A stretch of 64,000 nucleotides of DNA, from contig NZ_QKZL01000003.1 of assembly GCF_003253995.1 (NCBI RefSeq), positions 248,001-312,000 on the forward strand, written 5' to 3'. The translations under genes and the position numbers were made by a program. Below, piece after piece: positions 1 through 64,000 of this stretch; the first letter of the stretch is position 1; each line of letters begins with the position of its first letter. The notes under the pieces were generated by a model that worked only from the letters and a program-made list of their open reading frames with translations, was not told the origin of the DNA and ran no database searches. This DNA is from Palleronia aestuarii. GTDB lineage: Bacteria; Pseudomonadota; Alphaproteobacteria; Rhodobacterales; Rhodobacteraceae.

Positions 1-1
1 G

Positions 2-409
2 CGGTTCGTGGGAGGACCTGACGGCGCCTGGCTCGATGGCCCCGCAGGACGCATTGCCCTCGAGACGCGGGATACGTCCGACCTTTCCGAGGCCATTCTT
101 TTCACGACGTATCCGGAAGTCGGCACCGAAGAAGAAAGCGCGGCATTCTGGCGCCTCGCGGCCCGCGTGAAACTGACGCGATACGGGCTCGACTGCTATG
201 CCTATGCGCTCCTCGCGGCCGGTCAGATCGACCTAGTGGTCGAGGCGGGATTGCAGACCTATGACATTCAGGGCCCGATGGCCGTCGTCCGCGCCGCGGG
301 TGGCATCGTCACGGACTGGCAGGGTGGAGACGCGTCCAACGGCGGTCGTGTGATCGCGGCCGCGAACAGAGCCCTTCACGAACAGGCTCTCGCCCTTCTT
401 GCGACGTGA
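2..409 (+). CDS. hisN: Histidinol-phosphatase / inositol monophosphatase family, C-terminal part
   Basis: The reading frame is open from the window edge, so the start lies upstream. About 135 residues are visible, the C-terminal half of an inositol-monophosphatase-fold, Mg-dependent phosphatase. The block DCYAYALLAAGQIDLVVEAG followed by YDIQGPMAVVRAAGG matches the HisN subgroup, which removes phosphate from L-histidinol phosphate in histidine synthesis. The aspartate of YDIQ is the usual C-terminal metal ligand. The ATG-like and GTG codons near position 8 are internal. The family assignment is firm. HisN versus general inositol monophosphatase is inferred from these motifs, because the N-terminal catalytic half is missing. 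Confidence 0.8.
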   Translation, partial: RFVGGPDGAWLDGPAGRIALETRDTSDLSEAILFTTYPEVGTEEESAAFWRLAARVKLTRYGLDCYAYALLAAGQIDLVVEAGLQTYDIQGPMAVVRAAGGIVTDWQGGDASNGGRVIAAANRALHEQALALLAT

Positions 410-950
410 CGCGAGCGCAGCCGATTCGCGAAACGGGTCCGGGCCTTTCCCGACCTGATTGTCTCAACGAAACTCACAAAAACGATCAGATCGCAAAAGT
501 GATATTGTTTCCGGGGCCGGGATTTGTTCGTTGGAGCCCGCGAAAAAGTTCGTCGCCATGCGGTACGACCGCCTCAGTAACGCGGGCAACGATGTAGCCG
601 GTATCTCTTCAGACGCGCTTGGCGTACCGGTCAAAACGGGGATGTCCGACCGCTACATCTGCCAGGCCCAAGCGTTGTCGCCGACATCCATCGCCTGTTG
701 CTCTAACCTTGAACTCGCCTGTGCCGGAGAGCCTAGGCGATCGCATCGTCTGACCATGGGGCTCGCAAGATCGATCGCCCCTTGCCGAAGTTTATCGCAT
801 CCATCGCGATGGACACAGACGACGACCAATCCATCCGAAAAGATCTATCGGCAGAATGAAGGCACTCGCGAGCTCGCCTTGAAGCAATCGCAAGAGTTTA
901 TTCACCTTTTCGATCTGTTCTGGGCGATACCCGGATCACGGAGGTCGAAG
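410..950. other. 541-bp intergenic stretch without a convincing gene
   Basis: No ORF here has a ribosome-binding site and recognisable protein. The frame of the following CAP gene happens to stay open back to 459, but that extension lacks signal-peptide or domain logic. The only structure I see is a nested inverted repeat at 536-587: a 7-bp outer stem (GCCCGCG / CGCGGGC) enclosing a 5-bp inner stem with a 3-nt loop. The promoter of the CAP lipoprotein must lie in the right half. Confidence 0.4.
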
Positions 951-1397
951 ATGCGCGCGTTCGTCTTCATCGCTTTGCTCTTGCTCGTCGCCTGTCAGGG
1001 AACGACGTCTCCGGTGCTTTCACCGGACCGATCCGCGGCTTCGGTGGAAGGCGGCCTCAACGCTTACCGCGCGGCGGCGAATGTGCCACCCGTGACACGG
1101 GACCACCGCCTCGATCGCGCGGCCCGGAGCCATGCGGCCGATATGGCGCGTCACGGCTTCATGGATCATCGGGGGTCCGATGGATCGACCCATGCGACCC
1201 GCATCCGACGGAGCGGTTATCCTTACTGCGGGGCCGCCGAGAACGTCGCCAAGGGGCCCTTTTCGCACCACTCCGTCATGGCGGCGTGGTGGGGCTCACC
1301 CAAGCACCGCAGCAACATGGTACTCGCTCGCGTCGAGCATTATGGGCTCGCGCAGGTCGGCGATGCCTGGGTGCTCGTCCTAGCACGATCCTGCTGA
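951..1397 (+). CDS. CAP-domain (SCP/PR1-like) lipoprotein
   Basis: A 148-residue secreted protein. The N-terminus MRAFVFIALLLLVACQG is a type II signal peptide with lipobox LVAC, so the mature protein should be anchored at Cys15. The rest is a CAP/SCP domain: HAADMARHGFMDHRGSDG, then CGAAENVAKG, then a W-GSPKHRSNM segment. Bacterial CAP proteins of this class are extracytoplasmic and their biochemical role is mostly unknown. ATG951 is chosen because GGAGG sits just upstream and it starts the signal peptide; a longer open frame reaches back to 459 but looks non-coding. Its 3' end overlaps the 3' end of the convergent guanine deaminase gene by 18 bp. Confidence 0.85.
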   Translation: MRAFVFIALLLLVACQGTTSPVLSPDRSAASVEGGLNAYRAAANVPPVTRDHRLDRAARSHAADMARHGFMDHRGSDGSTHATRIRRSGYPYCGAAENVAKGPFSHHSVMAAWWGSPKHRSNMVLARVEHYGLAQVGDAWVLVLARSC

Positions 1398-2678
1398 GCG
1401 GCGACCGGCTACCCAGACGCCCGCCACGGCACGGTCGTCGCCCATCATGATCGTCGGGAAGATCGCCTCCCATGGATCCTCCGCTTGGGCGACGCGCTGT
1501 GCGATCGCGGGTGTGGAGGCCAGGTCGAGCGCTACGAGATCCGCCGCGCTCCCCATCTCGAGCGTGCCGATCTCCGCCTCCATCTTCAGCGCCCGGGCGG
1601 AGCCTTCGGTGGCGAGCCAGAGCAGTTGCGCGGGATGGAGCGCGGTGCCTGCGAGTTGCGCGATCTCGTAGGCGGCCGCCATGGTGCGCAACATCGAAAA
1701 GGACGAGCCGCCGCCGGTATCGGTGGCAAGCCCGACGCGAAGCCCCTCGGCCTTTGCTTGGCCCATGTCGAAAACCCCCGACCCGATGAAGGTGTTCGAG
1801 GTCGGACAATGGACGAGTGCCGCACCGACCTCGCGCAGCCTGTCGCGTTCGCGCGGCTCGAGATGGATGGCGTGGCCATAAAGCCCGTTCCCGCCGAGAA
1901 GGCCGTGGCTCTCGTAGGTGTCGAGATAGTCGCGCGCGTCGGGAAACAGGTCCCGAACCCACGCGATCTCGTCGAGCTGTTCGCTCAGGTGGGTCTGCAT
2001 CAGGCAATCGGGATGCTCCGACCAGAGTGCCCCGAGCGCCGAGAGCTGGTCGGGCGTGGAGGTGGGCGAGAAGCGCGGCGTGATCGCGTAACGGGCCCGA
2101 CCCGTCCCGTGCCAGTGCGCGAGCAGGGTCTTGCTCTCGTCGTAGGCGGTCTGGGCGGTATCGAGAAGGCCCGGAGGCGCATTGCGATCCATGCAGGTTT
2201 TGCCGGCAACTACTGCCATGGACCGTTCCGCCGCCGCCGCGAAGAAGGCGTCGACGCTTTGAGGATGGATCGTGCAGAAGCTCGCCAGCGTGGTCGTGCC
2301 GTGTGCAAGCGCCAGATCGAGCGTCCGCTTCGCGAGGTCGGCCGCATGGGCGGGATCTGCGAGCTGCATCTCGGCCGGAAAGGTATAGGTGTTCAGCCAG
2401 TCGATCAGCCGCTTGCCCCAACTCGCGACGATACCGGTCTGCGGATAATGCATGTGGGCGTCGACGAAGCCCGGCAATATCAGCGCGTCGCCCATCGCCG
2501 AGCGCGCGGCGCCGGGGAACTCGGTCTCGAGCCTGCCTCGCTCGCCCACCCCGGCAATGCGGCCATCCCCGTCGATCGCGACGGCACCGTCGGAAAGCAC
2601 CCGAGCGGCTTCGGTCGGAGGGACGGTGAAAGGGTCGTCGTCGAAGAGGAGGACCTGCCCGGTCACAAGATGGTTCAT
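1380..2678 (-). CDS. guaD: Guanine deaminase
   Basis: An amidohydrolase-superfamily enzyme of 432 residues that hydrolyses guanine to xanthine and ammonia in purine salvage. The N-terminal metal motif reads PGFVDAHMHYPQ, typical of GuaD. It is followed by TLASFCTIHP, the active-site segment MQTHLSEQ, the HAIHLEPRE histidine region, CPTSNTFIGSG and the metal aspartate in GLATDTGGG. The start at MNHLV is preferred over an upstream in-frame TTG because GGGAG lies about 7 nt before this ATG. It is transcribed divergently from mgtE with about 130 bp between them. No other purine catabolism gene is adjacent. Confidence 0.93.
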   Translation of the reverse strand: MNHLVTGQVLLFDDDPFTVPPTEAARVLSDGAVAIDGDGRIAGVGERGRLETEFPGAARSAMGDALILPGFVDAHMHYPQTGIVASWGKRLIDWLNTYTFPAEMQLADPAHAADLAKRTLDLALAHGTTTLASFCTIHPQSVDAFFAAAAERSMAVVAGKTCMDRNAPPGLLDTAQTAYDESKTLLAHWHGTGRARYAITPRFSPTSTPDQLSALGALWSEHPDCLMQTHLSEQLDEIAWVRDLFPDARDYLDTYESHGLLGGNGLYGHAIHLEPRERDRLREVGAALVHCPTSNTFIGSGVFDMGQAKAEGLRVGLATDTGGGSSFSMLRTMAAAYEIAQLAGTALHPAQLLWLATEGSARALKMEAEIGTLEMGSAADLVALDLASTPAIAQRVAQAEDPWEAIFPTIMMGDDRAVAGVWVAGRRSAGSC

Positions 2679-2808
2679 TCCGGCTCCCAAGGTTTCTGAC
2701 GCTCTAGGCCAGCATCGCGGCCAGGTAAATCACCCGGGCTACTGGCAGGCCCCGGCGGGATCGCATAACCTCCGCGCGATCTCTCGATATGCCCCTCAGG
2801 AGGACCTC

Positions 2809-4203
2809 ATGGCTGAACCGGAAGAGCCCGCCATCCTCCCGGAGCGGGAGATCGAGGACGACGCCTACGCCCTCGATGGCGAGACCGTCCGGGCGATCCG
2901 GGACGCGGTCGAGGGGGACGATGGCGCGGCGCTGAAGGCGCTGATGGCGCCGCTCCATCCCGCCGACATCGCCGACCTCCTCGAGCAGATGGATCAGGGG
3001 CCACGTCACCGCCTGATCGACCTCTACGGCCAGGATTTCGACGGCGAGATCCTTTCCGAACTCGACGAATCCGTACGCGAGGACGTGATCGCCGCGCTGT
3101 CGCCGCGCGTCCTGACCGAGGCAGTGCGCTCACTCGAATCCGACGATGTCGTGGACCTCCTCGAGGATCTCGACGAGCCGCAGCAGGAGGCGATCCTCGA
3201 AGCGCTCGAGATGGGCGACCGCGTGGCCGTCGAGCGTGCCATGTCGTTCCCGGACGGATCCGCCGGGCGCCTCATGCAGCGCGAGGTCGTCACCGCGCCC
3301 GAGCACTGGACGGTCGGCAATGCGATCGACTTCATGCGCGCGAGCCTCGATTTGCCGGAGCAGTTCTACCACATCGTGCTCGTCGATCCGCGCCATCGGC
3401 CCGTCGGGCACGTGACGCTCGGCAAGGTCATGTCGGCCGACCGCGTGACGCCGCTGAAGGAGCTGCAGGAGCCGAGCTTCCGTACGATCCCCGCGACGCA
3501 GGACGAGGAGGACGTGGCCTATGCCTTCAATCAGTATCACCTGATCTCCGCGCCGGTCGTGGACGAGGATGGTCGTCTCGTGGGCGTCATCACCATCGAC
3601 GACGCGATGTCGGTCTTGTCCGAGGAGAACGAGGAGGACCTTCTGCTCCTCGCAGGTGTTGGCGACGAGAGCATCACCGATCGCACGATGCAGATCGCGC
3701 GGCAGCGCTTTCCCTGGCTCCTCGTCAATCTCGGTACTGCGATCCTCGCCTCGCTCGTCATCGCACAATTCGAATCGACGCTCTCTGCGATCGTGGCGCT
3801 TGCCGTGCTGATGCCGATCGTGGCCTCGATGGGCGGCAATGCCGGCACGCAATCTATGACCGTCGCCGTCCGTGGCCTCGCCACCCGCGACCTCACCGGT
3901 TCGAACGCGCTCAGGGTCTTGCGGCGCGAGGTGACGGCATCTCTTCTCAACGGACTGGTTTTTGCCGTTATCATGGGCGTGATCGGCTGGATCTGGTTCG
4001 GCACGATGATGCTGGGGGTGGTGCTGGGGCTCGCGATGATCATCAACCTCATCGTCGCGGGTCTCGCGGGCGTTCTCGTGCCGCTGGGCCTTGCCCGCGT
4101 GGGCGTCGATCCCGCACTGGCCTCCGGGACCTTCGTCACGACCGTGACCGACGTGATCGGGTTCTTCGCTTTCCTGGGACTTGCCGGCATCGTATTGCTA
4201 TGA
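2809..4203 (+). CDS. mgtE: Magnesium transporter MgtE
   Basis: A 464-residue Mg2+ channel/transporter. An acidic N-terminal helical domain (about residues 25-150, many D/E) is followed by paired CBS domains (about 155-280, with GHVTLGKVM and VGVITIDDAM) and a five-helix membrane domain. The membrane domain carries the family signature PIVASMGGNAGTQS, a pore-lining loop. In characterised MgtE proteins the cytosolic domains sense Mg2+ and close the pore. ATG2809 follows a strong CAGGAGG site. The stop codon overlaps the start of the folate gene (ATGA), so the two are translationally coupled. Confidence 0.95.
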   Translation: MAEPEEPAILPEREIEDDAYALDGETVRAIRDAVEGDDGAALKALMAPLHPADIADLLEQMDQGPRHRLIDLYGQDFDGEILSELDESVREDVIAALSPRVLTEAVRSLESDDVVDLLEDLDEPQQEAILEALEMGDRVAVERAMSFPDGSAGRLMQREVVTAPEHWTVGNAIDFMRASLDLPEQFYHIVLVDPRHRPVGHVTLGKVMSADRVTPLKELQEPSFRTIPATQDEEDVAYAFNQYHLISAPVVDEDGRLVGVITIDDAMSVLSEENEEDLLLLAGVGDESITDRTMQIARQRFPWLLVNLGTAILASLVIAQFESTLSAIVALAVLMPIVASMGGNAGTQSMTVAVRGLATRDLTGSNALRVLRREVTASLLNGLVFAVIMGVIGWIWFGTMMLGVVLGLAMIINLIVAGLAGVLVPLGLARVGVDPALASGTFVTTVTDVIGFFAFLGLAGIVLL

Positions 4204-4757
4204 GCCTCGCGGCGCGGAAGGACGAGGCGCGGAAAGCGGCTTTCCTCCGCCGCACGGCCGCACGGGCCGCCGCAGGTCCCGGGGAGGCCGATCTTCTTTC
4301 GCAGGTTCTCGATCGCTATCCGGGGCGGCCCGTCGCGGGCTATGCCGCCCTGCGGACCGAGATCGACCCGTCGGAGGCTTTGGCGCGGGCCGCGCGCTCC
4401 GCGACAGTGGGGCTCCCGGTCGTCGTCGGGGCAGGGCAGCCTCTGCGCTTCCGATCCTGGCATTCGGGCGTCGAGATGACCTCGGGTCCATTCGGCGCCC
4501 CCGTGCCGGCGACGGGCGACTGGATGATCCCGGAGATCGTCATCGTGCCACTCGTGGCCTTCGACCAGAGGGGTGGACGGCTCGGCTATGGCGGTGGTTT
4601 CTACGACCGGACGCTCGCGCTTCTGCGCCGGAATCGAAACGTACTCGCCGTGGGGTTCGCCTTCGCCGCGCAGGAGGCGTGCGATCTGCCGCTCGAGCCG
4701 ACCGACGAGCCGCTCGACCTGATCGTGACGGAACGCGCGATCATCGATCCCGCATGA
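4200..4757 (+). CDS. 5-formyltetrahydrofolate cyclo-ligase
   Basis: A 185-residue enzyme that converts 5-formyl-THF to 5,10-methenyl-THF using ATP. It has the N-terminal basic segment (KDEARKAAFLRR), the substrate-binding region with RTEIDP, and the diagnostic glycine-rich signature GGRLGYGGGFYDR near residue 125. It ends with the family's LDLIVTER block. The ATG overlaps the TGA of mgtE and no independent ribosome-binding site is needed. A YmdB-type phosphodiesterase follows 65 bp later. A 5-FCL/YmdB neighbourhood is familiar in Rhodobacterales, from memory rather than a search. Confidence 0.93.
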   Translation: MSLAARKDEARKAAFLRRTAARAAAGPGEADLLSQVLDRYPGRPVAGYAALRTEIDPSEALARAARSATVGLPVVVGAGQPLRFRSWHSGVEMTSGPFGAPVPATGDWMIPEIVIVPLVAFDQRGGRLGYGGGFYDRTLALLRRNRNVLAVGFAFAAQEACDLPLEPTDEPLDLIVTERAIIDPA

Positions 4758-4822
4758 GCATTCCGCGCGGGGTCGTCGCAGCGCCGATTGCCCTTCGCGC
4801 AAGCGTGATTTAGGGCGATCGC

Positions 4823-5647
4823 ATGAGACTTCTTTTCCTCGGGGACGTCATGGGCCGTTCCGGCCGAACGGGCATCGTCGACCGCCTGCCGGCATTGCGG
4901 GAGGCGTGGTCGCTCGATTTCGTCGTCGTGAATGCCGAGAACGCGACGAACGGCGCGGGATTGTCGCCCGATCACGCGAAGGGGCTTCTCGATGCCGGGG
5001 CGGACGTTCTGACACTCGGCGATCATGCCTTCGACCAGCGCGACATGCTTCGTTTCGTGGAAACGGAGCCCCGCGTGATCCGGCCGCTGAATTTTTCGAA
5101 ATCGGCGCCGGGCAAGGGCGCTCGAGTCTATGCGGCGCCCGGCGGGAAGCGCGTGCTTGTGACCCAGGTTCTGGGCCAGGTCTTCATGAAGCGGCCCTAC
5201 GACGATCCGTTCTCGGCACTCGATCCGGTGCTGCGCGCCGCGCCGCGGGGCGGTGCGGTGCAGGCGGCGCTTGTCGACATCCATTGCGAGGCGACGTCGG
5301 AGAAGATGGCTGTGGGCCATTATTGCGACGGGCGGGCGAGCGTGGTCGTGGGAACCCATACCCATGTTCCGACGGCGGACGCGACCGTGCTGCCCGGCGG
5401 AACCGCCTATCTCACCGATGCGGGCATGTGTGGCGATTACGACAGCGTCATCGGCATGCAGAAGGAGGAGCCGCTGCGCCGCTTCGTGACCGGCATGCCG
5501 AAATCCCGGTTCGAGCCGGCGCGCGGGGCCGCCACCCTTTGCGGTCTTTACGTCGAGACCGACGATGCGAGCGGTCGGGCGATCCGTGCGGTTCCGGTAC
5601 GGCAGGGTGGAAAGCTGGAGACGTCCGGCCCGTCTGCCGTACAATAG
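4823..5647 (+). CDS. ymdB: YmdB-family metallophosphoesterase
   Basis: A 274-residue protein of the TIGR00282/YmdB family, dinuclear-metal phosphodiesterases shown in other bacteria to act on 2',3'-cyclic nucleotides. Metal-ligand motifs seen in order: LFLGDVMGRSG (Asp8), VVNAENATNG (Glu/Asn), TLGDHAFDQ, DIHCEATSEK and VVGTHTHVPTAD (HTH), with TDAGMCGDYDSVIG downstream. The third motif has Asp where most calcineurin-like enzymes have Asn (GNH). I believe this GDH form occurs in related Rhodobacterales proteins, so it may be a clade trait. The cellular role in alphaproteobacteria is not established. Confidence 0.88.
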   Translation: MRLLFLGDVMGRSGRTGIVDRLPALREAWSLDFVVVNAENATNGAGLSPDHAKGLLDAGADVLTLGDHAFDQRDMLRFVETEPRVIRPLNFSKSAPGKGARVYAAPGGKRVLVTQVLGQVFMKRPYDDPFSALDPVLRAAPRGGAVQAALVDIHCEATSEKMAVGHYCDGRASVVVGTHTHVPTADATVLPGGTAYLTDAGMCGDYDSVIGMQKEEPLRRFVTGMPKSRFEPARGAATLCGLYVETDDASGRAIRAVPVRQGGKLETSGPSAVQ

Positions 5648-5717
5648 CCACCCGGATGCCCGCATCCCCCGCCGTCTCGCGGCCCTCGCCGCGCCCGTTT
5701 CCGAAGGGATCGCCGCA

Positions 5718-7490
5718 ATGCTGCCCATGATCCTCGATCCGACGCTCCAGGCAATTCTCGCCTTCGGCATAGTGATCGGCATGTTCGTCCTCTTCGCACG
5801 CGAGGTCTATCCCACCGAAGTCGTGGCGATCGGTGGGGCTGCACTCATGTTCGCGCTGGGCCTTCTGCCCTACGACGCGGCGCTCGACGTCATGTCGAAC
5901 CCCGCGCCCTGGACGATCACGGCGATGTTCCTCATCATGGGGGGGCTCGTGCGTACCGGGGCACTGCAATGGCTGACGGGCGTTGCCGATGCGCGGGCGG
6001 CCCATAATCCGAGGCTGACGCTCGTCCTGCTGCTCTGCGCCGTGGCGGTCGGATCGGCGTTCATGAACAACACGCCCGTCGTGGTGGTGATGATCCCGGT
6101 CTTCATCCAGCTTTCGAAACGCCTCGGGGTCGCCCCCTCGAAACTCCTCATCCCGCTCAGCTACGCGGCGATCCTCGGGGGGACGATCACGCTCATCGGG
6201 ACCTCCACGAACCTGCTCGTCGACGGCGTGGCCCGGTCCCAGGGGCTCGAGCCCTTCTCGATCTTCGAAATCGCGCCGCTCGGGATCATCCAGGTCGCGC
6301 TGGGCGGTCTTTACATGACCCTGGTCGGCCGCCACCTGCTGCCGAAGCGGCAATCCCTGGGTGTCATGCTGAGCGATCGCAGCAAGATGAAATACTTCAC
6401 CGAGGTCGCGATTCCGGAAGGATCGAGCTTTGCGGGACGGCCCGTGCTGGGCGTCGAGCTCTTCAAGCGCGAGGGCGTACGTCTGATCGACGTGCTGCGC
6501 GGCGACGCCTCGCTCCGCCGCGACCTCGGATCGGTCGAGCTTGCCGAGGGCGACCGCGTCGTGTTGCGCACGGAGATGGCGGAACTCCTGAGCCTGCAGC
6601 AGGAATTGCGCGGCGTCGACAAGCTCTCCTCCGTCGAAACGGAGACGGTCGAGGTCCTGATCTCCCCGGGCTGCCGGATGATCGGGCGGTCGCTCGGCGC
6701 GATGCGTCTGCGGCGGCGCTACGGCGTCTATCCCCTGGCGGTCCATCGCCGCAACGAGAATATCGGCCGCCAGCTCGACGAGGTCGTCGTCCGCGTTGGC
6801 GACACGCTGCTTCTGGAGGGGGCGAGTGCGGATATCCGGCGGCTCGCGCAGGACATGGAGCTTCTCGACATCGCGCGTCCGACCGCGCAGGCCTACCGAC
6901 GCAACCTCGCCCCGGTCGCCATCGGCTCCCTCGCCGCCGTCGTCGTGCTGGCCGCGCTGGGCGTGGCGCCGATCCTGGGCCTGGCGATGGTTGCGGTGGC
7001 GGTGATCCTGTTCCTGCGCTGCATCGATGCCGACGAGGCGTTCTCGTTCATCGAGGGACGGCTCCTCGCGCTGATCTTCGCGATGCTCGCCGTGGGGGTC
7101 GGTTTGCAGGAATCGGGCGCGATCGCCCTGCTCGTGGGATGGCTCTCGCCCCTCCTGGCCGATGCGCCGCCGGTGCTTCTCCTCTTCGCCGTCTACCTCA
7201 TCGCGACGACGCTCACGGAAATGGTGTCGAACAATGCGGTGGGGGTGATCCTGACCCCGATCGCCATCGAACTGGGCGCATCGCTCGGTCTCGATCCCCG
7301 CGGCCTCGTTGTCGCTGTGATGTTCGCGGCATCGGCCGCGTTCTCCACGCCGATCGGCTACCAGACGAACATGATGGTCTATGGGCCAGGCGGATATCGC
7401 TTTACCGACTACATGAAGGTCGGCATACCGATGAACCTGATGCTCGGCATTTCCGCGAGCCTCTTCATTCCGCTGATATGGCCTTTGTGA
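5718..7490 (+). CDS. SLC13-family anion permease with two RCK_C domains
   Basis: A 590-residue inner-membrane transporter of the sodium:sulfate/dicarboxylate (SLC13, ArsB/NhaD-like) superfamily. About five N-terminal membrane segments carry the re-entrant signature GSAFMNNTPVVVVMIPV and the helix GGTITLIGTSTNLLVDG. Two cytosolic TrkA_C/RCK_C domains follow (about residues 215-300 and 305-390). The C-terminal membrane half mirrors the first with TEMVSNNAVGVILTP and FSTPIGYQTNMMVYGPGGY. RCK_C-containing members are usually described as sulfate, thiosulfate or divalent anion carriers; the substrate here cannot be told. ATG5718 is preceded by GAAGGGA. Its TGA overlaps the next gene's ATG. Confidence 0.88.
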   Translation: MLPMILDPTLQAILAFGIVIGMFVLFAREVYPTEVVAIGGAALMFALGLLPYDAALDVMSNPAPWTITAMFLIMGGLVRTGALQWLTGVADARAAHNPRLTLVLLLCAVAVGSAFMNNTPVVVVMIPVFIQLSKRLGVAPSKLLIPLSYAAILGGTITLIGTSTNLLVDGVARSQGLEPFSIFEIAPLGIIQVALGGLYMTLVGRHLLPKRQSLGVMLSDRSKMKYFTEVAIPEGSSFAGRPVLGVELFKREGVRLIDVLRGDASLRRDLGSVELAEGDRVVLRTEMAELLSLQQELRGVDKLSSVETETVEVLISPGCRMIGRSLGAMRLRRRYGVYPLAVHRRNENIGRQLDEVVVRVGDTLLLEGASADIRRLAQDMELLDIARPTAQAYRRNLAPVAIGSLAAVVVLAALGVAPILGLAMVAVAVILFLRCIDADEAFSFIEGRLLALIFAMLAVGVGLQESGAIALLVGWLSPLLADAPPVLLLFAVYLIATTLTEMVSNNAVGVILTPIAIELGASLGLDPRGLVVAVMFAASAAFSTPIGYQTNMMVYGPGGYRFTDYMKVGIPMNLMLGISASLFIPLIWPL

Positions 7491-7849
7491 TGCGTGCGAT
7501 CCTGATCTGCCTCGCGCTTGGTGCCTGCGGCGCCGCGCCAGACCTTTCGACCGTCCCGCCATCGGGGGACGTGTCGCCGGTCGCGGTCACACTCTACCGC
7601 GATACGGTCACCGCGCGCATGAGCGACGGCACGCTCTGCACCGGGGTCCGCGATGCCCGGTCGGGTCCGTGGCGCACGGCGTTTGGCGGCTGCCCGCATG
7701 GCTGGCCCGTGGCCGTCGAGCGTACCGCACCGGTGCCCCGCCTTCCGCTGTCGCCTGCCGCGTCCGACCCGTGGGTGACCGTCACCCCGCCGGGCCGCGG
7801 CCCCCTCGGTTTCGCACCGGAACCGCGGAACGCGGTTCCCGGGACTTGA
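7490..7849 (+). CDS. Small predicted lipoprotein, unknown function
   Basis: A 119-residue protein I do not recognise. It begins MRAILICLALGACGAAP, a type II signal peptide with lipobox LGAC. The mature part is short and proline-rich, with two further cysteines about 20-30 residues apart (GTLCTG and FGGCPHGW) that could form a disulfide in the periplasm. ATG7490 overlaps the stop of the SLC13 permease (TGATG), which implies translational coupling. An in-frame ATG at 7478 is possible but would lengthen the signal peptide into the permease end. A link to the transporter is inferred from position only. Confidence 0.6.
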   Translation: MRAILICLALGACGAAPDLSTVPPSGDVSPVAVTLYRDTVTARMSDGTLCTGVRDARSGPWRTAFGGCPHGWPVAVERTAPVPRLPLSPAASDPWVTVTPPGRGPLGFAPEPRNAVPGT

Positions 7850-7910
7850 ACCGACCCGCCGGGCTGGCGTATAGGGCGGTCCGGATCGCAGACATCGGGA
7901 GAGACGACGC

Positions 7911-8651
7911 ATGGCGGGCCATTCCAAATGGGCGAACATCCAGCATCGGAAGGGCCGTCAGGACGCCGCGCGCTCCAAGCTCTTCTCGAAGCTCGCCAAG
8001 GAGATCACCGTGGCCGCCAAGATGGGCGACCCGGACCCCGACAAGAATCCGCGCCTGCGCCTCGCGGTGAAGGAGGCCAAGGCGCAATCGGTGCCGAAGG
8101 ACGTGATCGATCGCGCGATTAAGAAGTCGCAGGGCGGTGACGGCGAGAATTACGAGGAGATCCGCTACGAGGGCTACGGCCCGAACGGCGTGGCCCTGAT
8201 CGTCGAGGCGATGACCGACAATCGCAACCGCACGGCCTCCACGGTCCGGTCCACCTTCTCCAAGAACGGCGGCAATCTGGGCGAGACGGGCTCCGTCTCC
8301 TTCATGTTCGACCGCAAGGGCCAGGTGACCTATCCGGCCGATGCCGGGGATGCCGACGGCATCATGATGGCCGCGATCGAGGCGGGCGCGGAAGATGTCG
8401 AGAGCAGCGAGGAGGGCCACGTGATCTGGTGCGCGGATACCGATCTCGCGGAGGTCGCGGCGAAGCTCGAGGAACAACTCGGTGAATCGGACACGACGAA
8501 GCTCGTCTGGCGTCCGCAGACGACGACGGAGATGGATCTCGACGGGATGCAGAAGCTGATGAAGCTCATGGATGCTCTCGACGACGATGACGACGTGCAA
8601 TCCGTCACCGCCAATTTCGAGACCTCGGACGAGGTGATGTCGCAGCTCTGA
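7911..8651 (+). CDS. yebC: YebC/PmpR family protein (TACO1-like)
   Basis: A 246-residue member of the YebC family. The N-terminus [17 protein letters not shown] is the invariant family signature. The middle contains the basic segment [18 protein letters not shown] and [15 protein letters not shown], followed by [16 protein letters not shown]. Some family members are DNA-binding regulators. Others act in translation at difficult sequences, as TACO1 does in mitochondria, and recent work on bacterial homologues favours the latter. GGGAGAGACGACGC precedes the ATG. It is convergent with matB, 15 bp away. Confidence 0.95.
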
Positions 8652-8666
8652 GGCCCGCGGAGAACG

Positions 8667-10175
8667 TCAGGCGAAGAGATCCGCGTAGGTCTTTCGCAGA
8701 ATGTTCTTCTGGACCTTGCCCATCGTGTTCCTCGGCAGCTCATCGGTGAACACAACGCGTTTCGGCTGCTTGTAGCGCGCGAGGCTTTCTTCTAGCGGTG
8801 CGATGACCCGCGCTTCCTCTAGGGCCTCCCGCGCGACGACGACGGCGACGACACCCTCGCCGAAATCGGGGTGGGGGACGCCGATCACCGCGCTCTCCAC
8901 CACGCCCGGGAGAGCGTCGATGACCTCCTCAACTTCCTTCGGATAGACGTTGTAGCCGCCGGATATGACGAGGTCCTTGTCGCGACCGACGATGATCACG
9001 TAGCCATCCGCGTCGATCCGTCCGAGATCGCCGGTCATGAAGAATCCGTCCTCGCGGAACTCCTGCGCGGTCTTCTCCGGCATGTCCCAGTAGCCCCGGA
9101 AGACGTTCGGCCCCCGAACTTCGATCCCGCCGATCTCGCCGTCGGGCAGCGGATCCCCGTCGGGCGACACGATGCGCAATTCCGTCCCCGCGAGCGGGAA
9201 GCCGACCGTCCCCGCGCGGCGCTCGCCGTCATAGGGGTTGGACGTGTTCATGTTCGTCTCGGTCATGCCGTAACGCTCCAGGATGCGCTGGCCCGTCCGC
9301 GCCTCGAAGGCCGTATGGGTCTCCGCAAGAAGCGGCGCGGAGCCGGAGGTGAAGACCCTCATATGCGCCGTGGCGTCCCGCGTCAGTCGCGGATCGTCGA
9401 GCATCCGGGTATAGAATGTCGGCACGCCCATCATCGACGTGGCCTTTGGCAGGTGGGCGAAGACCGCGTCGAGATCGAAGCGCGGCAGGAAGAGGAGCGC
9501 GCCGCCGGCCACGAGGAGCGTGTTCGTCGCGACGAATAGGCCATGCGTATGGAAGATCGGCAGCACGTGGAGAAGGACGTCGTCCGCGTCGAACCGCCAG
9601 GTTTCCCGCAGGACCTCGGCGTTCGAGAGAAGGTTCGCATGGCTGAGCATCGCACCCTTCGACCGTCCGGTCGTCCCCGAAGTGTAGAGGATCGCCGCAA
9701 GATCGTCCGGGCCCCGCGAAATCGTCGTGAAATCCGTACCGGCCTTTGCCGCGTGCTCGGCGAGCGTGCCTCCGGTCCCGTCCTCGTCGAGCGTGAAGAG
9801 GCGGGCGCCGGCATCGGCGGCGAGAGGCGCGAGCGCCTCCTCCCGGTCGGGAGGGCAGACGAAAAGGGCGGGTTTCGCATCCCCGAGGAAATAGGCGATC
9901 TCCGTCGGCGTGTAGCCTGTGTTAAGCGGCAGAAAGACCGCCCCCGCACGGATCGCCGCGAGATAGAGTACGAGGGCCTCGATGGATTTGCCCGCCTGCA
10001 TCGCGACCCGGTCACCCGGTGCGACGTCATTCTCGACGAGCACGTTCGCAAGGCGCGCGATCCGTGTTTCGAGATCCCCGAAGGAAATCTCGCGATCCCC
10101 GGGCAGAAACGCGAAGACGCGCTCGCGTTCGGCAAGTCCGGCCCGCAGCAAGCCGTCGTAGAGATGGTTCGTCAT
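8667..10175 (-). CDS. matB: Malonyl-CoA synthetase
   Basis: A 502-residue ANL-superfamily adenylate-forming ligase. The P-loop-like A3 motif is ILYTSGTTGRSKGAM. The A5 region YGMTETNMNTSNPYDGERRA is the version characteristic of malonate ligases (MatB), distinguishing it from fatty-acyl or acetyl-CoA synthetases. MTGDLGRID and GRDKDLVISGGYNVYPKEVE follow, and the catalytic C-terminal lysine is in NTMGKVQKN. MatB activates malonate (and often methylmalonate) with ATP and CoA. The start at MTNHLYDG follows a GAGGC site; the open frame upstream has no protein character. No malonyl-CoA decarboxylase gene is adjacent. Confidence 0.9.
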   Translation of the reverse strand: MTNHLYDGLLRAGLAERERVFAFLPGDREISFGDLETRIARLANVLVENDVAPGDRVAMQAGKSIEALVLYLAAIRAGAVFLPLNTGYTPTEIAYFLGDAKPALFVCPPDREEALAPLAADAGARLFTLDEDGTGGTLAEHAAKAGTDFTTISRGPDDLAAILYTSGTTGRSKGAMLSHANLLSNAEVLRETWRFDADDVLLHVLPIFHTHGLFVATNTLLVAGGALLFLPRFDLDAVFAHLPKATSMMGVPTFYTRMLDDPRLTRDATAHMRVFTSGSAPLLAETHTAFEARTGQRILERYGMTETNMNTSNPYDGERRAGTVGFPLAGTELRIVSPDGDPLPDGEIGGIEVRGPNVFRGYWDMPEKTAQEFREDGFFMTGDLGRIDADGYVIIVGRDKDLVISGGYNVYPKEVEEVIDALPGVVESAVIGVPHPDFGEGVVAVVVAREALEEARVIAPLEESLARYKQPKRVVFTDELPRNTMGKVQKNILRKTYADLFA

Positions 10176-10401
10176 GCGTCGCCTCGTCCCGGATGTGTTA
10201 CGGGATGACGTTCGACAGAACCGGCCCTGCCGGCCAATCGTATGACGCCTTTCATGCGGATGCCTCCCTCGTCTTTTCTTGCGCGCCAGACGACCACGTT
10301 TCGGCCGATCTTGCAAAACGGATCGCGACGTCGGGTCGTAACGTGCCCTTTTCGACCGCGAGGCCGGTATGGATCCCGCGCTGCAGGCTTGCAATCTTCC
10401 G

Positions 10402-10416
10402 CGCAATATTATTGCG
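10402..10416. promoter_or_regulatory. 15-bp perfect palindrome upstream of coaD
   Basis: CGCAATATTATTGCG is a perfect inverted repeat (7-bp arms, 1-nt centre) ending 28 bp before the coaD start, in the 269-bp divergent matB-coaD region. A partial extra arm (TTGCAAT) lies just upstream at 10389-10395. Its position and symmetry suggest a dimeric-repressor operator. I cannot name the regulator. Confidence 0.35.
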
Positions 10417-10444
10417 TGACGCACGAGGGGATGAGGAGGACGGT

Positions 10445-10936
10445 ATGCGTGTCGCGCTTTACCCGGGAACGTTCGATCCGGTGACGCTCGGTCACCTCGA
10501 CATCATCAGGCGCGCGGCCGTTCTGGTCGATCGTCTGGTGATCGGCGTCGCGATCAATCGCGAGAAAGGCCCGCTCTTCTCGCTCGACGAGCGCGTGTCG
10601 ATGCTCGAGCAGGAATGCCAGGTGATCCGCGAGAGATCGAAGACGGAGATCGTCGTCCACCCGTTCGAGAACCTGCTCATCCAATGCGCGCGCGACGTCG
10701 GCGCCATGATGATCGTCCGCGGCCTGCGAGCGGTGGCCGATTTCGAGTACGAGTACCAGATGGTCGGGATGAACCGCGTGCTCGATGACGAGATCGAGAC
10801 CATCTTCCTGATGGCGGAGGCCGAACATCAGGCAATCGCGTCCAAGCTCGTCAAGGAGATCGCCAGGCTTGGGGGTGATGTCAGCCCCTTCGTTCCGAGC
10901 GCCGTCGGGCGAGCCCTGCGACAGCGTTTCGGCTAG
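10445..10936 (+). CDS. coaD: Phosphopantetheine adenylyltransferase
   Basis: A 163-residue nucleotidyltransferase that makes dephospho-CoA from 4'-phosphopantetheine and ATP, the penultimate step of CoA synthesis. The start is the canonical RVALYPGTFDPVTLGHLDII with the ATP-binding TxGH motif. MMIVRGLRAVADFEYEYQM provides the substrate-binding arginine block, and SKLVKEIARLGGDVSPFVP the C-terminal signature. ATG10445 follows GGATGAGGAGG; the longer open frame upstream has no homology. It is a normal-length, single-domain CoaD, transcribed away from matB, which uses CoA. Confidence 0.96.
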   Translation: MRVALYPGTFDPVTLGHLDIIRRAAVLVDRLVIGVAINREKGPLFSLDERVSMLEQECQVIRERSKTEIVVHPFENLLIQCARDVGAMMIVRGLRAVADFEYEYQMVGMNRVLDDEIETIFLMAEAEHQAIASKLVKEIARLGGDVSPFVPSAVGRALRQRFG

Positions 10937-11050
10937 GACGAACGCCACCTGCATTTCCAGACTTCTGGTCGCCGCGCCGCGGCAATCTATCATTGCGGGT
11001 CGAGGCCTTGAACGGGGCCGTGTTGCCGCAAGACAGTACCAGGAGTTTCC

Positions 11051-11983
11051 ATGACCGCCGACCGACGCCCCATCGCCCTCGCCGGGATCGGCAAGATTGC
11101 ACGCGATCGACATATTCCTGCTCTGGAGGACAGCGAAGACTGGTCCTTGGAGGCGACGATCAGCAGGAATTCCGAGGTCGAGGGGATCGAGAGCCACGCC
11201 GATATCGAGAGCTTCCTCGAGGCCCGGCCCGATATCGACACGATCTCGCTCGCCCTCCCGCCGGGACCGCGCACCGCTTATGCGGAGGCCGCGATCCGCG
11301 CCGGCCGCAACGTGATGCTCGAGAAGCCGCCCGCCCGTACGATGGCCGAATGCCTGCGGCTCGAAGCCCTCGCGGCGGAGGCTGGCGTCACGCTTTTCGC
11401 CACGTGGCATTCCCGCATGGGGCACGCCGTCGAAAGCGCGGCCGCGCGCATTCGTGAAGAGGGGCTCGTCGGTATCCGGATCGACTGGCGCGAGGACGTT
11501 CGCAAGACCCATCCGCGTCAGGACTGGATTTGGGAGGAAGGCAGTCTCGGCGTCTTCGATCCGGGGATCAACGCCTTCTCGATCCTCGGGGAGATCCTCG
11601 ACATGCCGATCGCGCTTCGCGAGGTGAGCATGGAAATCCCGTCGAACCGACAGACGCCCATCGCCGCCGATTTCGCCTTTACCCATCCTTCCGGTGCGGA
11701 GATTTCGGGAGTATTCGATTTCCGCCACGACGGCGATCCGCTCTGGGACATGTGGATCGAGACGAAAGCGGGCCGGTTCGCCCTGCGCGATAGCGGGTCG
11801 CGGCTGGAGGCCGACGATGGCGATGTCCCGGGCAATCAGAGCGAAGAATATCCGCTCCTCTACCGACGGCTCGCCGAACTGGTCGATGCGGGCGAGAGCG
11901 ATTTCGATCTGCGGCCACTGCATCACACCGCGGATGCGCATCTGATCGGGCGGCGGTCGATCGTCGAGCCATTTGACTGGTGA
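11051..11983 (+). CDS. Gfo/Idh/MocA oxidoreductase, likely D-galactose 1-dehydrogenase
   Basis: A 310-residue NAD(P)-dependent sugar dehydrogenase. The N-terminal Rossmann fold begins PIALAGIGKIARDRHIPAL, and the catalytic lysine motif is NVMLEKPPARTMAEC. The segment FATWHSRMGHAVESAA and the C-terminal half resemble bacterial galactose/arabinose 1-dehydrogenases of the De Ley-Doudoroff and related oxidative pathways. The closest functional guess is oxidation of D-galactose or L-arabinose to the lactone. An AGGAG site precedes the ATG. No other sugar-pathway gene is next to it, so the substrate remains an inference. Confidence 0.75.
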   Translation: MTADRRPIALAGIGKIARDRHIPALEDSEDWSLEATISRNSEVEGIESHADIESFLEARPDIDTISLALPPGPRTAYAEAAIRAGRNVMLEKPPARTMAECLRLEALAAEAGVTLFATWHSRMGHAVESAAARIREEGLVGIRIDWREDVRKTHPRQDWIWEEGSLGVFDPGINAFSILGEILDMPIALREVSMEIPSNRQTPIAADFAFTHPSGAEISGVFDFRHDGDPLWDMWIETKAGRFALRDSGSRLEADDGDVPGNQSEEYPLLYRRLAELVDAGESDFDLRPLHHTADAHLIGRRSIVEPFDW

Positions 11984-12034
11984 TGCGGCAGGATCGACTT
12001 GCCCTGTCGCCGGCACTTCGCGATACTTGCGCGG

Positions 12035-12110
<76 letters not shown>

Positions 12111-12155
12111 TTGCGTTCTACCTTCGGCTGTTGCTGTAATGCGTGTCCTTCCTCG

Positions 12156-13322
12156 ATGACGCCGGGTGCACGTGTCCAGGCGGCGATCGAGTGCCTCGAC
12201 CGGATTGCCGAGGGGCAGGCGGCGGAGCAGGCGCTCCTGCGTTGGTCGCGGGGCGCACGCCACGCGGGGTCGAAGGATCGCGCCGCCGTGCGCGATCACG
12301 TCTTCGACGTATTGCGCCGTTGGTGGTCTACGGCCGCGATTGGCGGCGGAGAGAGCGGACGCGCGAGGATGATCGGTCTGCTCCGCCTCGACGGGCATGA
12401 TACGGCCGCGTTCTTTACCGGACGGGGCTACGATCCGGCGCCGATCGACGAGATCGAGGCGGCATCCGGCCATGCGCCCGATCCCCTGGCCGCTCTCGAT
12501 TGCCCCACCTGGTTGGCCGACGATCTCCGGTCGGCATTCGGAGAGGATTTCGCCCCGATCATGACCAGCCTGCAGAGCCGGGCGCCGCTGTTCCTCAGGG
12601 CCAATCTCGCGCGAACCGACAGGGAAGCGGCGATGGAGGCGCTCGCCCGGGACGGCGTCGCGTCACGGGCTCACGACCTCTCGCCCACGGCCATCGAGGT
12701 CATCGACAATCCGAGAATGGCAAGTCGTACTACGGCATTCCGGGACGGGCTCGTCGAAATCCAGGATGCGGCAAGCCAGGCGGTCGTCGACGCGATCCCT
12801 TTGGACGGTGTCGGGCGGATCCTCGACTACTGCGCCGGGGGTGGCGGCAAATCGCTGGCCCTCGCCGCACGGACCGACGCCACGATCCACGCGCATGACG
12901 TCGCGCCGGAGCGGATGCGCGACATCGCACCGCGTGCCGCGCGATCGGGTGTGCGGATCGACGTTCTCGGCTCCGCGGAATTGCGAAAGCAGGCCCCTTA
13001 CGATCTCGTCGTGGTCGACGCACCCTGTTCGGGCAGCGGCGCCTGGCGACGGTCTCCAGAGGGCAAGATACGCTTCGACAGGGCGGAGCTCGAGCGACTG
13101 CTCGCGCTTCAGCGCGAGATTCTGGAACGAGCCTGCACCCATGTCGCACCCGGAGGCCTGCTCGCCTATGCGACCTGTTCCTTGCTTCCGGCTGAGAACG
13201 AAATGCAGATTTCGCACCTCCTGAACGCGACCCCCCTAGCGGAACTGAAGCTTTCGCAAAGCTGGACTCCGCTCGACGGAGGCGACGGATTTCATCTCTC
13301 TGTTCTACAACTAGCAACCTGA
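12156..13322 (+). CDS. rsmB: RsmB-family rRNA (cytosine-C5) methyltransferase
   Basis: A 388-residue SAM-dependent RNA m5C methyltransferase. The N-terminal NusB-like helical part (about residues 1-130) includes QAAIECLDRIAEGQAAEQ. The catalytic domain has the SAM loop ILDYCAGGGGKSLALAA, the PCSG motif (Cys291, used for product release) and the ATCSLLPAENE motif with nucleophile Cys341. The C-terminus GDGFHLSVL fits the family. ATG12156 is chosen because the open frame otherwise runs back into the tRNA-Val gene. RsmB methylates 16S rRNA C967 in E. coli; the exact target here is inferred from architecture. Confidence 0.88.
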   Translation: MTPGARVQAAIECLDRIAEGQAAEQALLRWSRGARHAGSKDRAAVRDHVFDVLRRWWSTAAIGGGESGRARMIGLLRLDGHDTAAFFTGRGYDPAPIDEIEAASGHAPDPLAALDCPTWLADDLRSAFGEDFAPIMTSLQSRAPLFLRANLARTDREAAMEALARDGVASRAHDLSPTAIEVIDNPRMASRTTAFRDGLVEIQDAASQAVVDAIPLDGVGRILDYCAGGGGKSLALAARTDATIHAHDVAPERMRDIAPRAARSGVRIDVLGSAELRKQAPYDLVVVDAPCSGSGAWRRSPEGKIRFDRAELERLLALQREILERACTHVAPGGLLAYATCSLLPAENEMQISHLLNATPLAELKLSQSWTPLDGGDGFHLSVLQLAT

Positions 13323-13382
13323 GGTTGATTTATTTCTGGTTTTGTCAGATCCTGGCGGCATCGCTCCGCTTGTAGGGGCATC

Positions 13383-15686
13383 ATGCCGGTCAGTCGATCG
13401 GCACCGAGAGGGGGCTCCGTATCGATGATGTCTCATGCCGCAGCCGGTACGGTTCCACGCAGATCGCTCCCTCCGGTCCTGACGACAATAGCCGTGGTCA
13501 CTTCTCTTCTTGCGCTTGCGGGGCTTTCGATGTTCTCCGGCCCAGTGGTCCCCGTCCTGTTCGTCTTGGGACTGTTCTTCATCGCTGCGGCAGGGGTCAT
13601 CGGCGTCCTGCCTCTGCTGCGGCTCCGCCGTGTCGATGCGACGATCGCCGAGGCATTCCGGTCCGATGGTGCGATCGTTTTCACGACCGATTCGGATGGC
13701 CGTATCCTCTGGACCAACGAACGCGCAGATGCGGAGCCCCATCTGTGCAAAGGCGTTTCGGTGGACGCAACGCTCGCCACCCTCTACGCCGATACGCAGC
13801 GCAGCCTGCAGCGTCTGCTTGCCCGTGCCGGGAGCGAGGTGCGGACCGCGGAGCGCGTGATCCTGCCGTCCGGTCCAGCCCAGCTTTCGGTTCGCGAGAT
13901 CGCGTCCCGGCGATATCTGTGGCGTATCGGCGACAGCGCCGGGGCCGGCGTCGCGGAGGCCGATCTGGGCGTCAGGTTCGACGCGGAAGGACGGATCGGC
14001 TGGATGTCGGCGGCATTGCAAGATGCGATCGGCACGGTTCCCGCGACGATCGACGCGCTGCTCTGCGATCCGCCACTTCGGCCCAACGCTTTTCAGCAAG
14101 TGCGGATGGGCGAGGTCAGGCTGCCCTGTTTCGTCGCGATCGAGCAGATGAACGCCGACGAAAAGCTTGCCCGGATCGTCCCGACGGATGCAAGCGAACC
14201 GAGCGGACATTTCGACCGCCTGCCTGTACCGATCCTGCAACTCGAAAAGGATGGTGCCGTAAAGCTCGCCAACCGAATGGCGCGCGAGCTTCTAACGATC
14301 GGCAAGGGTGAGACGGTCTTTCTCTCCGACCTTGTCGAAGGCCTCGGCCGGCCGGTCGCGGATTGGCTCACGGATGCGTTCGAAGGGCGGGCTCTTAACC
14401 CCGAAGTTGTCCGCGCATCGCGATCGGTTGATGACCTCTACGTCCAGATCACGCTCGATTATGCCGGATCGGAGGATGACGGGCAGATGATGGCCGTCCT
14501 GCATGATGCGACCGAGTTGAAGACGCTGGAGGCGCAATTCGTGCAGAGCCAGAAGATGCAGGCGATCGGACAGCTTGCCGGCGGCGTGGCTCATGATTTC
14601 AACAACCTGCTGACCGCGATCAGTGGACATTGTGACCTTTTGTTGCTGCGCCACGAGCCCGGGGACCAGGACTTCGCCGATCTGGAACAAATCAACCAGA
14701 ATGCCAGCCGCGCCGCGAGCCTCGTGGGGCAGCTCCTCGCATTCTCCCGCAAGCAGAACCTGCGGCCAGAGCCCATCGACCTGCGCGACATCCTGTCCGA
14801 CCTGACGCATCTGCTCAATCGCCTCGTTGGTGAACGCATTCGCCTGTCCTTCGAGAACGACCCGGCGCTGCAAATGGTCCGAGCCGACCGCCGACAACTC
14901 GAACAGGTGATCATGAACCTCGTCGTGAACGCGCGTGACGTTATGCCGGATGGCGGCCCGATCCGCATCCGCACGGAACAGCTGGTCCTCGAGGAAGCGC
15001 TCAAGCGCAATCGCGTCCAGGTCCCACCGGGCAGCTACGTGCTCGTACAGGTGATCGACAAGGGCAAGGGAATTCCGCCCGACAAATTCGACAAGATCTT
15101 CGAACCCTTCTTCACCACCAAGAAGACGGGAGAGGGAACCGGCCTCGGCCTCTCGACGGCCTATGGGATCGTGAAGCAGACCGGCGGCTATATCTTCGCC
15201 GACAGCGTACTCGGGGAAGGGGCGACCTTCTCGCTCTATTTCCCGTCGTTCGGGGATGCCGGTCCTATCGCGCCGGCGCAGTCAATCGCCGCATCCAAGA
15301 AGGAGGTCGTCGAACAAAGGGAGGGTGTCGTTCTCCTCGTCGAGGACGAGGCGCCGGTACGCGCCTTCGCGGCCCGCGCGCTGAGGATGCAGGGCTACAC
15401 CGTCTTCGAAGCCGAGCATGCCGAGGCTGCGCTGGAGATCCTCTCCGATCCCGATCTCTTCGTCGATGTCTTCGTTACGGATGTCATCATGCCTGGGAAA
15501 GACGGTCCCGCCTGGGTGCGAGAGGCGCTGGTGGAGCGTCCGGACACCAAAGTCATCTTCGTCTCGGGCTACGCCGAGGAGAGCTTTTCGGGCAATCAGG
15601 CGCGGATCCCGAACTCCGTTTTCCTGCCCAAACCGTTCTCGCTCGTCGACCTAACGAAGACCGTGCGTGCCCAGCTGGAATCCTGA
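13383..15686 (+). CDS. cckA: Hybrid histidine kinase CckA
   Basis: A 767-residue cell-cycle kinase. Two N-terminal membrane helices (about residues 33-80) precede two PAS-like sensing regions. The HisKA H-box [16 protein letters not shown] contains the phosphorylated His404. The ATPase domain has N-box [14 protein letters not shown] and [13 protein letters not shown]. The C-terminal receiver domain has the phosphoacceptor Asp700 in FVTDVIMPG and the CheY-type lysine in FLPKPFS. In alphaproteobacteria CckA works through ChpT to control CtrA; in Rhodobacter this pathway governs motility and gene-transfer-agent release. ATG13383 fits, though a start at the MM pair near 13425, after GAGGGGG, is equally plausible. 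The recA gene follows. Confidence 0.93.
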
Positions 15687-15768
15687 GGCATTAACCGTCG
15701 AACGCGAATTACGGGGCGGATCACCACTTAGGCGTTGATCTGTTCCCGGTTTGATCCCATATCGAAGT

Positions 15769-15783
15769 GAACGAGAGGTGAAC
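15769..15783 (+). promoter_or_regulatory. SOS box (LexA site), GAAC-N7-GAAC type
   Basis: GAAC GAGAGGT GAAC matches exactly the direct-repeat LexA operator known from Rhodobacter and other alphaproteobacteria (GAAC-N7-GAAC / GTTC-N7-GTTC). It lies 50 bp before the recA start, where it should repress recA until DNA damage. Confidence 0.85.
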
Positions 15784-15833
15784 ACGTACCGGCATTGCCG
15801 CCCCTTCGCGGGCATGGAATAAGGATCGAGATC

Positions 15834-16922
15834 ATGGGCACAGCGAGCATTCTGGATATGGCGGACAGACGAAGCGCGGACAAGCAGAAGGCCCTGGATT
15901 CCGCCCTGGCCCAGATCGAACGTCAGTTCGGCAAGGGCTCTATCATGAAGCTCGGCGGCGAGAACCCGATCCCGGATATCGAGTCGACCTCGACCGGTTC
16001 GCTCGGCCTCGACATCGCGCTCGGTATCGGCGGCCTTCCGAAGGGCCGGATCATTGAAATCTATGGCCCCGAGAGTTCGGGCAAGACGACGCTCACGCTC
16101 CACGCCGTCGCGGAAGAACAGAAGAAGGGCGGCGTCTGTGCCTTCGTCGATGCGGAACATGCCCTCGATCCGCAATACGCCCGCAAGCTTGGCGTCGATC
16201 TCGATGACCTGCTGATTTCCCAGCCCGATACCGGGGAGCAGGCGCTCGAGATCACCGATACGCTCGTGCGCTCGGGTGCCGTCAGCATGGTGGTGGTCGA
16301 TTCGGTCGCCGCGCTGACGCCCAAATCCGAGATCGAAGGCGATATGGGCGACAGCAGCGTCGGCGTTCACGCCCGCCTGATGAGCCAGGCGATGCGCAAG
16401 CTTACCGGGTCCATTCACCGCTCCGGCTGCATGGTGATCTTCATCAACCAGATCCGGATGAAGATCGGCGTCATGTTCGGCAGCCCGGAGACGACGACAG
16501 GCGGCAACGCGCTCAAATTCTATTCCTCCGTGCGGCTCGACATCCGCCGGATCGGATCGGTCAAGGACCGCGACGAGGTCGTCGGCAATCAGACGCGGGT
16601 CAAGGTCGTCAAGAACAAGGTCGCGCCGCCGTTCAAGATCGTCGAGTTCGACATCATGTACGGCGAGGGGATCTCGAAGATGGGCGAACTCCTCGATCTC
16701 GGCGTCACGGCGGGCGTGCTTGCGAAGTCCGGTTCGTGGTTCTCCTACGGTGACGAGCGGATCGGCCAGGGTCGCGAGAACGCCAAGACCTTTTTGAAGG
16801 AAAACCGCGCCATCGCGCTCGAGATCGAGGACAAGATCCGTGCGAGCCACGGGCTCGATTTCGCCAAGGGACAGGACGACGCGGTCGTGGATGACAGCGG
16901 ATCGGCATTCGCCGAGGAATGA
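15834..16922 (+). CDS. recA: Recombinase RecA
   Basis: A 362-residue DNA-dependent ATPase and LexA co-protease. The N-terminal [20 protein letters not shown] is standard. Walker A is [10 protein letters not shown], followed by [10 protein letters not shown], the Walker B-like [12 protein letters not shown], loop L1/L2 regions and the conserved [20 protein letters not shown]. The C-terminus is acidic (DDAVVDDSG). ATG15834 follows AAGGAT; an internal ATG nine codons later would also give a complete core. The upstream SOS box shows damage-inducible control. It sits between cckA and alaS, a common order in Rhodobacterales. Confidence 0.98.
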
Positions 16923-17021
16923 TCCCGCGGGGGTAGCGTCAGCCGGATGCGTTCCGCTTGCCCGGAACGGATCCGGACGATAGATGGCATGTCTGTCGAC
17001 GCCCCGAAGGAGCCGTGCCCC

Positions 17022-19676
17022 ATGCCAAGCCTGAACGACATCCGCTCCACCTTTGTCGATTTCTTCGTTCGGAACGGGCATGCGGAAGTCCCGTCATCCT
17101 CGCTCGTGCCGCGTAACGATCCGACGTTGATGTTCACCAATTCGGGCATGGTGCAGTTCAAGAACCTGTTCACCGGTCACGAGACGCGCGACTACGTCCG
17201 TGCCACGACCAGCCAGAAATGCGTGCGCGCGGGCGGCAAGCACAACGATCTCGACAATGTCGGATACACGGCCCGCCATCATACATTCTTCGAGATGCTC
17301 GGGAATTTCAGCTTCGGTGATTACTTCAAGGAGGCCGCGATCCCCTTCGCCTGGGATCTGATCACGCAGGAATTCGGGATCGATCCGAGCCGACTTCTCG
17401 TCACCGTCTATCATACCGACGAAGAGGCGGTACGGATCTGGAAGGCGCATGCCGGCTTGCCGGACGAGCGGATCATCCGCATTGCCACCAACGACAACTT
17501 CTGGATGATGGGAGAGACCGGTCCCTGCGGCCCGTGCTCCGAGATTTTCTACGATCACGGCGATCACATCCCGGGCGGCCCGCCGGGCTCTCCGGACGAG
17601 GACGGCGACCGGTTCATCGAGATCTGGAACCTCGTCTTCATGCAATACGAGCGTTTCGCCGACGGAACGCAGCGCGATCTGCCGAACCAGTCGATCGATA
17701 CCGGGATGGGTCTCGAGCGGATCGGCGCGCTTCTCCAGGGCAAGCACGACAATTACGACACCGACCTGTTGAGAAGCCTGATCGAGGCCTCCGCCCTCGC
17801 CACGCGGACGGAGCCCGACGGTCCGGGCAACGTGCATCACCGGGTCATCGCGGACCATCTCCGCTCCACCGCCTTCCTGATCGCGGACGGGGTGATGCCG
17901 TCGAGCGAGGGTCGCGGATACGTCCTGCGCCGGATCATGCGGCGGGCCATGCGTCACGCCCATCTTCTCGGTGCCGCCGATCCGGTCATGTATCGCCTGG
18001 TGCCGGCGCTGGTGAACCAGATGGGTCAGGCCTTCCCGGAACTCGTGCGATCCCAATCCGTGATTGAAAGCACACTCCTGGGAGAAGAGACCCGGTTCCG
18101 CCAGACGCTCGAGCGTGGGTTGCGGCTTCTCGATGACGAGCTCGCGCAACTTCCCGAGGCCGTCGATCTTCCGGGCGAGACGGCATTCAAGCTCTACGAC
18201 ACGTTCGGTTTCCCGCTCGACCTCACGCAGGACGCTTTGCGCGAGAAGGGGCGCGGAGTGAACACCGAGGGCTTCGACAGCGCGATGGCCAAGCAGAAGG
18301 CGCAGGCGCGTGCCGCGTGGTCCGGGTCGGGCGAGACGGCGGATGCCGAGATCTGGCTAGATATCTCGGAACAGCACGGCATCACGGAATTTCTTGGCTA
18401 CGATATGCTAGAGGCGGAAGCGGGCATTCTCGCCCTCGTCCGCGATGGGGTACGGGTCGGATCGGTGCAGGCGGGTGACGAGGTACAGATCGTCACGAAC
18501 CAGACCCCGTTCTACGCGGAGGCCGGGGGCCAGGTCGGTGATACCGGTCGCATGACCGGTGACGGTCTGCAGGTAGAGATCACCGACACGCGCAAGATCG
18601 CCGGCGTCTTCATCCACTTCGGCAAGATCGCATCCGGCGGCGCGCGTGAGGGGATGTCCGTCGAGTTGGCCGTGGACGCGGATCGGCGGGCGCGCATTCG
18701 TGCCAACCATTCCGCGACCCATCTGATTCACGAAGCGTTGCGCGGAGTGTTGGGTACGCACGTGGCGCAGCGCGGGTCGCTCAACGCACCCGACCGTCTG
18801 CGATTCGATTTCTCTCACCCCGAAGCGATGTCGGCCGAAGAGATCGCGCGCGTGCAGGCCGATGTGAACGCATTCATCCGGCAGAACTCGGCCGTCGAGA
18901 CCCGCATCATGACGCCCGACGAGGCCCGCGCACTCGGTGCGCAGGCGCTCTTCGGGGAGAAGTACGGCGAGGAGGTGCGTGTCATCTCGATGGGACGCGC
19001 CGCGACCGGCAAGGGCGCCGATGGTCAGGCATGGTCGATCGAACTCTGCGGCGGAACCCATGTCGCGCGAACCGGCGATATCGGACTTTGCGTGATCCTC
19101 GGGGATTCCGCGTCTTCCTCAGGTGTCCGTCGCCTGGAGGCGCTGACGGGAGAGGCTGCGCTCGGCTATCTCACCACGCTGCGAGAGATCGCGCAGGGCG
19201 CCGCCGACGAGCTCAAGACCGTACCAGATCGGGTCGTGGAGCGTATCAAATCCGACGCGGCAAAAGCGAAGCAGAGTGTGTCGGAAGCGGCCGAATTGCG
19301 TCGGCGTCTCGCGATGGGGGGCGGTGAAGGTGGCCCCGAAATAATGGATCTGGGCGGGACCAAGTTCCTTGCAAAGACCTTGGACGGGGTCGGCGGGCGC
19401 GATCTGCCGGCCCTGATCGACGAGCAGAAGGCGCGGCTCGGGAGTGGGATCGTTCTTCTGATCGCGGACACCGACGGCAAGGCGGCTGTCGCGGCCGGCG
19501 TAACGGACGATCTGACCGCGCGTTACTCGGCTGTCGATATCGTTCGCGCAGCCGTGGCGGAACTCGGCGGGAAAGGTGGCGGCGGTCGCCCGGACATGGC
19601 GCAGGGCGGCGGCAAGGATGCCTCCCGTGCCGAGGAAGCGATCAGCGCGGCTACGCGTCTTGTCGAAAGCGCCTGA
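17022..19676 (+). CDS. alaS: Alanyl-tRNA synthetase
   Basis: An 884-residue class II synthetase. The catalytic core begins with motif 1 around [15 protein letters not shown] and includes RPGGKHNDL-type [15 protein letters not shown]. Motif 3 is in GMGLERI. The editing domain carries [14 protein letters not shown] (HxxxH) and [14 protein letters not shown] (the Cys-x3-His pair) for zinc binding and clearance of mischarged Ser/Gly. The C-Ala domain ends with [14 protein letters not shown]17022 is chosen because AAGGAG lies about 10 nt upstream; an earlier in-frame ATG has no site. Full length for the family. Confidence 0.97.
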
Positions 19677-19809
19677 ACGGGGCAGCCGGATCCGATCATT
19701 GGGAACCGGCGCGCCCGTCACAAGACCTCACGGCCTTCGATGCATTCCGTATCGGGAGATACTCCGACCACGGCCGCGCTGACTGATCGATATCACATCT
19801 CGAAGTCTT

Positions 19810-19864
19810 GGGCCGGAATGATCCGGCCCGCAATCCGACGACTCGGGCCGGAGTGATCCGGCCC
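19810..19864. repeat. Two tandem near-identical hairpins between alaS and typA
   Basis: Two copies of an 8-bp perfect stem with 4-nt loop: GGGCCGGA-ATGA-TCCGGCCC at 19810-19829 and GGGCCGGA-GTGA-TCCGGCCC at 19845-19864, 15 bp apart. They lie 8 bp beyond the typA stop and 133 bp beyond the alaS stop. No T-run follows on either strand, so they may be paired attenuator/terminator hairpins or a small dispersed repeat. Confidence 0.65.
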
Positions 19865-19872
19865 GAAATCCG

Positions 19873-21690
19873 TCAGGCGCTCTTTGCCTGTCGCTTCCGC
19901 TCGTGGGGATCGAGGAACCGCTTCCGGAGCCGGATCGCGTTCGGCGTGACCTCGACCAGCTCGTCGTCGTCGATATAGGCGATCGCCTGCTCGAGCGAGA
20001 GCGTGACCGGCGTGGTGAGCCGCACGGCCTCGTCCGTGCCGGACGCGCGCACGTTTGTCAGCTGCTTGCCCTTGAGCGGGTTCACCTCGAGGTCGTTGTC
20101 CCGGCTGTGTTCGCCGATGATCATGCCGGTATAGACGGCCTCCTGCGCGCCGATGAAGAACTTGCCCCGATCCTCGAGCTTCCAGAGCGCGTAGGCGACG
20201 GAGGTACCGTTCTCCATCGAGATGAGCACGCCCTGCCGCCGACCCGGAATTGTCCCGCGATAGGGTGCCCAGGAATGGAAGACCCGGTTCAGCACACCGG
20301 TGCCGCGCGTGTCGGTCAGGAATTCGCCGTGATAGCCGATGAGCCCGCGCGAGGGGACAAGCGCAACGATCCGCGTCTTGCCGGCGCCCGCGGGTTTCAT
20401 CTCGACCAGTTCGCCTTTCCGGGGACCGGTGATCTTCTCGATCACGGCTCCGGAATATTCGTCGTCGACGTCGATCGTCGCTTCCTCGATCGGCTCGTGT
20501 TGTTGCCCGTCGATGTCGCGCATGAGGACCTGCGGGCGGGAAATCGACAGTTCGAACCCCTCGCGCCGCATGTTCTCGATGAGAACGCCCATCTGCAGTT
20601 CTCCGCGGCCCGCGACCTCGAACGCCTCTCCGCCGGGCGTGTCGGTGACCTTGATCGCCACGTTCGATTCTGCTTCCTTCAGAAGCCGCTCACGGATGAC
20701 GCGCGACTGGACCTTCTTTCCGTCACGGCCCGCGAGCGGGCTGTCGTTGATGCCAAAGGTCACCGTGATGGTCGGCGGGTCGATCGGTTGCGCGGGCAGC
20801 GCCTCGTCGACGGCAAGCGCGCAGATCGTGTCGGCGACGGTCGCCTTCGACATGCCCGCGAGCGAGACGATGTCGCCGGCCTGCGCCTCTTCGATGTCCT
20901 GCTGAGCGAGGCCGCGGAACGCCTGGATCTTGGAAACACGGAACTGCTCGATCTTCTGGCCGATCCGGCTCAGTGCCTGAACCGTCGCGCCGACTTTCAG
21001 CTTTCCCGATTCAACGCGTCCGGTGAGGATGCGCCCCACGAACGCATCGGCGCCGAGGGTCGTCGCAAGCATGCGGAAATCCTCGTCCTGCCGCTTCTGC
21101 TGCTTCGGCGCAGGAACGTGGCGGACGACGAGATTGAAGAGGGCGGAGAGATCCTTTCGCGGCCCGTCGAGTTCTGAATCGCACCAGCCGTTGCGGCCGG
21201 ACGCGTAGAGATGCGGGAAATCGAGCTGGTCGTCATCCGCATCGAGGTTGGCGAAAAGGTCGAAGACCTCGTCGAGCGCACGATCCGGCTCCGCATCGGG
21301 CTTGTCGACCTTGTTCAGGACAACGATGGGCCTCAAGCCGAGCGCCAATGCCTTTGACGTAACGAACTTCGTCTGGGGCATTGGCCCCTCGGCAGCATCG
21401 ACAAGCAGCACGACGCCGTCGACCATCGACAGGATCCGCTCCACCTCGCCGCCGAAATCGGCGTGGCCTGGCGTGTCGACGATGTTGATCCGCGTGCCCT
21501 TCCATTCGACAGACGTGTTCTTGGCGAGGATCGTAATGCCGCGCTCGCGCTCGAGATCGTTGGAATCCATGGCCCGCTCGGCCACGGCCTGGTTCTCGCG
21601 GAACGCACCCGACTGCTTCAGGAGCTCGTCGACGAGGGTGGTCTTGCCATGGTCGACATGGGCAATGATGGCGATGTTACGCAGATCCAT
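19873..21690 (-). CDS. typA: Translational GTPase TypA/BipA
   Basis: A 605-residue ribosome-associated GTPase. G1 is [11 protein letters not shown]2 includes [13 protein letters not shown]3 is [11 protein letters not shown] and G4 [13 protein letters not shown]-like domains follow, with the TypA-specific C-terminal part ([20 protein letters not shown], then [15 protein letters not shown]). BipA assists ribosome assembly and growth under stress or low temperature in characterised bacteria. It is the last gene of a minus-strand run that also holds mscS, 52 bp upstream. Tandem hairpins lie just past its stop. Confidence 0.97.
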
Positions 21691-21742
21691 GAGAAGCCTT
21701 CGATGACGGGATTGGCCGAGCGCTTACCGTGCATCCGCAGCA

Positions 21743-22666
21743 TTAGCCAGAAGAAAAGCCGTCCTTGTCTTCGTCACGCGGCGCGCGTTGCATCGACAGG
21801 GGCTCCTTGAAGGTGAGAGTCCGGTAGGGGAAGGGGATCTCGATACCGGCATCGTCGAGGGCGCGCTTGACCGCTGCGACCACCTTGTCACGGCTCGCAC
21901 GGATGTCGACGGGGCGGGAACCGGTCCACCAGGTCACCTCGAAATTGATCGAGCTGTCGGCGAATTCCTGGGCGAAAATCTGCACATCGCGGACGTCGTC
22001 CCGCACGGAATCGACATGACGAACCGCCTCCGTGATGACGTCCCGCGCGCGATCCACGTCTTCGCCATAGGCAACGCCACAGATGATCGTCGTCCGTCTG
22101 AAGCTCGTCGACGTCCGGATCGTGACGGGGTTCTTGAAGAACATCGCATTTGGCGCAACGACGAGCTGACCATCTGTCTGCCGCACATGGGTGTCGCGGA
22201 TAGTGATGTCCTCGACCTGTCCGTCGATGCCCTGGCATTCGATGTAATCCTCCACCGAGAAGGGTTCCCGGATCAGGAGGAGGATGCCGGCCATGAAGTT
22301 CTCGAACACGTCCTTGAAGGCAAAGCCGATGGCCACGCCGCCAACTCCGAGCGCGGTGAGCGTCCGGCCCGGCGTGATCGTAGGAAAGGCGATGGTCACG
22401 GCGATCAGGATCCCCACAAGCCAGATGCCCACGGTGAGCAGCATCACGATGACATCCCGCAGCGCCCGCCGCATGTGCGCGCGGCGCAAGGTGCGCGGGA
22501 CCAGCCACTGCACCATCCGCACCACGAAGAGGACGACGACGAGGAAAACGGCGGAAAGGACGACATTGGGCAATGCCTTCCAGAATACGGCGCCGTATCC
22601 GTTCAACTGCTCGCGCAGCGGTTCCGGGAAATAGGCCCAGAGCGAGCCAAAAATCTCACGCATCAT
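21743..22666 (-). CDS. mscS: MscS-family mechanosensitive channel
   Basis: A 307-residue small-conductance mechanosensitive channel. About three membrane helices are followed by the pore helix TALGVGGVAIGFAFKDVFENFMAG, rich in Gly/Ala as in E. coli MscS TM3. The beta domain (DYIECQGIDGQVEDITIRDT, then VVAPNAMFFKNPVT) and C-terminal alpha/beta domain form the cytosolic cage. Such channels release solutes on hypo-osmotic shock. The first ATG of the MM pair is chosen because GGGAGG sits 7 nt before it. It shares a strand with typA downstream and may be co-transcribed with it. Confidence 0.93.
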   Translation of the reverse strand: MMREIFGSLWAYFPEPLREQLNGYGAVFWKALPNVVLSAVFLVVVLFVVRMVQWLVPRTLRRAHMRRALRDVIVMLLTVGIWLVGILIAVTIAFPTITPGRTLTALGVGGVAIGFAFKDVFENFMAGILLLIREPFSVEDYIECQGIDGQVEDITIRDTHVRQTDGQLVVAPNAMFFKNPVTIRTSTSFRRTTIICGVAYGEDVDRARDVITEAVRHVDSVRDDVRDVQIFAQEFADSSINFEVTWWTGSRPVDIRASRDKVVAAVKRALDDAGIEIPFPYRTLTFKEPLSMQRAPRDEDKDGFSSG

Positions 22667-22693
22667 CCATGTTCCTCCCGCCACGGCGGAAAT

Positions 22694-23023
22694 CTAGTGC
22701 GGGGTGGTGTCGGAGAACAGGTGCAGGGTGGCGATCCCCGCGATGATGAGGAGCAGACCTATGATCGCGGCGGTGTCGAGAACTTGGCCGAAGGCGAAGA
22801 AGCCGATCACCGCGATGAAGCAGATACCGAGACCCGACCAGAGCGCATAGACGACGCCCACGGGCATCGAGGCAAGCGCGTGCGACAGAAGATAGAAGGA
22901 GATGGCGTAGGCCAGGACGACCACCAGCGAGGGGAGGGGGCGGGTGAACTGCTGGCTGAGTTGGAGGGCGGACGTGCCGACTGTTTCGGCCAGGACGGCC
23001 AGGACGAGATAGACATAGACCAT
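22694..23023 (-). CDS. SMR-family multidrug efflux protein
   Basis: A 109-residue, four-helix membrane protein of the small multidrug resistance family (EmrE/QacE group). The essential membrane carboxylate is Glu13 in VLAVLAETVGTSAL, corresponding to EmrE Glu14. Helix 3 holds the signature VVYALWSGLG. These proteins exchange protons for quaternary or lipophilic cations as antiparallel dimers. The ATG follows CCGGAGG. It lies downstream of icd on the same strand, separated by a GC-rich hairpin. No paired second SMR gene is present, so a homodimer is expected. Confidence 0.9.
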   Translation of the reverse strand: MVYVYLVLAVLAETVGTSALQLSQQFTRPLPSLVVVLAYAISFYLLSHALASMPVGVVYALWSGLGICFIAVIGFFAFGQVLDTAAIIGLLLIIAGIATLHLFSDTTPH

Positions 23024-23040
23024 CCGAAACCTCCGGGGAG

Positions 23041-23063
23041 GCGGGCGGAGAAGCTCCGCCCGC
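23041..23063 (-). terminator. GC-rich hairpin between icd and the SMR gene
   Basis: GCGGGCGGAG and CTCCGCCCGC form a 10-bp perfect stem with a 3-nt loop, 9 bp past the icd stop. No U-tract follows. It probably protects or partly terminates the icd mRNA ahead of the SMR gene. Confidence 0.5.
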
Positions 23064-23072
23064 GCCGCGATG

Positions 23073-24284
23073 TCAGGCGAGCGCCTTGTCGAGATTGGCG
23101 TCGATCTTGTCGAGGAACCCTTCCGTCGTGAGCCATTCCTGGTCAGGGCCGACGAGAAGGGCCAGATCCTTCGTCATGAAACCGCTCTCGACCGTGTCGA
23201 CCACGACCTTCTCGAGCGTGTCGGCGAAGGTATTGAGCTCCGAATTGTCGTCGAGCGCGGCCCGGTGGCGCAGCCCGCCCGTCCAGGCGAAGATCGAGGC
23301 GATGGAGTTGGTCGACGTCGACTGGCCCTTCTGGTGCTGCCGGAAGTGCCGCGTGACGGTGCCGTGGGCCGCTTCCGCCTCCACAATCTTTCCGTCGGGC
23401 GTCATCAGCCGCGAGGTCATAAGGCCGAGCGAGCCGAAGCCCTGCGCCACGGTGTCGGACTGCACATCCCCGTCGTAGTTCTTACAAGCCCAGACATAGC
23501 CGCCGGACCACTTCATCGACGCGGCCACCATGTCGTCGATGAGGCGGTGCTCGTAGGTCAGGCCCTTCTTCTCGAACGCATCCTTGAACTCGGCGTCGAA
23601 GACCTCCTGGAAGAGGATCATGAAGCGGCCGTCATAGGTCTTCAGGATCGTGTTCTTCGTCGAGAGATACACCGGATAGCCGCGGTTCAGGCCGTAGTTG
23701 AAGGAGGCCCGGGCGAAGTCGCGGATCGAATCGTCGAGGTTGTACATCCCCATGAAGACGCCGGAGGAGGGCGCCTTGAACACCTCTTCCTCGATCTCCG
23801 TGCCGTCCTCGCCCACGAACTTCATCGTGAGCGTGCCGGGCCCGGGGAACTTCATGTCGGTGGCGCGGTACTGATCGCCATAGGCGTGGCGGCCGATGAC
23901 GATGGGTTTCGTCCAGCCCGGAACGAGCCGCGGCACGTTCGAGCAGATGATCGGCTCGCGGAAGACGACCCCGCCCAGGATGTTGCGGATCGTCCCGTTG
24001 GGCGAGCGCCACATCTTCTTCAGGCCGAATTCCTCGACCCGCCCCTCATCGGGCGTGATCGTGGCGCATTTCACGCCTACGCCGATCTCCTTGATTTTCT
24101 CGGCCGCGTCGATTGTGATCTGGTCGTCGGTGCGGTCCCGCTCCTCGATCCCGAGATCGTAGTAGAGAAGATCGATATCGAGATACGGCTCGATCAGTTT
24201 CTTCTTGATGATGTCCCAGATGATCCGCGTCATCTCGTCGCCGTCGAGCTCGACGACGGGGTTCTCGACCTTGATCTTCGACAT
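23073..24284 (-). CDS. icd: NADP-dependent isocitrate dehydrogenase
   Basis: A 403-residue TCA-cycle enzyme that oxidatively decarboxylates isocitrate to 2-oxoglutarate. It belongs to the homodimeric, eukaryote-like class: it starts [21 protein letters not shown], then [37 protein letters not shown] and [15 protein letters not shown], with metal-binding aspartates in [21 protein letters not shown] preference is inferred from class. The start ATG is well defined. It faces divergently from wrbA across about 190 bp. Confidence 0.97.
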
Positions 24285-24477
24285 GGGGCGGGTCCCTCGT
24301 TGCTTTCAGGTGGTGGCTTGTGCCCGGGTCTAGACCAGTGGCGAACGGGATGGAAGGGTGTACCGATGTATACCGTAACCTCCCGCATTCACGCACAGGA
24401 GCGGTTCACCGGGCCGTGTGGCGCAGCGGAGCGCATGGCACTATCTTTCGCGCATCCACTGAGAGAAGGATCTCAAC

Positions 24478-25071
24478 ATGCCGACGCCGAAGATCGCAGT
24501 CATCTTCTATTCCACCTACGGCACGAACCATGCGGTCGCGAAGGTCGCTGCCGAGGCGGCTGAAGCCGCTGGGGCGGAGGTTCGCCTGCGCCGCGTGAAG
24601 GAAACCGCGCCGCGCGAGGTCGTCGAGGCACAGGATGCCTGGAAGGCGCAGCACGAAACCATGCAGGATATACCGGAGGCGACGCCGGACGACATGGAAT
24701 GGGCCGACGGCTACTTTTTCTCGGCCCCGACGCGCTACGGCGTGGTCTGCAGCCAGATGCGCGCCTTCATCGATACGCTCGGTGGGCTCTGGCAGGAGGG
24801 TAAGCTCGCCAACAAGGGCTTCACCGCGACCACGAGCTCGAACACCAGCCACGGCGGGCAGGAGATGACGCTCCTGTCGCTCTACATCTCTGCGATGCAC
24901 TGGGGCGCGATCCTGGTTCCGCCGGGATATGCGGACCCGATCAAGTTCGAGGATAACGGCAATCCCTACGGCTTCTCGAAGAAGGCCGGTGAGCTCGACG
25001 GGACGGACGAGAAATCGATCTCCTACCAGGCGCGCCGCCTCGTGGAGATGACCGGCAAGATCATCGCCTGA
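24478..25071 (+). CDS. wrbA: WrbA-type NAD(P)H:quinone oxidoreductase
   Basis: A 197-residue flavodoxin-fold protein. The FMN phosphate loop is [12 protein letters not shown] and the second FMN segment is [25 protein letters not shown]. The third is [14 protein letters not shown], and the fourth contains VPPGYADP. WrbA enzymes reduce quinones by two electrons and avoid semiquinone radicals. GAGAAGGA precedes the ATG. A strong stem-loop shared with the convergent hydrolase gene follows the stop. Confidence 0.9.
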
Positions 25072-25081
25072 TCGAAAAGAC

Positions 25082-25108
25082 CCGGCGCCGCTTTCCGGGC
25101 GGCGCCGG
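25082..25108. terminator. Stem-loop between wrbA and the convergent hydrolase gene
   Basis: CCGGCGCCGC and GCGGCGCCGG form a 10-bp perfect stem with a 7-nt loop, starting 10 bp after the wrbA stop and ending 6 bp from the hydrolase stop. It is placed to serve both convergent transcripts, without a long U-tract. Confidence 0.55.
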
Positions 25109-25114
25109 TAAGGC

Positions 25115-25768
25115 CTATCTCGTCGTCTCGCCCATGCGACGCTTCACGTAATCCTGCACGAGGCCGATCATCGGCTCCATGTGGGGATCCTCGAAGAAGT
25201 GTCCTGCCCCCTCGATTTCCTCATGGCTGATTGTGATCCCCTTCTGCTCGTGCAGCTTGCGCACGAGCGCGTGGGTATCCTTCGGCGGCGCGACACGGTC
25301 GGCCGCACCGTTCACGATGAGGCCGGAACTCGGGCAGGGCGCGAGAAAGCTGAAATCGTACATGTTGGCCGGCGGCGAGACGGAGATGAAGCCGGTGATC
25401 TCCGGCCGCCGCATCAGGAGCTGCATCCCGATCCAGGCCCCGAACGAGAAGCCCGCGACCCAGCAATGTTTCGCGTTGTTGTTCATCGATTGCAGGTAAT
25501 CGAGCGCGGAAGCGGCATCGGACAGCTCTCCAATCCCCTGGTCGTACTCGCCCTGAGATCTTCCCACCCCGCGAAAATTGAAGCGCAGGACCGTGAACCC
25601 GAGGTTCCGGAACGCGTAATGCAGATTGTAGACCACGCGATTGTTCATCGTGCCGCCGAATTGCGGATGCGGGTGCAGAATGATCGCGATCGGGGCGTCG
25701 CGGAGCTTCTGGGGATGGTATCGCCCTTCGAGCCGGCCTTCTGGACCGGCGAAAATGACTTCGGGCAT
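25115..25768 (-). CDS. Alpha/beta hydrolase (dienelactone-hydrolase-like)
   Basis: A 217-residue alpha/beta-hydrolase-fold protein. It starts MPEVIFAGPEGRLEGRYHP and has the oxyanion region ILHPHPQFGGTMNNRVV, the conserved FNFRGVGRSQGEYDQGIGE, a nucleophile elbow GFSFGAWIG (Ser), and a late histidine in EGAGHFFEDP. This COG2945-like group is widespread in proteobacteria with unknown substrate. The open frame upstream of this ATG runs into the iscR promoter on the other strand and is not coding. It is divergent from iscR. Confidence 0.82.
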   Translation of the reverse strand: MPEVIFAGPEGRLEGRYHPQKLRDAPIAIILHPHPQFGGTMNNRVVYNLHYAFRNLGFTVLRFNFRGVGRSQGEYDQGIGELSDAASALDYLQSMNNNAKHCWVAGFSFGAWIGMQLLMRRPEITGFISVSPPANMYDFSFLAPCPSSGLIVNGAADRVAPPKDTHALVRKLHEQKGITISHEEIEGAGHFFEDPHMEPMIGLVQDYVKRRMGETTR

Positions 25769-25830
25769 GTACGGCTCCGACTTTTGGGGTGAGGTTCGGC
25801 CGACATCCTTGACGGTATCGGCCAAAAACC

Positions 25831-25845
25831 TTAGAACGTTTCTAA
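25831..25845. promoter_or_regulatory. Iron-Rhodo-box type palindrome before iscR
   Basis: TTAGAA CGT TTCTAA is a perfect 15-bp inverted repeat 90 bp before the iscR start. Comparative genomics described an Iron-Rhodo-box of this TTAGAA/TTCTAA kind upstream of iron and Fe-S genes in Rhodobacterales, and IscR was shown to bind it in R. sphaeroides. It should mediate autoregulation of the suf operon. Confidence 0.8.
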
Positions 25846-25935
25846 AGAGAGGGCCGCGTGCAGCCCGGACTGGATTGCAGGTAATTAACGGGCGCTCTAT
25901 CGTCAACTGCCCGGTTTCGGAGGGAGAGATCGCGG

Positions 25936-26409
25936 ATGAAGCTGAGCACGAAGGGCCGCTACGCCATGGTTGCGCTCTGCGATCTCGCGCTCCACGACGG
26001 GAGGGGCCTCGTCTCGCTTTCCGAACTTTCCAAGCGGCAGAACATCTCGCTCCCCTATCTCGAGCAGCTTTTCGTGAAGCTGCGGCGTGCCCAGCTCGTG
26101 ACATCCGTGCGCGGGCCGGGAGGGGGGTACCGCCTCGCCCGGCCCTCCGCGGAGATCCGCATCTGCGAGATACTGGGTGCGGTCGACGAGACGGTGAGCG
26201 CATTGCATCAGGGCGCCGGCGCTTCGGGGGGGCTTTCGGGAACGAAGGCGCAATCCCTGACGAACCGCCTGTGGGAGAGCATGAGCGCCCATGTCTATGT
26301 CTTCCTGCACCAGACCCGACTTTCGGACGTGGTGGGCAACGAGCTCGCCCCCTGTCCGGCGGTGCCGAACCTATTCGAACTGGTGGACGATCCGGCGGAT
26401 CCCGCATGA
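25936..26409 (+). CDS. iscR: Rrf2-family regulator IscR, cysteine-poor type
   Basis: A 157-residue winged-helix regulator heading the suf operon. The N-terminal signature MKLSTKGRYAMVALCDLAL and the wing VRGPGGGYRLARP are typical of Rrf2/IscR. Classical IscR binds a 2Fe-2S cluster with three clustered cysteines near residues 92-104. Here that segment (HQGAGASGGLSGTKAQ) has none; the only cysteines are 15, 77 and 140. R. sphaeroides IscR is reported to be an atypical Fe-S protein with a reduced cysteine set, so this is probably the same clade form. A palindromic operator lies upstream. Its TGA overlaps the start of the cysteine desulfurase (ATGA). Confidence 0.92.
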   Translation: MKLSTKGRYAMVALCDLALHDGRGLVSLSELSKRQNISLPYLEQLFVKLRRAQLVTSVRGPGGGYRLARPSAEIRICEILGAVDETVSALHQGAGASGGLSGTKAQSLTNRLWESMSAHVYVFLHQTRLSDVVGNELAPCPAVPNLFELVDDPADPA

Positions 26410-27452
26410 GCGGCCGCGTCTATCTCGACCATAACGCTTCCGCACCTTTGCGGGGCGAGGCGCGGGACGCGATGCTCGCGGCGCTCGATCTTGCGGGCAA
26501 CCCTTCGGCCATCCATGCGGAGGGACGCACGGCACGCGCCGTCGTGGAGCACGCCCGGGCCCAGGTGGCAGCGGCGCTCGGGGCGGAGGGGGCCGACATC
26601 GTCTTCACCTCCGGCGCGACGGAGGCCGCGGCGCTGGCGTGCGCCGGTCGAGATCTCGTCTGCGCGCCGGTGGAGCATGCGGCGGTGGGGGCCTGGTGCC
26701 GACCGGAGCTTCCCGTGGCCCGCGACGGATCGATCGCTCCACCTGATCCGTCCCGCGCTGCTCTCCAAGCCGCCAATCCGGAAACCGGTGTGCTTCAGGA
26801 CCTGCCCGTCGGTCTCGCGGTCTCGGACGCGACCCAAGCCTTCGGCAAGGTCGCGTTCGCCTTCGACGCCAGCGGTATCGAGATGATTTTCGTTTCGGCG
26901 CACAAGATCGGCGGGCCGAAAGGCGTAGGCGCACTCGTCCTGCGCCGCGGCCTCGATCTGCGCGCACGTATCCGCGGCGGCGGTCAGGAGATGGGGCGGC
27001 GCTCGGGTACCGAGAACGTGGCGGCGATCGCGGGCTTCGGCGCAGCCGCCGAGGCGGCCGCGCGCGATTTGCGCGCCGGAGCGTGGGACGCAGTGGCGCA
27101 ACGTCGCGACAGGCTCGAACGGGCGTTGGAATCGGAGGCTTCGGGGACTATCTGCATAGCCAGAACGTCACCGCGCCTGCCCAATACGACGATGCTCGCG
27201 ACGCCGGGCTGGAAGGGCGAGACGCAGGTCATGCAGCTGGATCTCGCCGGTTTCGCGATCTCGGCAGGATCCGCCTGCTCGAGCGGCAAGCTCCGCGGGA
27301 GCGGCACGCTCGCCGCGATGGGCCACGACGAGTTGACGGCAGGTTCGGCGATCCGCGTATCGCTTGGCCTGATGACGACGGACGAGGATATTGACCGGTT
27401 CGCCGAATGCTGGCTGAGCCGGAGAAGCAGACACCAGGCCCGCGCCGCCTGA
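26406..27452 (+). CDS. Class I (NifS/IscS-like) cysteine desulfurase
   Basis: A 348-residue PLP enzyme that transfers cysteine sulfur to a scaffold. It starts [12 protein letters not shown]. The PLP lysine is in [16 protein letters not shown] and the catalytic loop AGSACSSGK places the persulfide Cys at about 291. It is shorter than IscS (about 400 residues) and nearer to NifS/short IscS. Together with sufS at the end of the operon, this gives two desulfurases in one suf operon. Its ATG overlaps the iscR stop and sufB follows 13 bp later. Confidence 0.9.
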
Positions 27453-27465
27453 GAAGGAGACGAAG

Positions 27466-29007
27466 ATGACCGACCAGACGACGTTGCGCGACAAGGCAAA
27501 AGAATCCGTCGACCGTGAGACGGTCGATGCGGTGGCCCAGCTTTCGGGTGCGTACAAGCACGGCTGGAATACCGAGATCGAGATGGATTTCGCGCCGAAG
27601 GGCCTTACCGAGGATATCGTGCGCCTCATCTCCGAGCGCAACGAGGAGCCGGAGTGGATGCTCGAATGGCGGCTCGAGGCGTTTCGCCGCTGGCAGACGC
27701 TGAAGGAGCCTGACTGGTCGATGCTGAAATACGCGCCGGTCGACTACCAGGAGCAGTATTACTACGCCAAGCCCGCCTCGATGAAGGAGAAGCCGAAGAG
27801 CCTCGACGACGTCGATCCGAAGCTTCTCGAGACCTATGCCAAGCTCGGCATTCCGCTCAAGGAGCAGATGGTGCTCGCGGGTGTCGAGGGCGCGGAGGCC
27901 GCGCCGTCGGAGGCCAAGGACAGCGAGCGCAAGGTGGCCGTGGACGCCGTCTTCGACAGTGTAAGCGTCGGGACGACCTTCAAGAAAGAACTCGAGAAAG
28001 CGGGCGTCATCTTCTGCTCGATCTCGGAGGCGATCCGTGAGCACCCGGAGCTCGTGCGCAAGTATCTCGGCTCCGTCGTGCCGGCTTCGGACAATTACTT
28101 CGCCACGCTGAACTCCGCGGTCTTCTCCGACGGCTCCTTCGTCTACATCCCCGAGGGCGTGCGCTGCCCGATGGAGCTCTCGACCTATTTCCGCATCAAT
28201 GCCGAGAATACCGGTCAGTTCGAGCGCACGCTGATCATCTGCGACAAGCAGGCCTATGTCAGCTACCTCGAGGGCTGTACCGCACCGATGCGCGATACCA
28301 ACCAGTTGCACGCTGCGGTGGTGGAGATCGTTGCGCTGGAGGATGCGGAGGTGAAGTATTCCACGGTCCAGAACTGGTATCCGGGCGACGAGAACGGCAA
28401 GGGCGGCATCTACAACTTCGTCACGAAGCGCGCCGATTGCCGAGGCGACCGCTCCAAGGTGAGCTGGACGCAAGTTGAGACGGGCTCCGCGCTGACGTGG
28501 AAGTACCCGTCCTGCATCCTGCGGGGCGACGATAGCCAGGGCGAGTTCTATTCCATCGCCATCACGAACAACTGGCAGCAGGCCGATACCGGCACCAAGA
28601 TGATCCACCTCGGCAAGCGGACGCGAAGCCGGATCGTCTCGAAGGGGATCAGCGCGGGCCATGCGCAGAACACCTATCGCGGCCTTGTCTCCATGCACCC
28701 GAAAGCAAAGGACAGCCGCAACTACACGCAGTGCGACAGCCTTCTCATCGGCTCCACCTGCGGGGCCCATACCGTTCCCTATATCGAGGTGAAGAACAAT
28801 TCCTCGCGGGTGGAACACGAGGCCACGACGTCGAAGGTGGACGAGGACCAGCTCTTCTATTGCCGCCAGCGCGGCATGGACGAGGAGGAGGCGGTGGCGC
28901 TCGTCGTCAACGGCTTCTGCAAGGAGGTGCTTCAAGCCCTGCCGATGGAGTTCGCGATGGAAGCACAGCAACTGGTCGCGATCAGCCTCGAGGGTTCGGT
29001 CGGCTGA
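27466..29007 (+). CDS. sufB: Fe-S cluster scaffold SufB
   Basis: A 513-residue core scaffold protein of the SufBCD complex, on which Fe-S clusters are built. Recognisable blocks include [53 protein letters not shown] and the C-terminal [14 protein letters not shown], with [22 protein letters not shown] just beyond. Several cysteines, including that in EGCTAP, are conserved for sulfur acceptance. The ATG follows GAGAAGGAG. It is followed by two short genes before sufC, an interruption of the usual BCD order. Confidence 0.97.
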
Positions 29008-29040
29008 TGATGCGCTTGGACGCAAGGCTGGGAGCACAGG

Positions 29041-29244
29041 ATGGGTGAGCTCGACCCGATCCGCGCACCGGAACGGCCGCGCTTCTTCCGGCGGCTCGCG
29101 ATCGGCGTGGCGCTGGCGCTCGGGCTCATCGCGAGCTTGCAATGGTGGCTGCAATCGCCGATGCCGCGGGTCCTGATCGTGATCGCCGTCTCGGCGGCGA
29201 TCGGCTGGATCGCGGGTCGGATGATGTTCAGGGGGAAACGATGA
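29041..29244 (+). CDS. Small membrane protein inside the suf operon, unknown
   Basis: A 67-residue protein I do not recognise. It has a charged N-terminus ([16 protein letters not shown]), two predicted membrane helices (about residues 20-36 and 42-60) and a basic tail GRMMFRGKR. It lies between sufB and ybjQ; its stop overlaps the ybjQ start (ATGA). GGGAG precedes the ATG. Tight coupling on both sides argues that it is translated. A helper role in Fe-S assembly is only a positional guess. Confidence 0.6.
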
Positions 29245-29591
29245 GTCTCTGGTCGAAATCGAAGTCCGACATGATCGTCACGACGACACCGAGCATCGAA
29301 GGGCGGCCGATCCGCGAATATCGCGGCATCGTCGTCGGCGAGGCGATCCTCGGGGCGAACGTGTTCCGCGATCTCTTCGCGGGCATCACCGATATCCTGG
29401 GCGGACGTTCGGGCGCGTACGAGAAGAGCCTCAACGAGGCACGGGAAACGGCGATCCGGGAAATGGAGGATCGCGCGAGGGATGCCGGGGCCAATGCGGT
29501 CGTCGGCGTCGATCTGGATTACGAGGTCGTCGGCAAGGAGAACGGCATGTTGATGGTGTCCGCATCGGGCACCGCCGTCGTGCTCGGCTGA
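29241..29591 (+). CDS. YbjQ/UPF0145 family protein
   Basis: A 116-residue member of the YbjQ (DUF74) family, sometimes labelled heavy-metal-binding. Signatures include [21 protein letters not shown] near the start, [21 protein letters not shown] in the middle and the C-terminal [17 protein letters not shown]. These proteins form pentameric beta-barrel assemblies by structure, and their role is not proven. Position between sufB and sufC, with ATGA overlap to the preceding gene and 23 bp to sufC, puts it firmly in the suf transcript. Confidence 0.88.
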
Positions 29592-29614
29592 CCGCAGAAG
29601 GTACAAGAGGAAAT

Positions 29615-30369
<755 letters not shown>

Positions 30370-30370
<1 letters not shown>

Positions 30371-31665
30371 TGGCATTGCCGAAGGCCAAGGAGGACGCGA
30401 CGGCGACCCGCCTCGCGGGATTGAGCCTACCTGCCGATGCAGGATGGAGCCGGGCCGCGCGGGAAGACGCCCTCGCACGTCTCCAGGCCCAGGGCGTGCC
30501 GCAGCGGCGGGACGAGTACTGGCGCTTCACCAATCCGTCGGCGTTCACGGCTCCGGAGGTCGCCGAGGCGCCGTCACGCGATCTTCCCGACGAGATCCCT
30601 CTCGGCGCGGAAGCCGATCGTCTGACGGTCGTCTTTACCGACGGCGTGTTCGATCCCGATGCATCCGACGCGCTCGAGGGTGAGGGGATGGAGATCGCGC
30701 GCCTCGCCGGGGCGCCGGACATCCACTGGGCGCGCGACCTCTACGGCACGCTCGAAGCGCGTGGCCAGGATCCGGTCGACCGGCCGCTCGCGGCGCTCAA
30801 CACCGCCTTCGCGACCGATGGCGTCCTGATCCGTGTGAGCGGCAAGGTCACGCGACCCGTCTCCATCGTGTACCGTCATCGCGATGCACGGTCCGACGTG
30901 CTGTTGCATCACGTGATCCGTATCGATGCGGATGCCGCACTGACCCTCGTGGAGGCCGGTCCGGCAGGGGCACGTTCGAACATCGTGATCGAGGCCGATA
31001 TCGCCCAGGGCGGTGCCTTTCACCATGTTCGGGATCAGGGGCGGGAGCACGATCGCTCCGCGACGACGGCGGGCTTCGCCCGACTCGGAGAGGCGGCGGT
31101 CTACAAGTCCTTCACGCTGAGCGCGAACGGCGCGCTGACCCGGAACGAGCACGTGATCGAATGTCTGGGCAACGGCGGCATCGCGCATGTCGCCGGAGCG
31201 GCGATCGGCGATGCGGCGGCCCATCCGTTCCACCACGACGACACCGTCTTCATCACCCACGACGCGCTCGATTGCGAAAGCCGGCAGGTCTTCAAGAAGG
31301 TCCTGAAGAACGGCGCGGTGGGCGTTTTTCAGGGCAAGATCCTCGTCCGTGAGGGGGCCCAGAAGACCGACGGCTACCAAATCAGCCAGTCGCTCCTCCT
31401 CGATGAGGACAGCCAGTTCCTCGCGAAGCCCGAGCTCGAGATCTACGCCGACGACGTCGCCTGCTCCCATGGCTCGACCACGGGCGCGATCGACGAGGAA
31501 GCGCTCTTCTATCTCCGTTCGCGCGGTGTGCCGGAGGGACCGGCGACCGATCTCTTGGTTCTGGCCTTCCTCGCCGAGGCGCTCGACGAGATCGACGATC
31601 CCGATATTGCGGGTGTGCTTCGCGACCAGCTCTCGGGTTGGCTCTCGCGTCACGCAACGCGTTGA
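30370..31665 (+). CDS. sufD: Fe-S assembly protein SufD
   Basis: A 431-residue partner of SufB in the SufBCD scaffold. The N-terminal helical part includes GVPQRRDEYWRFTNPS, a family mark. The beta-helix core includes FHHDDTVFITHDALDCESRQVFKKVL. The C-terminal HGSTTGAIDEEALFYLRSRG mirrors SufB and contains the conserved SufD histidine used at the SufB-SufD interface. It starts by overlap with sufC, and a small Yip1-like gene begins 2 bp after its stop. Confidence 0.96.
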
Positions 31666-31667
31666 GC

Positions 31668-32156
31668 ATGGCGCTCACCGCCGATATCGCCGCCAGCTAT
31701 CGTCGGCCGGGTCAGGTCCTGCGCCGCAGGCTCGACACGTCCGACGGCCGCGGCGAGGGGCGGGCGCTCATCACGCTGATGCTCGCCTGCGCGCTCATCT
31801 TCGTGGCGCAATGGCCGCGCCTGTCGCGGGAAAGCTATTTGACGGGGCGAGAGCTCGACATGCTGATCGGCGCGGCGCTTCTCGGCTGGCTCTTCATCGC
31901 GCCGCTCGTTCTCTACGGGGTTGCCGGGCTCAGCCATCTTGTCGCGCGTCTCTTCGGCGGGCGGGCTAACTTCCTGCAGGCGCGCATGGCGCTTTTCTGG
32001 GGGCTACTCGCGGCTTCTCCGCTCTGGCTTCTCTGGGGGCTCGTCGCGGGTTTCGTCGGCCCCGGTCCGGCGCAGGATTTGACCGGGCTCGTCGCTTTGC
32101 TGGCGTTTTTCGGTCTGTGGCTCGCGGGCCTCTGGAGTGTGGAGACGACACGATGA
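31668..32156 (+). CDS. Yip1-like membrane protein (first of two)
   Basis: A 162-residue protein with a cytosolic N-terminus and about four membrane helices (ALITLMLACALIFVAQWP, IGAALLGWLFIAPLVLYG, and two later). It resembles the bacterial Yip1-domain proteins found beside suf and transport genes. Function is unknown. It starts 2 bp after sufD and ends in an ATGA overlap with a second protein of the same kind, so the pair are probably made together and may associate. Confidence 0.65.
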   Translation: MALTADIAASYRRPGQVLRRRLDTSDGRGEGRALITLMLACALIFVAQWPRLSRESYLTGRELDMLIGAALLGWLFIAPLVLYGVAGLSHLVARLFGGRANFLQARMALFWGLLAASPLWLLWGLVAGFVGPGPAQDLTGLVALLAFFGLWLAGLWSVETTR

Positions 32157-32746
32157 ACCTCCTGTCGTTCTCTACGTTGCTGCCCCTTGCGGGCGAGACC
32201 CTGCGCGCGCCCCGGCGCACCTTTGCCCGCCTCATGGAACTGCCGGTCGGACGCGAGGCGTTGTGGCAAGCGCTTCTTCTTGTCGTCGTACTGTCGATCC
32301 TTCTCGCCGAAGCGACCAATCTCCTCCTTTTCGCCGCCGAGACCGATGGTCCCGCGGGACCGGGATTCGCAGCACCTTTCATCTTCGGTGCGATTCAGTT
32401 CGTGGTCCTACTTTCCACCGTCTTTCTGATCGACGGGGTCGGACGGAAATTCGGTGGTACCGGTGATCTGCGCGGCGCCCTTCTGGCCGTGACCTGGCTG
32501 CAATTCATCATGGTTTGCCTTCAGGTCGTCCAGAGCGTGGTCATCCTGCTCGTCCCCTCGCTGGGTGCGCTCGTCGTTACCGCCGGCCTCGTCCTCTTTC
32601 TGGTGCTGCTCACCTGTTTTGTGGCGGAACTGCACGGCTTTTCCTCCCTCGGGCGGGTCTTCGGCATGATCCTCTTCGTCCTAGTCGGTGTCGGCCTCGC
32701 CCTTTCGCTCATCGCGACGCTCGCGGGCGTCACCGTCTCCAGGTAA
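32153..32746 (+). CDS. Yip1-like membrane protein (second of two)
   Basis: A 197-residue polytopic protein with an N-terminal amphipathic stretch (TLRAPRRTFARLMELPVG) and about five membrane helices. The signature-like RAPRRTFARL near the start is common to Yip1-family bacterial proteins. It overlaps the preceding Yip1-like gene by 4 bp and ends 13 bp before sufS. Why two such proteins sit between sufD and sufS is not known. Membrane anchoring of the Suf machinery is one untested idea. Confidence 0.7.
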   Translation: MNLLSFSTLLPLAGETLRAPRRTFARLMELPVGREALWQALLLVVVLSILLAEATNLLLFAAETDGPAGPGFAAPFIFGAIQFVVLLSTVFLIDGVGRKFGGTGDLRGALLAVTWLQFIMVCLQVVQSVVILLVPSLGALVVTAGLVLFLVLLTCFVAELHGFSSLGRVFGMILFVLVGVGLALSLIATLAGVTVSR

Positions 32747-32759
32747 AAGGACCGTCAGC

Positions 32760-33980
32760 ATGTACGACGTGACCGACGTGCGCGCCGATTTCCCGATCCT
32801 TGCGCGCGAGATCAACGGCAAGCCTCTCGTCTATCTCGACAACGGCGCCTCCGCGCAGAAGCCCCTGAGCGTGATCGAGACGATGAACCGGGCCTATGCC
32901 GAGGATTACGCGAACGTCCATCGCGGCCTGCACACGCTTTCGACCATCTCTACCGAGAATTACGAGGCCGTGCGCGGCAAGATCGCGCGTTTCCTCGGTG
33001 CGGCGGACGAGAGTTCGATTGTCATGAACACCGGCACGACCGAAGGCATCAACACGATCGCCTACGGTTGGGCCGCACCGCGATTCGAGCCGGGAGACGA
33101 GATCGTCCTTTCGGTGATGGAGCATCACGCGAACATCGTGCCGTGGCATTTCCTGCGCGAACGGCAAGGCGTGGTGCTAAAATGGGTGGATGTGGACGCG
33201 ACCGGCGCGCTCGACCCGCAGGCGGTGATCGACGCGATCGGCCCGCGCACGAAGCTCGTCGCCATCACCCACATGTCGAACGTGCTCGGAACCGTGGTCG
33301 ACGTGACCGCGATCACGTCCGCCGCCCATGAAAGGGGGGTGGCCGTCCTCGTCGACGGGAGCCAGGCGGCGGTCCACCTGCCGGTCGACGTGGCTGCCAT
33401 CGGATGCGACTTCTACGTCATTACCGGACACAAGCTCTACGGTCCGTCGGGTTCCGGCGCGCTCTACATCCATCCCGACCGTCATGCCGAGATGCGGCCC
33501 TTCATGGGTGGCGGCGACATGATCCGCGAGGTTCACCGCGATACGATCGAATATGCGTCAATGCCGATGATGCTGGAGGCCGGAACACCCGGCATCGTGC
33601 AGCAGATCGGTCTCGGCGCCGCCCTCGACTACATGTCAGATCTCGGGATGGAGGCGATCTCGGCCCACGAGGCGGGTCTGCGCGATTATGCGCAGGACCG
33701 GCTCGGCGGGCTCAACTGGCTGGATGTTCAAGGCAACGCGCCGGGCAAGGGGGCGATCTTCTCCTTCACCCTGGATGGTGCCGCGCATCCGCACGACATC
33801 TCCACCGTGCTCGACAAGCGCGGCATCGCGGTCAGGGCCGGGCATCATTGCGCGGGCCCGCTCATGGACCATCTGGGGGTAACCGCGACCTGCCGGGCGT
33901 CCTTCGGGCTCTACAACACGAAAGGCGAGGTCGACGCGCTCGCCGATGCGCTCGAGCTTTGCCACGACCTCTTCGCGTGA
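32760..33980 (+). CDS. sufS: Class II cysteine desulfurase SufS
   Basis: A 406-residue PLP enzyme that liberates sulfur from cysteine for the SufBCD scaffold. It starts DVRADFPILAREINGKPLVYLDN. The PLP-bearing lysine is in VITGHKLYGPSGSGALYIH, and the group II motif RAGHHCAGP has the persulfide Cys364, the same number as in E. coli SufS. SufS normally needs SufE or SufU; neither is in the window. A tRNA-Arg gene follows 52 bp later, and I see no clear terminator. Confidence 0.96.
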   Translation: MYDVTDVRADFPILAREINGKPLVYLDNGASAQKPLSVIETMNRAYAEDYANVHRGLHTLSTISTENYEAVRGKIARFLGAADESSIVMNTGTTEGINTIAYGWAAPRFEPGDEIVLSVMEHHANIVPWHFLRERQGVVLKWVDVDATGALDPQAVIDAIGPRTKLVAITHMSNVLGTVVDVTAITSAAHERGVAVLVDGSQAAVHLPVDVAAIGCDFYVITGHKLYGPSGSGALYIHPDRHAEMRPFMGGGDMIREVHRDTIEYASMPMMLEAGTPGIVQQIGLGAALDYMSDLGMEAISAHEAGLRDYAQDRLGGLNWLDVQGNAPGKGAIFSFTLDGAAHPHDISTVLDKRGIAVRAGHHCAGPLMDHLGVTATCRASFGLYNTKGEVDALADALELCHDLFA

Positions 33981-34032
33981 CGCCGGTTTGGCGTTGCGGC
34001 TTCCCGGACGGGCTTGTATGCACGTGCCGAGT

Positions 34033-34109
34033 GGACCCATAGCTCAGCTGGATAGAGCGCTGCCCTCCGAAGGCAGAGGCCAGAGGTTCGAATCCTCTTG
34101 GGTCCGCCA
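34033..34109 (+). tRNA. tRNA-Arg (anticodon CCG)
   Basis: A 77-nt cloverleaf with encoded CCA. Acceptor stem GGACCCA pairs with TGGGTCC, discriminator G. The anticodon stem CTGCC/GGCAG closes the loop CTCCGAA with anticodon CCG, reading CGG. The T arm AGAGG-TTCGAAT-CCTCT is perfect. It lies between sufS and the ABC permease genes. Confidence 0.97.
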
Positions 34110-34174
34110 AATCCCGCGTCCTGCCGCGGAACGGAACCGGCCGGACACCGGCCCCTGAAGACGGACGGAGGGGC

Positions 34175-35047
34175 ATGGCGACAGGCGCATCGCGGGCCGA
34201 TCGGACCAGGGGACGCCTTCTGGTCGCACCGCCGTTTCTCTTCGCCCTTCTCCTCCTCGCGGTCCCGCTCACCGTCATCGTGCTTTTCAGCTTCTGGTCG
34301 CAGGATTTCCTGACCCTCGACCGGACGTTCACGCTCGCCAATTATCGCGAGGCGTTGACCGATCCGCTCTACCGACAGCTCCTGTTCCGTTCGGTCTGGA
34401 TCGCGGCCACGGTCACGGCGGTGACCGTGATCCTGGCCTATCCGGTCGCCTATTTCCTGTCCTTCCATGTGCCGCCGGCCTCGAAGGGCCTCTGGCTCTT
34501 CCTCATCACCATCCCGTTCTGGACGAGCTATCTCATCCGCGTCTTCCTCTGGAAGGTGATCCTCGGGTTCAACGGCGTGCTGAATACCACGCTCGAGACG
34601 CTGGGCCTCATCGATGCGCCGCTGAGCTGGGTGCTCTACAACGCGACCTCGGTCGTCATCACGCTCGCCCACGCCTTCGCGCCGTTTGCGATCCTGCCGA
34701 TCTTCGTGGCGCTCGAGCGGATCGACCGTTCCCTGATCGAAGCGAGCCGGGACCTGGGCGAATCGAGGCTGACCACCTTCCTGCGCGTGACGTTGCCCCT
34801 TTCGATGGGCGGCATCGTCGCGGCGATCCTTATCGTCTTCATACCGACCGTCGGCGATTACATCACCCCGCGCCTCGTCGGCGGCCCGGACGGACTGATG
34901 ATCGCCAACATGATCCAAACGCAGTTCCTACGCCTCAACAACGCGCCGATGGGTGCGGCCCTTTCCGTTCTCGCGATGCTCAGCGTCGGTTTCGTCGCGG
35001 CGATCGTGGTGCTGGGACTGCGGCGCGTCGCGGGGCTTGGGCGGTAA
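34175..35047 (+). CDS. ABC importer permease, PotB-like
   Basis: A 290-residue inner-membrane permease of the spermidine/putrescine type. Six membrane helices are predicted. The EAA cytosolic loop, which contacts the ATPase, is EASRDLGESRLTTFLRVTLPLS. The segment GDYITPRLVGG is typical of PotB/PotH. A GGAGGGG site precedes the ATG. Three bp separate it from the PotC-like gene. Polyamine is the family default; other organic cations or amino acids cannot be excluded. Confidence 0.88.
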   Translation: MATGASRADRTRGRLLVAPPFLFALLLLAVPLTVIVLFSFWSQDFLTLDRTFTLANYREALTDPLYRQLLFRSVWIAATVTAVTVILAYPVAYFLSFHVPPASKGLWLFLITIPFWTSYLIRVFLWKVILGFNGVLNTTLETLGLIDAPLSWVLYNATSVVITLAHAFAPFAILPIFVALERIDRSLIEASRDLGESRLTTFLRVTLPLSMGGIVAAILIVFIPTVGDYITPRLVGGPDGLMIANMIQTQFLRLNNAPMGAALSVLAMLSVGFVAAIVVLGLRRVAGLGR

Positions 35048-35050
35048 GCC

Positions 35051-35848
35051 ATGCTCCGCGGTTATGTCCTGACCTATCTGGTCTTCCTCTATGCGCCGAT
35101 CGTGTTGCTGCCAATCTTTGCGTTCAACGACAGCACGGTCATCGCCTTTCCGCTCACGGGGTTCACGACCCGCTGGTTCGAGGCGCTTCCGGCCACGCCG
35201 GAGCTTGTCCGATCCGTTCGGACGAGCCTCTCCATTGCCGTTTCGGCCTCCATTCTCGCCACGCTTCTGGGGCTCTGTGCCGCGCGGGTGAATGCGCGCT
35301 ATGCCTTTCCCGGACGCGCGGCGGTGCTCGGCTTCGTCATGCTGCCATTGATCCTGCCGGAGATCCTCGTGGCTGTCTCGCTGCTCGTCGTCCTTCTCAC
35401 CCTGGGCGTGCAGCTCAACGCGCTGACGGTGGTGCTCGGCCATACGCTCATCTGCATGCCCTTCGCCATCGCGATCCTGAACGGCGCCTTCGGCAACCTC
35501 GATCCCGCGATCGAGGAGGCGGCGATCGATCTCGGCTGTTCCCGTTGGCAGGCCTTTCGCATGGTCACGCTGCCGCTCATCGCGCCGGGCATAATCTCCT
35601 CGCTGCTTATCGGCTTCACGATCAGCCTCGACGAGTTCATCATCGCCTTCTTCCTCACCGGCTCTGACCCGACGCTGCCCGTCTATCTTTGGGCGCAACT
35701 GCGCTTTCCCGCGCGGCTGCCGATCGTCATGGCGCTCGGCACGCTGCTCGTCGCGCTGTCGGTGATCCTGCTCTGCGGCGCCGAATGGGTCCGCCGCCGG
35801 GGAATGCGCCGATCCGGGCGCCGCGATGCCGGAGGATTCTTCGCATGA
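35051..35848 (+). CDS. ABC importer permease, PotC-like
   Basis: A 265-residue six-helix partner permease. It starts LTYLVFLYAPIVLLPIFAFNDS, typical of PotC/PotI. The EAA loop is EEAAIDLGCSRWQAFRMVTLPL and the late helix SLDEFIIAFFLTG is characteristic of polyamine permeases. It overlaps the ATPase gene by 4 bp (ATGA). Together with the preceding gene it forms the membrane channel. Confidence 0.88.
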   Translation: MLRGYVLTYLVFLYAPIVLLPIFAFNDSTVIAFPLTGFTTRWFEALPATPELVRSVRTSLSIAVSASILATLLGLCAARVNARYAFPGRAAVLGFVMLPLILPEILVAVSLLVVLLTLGVQLNALTVVLGHTLICMPFAIAILNGAFGNLDPAIEEAAIDLGCSRWQAFRMVTLPLIAPGIISSLLIGFTISLDEFIIAFFLTGSDPTLPVYLWAQLRFPARLPIVMALGTLLVALSVILLCGAEWVRRRGMRRSGRRDAGGFFA

Positions 35849-36915
35849 AGAGACCGATCGTGGAGCTTCGCGACATTCACAAGAATTTCGACGGCGAGCA
35901 GGCGCTCGACGATCTCAGTCTCGATATCGCGGAGGGAGAGTTCTTCTCCCTTCTCGGCCCGTCGGGCTGCGGCAAGACCACGCTTCTTCGAACCATCGCC
36001 GGATTCGAGCAGCCGGAGCGCGGGACGCTCACGCTTGACGGCAAGCCGATGGAGGGGGTGCAGGCGAACCGTCGGCCGACGAACATGGTATTCCAGTCCT
36101 ACGCGATCTTTCCCCATCTCGACGTCGCGCGGAACGTGGGCTTCGGCCTGCGACGTTCCAGATTGTCGGCTTCGGAAAAGAGTAACGCCGTAGAGGAAGC
36201 TCTGCAGATGGTTGGGCTCGGCGGCTTCGGCAAGCGCGCGGCCCATGCGCTCTCCGGCGGTCAGCGACAGCGGGTGGCCCTTGCCCGTGCGCTGATCCTG
36301 AAGCCGCGGGTCCTGCTTCTCGACGAGCCGATGTCGGCGCTCGACCGCAAGCTCCGCGAGACGATGCAGGACGAGCTGCGACGGCTGCAAAGGCAGGTCG
36401 GCATCACTTTCATCCTCGTGACGCACGATCAGGAAGAAGCGCTGATCATGTCGGACCGGATTGCCGTGATGTTCGACGGGCGCATCGCGCAAGTAGCCGC
36501 GCCGGGCGAGCTCTATCTCCGTCCCGCAAGCCGCCGCGTGGCGCAGTTCATCGGCATGATGAGCTTTCTTCCCGCACGGCTCCGCGGTCGCGAGATCGAG
36601 GTCGACGGATTCGGGCGGACGGATGTCTCCGAGCGACAGGCCCCCGGCGGGCTGAAGGACGGTCCCGCGGAGGTCGGCATCCGGCCGGAAATGATGTCGC
36701 TCCTGTCGGAGCCGCCGAGCCAGGGGCAGCGCGCGGCATCCGGCCGCGTGAGCGAAGTGACCTATTACGGCGACATGAGCTACTACGCGGTGATGCTCGA
36801 TGGGACCGACCGGACGGTCACCGTCTCGATGAAGAATCTTCCCGGCGGCGTCACGGCCGAGCGCGGCGAGGCGGTGACGGTAAGCTGGGATCCGGGATCG
36901 TTGATGATCTTCTGA
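35845..36915 (+). CDS. ABC importer ATPase, PotA-like
   Basis: A 356-residue ATP-binding subunit. Walker A is GPSGCGKTTLLRTIAG, Q-loop VFQSYAIFPHL, signature ALSGGQRQRVALARAL, Walker B VLLLDEPMSALD and H-loop VTHDQEEA. The C-terminal TOBE domain (about residues 265-350) includes VGIRPEMMSLL and EVTYYGDMSYYAV. It powers the two preceding permeases. No periplasmic binding protein gene follows, so that subunit must be encoded elsewhere or upstream-independent. Confidence 0.9.
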   Translation: MKRPIVELRDIHKNFDGEQALDDLSLDIAEGEFFSLLGPSGCGKTTLLRTIAGFEQPERGTLTLDGKPMEGVQANRRPTNMVFQSYAIFPHLDVARNVGFGLRRSRLSASEKSNAVEEALQMVGLGGFGKRAAHALSGGQRQRVALARALILKPRVLLLDEPMSALDRKLRETMQDELRRLQRQVGITFILVTHDQEEALIMSDRIAVMFDGRIAQVAAPGELYLRPASRRVAQFIGMMSFLPARLRGREIEVDGFGRTDVSERQAPGGLKDGPAEVGIRPEMMSLLSEPPSQGQRAASGRVSEVTYYGDMSYYAVMLDGTDRTVTVSMKNLPGGVTAERGEAVTVSWDPGSLMIF

Positions 36916-36986
36916 CAGAGTGTCGCGGGAACCCGCATCCCGGGCCGCTGTTACCTAAATATGCCGCAACGAGTGGAGCTTGTCGT

Positions 36987-37118
36987 ATGGAACTCACCGT
37001 GATCGTCGCCGTCGCCCTAGCCGGTCTCGTCCTCTCCGCGGCTCGTCTTGGTTCAACGCCAGTCCCGAAGCCCGTGCGTCACGCGTCGGGCGAAAGAAGC
37101 CCCAATCCGCGTAGGTAA
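36987..37118 (+). CDS. Possible 43-residue small membrane protein
   Basis: A short ORF after the ABC operon, beginning MELTVIVAVALAGLVLSAARLG: one hydrophobic helix followed by a basic, proline-containing tail ending PNPRR. A GGAG site lies 9 nt before the ATG. Its last 40 bp overlap the 3' end of the TetR gene on the other strand. No homology is recognised. Size, site and helix make it plausible, but it could be chance. Confidence 0.3.
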   Translation: MELTVIVAVALAGLVLSAARLGSTPVPKPVRHASGERSPNPRR

Positions 37119-37696
37119 ATCCCTATCCCCGTCTCGAGCAGGTCCTCGGGCGGGAAAGGCACATTGGTTCCCGGCGAATTACGCGCGAAGAGCTCGACGA
37201 CCCCGTGAGACAGCGCCCAGACATGGGCGCTGAACATCGCGGCGGGGGGGCGCTTTTCTTCCGGGATGTGTCTTGAAAGGGCTGTCGCCGCTTCCTCTAG
37301 AACGCCGCGCGCGCGCGTTGCGACAGCATTGAGGGCCGGGTCGCGGGTGACGACGATTCCCGATTCGAACATCGCGATGTAATGGCCGGGATGTCGGCGT
37401 GCGAAACCGAGATACGCGCGCCCCGTTGCCTCGAAGGCGGCGAGGGCGGAGGGCTGTCCGCCGGCAAAGGCGCGCTCCATATCGTCTGCGAAGATCGCGT
37501 AGCCCTGCCGGGCGACTTCCGCGATCAGCGCTTCGCGACCGTCGAAATGCCGATAGACCGCGGCGGGAGTCACGCCCGCAAGCTTCGCGGCTTCGCTCAG
37601 GGTGAAGCCGGACGGTCCCTTCTGTTCGATGAGTTCGAGTGCCGAAGCGACGAGGGCCTGCGCGAGATTGCCGTGGTGATAACCGCGCTTCGGCAT
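37079..37696 (-). CDS. TetR/AcrR-family transcriptional regulator
   Basis: A 205-residue repressor. The N-terminal helix-turn-helix domain runs about residues 8-55, with GPSGFTLSEAAKLAGVTPAA and VYRHFDGREALI at the recognition helix. The C-terminal domain (GRAYLGFARRHPGHYIAMFES) is of the WHG type. GGAAGG lies about 7 nt before the chosen ATG. It is followed upstream on the same strand by the hydrolase gene (52 bp), so it may share a transcript with metA and control unknown targets. Ligand unknown. Confidence 0.88.
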   Translation of the reverse strand: MPKRGYHHGNLAQALVASALELIEQKGPSGFTLSEAAKLAGVTPAAVYRHFDGREALIAEVARQGYAIFADDMERAFAGGQPSALAAFEATGRAYLGFARRHPGHYIAMFESGIVVTRDPALNAVATRARGVLEEAATALSRHIPEEKRPPAAMFSAHVWALSHGVVELFARNSPGTNVPFPPEDLLETGIGIYLRGLGLLSPDA

Positions 37697-37748
37697 GATC
37701 TGGCCTTCCGGTCGCATGTGAAGGGCGGAGCCTAGTCCTCGGAAGGCC

Positions 37749-38729
37749 CTAGCGCAATCCGGCCCGCTCGGCCGCGCGGTCGATGGCCGCGACGATCGCA
37801 TCCGGATCGGAATGATGCGGCATGTGCCCGAGCCCTTCGAGAAGCACGAGATTGGCCCCCGGCACGGCCGAGGCGGTCGGTTCGGAATGAAGCTCAGCCG
37901 AAACGACCCCATCGGCCGTTCCGTGCAGCATCTCGACGGGCACGTCGATCTCCGGATATTGGGCCGTCATCGTGGTGAGGGCGGGCTTCAGGCCGGAGAC
38001 TTGCTGGGCATTCTCGCGGAACGACTTTCGCCTGAGGATCAGGCCCACATCGAAATGCTCCAGATAACCTTCCGGAGGCTCCTGCGGTGCGAAGACGTTC
38101 GAGACGACGGAACTCACGAAGTCGCGGCCGATGAACGCGGTCACGAGAGGGACGACGAGCGCGCCTCCCAGGGCGGAGGCCGACAATTCCTGCTGCCAAC
38201 CGAGCCCGCCCTCCCAAGGTTGCGTCGCGCCCGAGATGACGACGATCGCGGCGGGATCATGGGCGATCGCCCAGGCCATCGCGACCGCGCCGCCATAGGA
38301 ATGACCCACGACGACGGGACGCGTCACGCCGAGCCGTTCGGCAGCCGTGGCGAGCAGGTTCGCCTGGTCCATCGGGGTCTCGCTGCGCGTGTTCGCGGGG
38401 CCGGCGGCGCGCGGCGCGATCTCCGTGTAGCCGAGGCCGGGCCGGTCGAAGAGGGTGACGCGGTAGCGCTCGCGGACCTTGTCGAGAAACGAGAAGGTCC
38501 AGTCGCGCATGCTGCCGCTCGCCCCGTGCAGCAGGACGAGGTCCGGCCCTTCGCCCACTTGAAGGTAATGGACCTGTCGTCCGTCCACCTCGAGAAACCG
38601 GCCTTCCGGGGGAGAGCGATCTTCCGCGGCATTCTCGCGACGGCCGGCGACCCCGTCGACGAGCAATACGCCCCCTGCGACAGCGATGGCCGCGAGGGCG
38701 AGGTTAGCGGCCAATCTCTTCGGGGTCAT
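37749..38729 (-). CDS. Membrane-anchored alpha/beta hydrolase
   Basis: A 326-residue hydrolase. One N-terminal membrane helix ([19 protein letters not shown]) anchors it, probably with the enzyme facing the periplasm. The fold shows the oxyanion motif [12 protein letters not shown], then DRPGLGYTE, the nucleophile elbow [12 protein letters not shown] (Ser) and the late catalytic histidine in [13 protein letters not shown]. Substrate unknown; such proteins are esterase or haloalkane-dehalogenase-like. The start [10 protein letters not shown] overlaps the 3' end of metA by 26 bp. An upstream in-frame ATG (38768) would add 13 residues. Confidence 0.8.
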
Positions 38730-39621
38730 ACGGCGTCGATTGATAAATTTCGTTGATCCAGTTGCCATATAGAAGATGCGCGTGGCTCCGCCATCTGTTG
38801 AGCGGGCGGCTCGCGGGATCGTCATTCTGGAAGTAGCCCGTAGGGATCGTCACCGCCATTCCCGAGGCGACGTCGCGCTCGTATTCCTGCTTCAACGTGT
38901 CGTCGTCGTATTCGAAATGGTTGAAGATGTAGAGCGCGCGATGGCTTGGGTCCTCGACGAGGCAGGGCCCCGCGATACCGCTGCCTAGAAGCGTGGTAAG
39001 CCCGCTCGCGGCGTCGATGTCCGGCTGCCGCATCTCCGTCCAACGGCTGACGGGGACGACGCAATCGTCCGAGAAGCCCCGGAGATAGGCCGAAGACGGC
39101 TGCAGGTTCGTATGGCGATAGCAGCCGAAAAGCTTTGAAGGCAGGAGGTGCTTCGGCACGCCGTGGAAATGATTGACCATCGCCATCCCGCCCCAGCAGA
39201 CGCCGAAGGTGGAATGGACGTGGGTCTGCGTCCAGTCGAAGACCTCGCGGATCTCGTCCCAATACGTGACGTCGGCGAAATCCAGATGCTCGATCGGCGC
39301 GCCGGTGATGATGAGCCCGTCGAACCGCTCACCGCGGACCTCGGAGAAGGGGCGATAGAACGCCTCCATATGCTCCGCGGCGGTGTTGCGGGCCTTGTGC
39401 TCCGACATGCGGATGAGCGTCAGCTCGATCTGGAGCGGACCGGCGCCGATCAGGCGGGCGAACTGGTTCTCCGTCTGAATCTTCTTCGGCATGAGGTTTA
39501 GCAATCCGATCCTCAACGGACGGATATCCTGGCGCATGGCTTCCGCCTCGCCCATCACCTGCACGCCTTCCTCGCGCAGGACGCGGAAGGCCGGTAGGTC
39601 GGAGGGAAGCTTGATGGGCAT
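38704..39621 (-). CDS. metA: Homoserine O-acyltransferase MetA, acetyl-CoA type predicted
   Basis: A 305-residue MetA-fold enzyme that O-acylates L-homoserine as the first committed step to methionine. The catalytic Cys142 is in [12 protein letters not shown], with a conserved HxxxxD/E-type histidine and glutamate in the C-terminal half (FNHFEYD). Residue 111, in GAPIEHLDF, is glutamate. In the Bacillus cereus enzyme Glu111 favours acetyl-CoA, while Gly111 in E. coli favours succinyl-CoA, so acetyl-homoserine is predicted. I looked for and did not find a SAM-II riboswitch in the 102-bp leader. Confidence 0.94.
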
Positions 39622-39723
39622 GGCGGTGCCTTCGGTCGTGGAAAAGTGGGCCTACAATCCGCGGGGAGGGAGCTCAATAGCCGGGGCGGCCACGCGTCGC
39701 CGGTCGGGTTCCGGCCGAACGGT

Positions 39724-40584
39724 CTAGCCGCGCCGGGCCAGGGCCTCCGCAACGAGCGCCTCGAAATCCTCCGGGTCGCGGACCGCTGCGACTTCCTCCG
39801 CGCTTACCGTGATGCCCCAACGGGCCATTGCCGCGTAGCGGGGCTGACGATGGGCGAGGGCGCGGGCATAGGTCCAGCGCACGAACGCGTCCGGATCGAC
39901 GGCGTCCTCTTCTAGACCCGTCTCCGCACGGTAGGTTTCCCAGGCGTCGGACAGGAACTCGGGCTGGTAGTACATCGGTTTCGGCGCGCGGTCGAAGCGG
40001 CGGACGAGTTCCGCGGTATGGGCCTCGGATCCTTCGATCCAGATCATCAGGAGATGGTTCGACAGGATCGACAGGATCGGATCGTCGGGGTCTTCGGGAT
40101 CGAGGATCTCGCAGATCGAGCCGCTCGTGTCGCACACGAAGTTCTCGTACCCATAGAGCGTCTCCGCGCGTTCGATGAAGCGTACGGTGTCCGTCATCGC
40201 CCGCATCTCCGCGTCGCGATGCTGCGCCTGGCGGTCGGCGTATTCTCCGAAAGGCAGTCCGCCGCGCGACGGATCGCCCGGCTTGCCGAGGTAGGTCGAG
40301 AGGGGGGCGAGATTGTGGAACGTGATGTTCGACGCGACATGGATGCTGTCGCTCATCAGTAACTCGCGCAGGAGCGGGACCTTCATCGCCTCCCGTTTGA
40401 AGTTGTCGGCGATGAACTCGCCCATATAGCGCGTGCCGATCCGATAATCGACGGAGTAGTGGAAGAACGCGCCCCTCTCTCGCAGCATGCTCGAGAGATA
40501 CGTCTTGCCGAGCCCGGACATGCCGAAGAGCAGGACACGCCGGGACCGCGAGCGAATCCAATCATGTGGTGTTTCGTAGATCAT
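39724..40584 (-). CDS. P-loop NTPase, unrecognised kinase-like protein
   Basis: A 286-residue protein with a Walker A motif near the N-terminus (LLFGMSGLGKTYLSSML). The rest is an unusual alpha/beta protein with YSVDYRIGTRYMGEFI after the P-loop, an acidic DTSGSICEILDPEDPDDP region and a C-terminal helical segment. The size and position of the P-loop resemble shikimate-kinase-like or adenylate-kinase-like enzymes, but no substrate motif is recognised. It lies 102 bp before metA on the same strand. A 9-bp hairpin covers the region just before its ATG. Confidence 0.7.
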   Translation of the reverse strand: MIYETPHDWIRSRSRRVLLFGMSGLGKTYLSSMLRERGAFFHYSVDYRIGTRYMGEFIADNFKREAMKVPLLRELLMSDSIHVASNITFHNLAPLSTYLGKPGDPSRGGLPFGEYADRQAQHRDAEMRAMTDTVRFIERAETLYGYENFVCDTSGSICEILDPEDPDDPILSILSNHLLMIWIEGSEAHTAELVRRFDRAPKPMYYQPEFLSDAWETYRAETGLEEDAVDPDAFVRWTYARALAHRQPRYAAMARWGITVSAEEVAAVRDPEDFEALVAEALARRG

Positions 40585-40611
40585 GGGCCCTGTTAGCCTG
40601 ATACAGGGCCC
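40585..40611 (-). promoter_or_regulatory. Hairpin abutting the start codon of the P-loop gene
   Basis: GGGCCCTGT and ACAGGGCCC form a 9-bp perfect stem with a 9-nt loop, ending one base before the ATG and 40 bp past the stop of the FadL-like gene. It could be the porin's terminator (no U-tract) or could bury the ribosome-binding region of the P-loop gene. Confidence 0.5.
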
Positions 40612-40651
40612 GGGCCCAGAGCTTGCATGGCGGCCGGCGAGACGCTCGGTC

Positions 40652-41818
40652 CTAGAAGCTGTAGCCGACCTTGAGACCGAATCCCCACGCGTCGCTGTCG
40701 TCGAAGATCGCCCGCGCATCGTCGCCGGTTTCGGCCTGGGCATCGCCGAGCTTGATGTAGGAGACGCCGCCCGCAACCTCCAGCGCATCGGTCACCGCAT
40801 AGGCGGCGCCGACGGAAAACGACTGGGTGCCGTTGACGGGCGCGAGCGGGGAGACAAGATCGTCCTCGAGCTTGTCGTCGTACCCGAAGGCGACGGAGGC
40901 ACTCAGCCTGTCGGTGAACTGGCGGCCGACACCGATCGTGTAGGAAAAACCATCCTCGAGGTCGGTAAGGCTCGAATCCGGTGTGGTGGGTTCAAAGACC
41001 GCGTCGAAGAAGGTGGGGGCGACGATCACATCGCCGTATTTCGCATACCTGATCGATCCGAAAAGCAGTGTTTCGGGGGCGATGCCGGTCTGGAAATCAA
41101 GGTTGATCGATTCCGGTGCTTCGAGATCGGTGGTGCTCGTCTCCGACAGAGGGCCGAAGGGCACGGGTAGCAGGGCGACGCTGACGCCGTTCAGCGTCTC
41201 CCGGGTGGAAAGCTCGTGTTCCGTTCCGCTGAAATAGGTGAGTGCGACGCGCAGGGCGATCTCGGGCATCTCGTAGGCGCCGCCGATCACGAAACCCAGA
41301 TCTCCGTCACGATCGAACCGCGCCTCGTAGCCATCGAGAGGGCCGTAGGCGGCGCCGGAGAGCGCGACATAGGGCGAAATCCGCTGGTAGCGGACACCGC
41401 CATGGACGCTCCAGGCGTCGTCGAACCGGTAGCGCAGAAGCGCGGTCACGGAGTCGCTGTCGACCACCGCCTCGGTTCCGCCAAGGGCGATCGATCCGTC
41501 CGCACCGGACGGGTACGAGGTGTCGATGCCGTAGGGCTGTTCGAGGATCAGGGCCGCGGAAAAGCGCTCGTCGAACTCGTACTTAACGGCCAGCGTCGCC
41601 TGGTTGAAGTTTTCGAGGACGTTGCCCGTCGAGCTACCGCCGAAGAGCACCGTATCCGTGCCCGACGCATCCGGAAGGACACGTCCCAGGGTCAACTCGA
41701 CCATGTTGCCCTCGGTGAACAGGATTTCGACGGATTGCCCTGACCGGTCGAGGCCAACCGCTCCGGCCGCGGCCGGCACGAGGACGATCACTGTTGCACG
41801 GCCGAGTGACTTCATCAT
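40652..41818 (-). CDS. FadL/OmpP1-family outer-membrane transport protein
   Basis: A 388-residue outer-membrane beta-barrel. The signal peptide (MMKSLGRATVIVLVPAAAGA) is followed by mature VGLDRSGQS, a FadL-like N-terminus. Repeated amphipathic strands follow, with aromatic ends such as AVKYEFDERFSAALILEQPYG, and a terminal phenylalanine (VGYSF) fits BAM recognition. FadL proteins import long-chain fatty acids and other hydrophobic compounds. A GAGGA site lies 9 nt before the first of two ATGs. Substrate unknown. Confidence 0.85.
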   Translation of the reverse strand: MMKSLGRATVIVLVPAAAGAVGLDRSGQSVEILFTEGNMVELTLGRVLPDASGTDTVLFGGSSTGNVLENFNQATLAVKYEFDERFSAALILEQPYGIDTSYPSGADGSIALGGTEAVVDSDSVTALLRYRFDDAWSVHGGVRYQRISPYVALSGAAYGPLDGYEARFDRDGDLGFVIGGAYEMPEIALRVALTYFSGTEHELSTRETLNGVSVALLPVPFGPLSETSTTDLEAPESINLDFQTGIAPETLLFGSIRYAKYGDVIVAPTFFDAVFEPTTPDSSLTDLEDGFSYTIGVGRQFTDRLSASVAFGYDDKLEDDLVSPLAPVNGTQSFSVGAAYAVTDALEVAGGVSYIKLGDAQAETGDDARAIFDDSDAWGFGLKVGYSF

Positions 41819-41933
41819 CCTGCGTATCCTCGCGAAATGTCGGATCAAAGATCTAGAGCCCGACATAGGGACAGCCGTCGAGACCGGTCAATCATTCTCC
41901 CGCTCGGACAACTTTTGCGAGTAGACATCGTAT

Positions 41934-42818
41934 TCAATGGGCAACAGATGCGGTTCGGCGGCGGCGTTGTTCGGCGATCACGTTCATATAGTTCGCGCCA
42001 CAGATGATCGCCGCGCCGAGCACCACGTAGGGATCGAGCGGCTCGCCGTAGAGAGCCATGCCGACCGCCGCGATCACGGGCAGTCTGAGAAAATCGAACG
42101 GGATCACGATCGTGGCCGGCGCGATACCCAGCGCGGTCGTGAGGCAGAAATGCGCAGCGAGCCCCGCACAGCCGATGAGAACGAGCCAGGGCAGCGTTTC
42201 GGAGGTGGGCAGCGTGATGTCCCCGTCGATACCTGCACAGACGAGCCCCATCAGAGCTTGCAGGATCGTGAGCCAGAAGAGGATGCAGGTGATCGTCTCG
42301 GTCCGCGTCAGCACCTTGGTCAGGATCGCCGTTCCCGCAAAGCAGATCGCCGCGCCCGCGGCTGCGGCCTGCCCCGAACTGACCCCGTCGAGCGTCGGGC
42401 GTGCCACGAGGAGGACGCCGACGAATCCCAGGGCAGCGACCACGAGCCGGGTCCGCGTCAAACGCTCGCCGAGAAGAAACGGGGCGGCGAGCGCCACCCA
42501 GATCGGAGAGGTGAATTCGATGGCGAAGACCTGCGCGAGCGGTATCATCGTGATGGCATAGAACCACAGGTTCTGCCCGGTGAAATGGGCGACGTTGCGC
42601 AGGCCATGAAGCCCGATGCGCCGCGTGGGGATCTGGCGGATCGTTCCGGAAAGGGCAGATACGGTGACGACGATCGCGAGGCCCACGAGCGACCGATAGG
42701 TCATGAGTTCGAACGTATCGAGCGCGAAAGACACTTCCCGGCCGGCGACGGCCATCGCGGAGAACGACACGATCGCGCCTGTCATCCAGAGCGCCGCGCC
42801 GCGAATGGGGTCGCTCAT
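41934..42818 (-). CDS. DMT-superfamily (EamA) transporter
   Basis: A 294-residue membrane protein with ten predicted helices in two EamA repeats. Typical features are the end-of-repeat segments TSPIWVALAAPFLLGERLT and DFLRLPVIAAVGMALYGEPLDP. These proteins are usually metabolite exporters. Its start overlaps by 4 bp the stop of the small monooxygenase-like gene, so the two are co-translated. The substrate cannot be deduced. Confidence 0.88.
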   Translation of the reverse strand: MSDPIRGAALWMTGAIVSFSAMAVAGREVSFALDTFELMTYRSLVGLAIVVTVSALSGTIRQIPTRRIGLHGLRNVAHFTGQNLWFYAITMIPLAQVFAIEFTSPIWVALAAPFLLGERLTRTRLVVAALGFVGVLLVARPTLDGVSSGQAAAAGAAICFAGTAILTKVLTRTETITCILFWLTILQALMGLVCAGIDGDITLPTSETLPWLVLIGCAGLAAHFCLTTALGIAPATIVIPFDFLRLPVIAAVGMALYGEPLDPYVVLGAAIICGANYMNVIAEQRRRRTASVAH

Positions 42819-43087
42819 GCGTCCTTCTCCGCGAAGTCCCGGCGAATGCCGGCAGTCGCTTGTCCCCACTCGCTCTGACGCGTCCGGCTCACGTGTCGAT
42901 CGAAGGCGGCGCGGTCCACGAAGCTTTCGCGAACGGTCCAGATGAGCGGATCGTCGGACGGCGCGACCTCGAAGGACAGACAGCCCGGTTCGGCGCGACT
43001 GAGCCGGATATGCTCGGCAAGATGCGCGCGAACCGTTTCCGCCTCTTCGGACGTCGCGCAGACGAGCCGTCCCTCGATCCAAATCAT
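42815..43087 (-). CDS. Antibiotic-biosynthesis-monooxygenase-like (ABM) protein
   Basis: A 90-residue ferredoxin-like-fold protein of the ABM/quinol monooxygenase group. IRLSRAEPGCLSFEVAPSDDP and WTVRESFVDRAAFDRHVSR match the domain: the EPGCLSF strand and the ExFxDxxAFxxH segment. Family members act as cofactorless oxygenases or heme-degrading enzymes; many have no known reaction. The ATG (MIWIEGRLV) is internal to a longer non-coding frame. It sits 40 bp after guaA and overlaps the EamA transporter gene. Confidence 0.75.
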   Translation of the reverse strand: MIWIEGRLVCATSEEAETVRAHLAEHIRLSRAEPGCLSFEVAPSDDPLIWTVRESFVDRAAFDRHVSRTRQSEWGQATAGIRRDFAEKDA

Positions 43088-43127
43088 CCCGGTTCCGGCC
43101 CGCGCAAGAACTGCGCCCGCCCGCCGC

Positions 43128-44717
<1,590 letters not shown>

Positions 44718-44861
44718 GCGAGGGCTCGTAGTCCAGCCCCCTGTGCGACGCAAGCGCCGCCGAACATCCGGGAATGTCGTTTCTGCGCATGAGAGGGCGC
44801 AATCCGTCGATGCAGCGGGAGTGCTTCGGCCTAGACGGGGCGAAACGGAAAGGGACGAGCG

Positions 44862-46409
44862 ATGGAAGCGAGCGAAACGCGCAGGCGGGGTCGGAGCGGT
44901 GGCGGCGGGGCGGCCCGGAGGGCGGAGCGCACGGCCGTCCGGATCGAGGCGGCACGCTATATCGAACGCAACATCCCGAACTTCGAGGTCCTGACCGCCG
45001 AAGCGATCGAGATCATCGAGACCAATGCCGACACCATCCTCGCAGAGATCGGTGTCGTCTTCTCCGAGAACCCCGCGGCGCTCGATCTCTGGCGGGAGGC
45101 AGGTGCCGAGATCGAGGGCGAACGGGTTCGCCTGCCGCGCGGCCTCGCCCGCAAGCTCTGCGCGACGGCACCGTCGCAATACACGCAACATGCCCGCAAC
45201 CCCGAACGTTCCGTCGTCGTCGGCGGACGCAACATGGTCTGCGCGCCGGTCTACGGCCCGCCATTCGTGCACGATGCGATGGGCGGCCGCCGCTATGCCA
45301 CGATCGAGGATTTCCGGAATTTCGTGAAGCTCGGCTACATGTCGAAATGGCTCCACCATTCGGGTGGAACGGTCTGCGAGCCCACCGACATCGCGGTCAA
45401 CAAGCGGCATTTCGACATGCTGCTCGCGCATATGACGCTGTCGGACAAGCCGTTCATGGGATCGGTCACGGAGCCGTCGCGGGCCGCCGATTCCGTGGAA
45501 ATGTGCGAAATTCTCTTCGGCAAGGAATTCGTCGCCGAGAACACGGTGATGACCTCGCTCGTCAACATCAACTCCCCCCTGACGTTCGACGTGACCATGA
45601 TGGGTGCGCTCGAAACCTATGCCCGTGCGAACCAGGCCTGCATCCTGTCGCCCTTCATCGTGGGTGGCGCGATGGCGCCCGTCACCGTGGCGGGTACGCT
45701 CACGCAGGTTCTGGCCGAGGTGATGGCGGGCGTCGCTTATTCGCAGCTCGTCCGGCCCGGTGCGCCGATCGTCGCGGGGGCCTTCGTCACGTCCATCGAC
45801 ATGAACTCGGGCGCGCCGACTTTCGGAACGCCCGAGGCCGCGCTCATCACCTATGGCGCGGGCCAGCTGATGCGGCGCCTGGGTCTGCCCTATCGTAGCG
45901 CCGGGAGCTTCTGCGGCTCGAAACTGCCTGATGCGCAGGCGGCCTACGAGACGGCGAACAGTCTCAACATGGGGCTGCTCGCGGGGGTGAACTTCATGCT
46001 GCATTCCTGCGGCTGGCTCGAAGGCGGGCTCGTCTCGAGCTACGAGAAATTCGTGTTAGATGCCGATCAGCTGGGCGTGCTGCACAATCTCGCTCGTGGA
46101 ATCGATCTGAGCGAGAACGGACAGGCAATGGATGCGCTGGCCGAGGTCGGTCCGGGAGGACATTTCCTCGGCTGCGCGCATACCCATGCGAATTTCAAGG
46201 ACGCGTTCTGGCGGACCGAGATCTTCGACTACAAGCCCTATGAGACATGGTCCGACGAAGGTTCTCGCGACAGCCAGACGCTGGCCTCCGCGCGCGTAGC
46301 CAAACTTCTTGCGGAGTATCAGGCCCCACCGATCGATGCGGCGACCAGCGAGGCACTTGCCGACTACGTCGCGCGCCGCAAGGCCTCGATGCCGGATGCG
46401 TTCGGCTGA
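44862..46409 (+). CDS. MttB-family methyltransferase, non-pyrrolysine type
   Basis: A 515-residue TIM-barrel protein of the trimethylamine methyltransferase (MttB, COG5598) superfamily. A basic N-terminal tail precedes the barrel, with blocks [40 protein letters not shown] and [20 protein letters not shown]. There is no in-frame amber codon, so it is a non-pyrrolysine member. Characterised relatives demethylate glycine betaine, proline betaine or carnitine with a corrinoid partner; none is in the window. In marine Rhodobacterales such genes are numerous and their substrates mostly unknown. Its last 46 bp overlap the convergent DUF6477 gene. Confidence 0.88.
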
Positions 46410-46735
46410 GGCATCCGATCCACCGGCGGCGTCGTCCTCGTCGCCGGCGCGTCGGCGACAAGCGTCAGCCGCCGGCTTTCGGCCATGAGTGCCACCAGGA
46501 TCGCGATATGGCGCTGCGCGGAATAGGTCGCCTTCCTGTCGCGGCGTTCGACGTCGATCTCCATCTCCATGTTCGCCAGGGTCCGTATCAGATCGGCCGG
46601 GCCGGGAACCGATTCGCCTACGAAGAGACGCGGAATCTCGAGATCCCTGTTGTAGGCCGACAGGCCGAATCGCGCTGCGCTGATCAGCAGGCGGGGTCGC
46701 TTGATCGTGCGAAGATGACTGTGGATATCTTGCAT
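46364..46735 (-). CDS. DUF6477 family protein
   Basis: A 123-residue protein beginning MQDIHSHLRTIKRPRLLISA, a sequence I associate with DUF6477, found in Rhodobacterales. The centre is helical and charged (RTLANMEMEIDVERRDRKA, YSAQRHIAILVALMAESRR), followed by a proline-rich tail. The start follows GAGGAGT. It is divergent from the DUF6456/GafA-like gene across 241 bp. In R. capsulatus a small gene beside gafA (rcc01866) is implicated in gene-transfer-agent maturation; that this is its counterpart is a tentative match from context. Confidence 0.65.
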   Translation of the reverse strand: MQDIHSHLRTIKRPRLLISAARFGLSAYNRDLEIPRLFVGESVPGPADLIRTLANMEMEIDVERRDRKATYSAQRHIAILVALMAESRRLTLVADAPATRTTPPVDRMPQPNASGIEALRRAT

Positions 46736-46892
46736 GTGTTCCACTCCTCGGAATGACGCCTGATCCGACGGTGGCACAACTTATAGGGGTGTTGCTTTAG
46801 GCCGGTTTGGGGGGAACTATTCGGTGGATCTGCATTAATTTTTACGCATCATTCCCTTAAGGGCCGCCGAGCTGCTGACGGTCCTTACGCAT

Positions 46893-46909
46893 AACAACCA
46901 AGAGTTGTT
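46893..46909. promoter_or_regulatory. Inverted repeat in the DUF6477-gafA divergent promoter
   Basis: AACAAC-CAAGA-GTTGTT is a 6-bp perfect inverted repeat with 5-bp spacer, 67 bp before the gafA-like start. It is placed as an operator for either divergent promoter. I see no canonical CtrA site (TTAA-N7-TTAA) here: two TTAA motifs lie at 46835 and 46857 with 18 bp between. Confidence 0.35.
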
Positions 46910-46976
46910 TACCTGTGTCTGACCGGAGCGAACAGGACGCCCTGTGTCGGCTGTGTTGAGAAGGGGATGAACACGT

Positions 46977-48038
46977 ATGTCAACGAGTATGGTGGAGCCG
47001 CTGCCCGGCTGGGTGCCAGATCACGTCCGGGTCTATCTCGCCCATGTCGTCGGTGGAGAGCCGATTCGTGCATTGGCGCGACAGAGCGGATGTCATGCCT
47101 CGACCGTGCTGCGGCAAGTACGCCGCTGCGAGCAACGTCGTGACGACCCTCTCATCGATCTCGCGCTGAAGCGCCTCGGACAGCAGCGGGCCGGATCGCG
47201 TCCGTCCGCCCAGAAGAGTGGAGCCGACACGATGACGACGAATACCGAGACGACGTCGATGCCGAGCGAGGAGGTGATCGCGCTCGAGGCACGCCGAATC
47301 CTGCGCCGTCTTTCCGAACCGGGCGCCTGCCTCGCCGTCGCCGAGGGCATGGAGAAGGCCGTCGTCGTGCGAGAGACGAAGGACGGGCAGACGATCCGCA
47401 CCGGCGTCTGCGATTCGAAGGTCGCCGAGGCGCTTGCGCTCAAGGAGTGGATCGCCGCGAGCGGGACCGGACGGATCGCACGGTACCGCATCAAACCCGC
47501 CGGTCGGTCGGCGCTGAAGCACCTCCTGGCCGAGGAGGGCGAGACCGGCGAAGCCGATGCCGGGACGCACGCGAAGGCGCCGCCCACAGCGCGGTACAAC
47601 CATTTCGAAAGCCCTCTCCTGACCCTCGCGCGGCGCCGCGACAAGGACGGTGAACTCTTCCTCAGCGATGCGCTCGTCCGCGCAGGCGAGCGGATGCGGG
47701 AGGATTTCGAACTCGCGCGGATGTCCGCAGGGGGCGAACGGGACTGGCACGAATTTCTGCTCTCGGCCGGTTCAAAAGATACCGCGCCCGACATAGAGCC
47801 GCTGGGCACGTCGCCCGAAGCTGCCGGCCGCCGCCTCGCCGATGCATTGACCGATCTGGGACCGGGTCTCGGAGATGTCGTGCTACGGGTCTGCTGCCAT
47901 CTCGAGGGAATGGAGACCGTCGAACGAAGGATGGGCTGGGCGGCGCGATCCGGCAAGATCGTGCTTCGGATCGGCTTGCAGCGATTGCAGCGCCATTACC
48001 TCGAGCGCTACGGCAATCTCGCCCCGATGATCGGCTGA
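46977..48038 (+). CDS. gafA: DUF6456 regulator, likely gene-transfer-agent activator GafA
   Basis: A 353-residue protein with an N-terminal helix-turn-helix region (about residues 13-60, GEPIRALARQSGCHASTVLRQ) and a C-terminal DUF6456 domain (about 210-350). The DUF6456 end LTDLGPGLGDVVLRVCCHLEG, with METVERRMGWAARSGKIVLR after it, is strongly conserved in Rhodobacterales. GafA of R. capsulatus has this two-part layout, binds the GTA promoter and is controlled by quorum sensing and CtrA; Caulobacter splits it into GafY and GafZ. The match is from memory of family layout, and length agrees. An acidic/Thr-rich linker and a middle block lie between domains. The start follows AAGGGG. Confidence 0.65.
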   Translation: MSTSMVEPLPGWVPDHVRVYLAHVVGGEPIRALARQSGCHASTVLRQVRRCEQRRDDPLIDLALKRLGQQRAGSRPSAQKSGADTMTTNTETTSMPSEEVIALEARRILRRLSEPGACLAVAEGMEKAVVVRETKDGQTIRTGVCDSKVAEALALKEWIAASGTGRIARYRIKPAGRSALKHLLAEEGETGEADAGTHAKAPPTARYNHFESPLLTLARRRDKDGELFLSDALVRAGERMREDFELARMSAGGERDWHEFLLSAGSKDTAPDIEPLGTSPEAAGRRLADALTDLGPGLGDVVLRVCCHLEGMETVERRMGWAARSGKIVLRIGLQRLQRHYLERYGNLAPMIG

Positions 48039-48059
48039 CGCGGCACGCGATCCGCCATG

Positions 48060-48087
48060 AAAAAAGGGCGCCCCATGGGGCGCCCTT
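48060..48087 (-). terminator. Intrinsic terminator of the catalase gene
   Basis: AAGGGCGCCCC-AT-GGGGCGCCCTT is an 11-bp perfect stem. On the minus strand it is followed directly by a run of T (positions 48065-48060), 23 bp past the catalase stop. It also faces the end of the gafA-like gene, so it can serve both. Confidence 0.85.
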
Positions 48088-48110
48088 CGTCGTTGAATAT
48101 TCGGCAAGCA

Positions 48111-49613
48111 TCACTCCGCCGCTTCGGTTTCCGTATCGTCCGTGATCGGGACCGCGTTCACGTCGCTGTCCATCGTCTCGTTCGCCTTGCGCACACCGGC
48201 GGCGTAGTCCGGATGCACCCGCTCGAGCACGGCATACCAGCGCTCCTTCACCTCCTGCGAGCACGGACCCATCGCGCCCGCGTAGTTCGCAAAGAGACGC
48301 TGCTTCTGCTCGTCGGAGAACATCTCGAAAAGCTTGCGGGGCTGCACGAAATCCGCGTCCTCGGACGCCTGGACGTAGCGGTCGGCATCGCCATCGATGC
48401 GAAGCGGCGGCTCCTTCGCGCTCTCGTCGGCGACCGGGCCGTCATACTGGTTCGGCTCGTAATAGGCGTTCGGGTTGCCGAAATCGTTGGAGAAGAACCG
48501 CATCGAACCATCCTTGTGGTAATGGTTCACGGCCGCGGCGCGAGGCGCGTTGGCGGGCAGCATCTCGTAATGCGTGCCAAGCCGGTAACGGTGCGCGTCG
48601 GCATAGGAGAAGACGCGGGCCTGCAGCATCTTGTCGGGGCTGTAGCCGATACCCGGCACCACGTTCGACGGCGAGAACGCCGCGTTCTCCACGATCTGGA
48701 AGTAGTTTTCCGGATTACGGTTCATCTCCAGCTCGCCCACCTCGATCAGCGGGAAGTCACCGTGCGGCCAGACCTTGGTGAGATCGAACGGGTTGAAATC
48801 CTGCTTGCCCGCATCCTCCTCGTTCATCACCTGGATGTAGAGCGTCCATTTCGGGAAATCGCCCGCCTCGATGGCGTTGTAGAGATCTTCCTGATAGCTC
48901 TCGCGCGTCGAGCCGATGATCTTCTCGGCCTCTGCATTGGTGTAGTGCGCGTGGCCCTGCTGGGTCTTGAAGTGGAACTTCACCCAGTAGCGCTCGCCCT
49001 TTTCGTTCCAGAGGCTGAACGTGTGCGACCCATACCCGTTCATGTGCATCGGGTTCGTCGGGATGCCGCGATCCGACATCAGGATCGTCACCTGGTGCAC
49101 GCTTTCGGGCTGCGCGGCCCAGAAATCGAACATCGCTTCGGGTGAGCGGAGATTGGTCTTCGGGTGACGCTTCTGCGTGCGGATGAAGTCCGGGAACTTG
49201 TAGGCGTCGCGCACGAAGAAGATGGGCGTGTTGTTGCCCACCATGTCCCAATTGCCGTCCTCGGTGTAGAACTTGAGGCTGAATCCGCGCACGTCGCGTT
49301 CGACATCGGCCGCGCCGCTTTCGCCCGCGACGGTGGACCAGCGCGACAGCACTTCGGTCTTCGTACCCGGCCTGAAGACCTTGGCGCAGGTGTATTGCGT
49401 GATGTCGTGGGTCACCTTGAACGTGCCGAGCGCCCCCCAGCCCTTGGCGTGGACGACGCGCTCGGGAATGCGCTCGCGGTTCTGATGGGCGAGCTTCTCG
49501 ATCAGCTGATAATCCTGGAGGAGGATCGGGCCGCGGGGACCGGCGGTCTGGCTGAACTGGTTCGACGGGACGGGGGCCCCGGCGGTCGTCGTGAGGCGTG
49601 GTTTGTCGGCCAT
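48111..49613 (-). CDS. katA: Monofunctional heme catalase (clade 3 type)
   Basis: A 500-residue catalase that dismutates H2O2. The distal histidine is in [13 protein letters not shown], the asparagine in [14 protein letters not shown], and the proximal tyrosine motif is [19 protein letters not shown]. The NADPH-binding-size small subunit without a C-terminal flavodoxin domain puts it in clade 3. The start MADKPRL follows AGGAG. An intrinsic terminator ends the gene. A palindrome related to the Iron-Rhodo-box lies 28 bp upstream of the ATG. The divergent neighbour is lipA. Confidence 0.95.
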
Positions 49614-49640
49614 GTCTGGCTCCTGTTCTTTTTTTGTAGT

Positions 49641-49655
49641 TTGGAATCGTTCTAA
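49641..49655. promoter_or_regulatory. Diverged Iron-Rhodo-box-like palindrome before katA
   Basis: TTGGAA-TCG-TTCTAA matches the iscR operator (TTAGAA-CGT-TTCTAA) except for one arm base and the spacer, and keeps 15-bp symmetry with one mismatch. It lies 28 bp before the catalase ATG, within a typical promoter. Control by IscR or a related regulator is inferred. Confidence 0.5.
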
Positions 49656-49856
49656 CAAACTTCAGAGGGAATGCGAAGGGCCGTCATTGGGCCTGTCTCT
49701 GGGACAGATGGGGATGCCGCCGCCGCCTTGATAAGGATCGTCGGGCCGAAAGACGCTCCGCGACGACGAAACGCAGAGAATCGCGTGACGAAGAGACCAA
49801 CGCATCTTGGACTTCCGCGCGGCGATCACCTAATTGAGGGTGAGAAGGAGTCCGTC

Positions 49857-50810
49857 ATGCCCCGTGATCTGAAAATCCCCGCACAGCGACACCCCGAGAA
49901 GGCCTCCCGACCCGAGACGGTGCGCCTGAAGAAGCCCGACTGGATCCGTGTCAAGGCGCCGACTGGCGAGGGCTACAAGGCCACGCGGGAGATCATGCGG
50001 GAGCACAAGCTCGTCACGGTCTGCGAGGAGGCGGGTTGTCCGAACGTGGGCGAATGCTGGTCGCAAGGTCACGCCACGATGATGATCATGGGCGAGATCT
50101 GCACCCGCGGCTGCACGTTCTGCAATGTCGCGACGGGCCGCCCCGATGCGCTCGACGTCTTCGAGCCGGGTCGCGTCGCCGATGCGGTCAAGAAGCTCGG
50201 CCTCAACCACGTCGTCATCACCTCCGTCGATCGCGACGACGTCTCGGATGGTGGGGCGGAGCACATCGCGCAGACGATCCGCGCGACGCGACGCCAATCG
50301 CCCGGCACGACGATCGAGGTTTTGACGCCCGATTTCCTGCGCTGCGGGCCGGAGGCGCTGGAGACGGTCATCGCGGCGAAGCCGGACGTCTTCAACCACA
50401 ACCTCGAGACCGTTCCCGGCCTCTATCCCGAAGTGCGTCCGGGCGCGCGGTACTTCCATTCCCTGCGCCTCCTGCAGCGGGTGAAGGAACTCGATCCGAC
50501 GATGTTCACGAAGTCGGGCATCATGGTGGGTCTCGGAGAGACGCGGCAGGCGGTCCATCAGGTGATGGACGACATGCGCGCGGCGGATGTCGATTTCCTG
50601 ACGGTCGGACAATACCTCCAGCCGACATCGCGGCATCACGCGGTCGACCGCTTCGTCACGCCGGAGGAATTCGCGAGCTACGAGAAGGCCGCGTGGGGCA
50701 AGGGGTTCCTCATGGTCTCCGCCACGCCGCTTACCCGGTCGAGCTATCACGCGGGCGACGATTTCGCCCGGCTTCGCGCCGCCCGGCTCGCGCGTACCGC
50801 GGGCGGGTGA
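49857..50810 (+). CDS. lipA: Lipoyl synthase
   Basis: A 317-residue radical-SAM enzyme that inserts two sulfurs into octanoyl groups on lipoyl domains. The auxiliary 4Fe-4S cluster cysteines are in [12 protein letters not shown] (CX4CX5C) and the radical-SAM cluster is [10 protein letters not shown] (CX3CX2C). The conserved RSSYHAG arginine-serine end supplies the serine ligand of the auxiliary cluster. AGAAGGAG precedes the ATG. It depends on Fe-S assembly such as the suf operon of this window. A HAD gene follows 8 bp later. Confidence 0.97.
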
Positions 50811-50818
50811 CCTTGAGC

Positions 50819-51478
50819 ATGACAGGATCGCCGCCCCGCGCCATCGCCTTCGACATGGTCGAGACCTGCTTCTCGCTGGAGCCGCTCCGGCCGCGGCTGG
50901 AGCGGGCAGGACCCGACGGGCGCTACCTGGAACAGTTCTTCGCCGAACTCCTGCGCGACGCCTTCGCGCTCGATGCCTGCGGGGTCTACCGCCCTTTCCG
51001 GGAGGTGGCCGCGGGTGTCCTCGCGACGATGGGCCTCGACGGGAACGCCGCGGATGACGTGCTCGACGGTTTCACGGAACTCCCGGCCCATCCCGACGTC
51101 GCCCCGGCAATGGAGCGTGTCCGCTCGGAAGGCGCGATGGTCATCGCGCTGACGAACGGCAATGCCGCGGTGACGGAGACGCTCCTGGAGCGCTCCGGTC
51201 TGCGGGAGAAGGTGGACCGCGTGATCTCTATCGACGAGATCGGCCGTTGGAAGCCCGCGCGGCAGGTCTACCTCCACGCGGCAGATGCCGCGGGGCTCGA
51301 GCCGAAGGACGTGGCACTCGTCGCCTGTCATGGCTGGGATTGTCTCGGCGCGATGCGCGCGGGCCTCAGGGCGGGATATGTCGCCCGCAAAGGTGCCATA
51401 TCCCCGGCGATGGACGCGCCGGAGATCAGCGGGACGAGCTTGCCGGATGTCGTAAACGGGTTCTACGCAACGGCCTGA
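50819..51478 (+). CDS. HAD-superfamily hydrolase (haloacid-dehalogenase-like)
   Basis: A 219-residue HAD enzyme. Motif I is AIAFDMVETCFSL, where the nucleophile Asp is followed by Met-Val-Glu-Thr in place of the common DxDGT, as in the haloacid dehalogenase branch. Motif II is ALTNGN, the lysine motif RWKPARQVYLHA and motif IV ACHGWDCLGAM. Substrate unknown; a 2-haloacid or small phosphate ester is possible. ATG50819 is used; a TTG two codons earlier is possible. It lies 8 bp after lipA and ends in a long stem-loop. Confidence 0.8.
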   Translation: MTGSPPRAIAFDMVETCFSLEPLRPRLERAGPDGRYLEQFFAELLRDAFALDACGVYRPFREVAAGVLATMGLDGNAADDVLDGFTELPAHPDVAPAMERVRSEGAMVIALTNGNAAVTETLLERSGLREKVDRVISIDEIGRWKPARQVYLHAADAAGLEPKDVALVACHGWDCLGAMRAGLRAGYVARKGAISPAMDAPEISGTSLPDVVNGFYATA

Positions 51479-51518
51479 CATGCGAAGGCCCGCCAGTGGA
51501 TCGGCGGGCCTTCGCATG
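51479..51518. terminator. 16-bp stem terminator after the HAD gene
   Basis: A 16-bp perfect stem (CATGCGAAGGCCCGCC and its complement) with an 8-nt loop starts immediately after the HAD stop codon and lies 26 bp from the stop of the convergent ycbK-like gene. It is probably a shared bidirectional terminator, although no U-tract follows. Confidence 0.7.
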
Positions 51519-51544
51519 GACCGTTCTCGCGCATGGCAAAGGGG

Positions 51545-52114
51545 TCAGCTGCCCCAGCTGCGCACCGGTCCGCAATCCATGTGGACGAAGTTCGACCGGG
51601 AATAACGCCCGACGCCTCCGGCCGCGCAGGCTTCGGCGGCGCGGTACATCTGCGACACGGACCGCGACTTGAGCCGCAGGTCGGCAGCCTCGCCTCTGAG
51701 ATGCCGAGAATTCTTCGCGACCCCGCTCGATCGGCGCCGGAGCATCTCGTTGGTCTGCGGCGAGCGGTAGCCGGAGATCAGCATGTACGGCTCCGACGTG
51801 TCGAGCAGTCCATGCGCCGCGCTCATGATGTCGACGGTGCGCGGGTCGATCTCCCTGACCTGATTGTTGCGCCAGTCGCGCATGAAATAGTTGATCTCCT
51901 GCAGGGCGGGGCCGACATACTTGCCCTCGATCCAGTAGATCGTGTCGATGCTCTCGCCCGTCCGCCCGTTGTACATCTTGATGCGGCGGATATCGCCGGC
52001 GCCGCGCAGGAACCCGAAGGCCGAGGAAGTCGTTGGAGCGGCTGCAATGCTCGCCGCCGCGAATGCGCCCAACAAGGCACGCCTGGAGAACCCAGTCGAA
52101 ACTGTTGAAGTCAT
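51545..52114 (-). CDS. YcbK-type (DUF882, M15-like) murein peptidase, Tat-exported
   Basis: A 189-residue exported protein. The N-terminus has a twin-arginine motif (FSRRALLGAFAAASIAAAP), indicating Tat secretion. The DUF882/peptidase M15 domain shows the zinc-binding pattern SGYRSPQTNEMLR, NSRHLRGEAADLRL (HxxGxAxD) and NFVHMDCG (final His). E. coli MepK (YcbK) cleaves 3-3 cross-links made by L,D-transpeptidases. Here the divergent neighbour is an L,D-transpeptidase, so the two enzymes may make and cut the same bonds. Confidence 0.88.
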   Translation of the reverse strand: MTSTVSTGFSRRALLGAFAAASIAAAPTTSSAFGFLRGAGDIRRIKMYNGRTGESIDTIYWIEGKYVGPALQEINYFMRDWRNNQVREIDPRTVDIMSAAHGLLDTSEPYMLISGYRSPQTNEMLRRRSSGVAKNSRHLRGEAADLRLKSRSVSQMYRAAEACAAGGVGRYSRSNFVHMDCGPVRSWGS

Positions 52115-52420
52115 GGAATCCTGTCCCGTTTCCGTTGCCTGTATTTCGCGTTGATCGCGATTATTGTGCGCCGATTTATCGACGCCCCTTTTCTATGGCA
52201 CGAAAGGATCTCGTTAACCAAGTCCGCGTTATCACCGTCGAAAAAAGGTTCCCGGTGTGAGCAAAAAGCCGCTCATGGCCTCTGCGCCGTGGCACATGCG
52301 CTCCTCGTCACGTCAATCGATCCTCCTTGAGGAAACGTGACTGGACGGTTCGGACCGGGTGCTGCCGTGATCGTGTTGTCGCCTTTGACGAGGCGCTGCA
52401 CGCTTTGACGAGGATCGACG
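52115..52420. other. 306-bp divergent region between ycbK-like and ldt genes
   Basis: No gene is supported here. It must hold both promoters. There is an isolated TTAACC half-site near 52212 but no complete CtrA box, a short A-tract near 52241, and a weak GAGC/GCTC pair near 52257. Nothing else stands out. Confidence 0.4.
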
Positions 52421-54013
52421 ATGATCGGACATTTGGCCAAACGGTGGATCGGGGTCGCGGCGATGACGCTCGTCCTCGCCGGGCCCTTGAGCGCGCAGAC
52501 CGTCACGCCCTTCATGCAGTCGCTCGCGGAAGCGGCGGCAGATGAACCCGCGCTGTCGAAATTCTACCGCGAAACGCGTTACGCCCCCCTCTGGACCGGG
52601 GACGATCGCCCGGATCGCGCCCGCCGCGCGGCCCTGATCGAGGCGTTCGCGCAGGCGGAACTGCACGGTTTGCCGCCACTGAACTACGATCCGGAGACGC
52701 TTCGCACCATCCTCGCCGCAGCGCGGACCCCGTCGGAACGCGCGCGGGCGGACGTGGCGCTCAGCCGCGCGTATCTCGCCTATGCCTCGGATCTCGCGAC
52801 CGGTATCCTTGACCCATCGACGGTCGTGCCGGGGATCAAGCGGCGGCCCGTCCGGCGCGACGACGCCCACCTCCTGCGCGCGATCGCCGGCCCTCAACCG
52901 CGTCAGGCCCTTGCGCGATTGGCGCCGCAATCGCCGGAATATCGCCGCCTTCTCGGAGAGAAGCGCAAGCTCGAGGACGTCATCGCCCGGGGCGGCTGGA
53001 ATGCGCCTGTCCCGGCGGGACATCTGGAACCCGGATCGGAAGGACCCGACGTCGCGGTCCTGCGCGACCGGCTGATCTCGATGGGATATCTGGCCCCCAC
53101 GGTTCGTCTTCGCTACGACGCCGCGGTCCGGCGCGCGGTCGAGACGTTTCAGAAAGATCACGGTCTGGTTTCCGACGGAATCGTCGGCGCGGCGACGCGC
53201 ACGGCACTCAATATTGCCGCATCGGATCGATTGGGGCAGATCATCGTCGCGATGGAGCGCGAGCGCTGGCTGCCGCGCGATCTCGGGGCGCGACATATAT
53301 GGGTAAACCTGACCGATTTCACGGCCAAGATCGTCGACGGAGGCAAGGTGACCTTCGCGACCCGTTCGGTCATCGGTAAGAATGCCGAAGACCGGGAAAC
53401 GCCGGAATTCTCCGACAGCATGGATCACATGGTGATCAATCCGACGTGGTACGTTCCCCGCTCGATCACCGTGAACGAATATCTTCCCGACCTGCGGCAA
53501 AACCCCTGGGCCCATGGCCAGCTCGAGATCGTCGACCGGCGCGGAACGCCTGTGAATCGCGCCCGCGGCTTCGCGCAGTACAGCGCCGCGAATTTCCCCT
53601 TTTCCATGCGGCAGCCGCCGGGAGAGAGGAATGCGCTCGGTCGCGTGAAGTTCATGTTTCCAAACAAGTACAATATCTATCTCCATGATACTCCGGCGAA
53701 AGGTCTTTTTTCTCAGCCGGTTCGCGCATACTCGCACGGCTGCATCCGCCTAAGCGATCCGACCGGGTTCGCCCGCGCACTCCTCGCCGCGCAGACCGAC
53801 GATCCCGGCACCTTCTACGAGAGGCGTTTGCGCAGCGGACGGGAGACGCGCGTGTCGCTCGACGTTCCCGTCCCCGTCCATCTCGTTTACCGGACCGCCA
53901 TCGCGAAGCCCGCTGGCGGAATGAGCTATCGCGCCGATATATACGGCCGCGATGCCGCGCTCCTCGCGGCACTCGGGCGGGCCGGGGTGGTCCTCGGAGA
54001 GATCGGCAGCTAG
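52421..54013 (+). CDS. L,D-transpeptidase (LdtD/YcbB-like)
   Basis: A 530-residue periplasmic enzyme. The signal peptide (IGHLAKRWIGVAAMTLVLAG to SAQT) precedes a helical YcbB-type domain, a peptidoglycan-binding domain (GPDVAVLRDRLISMGYL then ETFQKDHGLVSDGIVGAATRTAL) and the YkuD catalytic domain. The active site has the conserved histidine near YLHDTPAKGLF and Cys441 in YSHGCIRLSDP. It forms 3-3 peptidoglycan cross-links or links lipoproteins. The architecture matches E. coli YcbB/LdtD. lpxD follows 27 bp later on the same strand. Confidence 0.92.
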   Translation: MIGHLAKRWIGVAAMTLVLAGPLSAQTVTPFMQSLAEAAADEPALSKFYRETRYAPLWTGDDRPDRARRAALIEAFAQAELHGLPPLNYDPETLRTILAAARTPSERARADVALSRAYLAYASDLATGILDPSTVVPGIKRRPVRRDDAHLLRAIAGPQPRQALARLAPQSPEYRRLLGEKRKLEDVIARGGWNAPVPAGHLEPGSEGPDVAVLRDRLISMGYLAPTVRLRYDAAVRRAVETFQKDHGLVSDGIVGAATRTALNIAASDRLGQIIVAMERERWLPRDLGARHIWVNLTDFTAKIVDGGKVTFATRSVIGKNAEDRETPEFSDSMDHMVINPTWYVPRSITVNEYLPDLRQNPWAHGQLEIVDRRGTPVNRARGFAQYSAANFPFSMRQPPGERNALGRVKFMFPNKYNIYLHDTPAKGLFSQPVRAYSHGCIRLSDPTGFARALLAAQTDDPGTFYERRLRSGRETRVSLDVPVPVHLVYRTAIAKPAGGMSYRADIYGRDAALLAALGRAGVVLGEIGS

Positions 54014-54040
54014 TCTCCGCGCGGATTGCGGAGAAGCCTC

Positions 54041-55132
54041 ATGCGAATGACCTTGGGCGACATTGCCAAGCGGCTCGGCGCGCGGCTCGAAGGCGATGGA
54101 ACGCTGCCGATATCGGGTGCCGCGGAGCCCGGCGATGCCGGTCCGGAGGACCTCGCCCTCGCCATGCGCCCCGCTTATGCCGAACGCCTCGGCGACGGTT
54201 CCGCGAAGGCCGCGATCCTCTGGGAGGGCGGGGATTGGAGGGCGCTCGGGCTTTCCGCCGCGCTTTTCGTGCCTCGGCCGCGGCTTGCGATGGCCCATCT
54301 CACGCAGGCACTCGATCCGGGACCGGAGATCACGCCAGGCATCCATCCGACGGCCGTGATCGACGCGAGTGCGGAGATCGGGGAAGGGGCCGCGATCGGC
54401 CCTTTCGTCGTCGTCGGGCGTGGCGTGCGGATCGGCGCAGGCGCACGGATCGGGGCACAGACGGTGATCGGACCCGAGACGACGATCGGGCGCGATGTCC
54501 TCCTGCATCCTGCCGTACGGATCATGCATTCCGTCCGCATCGGTGATCGCTTTACCGCCCATCCTGGCGCGACGATCGGCGCCGACGGGTTCAGCTTCGT
54601 CACACCGGAGAAATCGGGTGTGGAGGCTGCGCGGGAGACGATGGGCGAGCAGGGTGAAATCCGCGCGCAGAGCTGGACCCGCATACATTCGCTGGGGGGC
54701 GTAGAGATCGGCGACGACGTGGAGATCGGCGTCAACACCTGCATTGACCGTGGGACGATCCGCGCCACCCGGATCGGCGATGGCTGCAAGATCGACAACC
54801 TCGTCCAGATCGCCCACAACGTCGTGCTCGGACGCGACTGCCTGATGGCCGGGCAGAGCGGCCTGGCGGGCTCGACGATCGTCGGCGACCGGGTGGTCTT
54901 CGGCGGTGGCGCGGGTGCGGCGGACAATCTCCGGATCGGCGACGACGTCATCATTTCGGGCGCCACACGGGTGCTCTCGAACGTGCCGTCGGGACGGGTG
55001 ATGATGGGCTATCCCGCCGTGCGGATGGATCAGCACGTGGAGATGTACAAGGCCCTCCGCCGGTTGCCGCGGCTCCTGCGCGATCGGTTCGGATCCCAGA
55101 AAGCGGTTCCAAATCCGGGGCCGAGCGACTAA
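54041..55132 (+). CDS. lpxD: UDP-3-O-acylglucosamine N-acyltransferase LpxD
   Basis: A 363-residue left-handed beta-helix enzyme that adds the amide-linked acyl chain in lipid A synthesis, taking acyl groups from ACP. The uridine-binding N-terminal domain (about 1-100) is followed by hexapeptide repeats. The catalytic histidine is in DNLVQIAHNVVLG and GADGFSF carries a substrate-binding segment. The ATG at 54041 follows GGAGAAG. It is followed after 29 bp by a dedicated acyl carrier protein and a ketosynthase, unlike the usual lpxD-fabZ-lpxA order. Confidence 0.96.
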   Translation: MRMTLGDIAKRLGARLEGDGTLPISGAAEPGDAGPEDLALAMRPAYAERLGDGSAKAAILWEGGDWRALGLSAALFVPRPRLAMAHLTQALDPGPEITPGIHPTAVIDASAEIGEGAAIGPFVVVGRGVRIGAGARIGAQTVIGPETTIGRDVLLHPAVRIMHSVRIGDRFTAHPGATIGADGFSFVTPEKSGVEAARETMGEQGEIRAQSWTRIHSLGGVEIGDDVEIGVNTCIDRGTIRATRIGDGCKIDNLVQIAHNVVLGRDCLMAGQSGLAGSTIVGDRVVFGGGAGAADNLRIGDDVIISGATRVLSNVPSGRVMMGYPAVRMDQHVEMYKALRRLPRLLRDRFGSQKAVPNPGPSD

Positions 55133-55161
55133 ATCAGCCCCGGGAACGAAGGGGCTGAGGC

Positions 55162-55428
55162 ATGACATCGGATGTCGAGACACGGGTGGTCCGGATCATC
55201 GCCGAGCAGGCGCTGCTCGAACCGTCCGATGTGAAGATGACCGATACCCCCGTCGATCTGGGCATCGACAGTATGGGCCTCGTCGAAGCGATCTTCGCGA
55301 TCGAGGAGGAGTTCGATATCTCCGTGCCGTTCAACGCCAACGATCCTCAGGGGAGTGCGTTTGATATCAGCTCCGTCCGTTCGATCGTCGCCGCCGTGAA
55401 GAGTTTGGTCGCGGACCAGACCACGTGA
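55162..55428 (+). CDS. Acyl carrier protein
   Basis: An 88-residue acidic helical carrier. The phosphopantetheine serine is in DLGIDSMGLVEAI, followed by helix II EEEFDISVPFNA. It differs from housekeeping AcpP (usually DSLDTVEL) and is closer to specialised ACPs. It overlaps the ketosynthase gene by 4 bp (GTGA), so ACP and KAS are made together. With lpxD upstream it may deliver a special acyl chain to lipid A. AcpXL-type function is possible but not shown. Confidence 0.88.
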   Translation: MTSDVETRVVRIIAEQALLEPSDVKMTDTPVDLGIDSMGLVEAIFAIEEEFDISVPFNANDPQGSAFDISSVRSIVAAVKSLVADQTT

Positions 55429-56633
55429 GGCGTGTCGTCATTACCGGCGCGGGCACGATCAATCCGCTCGGTGCCTCGGTCCCCGCCACGCTCGATGCGA
55501 TGCAGGAGGGACGCTGCGGCATAGGACCTCTCGAGATCCGCGACGTGGACCGGCTTTCCGTTCGAATTGCGGGACAGGTCGGCGGTTATGACGAGACCGC
55601 GCATTTCGACCGTCAGCAATTGTCGCTCTACGACCGCTTCACGCAATTCGCCCTTCTCTCCGCGGCAGAGGCGGTGGCGCAATCGGGAATCGCGTTCAAC
55701 GGGGCGCTCGCGGAGCGGGCGGGCGTCGTGCTCGGCACGTCCGGGGGCGGGCTCAACACGCAGGACGACAATTACCGCGCGGTGTACGAAGAGGGAAAGA
55801 ACCGGGTCCATCCCTTCATCGTCCCGCGCCTGATGAACAACGCGGCCGCGAGCCACATCTCGATGACCTACAACCTACAGGGGCCGTCCTTCACCGTGGC
55901 GAGCGCTTGCGCGTCCTCGAACCATGCGATGGGACAGGCTGCGCAGATGATCCGCACGGGCCTCGCCGACGTGATGCTCACGGGCGGAAGCGAGGCGATG
56001 CTCTGCTTCGGCGGCGTGAAGGCGTGGGAAGGTCTGCGCGTCATGTCGAAGGAGGCCTGCCGTCCGTTCTGCGCCACGCGTACGGGCATGGTGCAGGGCG
56101 AAGGCGCGGGAGTGTTCGTCTTCGAGGAGCGCGACCGCGCCCTGGCACGCGGGGCGGAGATATTGGCGGAGGTCGCGGGCTTCGCCATGACCTCGGATGC
56201 GGGCGACATCGTCACGCCGTCCCGGCACGGAGCGGTCCGCGCGATCGCGGGCGCGCTCCGCGATGCAGGTCTCGCTCCCGAGAGGGTCGGATACATCAAC
56301 GCGCATGGAACCGGGACGACGGCGAACGACCGCACCGAATGCGCGGCCGTTCGCGACGTGTTTGGCGGGCATGCCGAAAGACTGGTGATCTCGTCGACGA
56401 AGTCGATGCATGGGCATCTGATCGGCGGGACCGGCGCGGTCGAGCTTCTGGCCTGCCTCATGGCGCTGCGGGACGGGATCGTCGCGCCCACGATCGGCTA
56501 CCGCGAGCCCGACCCCGATTGCGCGCTCGACATCGTGCCGAACGTCGCGCGGGAGGCGCGGATCGATGTCGCGCTCTCCAACGCCTTCGCGTTCGGCGGG
56601 CTCAACGCCGTTCTGGCGCTCGCCCGCGCCTGA
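55425..56633 (+). CDS. Beta-ketoacyl-ACP synthase (KAS II / FabF-like)
   Basis: A 402-residue thiolase-fold condensing enzyme that extends acyl-ACP with malonyl-ACP. The nucleophile Cys162 is in VASACASSNHAMG, and the two catalytic histidines lie in NAHGTGTTANDRTE and STKSMHGHLIGGTG. It starts with GTG overlapping the ACP stop. FabF-like enzymes usually share these features; the partner ACP and lpxD suggest a lipid A-specific or long-chain role. It ends 3 bp before the convergent ialB stop. Confidence 0.9.
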   Translation: MRRVVITGAGTINPLGASVPATLDAMQEGRCGIGPLEIRDVDRLSVRIAGQVGGYDETAHFDRQQLSLYDRFTQFALLSAAEAVAQSGIAFNGALAERAGVVLGTSGGGLNTQDDNYRAVYEEGKNRVHPFIVPRLMNNAAASHISMTYNLQGPSFTVASACASSNHAMGQAAQMIRTGLADVMLTGGSEAMLCFGGVKAWEGLRVMSKEACRPFCATRTGMVQGEGAGVFVFEERDRALARGAEILAEVAGFAMTSDAGDIVTPSRHGAVRAIAGALRDAGLAPERVGYINAHGTGTTANDRTECAAVRDVFGGHAERLVISSTKSMHGHLIGGTGAVELLACLMALRDGIVAPTIGYREPDPDCALDIVPNVAREARIDVALSNAFAFGGLNAVLALARA

Positions 56634-56636
56634 GCC

Positions 56637-57368
56637 TTATTCCGCGTTCGCTTCCCGCACCGCTTCGTATCCGGCGGTGAAACCCGACAGCGAGATCGCA
56701 AGGTCGATCGTCTGGTCGGGCGCGGCCGCCGGAACGATGGTGAGGGTCGCGGTCGCGCCGCGCTGCATCGCCTGCACCTCGGAGGCGGTCAGGCCGATCC
56801 GCGAGAAGCATCCGGCCTCCGCACAGAAGTTGAACGGATAGCGACGGGGCTGCGCGCTGTCGACGGCGAGCGTCAGCTGCTCGGTCAGCAGCGTCTCGAG
56901 CGGCGTGATGATCGTGGCCCCGGCGGCCGCCTGCTGGCCTTCGGGAAGCGAGACCACCGTGATCTCGGCCACGGCATTGCCGTTGCCGTCCTCGAGGAGT
57001 TGGTAGAGCTGGCAGGGATCGTCGCCATCCTCGGTCCGGATGCAGCGCTGCTGCCAATCGCCGAACGTCTCCGCCGTGTAGGTCTGGCCGGGGCGGGGGC
57101 CGTCCTGCACTTCCTCACCCATCGAGAGGCCGGACGCGGTCGTGTCGTCCGTGGCCTCCTGCGACCCTGTCACTTCTGCATCCCCTTCGGTCTCGGCGTC
57201 CGAGGCCTCCGGAGCGGCGGCATCCGCACCGCCGGTCTCGGTCGATGGGGTCGTGGTCGTGGTCTCGTCCTGCGCGTCGGTTCCCGAAGTCGCGTCATCC
57301 TGCGCAAAAGCCGGACCGGCCAGCGCAACGAGTGCCATCAGCGAGATGGATTTCAACAGCTGTGACAT
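56637..57368 (-). CDS. Invasion-associated locus B (IalB) family protein
   Basis: A 243-residue exported protein. A signal peptide (LKSISLMALVALAGPAFAQ) is followed by a low-complexity, Thr/Asp/Glu/Ala-rich spacer (about residues 24-90). The C-terminal IalB domain has paired cysteines: FGDWQQRCIRTEDGDDPCQLY and NFCAEAGCFSRIGL. IalB in Bartonella is linked to erythrocyte invasion, but free-living alphaproteobacteria carry many copies of unknown role. The gene sits alone, convergent with the ketosynthase and insulated upstream by a terminator. Confidence 0.85.
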   Translation of the reverse strand: MSQLLKSISLMALVALAGPAFAQDDATSGTDAQDETTTTTPSTETGGADAAAPEASDAETEGDAEVTGSQEATDDTTASGLSMGEEVQDGPRPGQTYTAETFGDWQQRCIRTEDGDDPCQLYQLLEDGNGNAVAEITVVSLPEGQQAAAGATIITPLETLLTEQLTLAVDSAQPRRYPFNFCAEAGCFSRIGLTASEVQAMQRGATATLTIVPAAAPDQTIDLAISLSGFTAGYEAVREANAE

Positions 57369-57470
57369 CGGGCCTCCATGTCGTTCGAGCGGTTCGGGAC
57401 GGTCTCTACCACCTCGCCCGGGGCGTGTCAGGCCCGATTCAGAGCTCTCCGCACAAGTGCCGCAGAATGC

Positions 57471-57497
57471 AAAAAAGGCCCCGCATGGGGGCCTTTT
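57471..57497 (-). terminator. Intrinsic terminator upstream of ialB
   Basis: AAAAGGCCCC and GGGGCCTTTT form a 10-bp stem with a 5-nt loop; on the minus strand the last T-run continues to 57471. It ends the candidate small RNA and insulates ialB. The plus strand also has a T-run, so it could work both ways. Confidence 0.8.
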
Positions 57498-57541
57498 CGA
57501 TCCGTCTGTTTTCCCTGTCGAACTGGCCGACCTGTTGATTG
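57471..57541 (-). ncRNA. Candidate small RNA with promoter and intrinsic terminator
   Basis: Reading on the minus strand, TTGACG (57576-57571) and TAGCTT (57553-57548) form a sigma-70-like -35/-10 pair with a 17-bp spacer. A start near 57541 would give a transcript of about 70 nt ending in the hairpin AAAAGGCCCC/GGGGCCTTTT with a T-run. No ORF lies inside. A 5' stem GTCG...CGAC is also visible. This is inferred from signals only. Confidence 0.4.
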
Positions 57542-57652
57542 CGCGGGAAGCTATTTAATCCGAAGGGACCCGTCAATAGGCCATTTGGAGCGCGGCGACG
57601 GATCGAGCCTGTGCCCGGATATCATAATGAAACTGCGTCTCGCCGCGCTGAT

Positions 57653-57680
57653 AAAAAAAGGCCGCGCACGAGGCGCGGCC
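57653..57680 (-). terminator. Intrinsic terminator of the penicillin-acylase gene
   Basis: GGCCGCGC and GCGCGGCC form an 8-bp stem with a 5-nt loop, followed on the minus strand by seven T (57659-57653). It lies 143 bp past the acylase stop and is the first terminator downstream of it. Confidence 0.8.
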
Positions 57681-57823
57681 AGTCGATCAGAGACAGTTCC
57701 AACAAACAGGCGGGTCCGGCAGAACAATCCCGTTATACCGCCTTCAAGATTAAGATCGTGTTACCGGATCGCGTGTCGATTATCCTTGGTAGGGCCTTGG
57801 CAGGTTCGGCGCGCAAGTGGAGC

Positions 57824-60289
57824 TCACTCGGTGGGCCGAAGGCGCGTGATCCCGACGGCCGCCGCCCGTGCGAGTTCTGGATCGAGCGTCATTGGGATGT
57901 ATTCGCCGCGCCGCCAGAGGTCGCCGAGATCGTCGTAATGGCGGCTGAGCGGATGGCCGGATTGGCCCGTCGAGGTGATGAAGAGGGAGGAATCGGGATC
58001 GGCGAAGTCGTAGATCCCCCGATATCCCGCGCCATGCACGTTCACGAAGGGATCGGGTTCCGTGCCCTTCGTGAGCCCGCGGAGAAGCGTGTTGTCGCCC
58101 CCCGATGTGGATTGGCGGATATTCACGAGCCAGCTCAGGAACGGGATCTCGCCCAGAGCCGGATGCGCATGCACCGCCTCGTGCGCGTCGCCCCATCTGA
58201 GGCTTTCGAGGGCGGTGCCATAGGTTTCCCCGATCCAGATCAGCGCATCGTCGAGCGCGAGGCGGGCCATTTCGGAGCAGGTCTCGCGCCGCGCCGATTG
58301 CACGACATCGCACCAGATCCCGGCGCCATCGACATCGCGGAAGGCGCGTTCCACGAAGAGCGGTTCCAGATGCGTGAACTCCTCTGCAAGCGGTCCGAGT
58401 TCGTCGGCGATCAGCCGCTTCTGAAGCGCCCGCATCCAGGCGGCGTATATCAGCGGCTCCGGCAGGTGCTCGTTCATCTCTCCGTTCCATGCGGCGAGCA
58501 TGGAGAGGGCCTGTTGCCGCTGCCGCTCCGGCGTCCCTTCGGGCGCCGCTTCTCCGGTATACCAGAGATCGGCACCGACGAGCGGCAGGAGCATGCGTGC
58601 GGTGAAGCTCACCGTATCGAGCTGCGCCTCCATGAAGCTCTCGCGCGTATGCACCTCGCGGGCCTGCATGAGACGCCGCCAGCGCTGGACGCGCTGGGTG
58701 TCGCCCCAATGGTAGGAGACGTGGCGCGGAAACGGGCGGTCGATGATCTTGTTGTTCGTGTTGCCCACGATCCCGCCCGCGGGCTCCAAGAATTCGGGAT
58801 TCTCCGCGTAGGGCAGACGGCCGTCCCAGCGATTCTCGACGATCCAGCCGGGCGTGGGCAGGCGGCCGCGGCTCTGGTGCCCATCGCGGCGACGGGGGAA
58901 CTTGCCCACGGTCTTGAGCGCGATCTCCTCGCCATCGGCGAGCACCAGGTTCTGGCTCGGCGAGACGTAATCCTCCCCGATCTCGATCGCCTCCGCGATA
59001 TCCGTGGCGCCCATCAGCTCGATCGCGGCGGTGACAGACGTGTCGGCGGGATCGAGCGCGGTCCAGGAGAGGGAGGCCACGTGCCCGCGGGGCGTGATCG
59101 TGGCGAGGTTGAAATGACTGCCGGGCAGGATCGGCCCGTTCTGCGACCAGCGTAGCGTCAGCGTGATCGGATCGGAATCCTTGATCCGCAGGATGGAGCT
59201 GCGGGTCTGGAGGGGCTCGAAGCCGCCCGGTGTCAGCACTTCCTCGGGATTGTCGGGATTGAGCCGCTCGATATGCACGTCCTGGTCATCGAGGTAGGAC
59301 GTCGTCAGCCCCCAGCCGAGCCGTTCGGAGCGCCCGACGATGATGGCGGGTATCCCGGGGATCGAGCCGCCGATGACGCCGCCGGAGGCGAGCTCCAGCC
59401 GTGCGAGATACCAGATCGAGGGGGCCGTCAGCATCATGTGCGGGTCGTTGGCGAGCAGCGTGCCGCCGCTGGCCGAACGATCCGGCGCCGCGGCCCAGAC
59501 ATTCGATGCGCCCGCGAGGGGGCCGGGAAGACCGGGATAGAGCGGATCCTCCGCGACCGCCGCCTGACGGACCGGAGCGACTTCGGTTCCGGGAAGAAGC
59601 GCCGCGTAGTCGGGCAGGGCGGCGATGCCCGGGCCCGGGATGTCGGGTAGCAGGTCGCGCACCCGACCCTCGTCGAGAAGGAGCGAGGTGCGAGCGCGCA
59701 AGACCTCTTCGCGAAGATGCGAGGTCAGCTGGAAGGCGAAGAGCTTCTGGATCGCAATGCTGTCTGCCGGCTGCCACGGTGCGATTTCGGGAGAGAAGAG
59801 AAAGAATTCCGGGGCGCCGCGTCCCCGCGCGTCTTCGTTCACGGAGCGGATCCAGGCGTTCACCCCGGCGGAATAGGCTTCGAGCGCGGTCTGCGCCTGT
59901 TCCGACTGCGCATCGACAGACGCGACCGACAGGTTGTAGATGTCGAGGCGGCGCATGAGTTCGTCGGTCCGTGCGGTACGGGCGCCGAAGATCTCGCTCA
60001 ACCGCCCCTGCGCCGTGCGACGCAGAAGCGTCATCTGCCACAGGCGGTCCTGCGCGTGGGCGAAGCCGAGGCCGAAGAACACGTCCGCATCACTGGCGCC
60101 GAAGATGTGCGGCACGTCCGAATTGTCCCGCACGATCTCCAGCGGGGCCTCGATGCCCTCGACGGCGAAGTCGGCATCGTAATCGGGCAGGCTGCGCGCG
60201 GCGAACCAGTAGACCGCAACGATGGAAAGACCGGCAAGAAGGACGAGGCCGGTGAAGATACGGATCAGCCAGCGCAGGATCATCGCCAT
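57824..60289 (-). CDS. Penicillin acylase (Ntn-hydrolase) family protein
   Basis: An 821-residue periplasmic or membrane-tethered N-terminal-nucleophile hydrolase. An N-terminal helix (WLIRIFTGLVLLAGLSIVAVY) precedes the alpha-chain-like part with VPHIFGASDADVFFGLGFAHAQ. The autocatalytic cleavage point is in PLAGASNVWAA; Ser262 would become the beta-chain nucleophile. NDPHMMLTAPSIWY and GNTNNKIIDRPFP are further signatures. Members cleave amides such as acyl-homoserine lactones or beta-lactam side chains; quorum-quenching is possible but not shown. The start at 60289 has only a weak ribosome-binding site. Confidence 0.9.
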   Translation of the reverse strand: MAMILRWLIRIFTGLVLLAGLSIVAVYWFAARSLPDYDADFAVEGIEAPLEIVRDNSDVPHIFGASDADVFFGLGFAHAQDRLWQMTLLRRTAQGRLSEIFGARTARTDELMRRLDIYNLSVASVDAQSEQAQTALEAYSAGVNAWIRSVNEDARGRGAPEFFLFSPEIAPWQPADSIAIQKLFAFQLTSHLREEVLRARTSLLLDEGRVRDLLPDIPGPGIAALPDYAALLPGTEVAPVRQAAVAEDPLYPGLPGPLAGASNVWAAAPDRSASGGTLLANDPHMMLTAPSIWYLARLELASGGVIGGSIPGIPAIIVGRSERLGWGLTTSYLDDQDVHIERLNPDNPEEVLTPGGFEPLQTRSSILRIKDSDPITLTLRWSQNGPILPGSHFNLATITPRGHVASLSWTALDPADTSVTAAIELMGATDIAEAIEIGEDYVSPSQNLVLADGEEIALKTVGKFPRRRDGHQSRGRLPTPGWIVENRWDGRLPYAENPEFLEPAGGIVGNTNNKIIDRPFPRHVSYHWGDTQRVQRWRRLMQAREVHTRESFMEAQLDTVSFTARMLLPLVGADLWYTGEAAPEGTPERQRQQALSMLAAWNGEMNEHLPEPLIYAAWMRALQKRLIADELGPLAEEFTHLEPLFVERAFRDVDGAGIWCDVVQSARRETCSEMARLALDDALIWIGETYGTALESLRWGDAHEAVHAHPALGEIPFLSWLVNIRQSTSGGDNTLLRGLTKGTEPDPFVNVHGAGYRGIYDFADPDSSLFITSTGQSGHPLSRHYDDLGDLWRRGEYIPMTLDPELARAAAVGITRLRPTE

Positions 60290-60383
60290 GACGTGTGATC
60301 TTTCGTCGGGCACGGGGGCCGGTTGACCGGTCCCCTGCTTCGGTTAGACAGGCTCTAATCAATTTGATCGAGGAGGTGAAGGC

Positions 60384-61256
60384 ATGGCGAAACTGGCGTT
60401 TCTGGGATTGGGCGTCATGGGCTTTCCGATGGCCGGTCACCTCGCTTCGGCGGGTCACGACGTCTGCGTCTACAATCGTACGCGCGCGAAGGCCGAGGAT
60501 TGGACGTCGAAGCACGGTGGGCGCAGCGCCGCCACGCCCCGCGAAGCCGCCGAGGGCGCGGAGATCGTGCTGGCCTGCGTCGGCAACGATGACGACCTCC
60601 GCTCCGTCGTAACGGGAGAGGACGGCGCATTTTCGGGGATGGGTAAAGGGAGCGTCTTCGTAGACCATACGACCGTCTCCGCCGCCGTGACCCGCGAGCT
60701 CGCCGCGCTCGGCGAGGAAAGCGGCATCGGCTATGTCGACGCGCCGATCTCCGGCGGACAGGCCGGGGCGGAGAAGGGGCAGCTCTCGATCATGTGCGGC
60801 GGCCCGTCGGATGCTTTCGACCGGGCCGAGCCCGTCATGGCCACCTACGCGAAAATCTGCCGCAGGTTGGGAGAGACCGGCGCGGGGCAGATGACGAAGA
60901 TGTGCAACCAGATCGCGATCGCGGGAGTCGTCCAAGGGCTGAGCGAAGCGTTGGCCTTCGCGGAGGCAGCGGGGCTCGACGGTCGGGCGGTGGTGGAGGT
61001 GATCAGCCAGGGCGCCGCCGGAAGCTGGCAGATGGAGAACCGCTACGAGACGATGCTCGACGACGAGTTCGACCACGGCTTCGCGATCGACTGGATGCGC
61101 AAGGACCTGGGTATCTGCCTGACCACCGGGGACGAGATCGGCGCGGCGCTGCCGGTCACGGCGCTGGTCGATCAGTTCTACAAGGACGTGCAGGGCATGG
61201 GCGGGGGCCGCTGGGATACCTCGGCGCTCATCAAGCGGCTCAGGAAGCCCGCCTGA
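60384..61256 (+). CDS. 3-hydroxyisobutyrate-dehydrogenase-family oxidoreductase
   Basis: A 290-residue beta-hydroxyacid dehydrogenase. The Rossmann loop is LAFLGLGVMGFPMAGHLASAG. The cofactor segment VYNRTRAKAE has Arg, suggesting NADP(H). The substrate motif is DAPISGGQAGAEKGQLSIMCG, the catalytic lysine is in GAGQMTKMCNQIAIAG, and KDLGICLTTGDE follows. The layout matches tartronate-semialdehyde/3-hydroxyisobutyrate/succinic-semialdehyde reductases; the substrate is not determined. GGAGGTGAAG precedes the ATG. A stem-loop crosses its stop codon, facing trpE. Confidence 0.88.
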   Translation: MAKLAFLGLGVMGFPMAGHLASAGHDVCVYNRTRAKAEDWTSKHGGRSAATPREAAEGAEIVLACVGNDDDLRSVVTGEDGAFSGMGKGSVFVDHTTVSAAVTRELAALGEESGIGYVDAPISGGQAGAEKGQLSIMCGGPSDAFDRAEPVMATYAKICRRLGETGAGQMTKMCNQIAIAGVVQGLSEALAFAEAAGLDGRAVVEVISQGAAGSWQMENRYETMLDDEFDHGFAIDWMRKDLGICLTTGDEIGAALPVTALVDQFYKDVQGMGGGRWDTSALIKRLRKPA

Positions 61257-61273
61257 TCCGGCGGAGCGGGCTT
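61245..61273. terminator. Stem-loop over the stop codon, between two convergent genes
   Basis: AAGCCCGC and GCGGGCTT form an 8-bp stem with a 13-nt loop that contains the stop codon of the dehydrogenase gene. It lies 50 bp from the trpE stop. Possible bidirectional terminator; no U-tract beyond two T. Confidence 0.4.
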
Positions 61274-61323
61274 AGGCCCGCGCGCCATTCCGATGACGTC
61301 CCGGACCGGCGTCCCTCGCGGGC

Positions 61324-62835
61324 CTACGCGTTGCCTCGGCCCGCGAACCGGGCGGCATCGGCGGCGGCGCCGCGCAGCGCGCCCGCCTTGTTCTCCGTTT
61401 CCTCGAATTCCGCCTCGGGATCGCTGTCATGCACGATTCCGCCGCCGGCCTGGATGTAGAGCGCGCCGTCCTTCACCACCGCGGTACGCAGCGCGATGCA
61501 CATGTCCATGTCGCCGCGCGCGCTGAAATAGCCCACGCCCCCGCCGTAGACGCCCCGCTTTTCGGGTTCGAGCTCGTCGATGATCTCCATCGCCCGCACC
61601 TTGGGCGCGCCCGAGACGGTCCCCGCGGGCAAACCGGCGAGCAGGGCCGAAAGCGCATCGTGCTCCTCCGACAATTCGCCCACGACGTTCGAGACGATGT
61701 GCATGACGTGGGAATAGCGCTCCACGATGAACTCCTCGGTCGGATGGACGCTGCCGATGCGGGAGACGCGACCAACGTCGTTGCGCCCGAGATCGAGGAG
61801 CATCAGGTGCTCGGCCAGTTCCTTCTCGTCGGCGAGGAGATCGGCCTCGAGGGCACGGTCCTCCTCCGCGGTGGCGCCGCGGCGGCGCGTTCCGGCGATG
61901 GGGCGGATCGTCACCTCTCCCTCCATCACGCGCACCAGAATCTCCGGGCTCGCGCCGACGATCTGGTAGCCGCCGAAATTGAAGTAGAACATGAATGGCG
62001 ACGGGTTCGTGCGCCGGAGCGAACGGTAGAGCGCGAAGGGCGGCAGAGGGAATTCCTGCCGCCACCTCTGGGAGGGGACGACCTGGAAGATGTCGCCCGC
62101 GGCAATGTATTCTTTCGCGCGGCGCACGATGTCGAAATACCCTTCGCGCGTGATGTTGGAGACGGGCTCCTGCTGCTCTCCCGCCTCTCCGAGATCGCGG
62201 GCTTCGGCAGGCGGAGCGCGGTCGAGGTCGCGTAGGGCATCCATCACCCGCTCGGCCGCCTGTGCATAGGCTGCGCGCGCCGAAAGACCCGCCCCGGCCC
62301 AGGCGGGCGCGATGACCGTCACCTCTCCCTTCACCCCGTCGAGCACGGCGACGATGGAGGGGCGCAGCATCACGGCGTCGGGAAGGCCCAACGGATCCGG
62401 GTTGGCTTCTGGCAGACGCTCCACGAGGCGGATCATGTCGTAGCCGAGATACCCGAAGAGACCGGCCGAGGCCGCGGGAAGTTCCGCGGGCAGGTCGATG
62501 CGCGACTGGGCAATGAGGCTTCGGAGCGCGTCGAGGGGCGCGGCCTCCAAGGGCTCGAACGCATCGGGATCGAACCGGGCCTGCCGGTTCACGCGGGATG
62601 TCGTCCCGCGGCATTCCCAGATCAGGTCGGGCTTCATCCCGATGATCGAATACCGCCCGCGCACCTCGCCCCCGGTGACCGATTCGAGGAGGAACGTGTC
62701 GCGCCCGGCGGCACCGAGCTTCAGCATCAGCGAAACGGGCGTGTCGAGATCGGCGGCCAGGCGGGCGTAGACGACCTGATTCTCGCCACGCTCGAAGCCC
62801 TGGGCGAAAGTCTCGAAATCCGGAACGATCCGCAT
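61324..62835 (-). CDS. trpE: Anthranilate synthase component I
   Basis: A 503-residue chorismate-utilising enzyme that makes anthranilate with the TrpG glutaminase. The N-terminal half carries the tryptophan-feedback segment LLESVTGGEVRGRYSIIG. The catalytic half includes GDIFQVVPSQRW, SPEILVRV, IAGTRRRG, LLDLGRNDVGRV, LPAGTVSGAPKVRAMEIIDE and RGVYGGGVGYF. The ATG overlaps the stop of ppiD (TGATG), so trpE is coupled to ppiD. No trp leader peptide is possible in this arrangement. Downstream trpG lies outside the convergent pair and is not in the window. Confidence 0.97.
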   Translation of the reverse strand: MRIVPDFETFAQGFERGENQVVYARLAADLDTPVSLMLKLGAAGRDTFLLESVTGGEVRGRYSIIGMKPDLIWECRGTTSRVNRQARFDPDAFEPLEAAPLDALRSLIAQSRIDLPAELPAASAGLFGYLGYDMIRLVERLPEANPDPLGLPDAVMLRPSIVAVLDGVKGEVTVIAPAWAGAGLSARAAYAQAAERVMDALRDLDRAPPAEARDLGEAGEQQEPVSNITREGYFDIVRRAKEYIAAGDIFQVVPSQRWRQEFPLPPFALYRSLRRTNPSPFMFYFNFGGYQIVGASPEILVRVMEGEVTIRPIAGTRRRGATAEEDRALEADLLADEKELAEHLMLLDLGRNDVGRVSRIGSVHPTEEFIVERYSHVMHIVSNVVGELSEEHDALSALLAGLPAGTVSGAPKVRAMEIIDELEPEKRGVYGGGVGYFSARGDMDMCIALRTAVVKDGALYIQAGGGIVHDSDPEAEFEETENKAGALRGAAADAARFAGRGNA

Positions 62836-64000
62836 CAGTTGAACTGCGCGTTGACCGCGCTGACGCTCGACTGGTCGATCTCGATACCCTTCTGACGCTG
62901 CAACGCGGTCGTGAAGGCCGACGTGATGTCCTCGGCAAGGCCCTGGCCCGTCTGCCGGGTCAGCCCCGCGCGGATCTGCTCGGCCTGCTCGCTGGCGGGG
63001 TCGGGGGCGTGGATCGCATCGACGCGAACGAGGATTGCCCCGTCCGGGCTTTCGATCGTTTCGAGGCCGCCTTCTTCGAGTGCGAAGGCCCGCAGGACGA
63101 GATCCTGAGGCAGGTCCTCCAGAAACGCATCGCGCAGCACGCCGGTCTGGCGCGTGACCTCCGCGGCCTGATCCTCGAGCGGTGCGCCCCCGTCGACGGC
63201 TTCTCGTGCCGCCTCGGCCGCGTCGGCAAGGCGCGATTGCCGCTCGGAGGTTTCCCAATCCTGGATCACCCTCGCCTCGACGTCATCTAGCGGCTGCAGT
63301 TCCGGCGGCACGATCTCGTCGACCCGGAGTACGACGAGCCCGCCGTCCGAGAGCGTCGCGAGTTCCGGGAAATCTCCCTCCATCGTTTGACCGGCGAGGG
63401 CGCGGAACTCCTCGTAGGCATCGATGGTGGCGCCATCGACGCTCGCGATATCGGGAGACCATAGGATTTCCCCGGTCTCGAGGGGGCTCTCCTCGGCGAT
63501 CTCCTCGATCGTCGCGCCGCCCGCGAGGAGATCCTCGATGGGCTCGCGTTCGGCCTCGAGCGAACGGCGGGCTCGGTTGATCGCCACCTCCGCGCGCAGC
63601 TTGTCGGCAACATCCTCGAAGGCGACCTGCTGCGCGGCGAGGACCGCATTCACCCGGAAAAGCGCGGGGCCGAGATTGCTGTCGGCCGGGCCGGCGACGC
63701 CGGGTCCGTCGAGTGCGAACACCGTCTCGCCCGCCGTGCCCAGATCGCCCTGCGCCACCTCGCCCAGATCGACGTCGTCGAGGGTAAGGCCGCGCTCCGC
63801 CACGAAGTCGTCGAAATCGGCCTCGCCCGCCGCGATCCGGTCCGCGGCAGCCTGCGCGGCGTCCTCGTTGGGAAAGACCAGACGTTCGACGAGGCGCCGT
63901 TCCGGCTGGTCGAATTCCGCGCTGCGCTCCTCGTAGACCCTGCGCAACTCTTCCTCCGTGACGGACATCGCATCCACCACCATCTCGGGATTGGCCCAGG
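62835..64000 (-). CDS. ppiD: SurA/PpiD-type peptidyl-prolyl isomerase, C-terminal part
   Basis: The frame is open to the window edge, leaving the last 388 residues of a periplasmic folding factor. A parvulin-like region (about the first 110 visible residues, with ERLVFPNEDAAQAAADRI and FDDFVAERGLTLDDVDLGEV) is followed by a second PPIase-like repeat and a helical C-terminus ending VSAVNAQFN. The parvulin active-site residues are not obvious, as in E. coli PpiD. The N-terminal membrane anchor would be outside. The stop overlaps the trpE start by one base. Confidence 0.8.
   Translation of the reverse strand, partial: WANPEMVVDAMSVTEEELRRVYEERSAEFDQPERRLVERLVFPNEDAAQAAADRIAAGEADFDDFVAERGLTLDDVDLGEVAQGDLGTAGETVFALDGPGVAGPADSNLGPALFRVNAVLAAQQVAFEDVADKLRAEVAINRARRSLEAEREPIEDLLAGGATIEEIAEESPLETGEILWSPDIASVDGATIDAYEEFRALAGQTMEGDFPELATLSDGGLVVLRVDEIVPPELQPLDDVEARVIQDWETSERQSRLADAAEAAREAVDGGAPLEDQAAEVTRQTGVLRDAFLEDLPQDLVLRAFALEEGGLETIESPDGAILVRVDAIHAPDPASEQAEQIRAGLTRQTGQGLAEDITSAFTTALQRQKGIEIDQSSVSAVNAQFN

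Follow-up and report, generated by a model that had tools for sequence, protein, structure and literature searches.

A gafA locus predicted to regulate an RcGTA-type gene transfer agent in Palleronia aestuarii, and a candidate leader terminator in its relatives

RESULTS

The locus encodes a single-copy GafA and a divergent DUF6477 protein

The window, a 64,000-nucleotide stretch of the Palleronia aestuarii genome, contains a 353-residue open reading frame with a DUF6456 domain and, beside it on the opposite strand, a small DUF6477 gene. The features of the locus are as follows.

46977..48038, + strand: gafA, predicted to activate the genes of a gene transfer agent (GTA) directly, 353 residues; DUF6456 match, single copy
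46977..47204, + strand: N-terminal DNA-binding part resembling DnaA domain IV, residues 1 to 76; fold match
47265..47561, + strand: central winged-helix-like part, residues 97 to 195, whose R. capsulatus equivalent binds RNA polymerase omega; fold match
47592..47999, + strand: DUF6456, residues 206 to 341, with a sigma-region-4 fold match at residues 270 to 353; profile and fold match
46364..46735, - strand: DUF6477 gene, counterpart by place of rcc01866; PF20083, E = 3.1e-29
43128..44717, - strand: guaA, GMP synthase, synteny marker; NF000848, 763.7 bits (cut-off, 400)
49671..50810, + strand: lipA, lipoyl synthase, synteny marker; TIGR00510, 362.5 bits (cut-off, 310.25)
44862..46409: MTTB-family gene, between guaA and lipA
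48111..49658, - strand: catalase gene, between gafA and lipA
46736..46976: promoter region shared by the divergent gafA and DUF6477 genes
46893..46909: palindrome AACAAC-N5-GTTGTT; many relatives have CAACC-N3-GGTTG next to their CtrA box
46774..46795: second element, GCACAAC...GTGTTGC, close to where the DUF6477 gene starts
46875..46888: place of the CtrA box (TTAAC-N6-[GC]TAAC in most relatives), here CTGAC-N4-CTTAC; aligned by eye

In profile searches, DUF6456 scored 184.8 bits in the 353-residue protein (E = 9.7e-55; cut-off, 26.3), and both DUF6456 and DUF6477 were above their curated cut-offs. As this is the only DUF6456 match in the genome, gafA is present in single copy. An earlier sequence-only reading had described a two-part protein, with DNA binding at the N terminus and DUF6456 at the C terminus, next to a small divergent DUF6477 gene; the DnaA-like N terminus, the DUF6456 score, and the opposite-strand PF20083 match confirm both points. 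The C terminus also has the sigma-4-like fold. Among the gafA features tested, the only one not found is a CtrA box at the promoter, which is usual rather than defining. The 353-residue DUF6456 protein is GafA and is ordinary for its family. GafA is known as the master switch for gene transfer agents, virus-like particles by which some bacteria distribute their DNA. The DUF6477 reading frame extends to 46777 from a GTG codon, and alignments make Met15 the likelier start.

No break was seen in the gafA frame, and gafA was matched in all 13 other genomes of the genus searched, the match in one congener (G001) beginning only at residue 61. Apparent interruption or shortening of gafA was seen in G026 (two frames), G016 (an internal stop), and G001; no DUF6477 reading frame was found in the stretch fetched around G001 gafA. 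NCBIfam and PADLOC gave no match, and the single PHROG match of the 353-residue protein (phrog_31864, residues 14 to 173) is to a family without a function label.

The surroundings of gafA are conserved as well. PMC6363796 describes lipA and the GMP synthase gene as the usual flanks of gafA, and in PMC9638019 rcc01866 adjoins R. capsulatus gafA divergently and is linked to particle maturation and lysis. We compared the window with 80 named loci, the best 80 of 554 confirmed matches, a choice that favors close relatives. Both guaA and lipA are present in 57 of the 62 of these best loci that have full flanks, and all 80 have a DUF6477 reading frame on the opposite strand (77 pass a scripted test of divergent placing that permits an overlap of up to 200 nt). 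The called DUF6477 and gafA frames overlap in 6 of the best 80, by more than 200 nt in L069, L070, and L145. The DUF6456 relatives thus look GafA-like, in support of the assignment first made from sequence alone. Since a relative of the window catalase was seen in just 5 of the 62 full-flank loci from the best 80, the catalase gene is probably an insertion. CckA and RecA had been offered as a further hint of GTA control; both are encoded in the window, but at about 30 kb from gafA they add little.

An apparently unbroken RcGTA-type cluster lies on another contig

The window genome contains one match to GTA_TIM (PF13547), at 496.9 bits. The 19.5 kb around it (locus L003 on contig C4) contains g1 to g15 in order, with no broken frame seen: g1, terminase, portal, prohead protease, capsid, g6, head completion, tail completion, tail tube, g10, g11, g12, g13, g14, and g15. 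Of these, g1 was assigned by place and g11 by place together with tape-measure PHROGs, while the connector model for g6 is just under its cut-off. The genes mltG and fabF adjoin the cluster, and a GH108 gene, of the family to which the R. capsulatus endolysin belongs, is also present in the genome. The capsid and portal cluster expected elsewhere in the genome is therefore found, is of the RcGTA type, and is remote from gafA.

Across 129 genomes of the family, the window genome included, 115 have both gafA (E, 1e-15) and terL (E, 1e-40), 5 have gafA without terL, 2 have terL without gafA, and 7 have neither (Fisher p = 2.7e-7, kinship ignored). DUF6477 is found in 115 of the 129 and is lacking in all 9 genomes without gafA and in 5 with it. 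A general regulator unconnected with GTA would be compatible with the placing of gafA and the cluster on separate contigs and with the 5 of 120 gafA-bearing genomes that lack a terL match, some of which fragmentation may account for. Against this stand the co-occurrence with terL, the guaA/lipA synteny, and the genetics reported in PMC6363796, in which GTA production is increased by gafA in R. capsulatus and by its homologues in Ruegeria mobilis and Roseovarius nubinhibens; we regard a general regulator as extremely improbable. Domains, synteny, the GTA cluster, and co-occurrence all support the proposed role in GTA control, and this is almost certainly the locus from which GafA regulates an RcGTA-type gene transfer agent in a bacterium of the Palleronia type.

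The gafA promoter lacks a recognizable CtrA box

PMC6363796 describes a CtrA box, TTAAC-N6-GTAAC, at gafA as remarkably conserved when 14 further species are aligned, and PMC6473078 gives predicted CtrA sites at gafA and its neighbor in D. shibae. We scored 260 nt per named locus against TTAAC-N6-[GTC]TAAC (maximum score, 9.5). Among the best 80 of 554 loci, 68 reach a score of at least 8.5 (2.5% of shuffles) and 42 have a perfect box (0 of 1,600 shuffles). No CtrA box is recognizable at the window gafA promoter, where the best score is 7.5, reached by 18% of its own shuffles; the P. pontilimi promoter scores 6.5. When aligned by eye, close relatives have TTAAC-N6-CTAAC followed by CAACC-N3-GGTTG, whereas the window has CTGAC-N4-CTTAC followed by AACAAC-N5-GTTGTT. 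Judged by these alignments, the gafA promoter is diverged in the window lineage. Two conserved CAAC/GTTG elements lie in the gafA-DUF6477 intergenic region; in the best 80 of 554 loci, AGGTTG occurs in 55 (10.6 expected) and GTGTTGC in 49 (3.8 expected).

A perfect CtrA-type box lies upstream of the GTA promoter

In the window genome, the GTA promoter TTGACA-N17-TAGGTC has its -10 element about 104 nt before g1, within the stretch of 76 to 125 nt bound by GafA in R. capsulatus (PMC6363796). A perfect CtrA-type box, TTAAC-N6-TTAAC, begins 56 nt before this promoter and lies 183 nt before g1 (C4:251981-251995; L003:14482-14496). On its own such a match is weak evidence, as TTAA-N7-TTAA has 15 sites in the genome compared with 11 for the reversed control pattern. 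Across the family, the 120 nt preceding the -35 element were searched at 71 of 72 GTA promoters (one stretch was too short); perfect boxes occur at 9 (0.07% of shuffles) and boxes scoring at least 8.5 at 26 (0.9% of shuffles). In 15 of these 26 the box starts between -53 and -57 relative to the -35 element, and this fixed place argues for function.

According to PMC6363796, the RcGTA promoter was not bound by CtrA in vitro, and PMC4046655 reports slightly lower GTA expression in ctrA mutants. That the boxes are used by a different factor, such as the DnaA-like domain of GafA, or are not bound at all, would agree with the in vitro result and with the near-background count of TTAA-N7-TTAA sites, and is a real though rather doubtful possibility; the frequency of perfect boxes and their fixed distance from the -35 element speak against it. 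The sequence suggests that CtrA may act here at the GTA promoter, either in place of gafA or in addition to it.

Across 69 genomes, CtrA boxes are present at both promoters in 24, at gafA only in 34, at the GTA promoter only in 2 (the window genome and G111), and at neither in 9. An anti-correlation between the two promoters was considered and rejected (Fisher p = 0.19; odds ratio, 3.2, in the opposite direction), so that a moved CtrA input is a statement on the window species and not a trend.

The motif CGAAC was also considered as a GafA site shared by the two promoters. At gafA promoters, the spacer of the CtrA box contains it in 17 of 68 named loci (from the best 80 of 554) and in 10 of 69 family genomes; it also occurs in 24 of 72 GTA spacers, but in 0 of 26 GTA CtrA boxes. 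The motif is suggestive, not proof. The -35 and spacer consensus are partly circular, since TTGA[CT] was required in the promoter search and a C[GA]n[AG]C spacer added to the score.

Many relatives have a predicted intrinsic terminator in the GTA leader

Upstream stretches were taken from 90 of the 117 family genomes with terL, the 27 lowest-scoring being left out, and 89 were used (G098 was too short). A GTA promoter was found in 79 of the 89; 72 with a score of at least 6 were kept and 7 weaker ones dropped. With a terminator defined as a hairpin of dG -15 or lower followed by a T-run, 63 of the 72 promoters have one within 110 nt after the -10 element, compared with 42 of 720 shuffled leaders; at a laxer limit of -8 the counts are 71 of 79 and 57 of 237. 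In the 63 genomes the T-run starts 49 to 67 nt after the -10 element (median, 56), and the leader sequence ahead of the hairpin is conserved: CAnGCTGGAAGAAGTGGGCAAG.

Evidence for covariation, from compensatory changes in the stem, is moderate. When the stem was assigned manually, 83.8% of its cells pair (76.9% in shuffles) and 31 carry changes on both sides (12.9 in shuffles), neither value being reached in 500 shuffles. Slid versions of the stem pair less, with a slide of -3 still having 27 cells changed on both sides. Counted by stem pairs instead of cells, 5 have changed on both sides compared with 3.4 in shuffles, which is unexceptional (51 of 500 shuffles). RNAalifold gave no consensus structure for the MAFFT-aligned leaders, and six loci searched against Rfam gave no leader match at E up to 1.

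A covariance model (R2) built from the 63 leaders matches 82 of the 129 family genomes. Of 21 matched genomes outside the model, 17 have the match 212 to 541 nt before their terL match; the remaining four comprise G018 (elsewhere, weak), G098 (on another contig), and G131 and G144 (without a terL match). Nine of 14 named genomes, selected among those of the best 80 loci, are matched, with the best match beside terL in all nine: Ruegeria conchae, R. profundi, Cereibacter ovatus, Roseobacter cerasinus, Sulfitobacter brevis, Tranquillimonas rosea, Roseobacter sp. GAI101, Silicimonas algicola, and Thalassovita taeanensis. A second, weaker match lies elsewhere in 9 of the 82 family genomes and 5 of the 9 named ones. 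At E = 0.01, Roseovarius gaetbuli and four named Palleronia have no match; the P. pontilimi locus scored 17 bits (E = 0.0085) in a smaller search. The window genome has none: its own GTA locus (L003/L034) is unmatched even when E is relaxed to 10, and no terminator lies within 130 nt of g1. Congeners G004, G007, and G011 have a differently built terminator near g1. No match passed stricter filters in 142 genomes drawn from the class, an empty result of little weight.

The hairpin could simply terminate the gene upstream, which in the window genome is mltG, ending shortly before g1. Such terminators do occur here: G010, G003, and G012 have a hairpin and T-run 130 to 400 nt upstream of g1, and a terminator stands just upstream of the -35 element in 11 of 71 family genomes (further upstream in 2 of 71). 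We nevertheless find this explanation unlikely for the leader hairpin, whose T-run lies downstream of the GTA -10 element, where it would cut GTA transcripts too, and which is preceded by a conserved transcribed stretch. We found no report of a GTA leader terminator in the literature searched, a search that reached few subscription papers; the element is apparently unreported.

Phage records searched contain only partial relatives of GafA

A phage origin of gafA was considered and rejected, as 50,697 phage records gave only partial matches: the DUF6456 part in MW462191 and the N-terminal part in two RDJL Phi 2 records. The DUF6456-like stretch of MW462191, a 103-kb freshwater phage, lies at 76124-76528 and is 37.5% identical over residues 206 to 341. 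DUF6477 had no match in these records. IMG/VR contigs gave two distant matches.

DISCUSSION

In domains and gene order, the window genome resembles R. capsulatus, with its GafA (rcc01865), rcc01866, and RcGTA: a three-module protein, a divergent small gene, guaA and lipA as neighbors, and a remote g1-g15 cluster. The differences are the length of GafA (382 residues by the construct names in PMC9638019, compared with 353 here), the absence of a recognizable CtrA box at the window gafA, and the CtrA-type box at the GTA promoter here, whereas PMC6363796 reports that CtrA of R. capsulatus failed to bind the GTA promoter of that species. By analogy, the most likely mode of action of GafA here is that of its R. 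capsulatus counterpart. It would be expressed in response to host signals, bind its own promoter and that of the head-tail cluster on the other contig, and recruit RNA polymerase, its winged-helix-like middle contacting omega. The divergent DUF6477 protein would act later, in particle maturation and release. Activation, polymerase contact, and this later role are all taken from work in R. capsulatus and Caulobacter.

The GTA system could instead be in the course of being silenced, with an orthologous GafA that is rarely or never expressed. This would account for a gafA promoter whose CtrA-like score is within chance and for the leader element not being found in the window genome or the four named Palleronia. 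Yet g1-g15 and gafA show no visible break, gafA is matched in all 13 congeners searched (truncated in one), and the GTA promoter is preceded by a perfect CtrA-type box; we consider silencing improbable.

In lambda pR'-Q-tR' and in antitermination by P. aeruginosa AlpA, a binding site in the promoter spacer is combined with an early terminator. The GTA leader of the relatives resembles pR'-tR' in this layout, which fits the suggestion that GafA could serve as an antiterminator. In Caulobacter crescentus, where DUF6456 was also found in our control genome, GafZ (the DUF6456 half) is an antiterminator that binds between the -10 and -35 elements of the GTA promoter (PMC11150451), and the same paper raises the possibility that R. 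capsulatus GafA has unrecognized antitermination activity. Caulobacter differs in having two genes, GafY and GafZ, where the window has one, and in the place of its terminator: terGTA follows the first gene, the hairpin of the relatives precedes g1, and a leader hairpin of this kind is absent from the window genome.

Joined together, these observations lead us to a tentative reading that we find plausible, if short of probable. In most of the family, GafA would be a Q-like processive antiterminator that loads at the spacer motif CGnACGGTC between the -35 and -10 elements and enables polymerase to pass the intrinsic terminator whose T-run lies 49 to 67 nt after the -10 element, before g1; the window lineage would have dropped the leader and moved the CtrA input from gafA to the GTA promoter. 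If so, this lineage offers a naturally occurring test of both GafA functions. The leader terminator seen in the family is a possible target for the suggested antitermination activity of GafA and makes that suggestion testable, and some species may have a GTA promoter under direct CtrA control, unlike the R. capsulatus picture. With the window locus, the range of species known to have gene transfer agents under GafA control grows by one.
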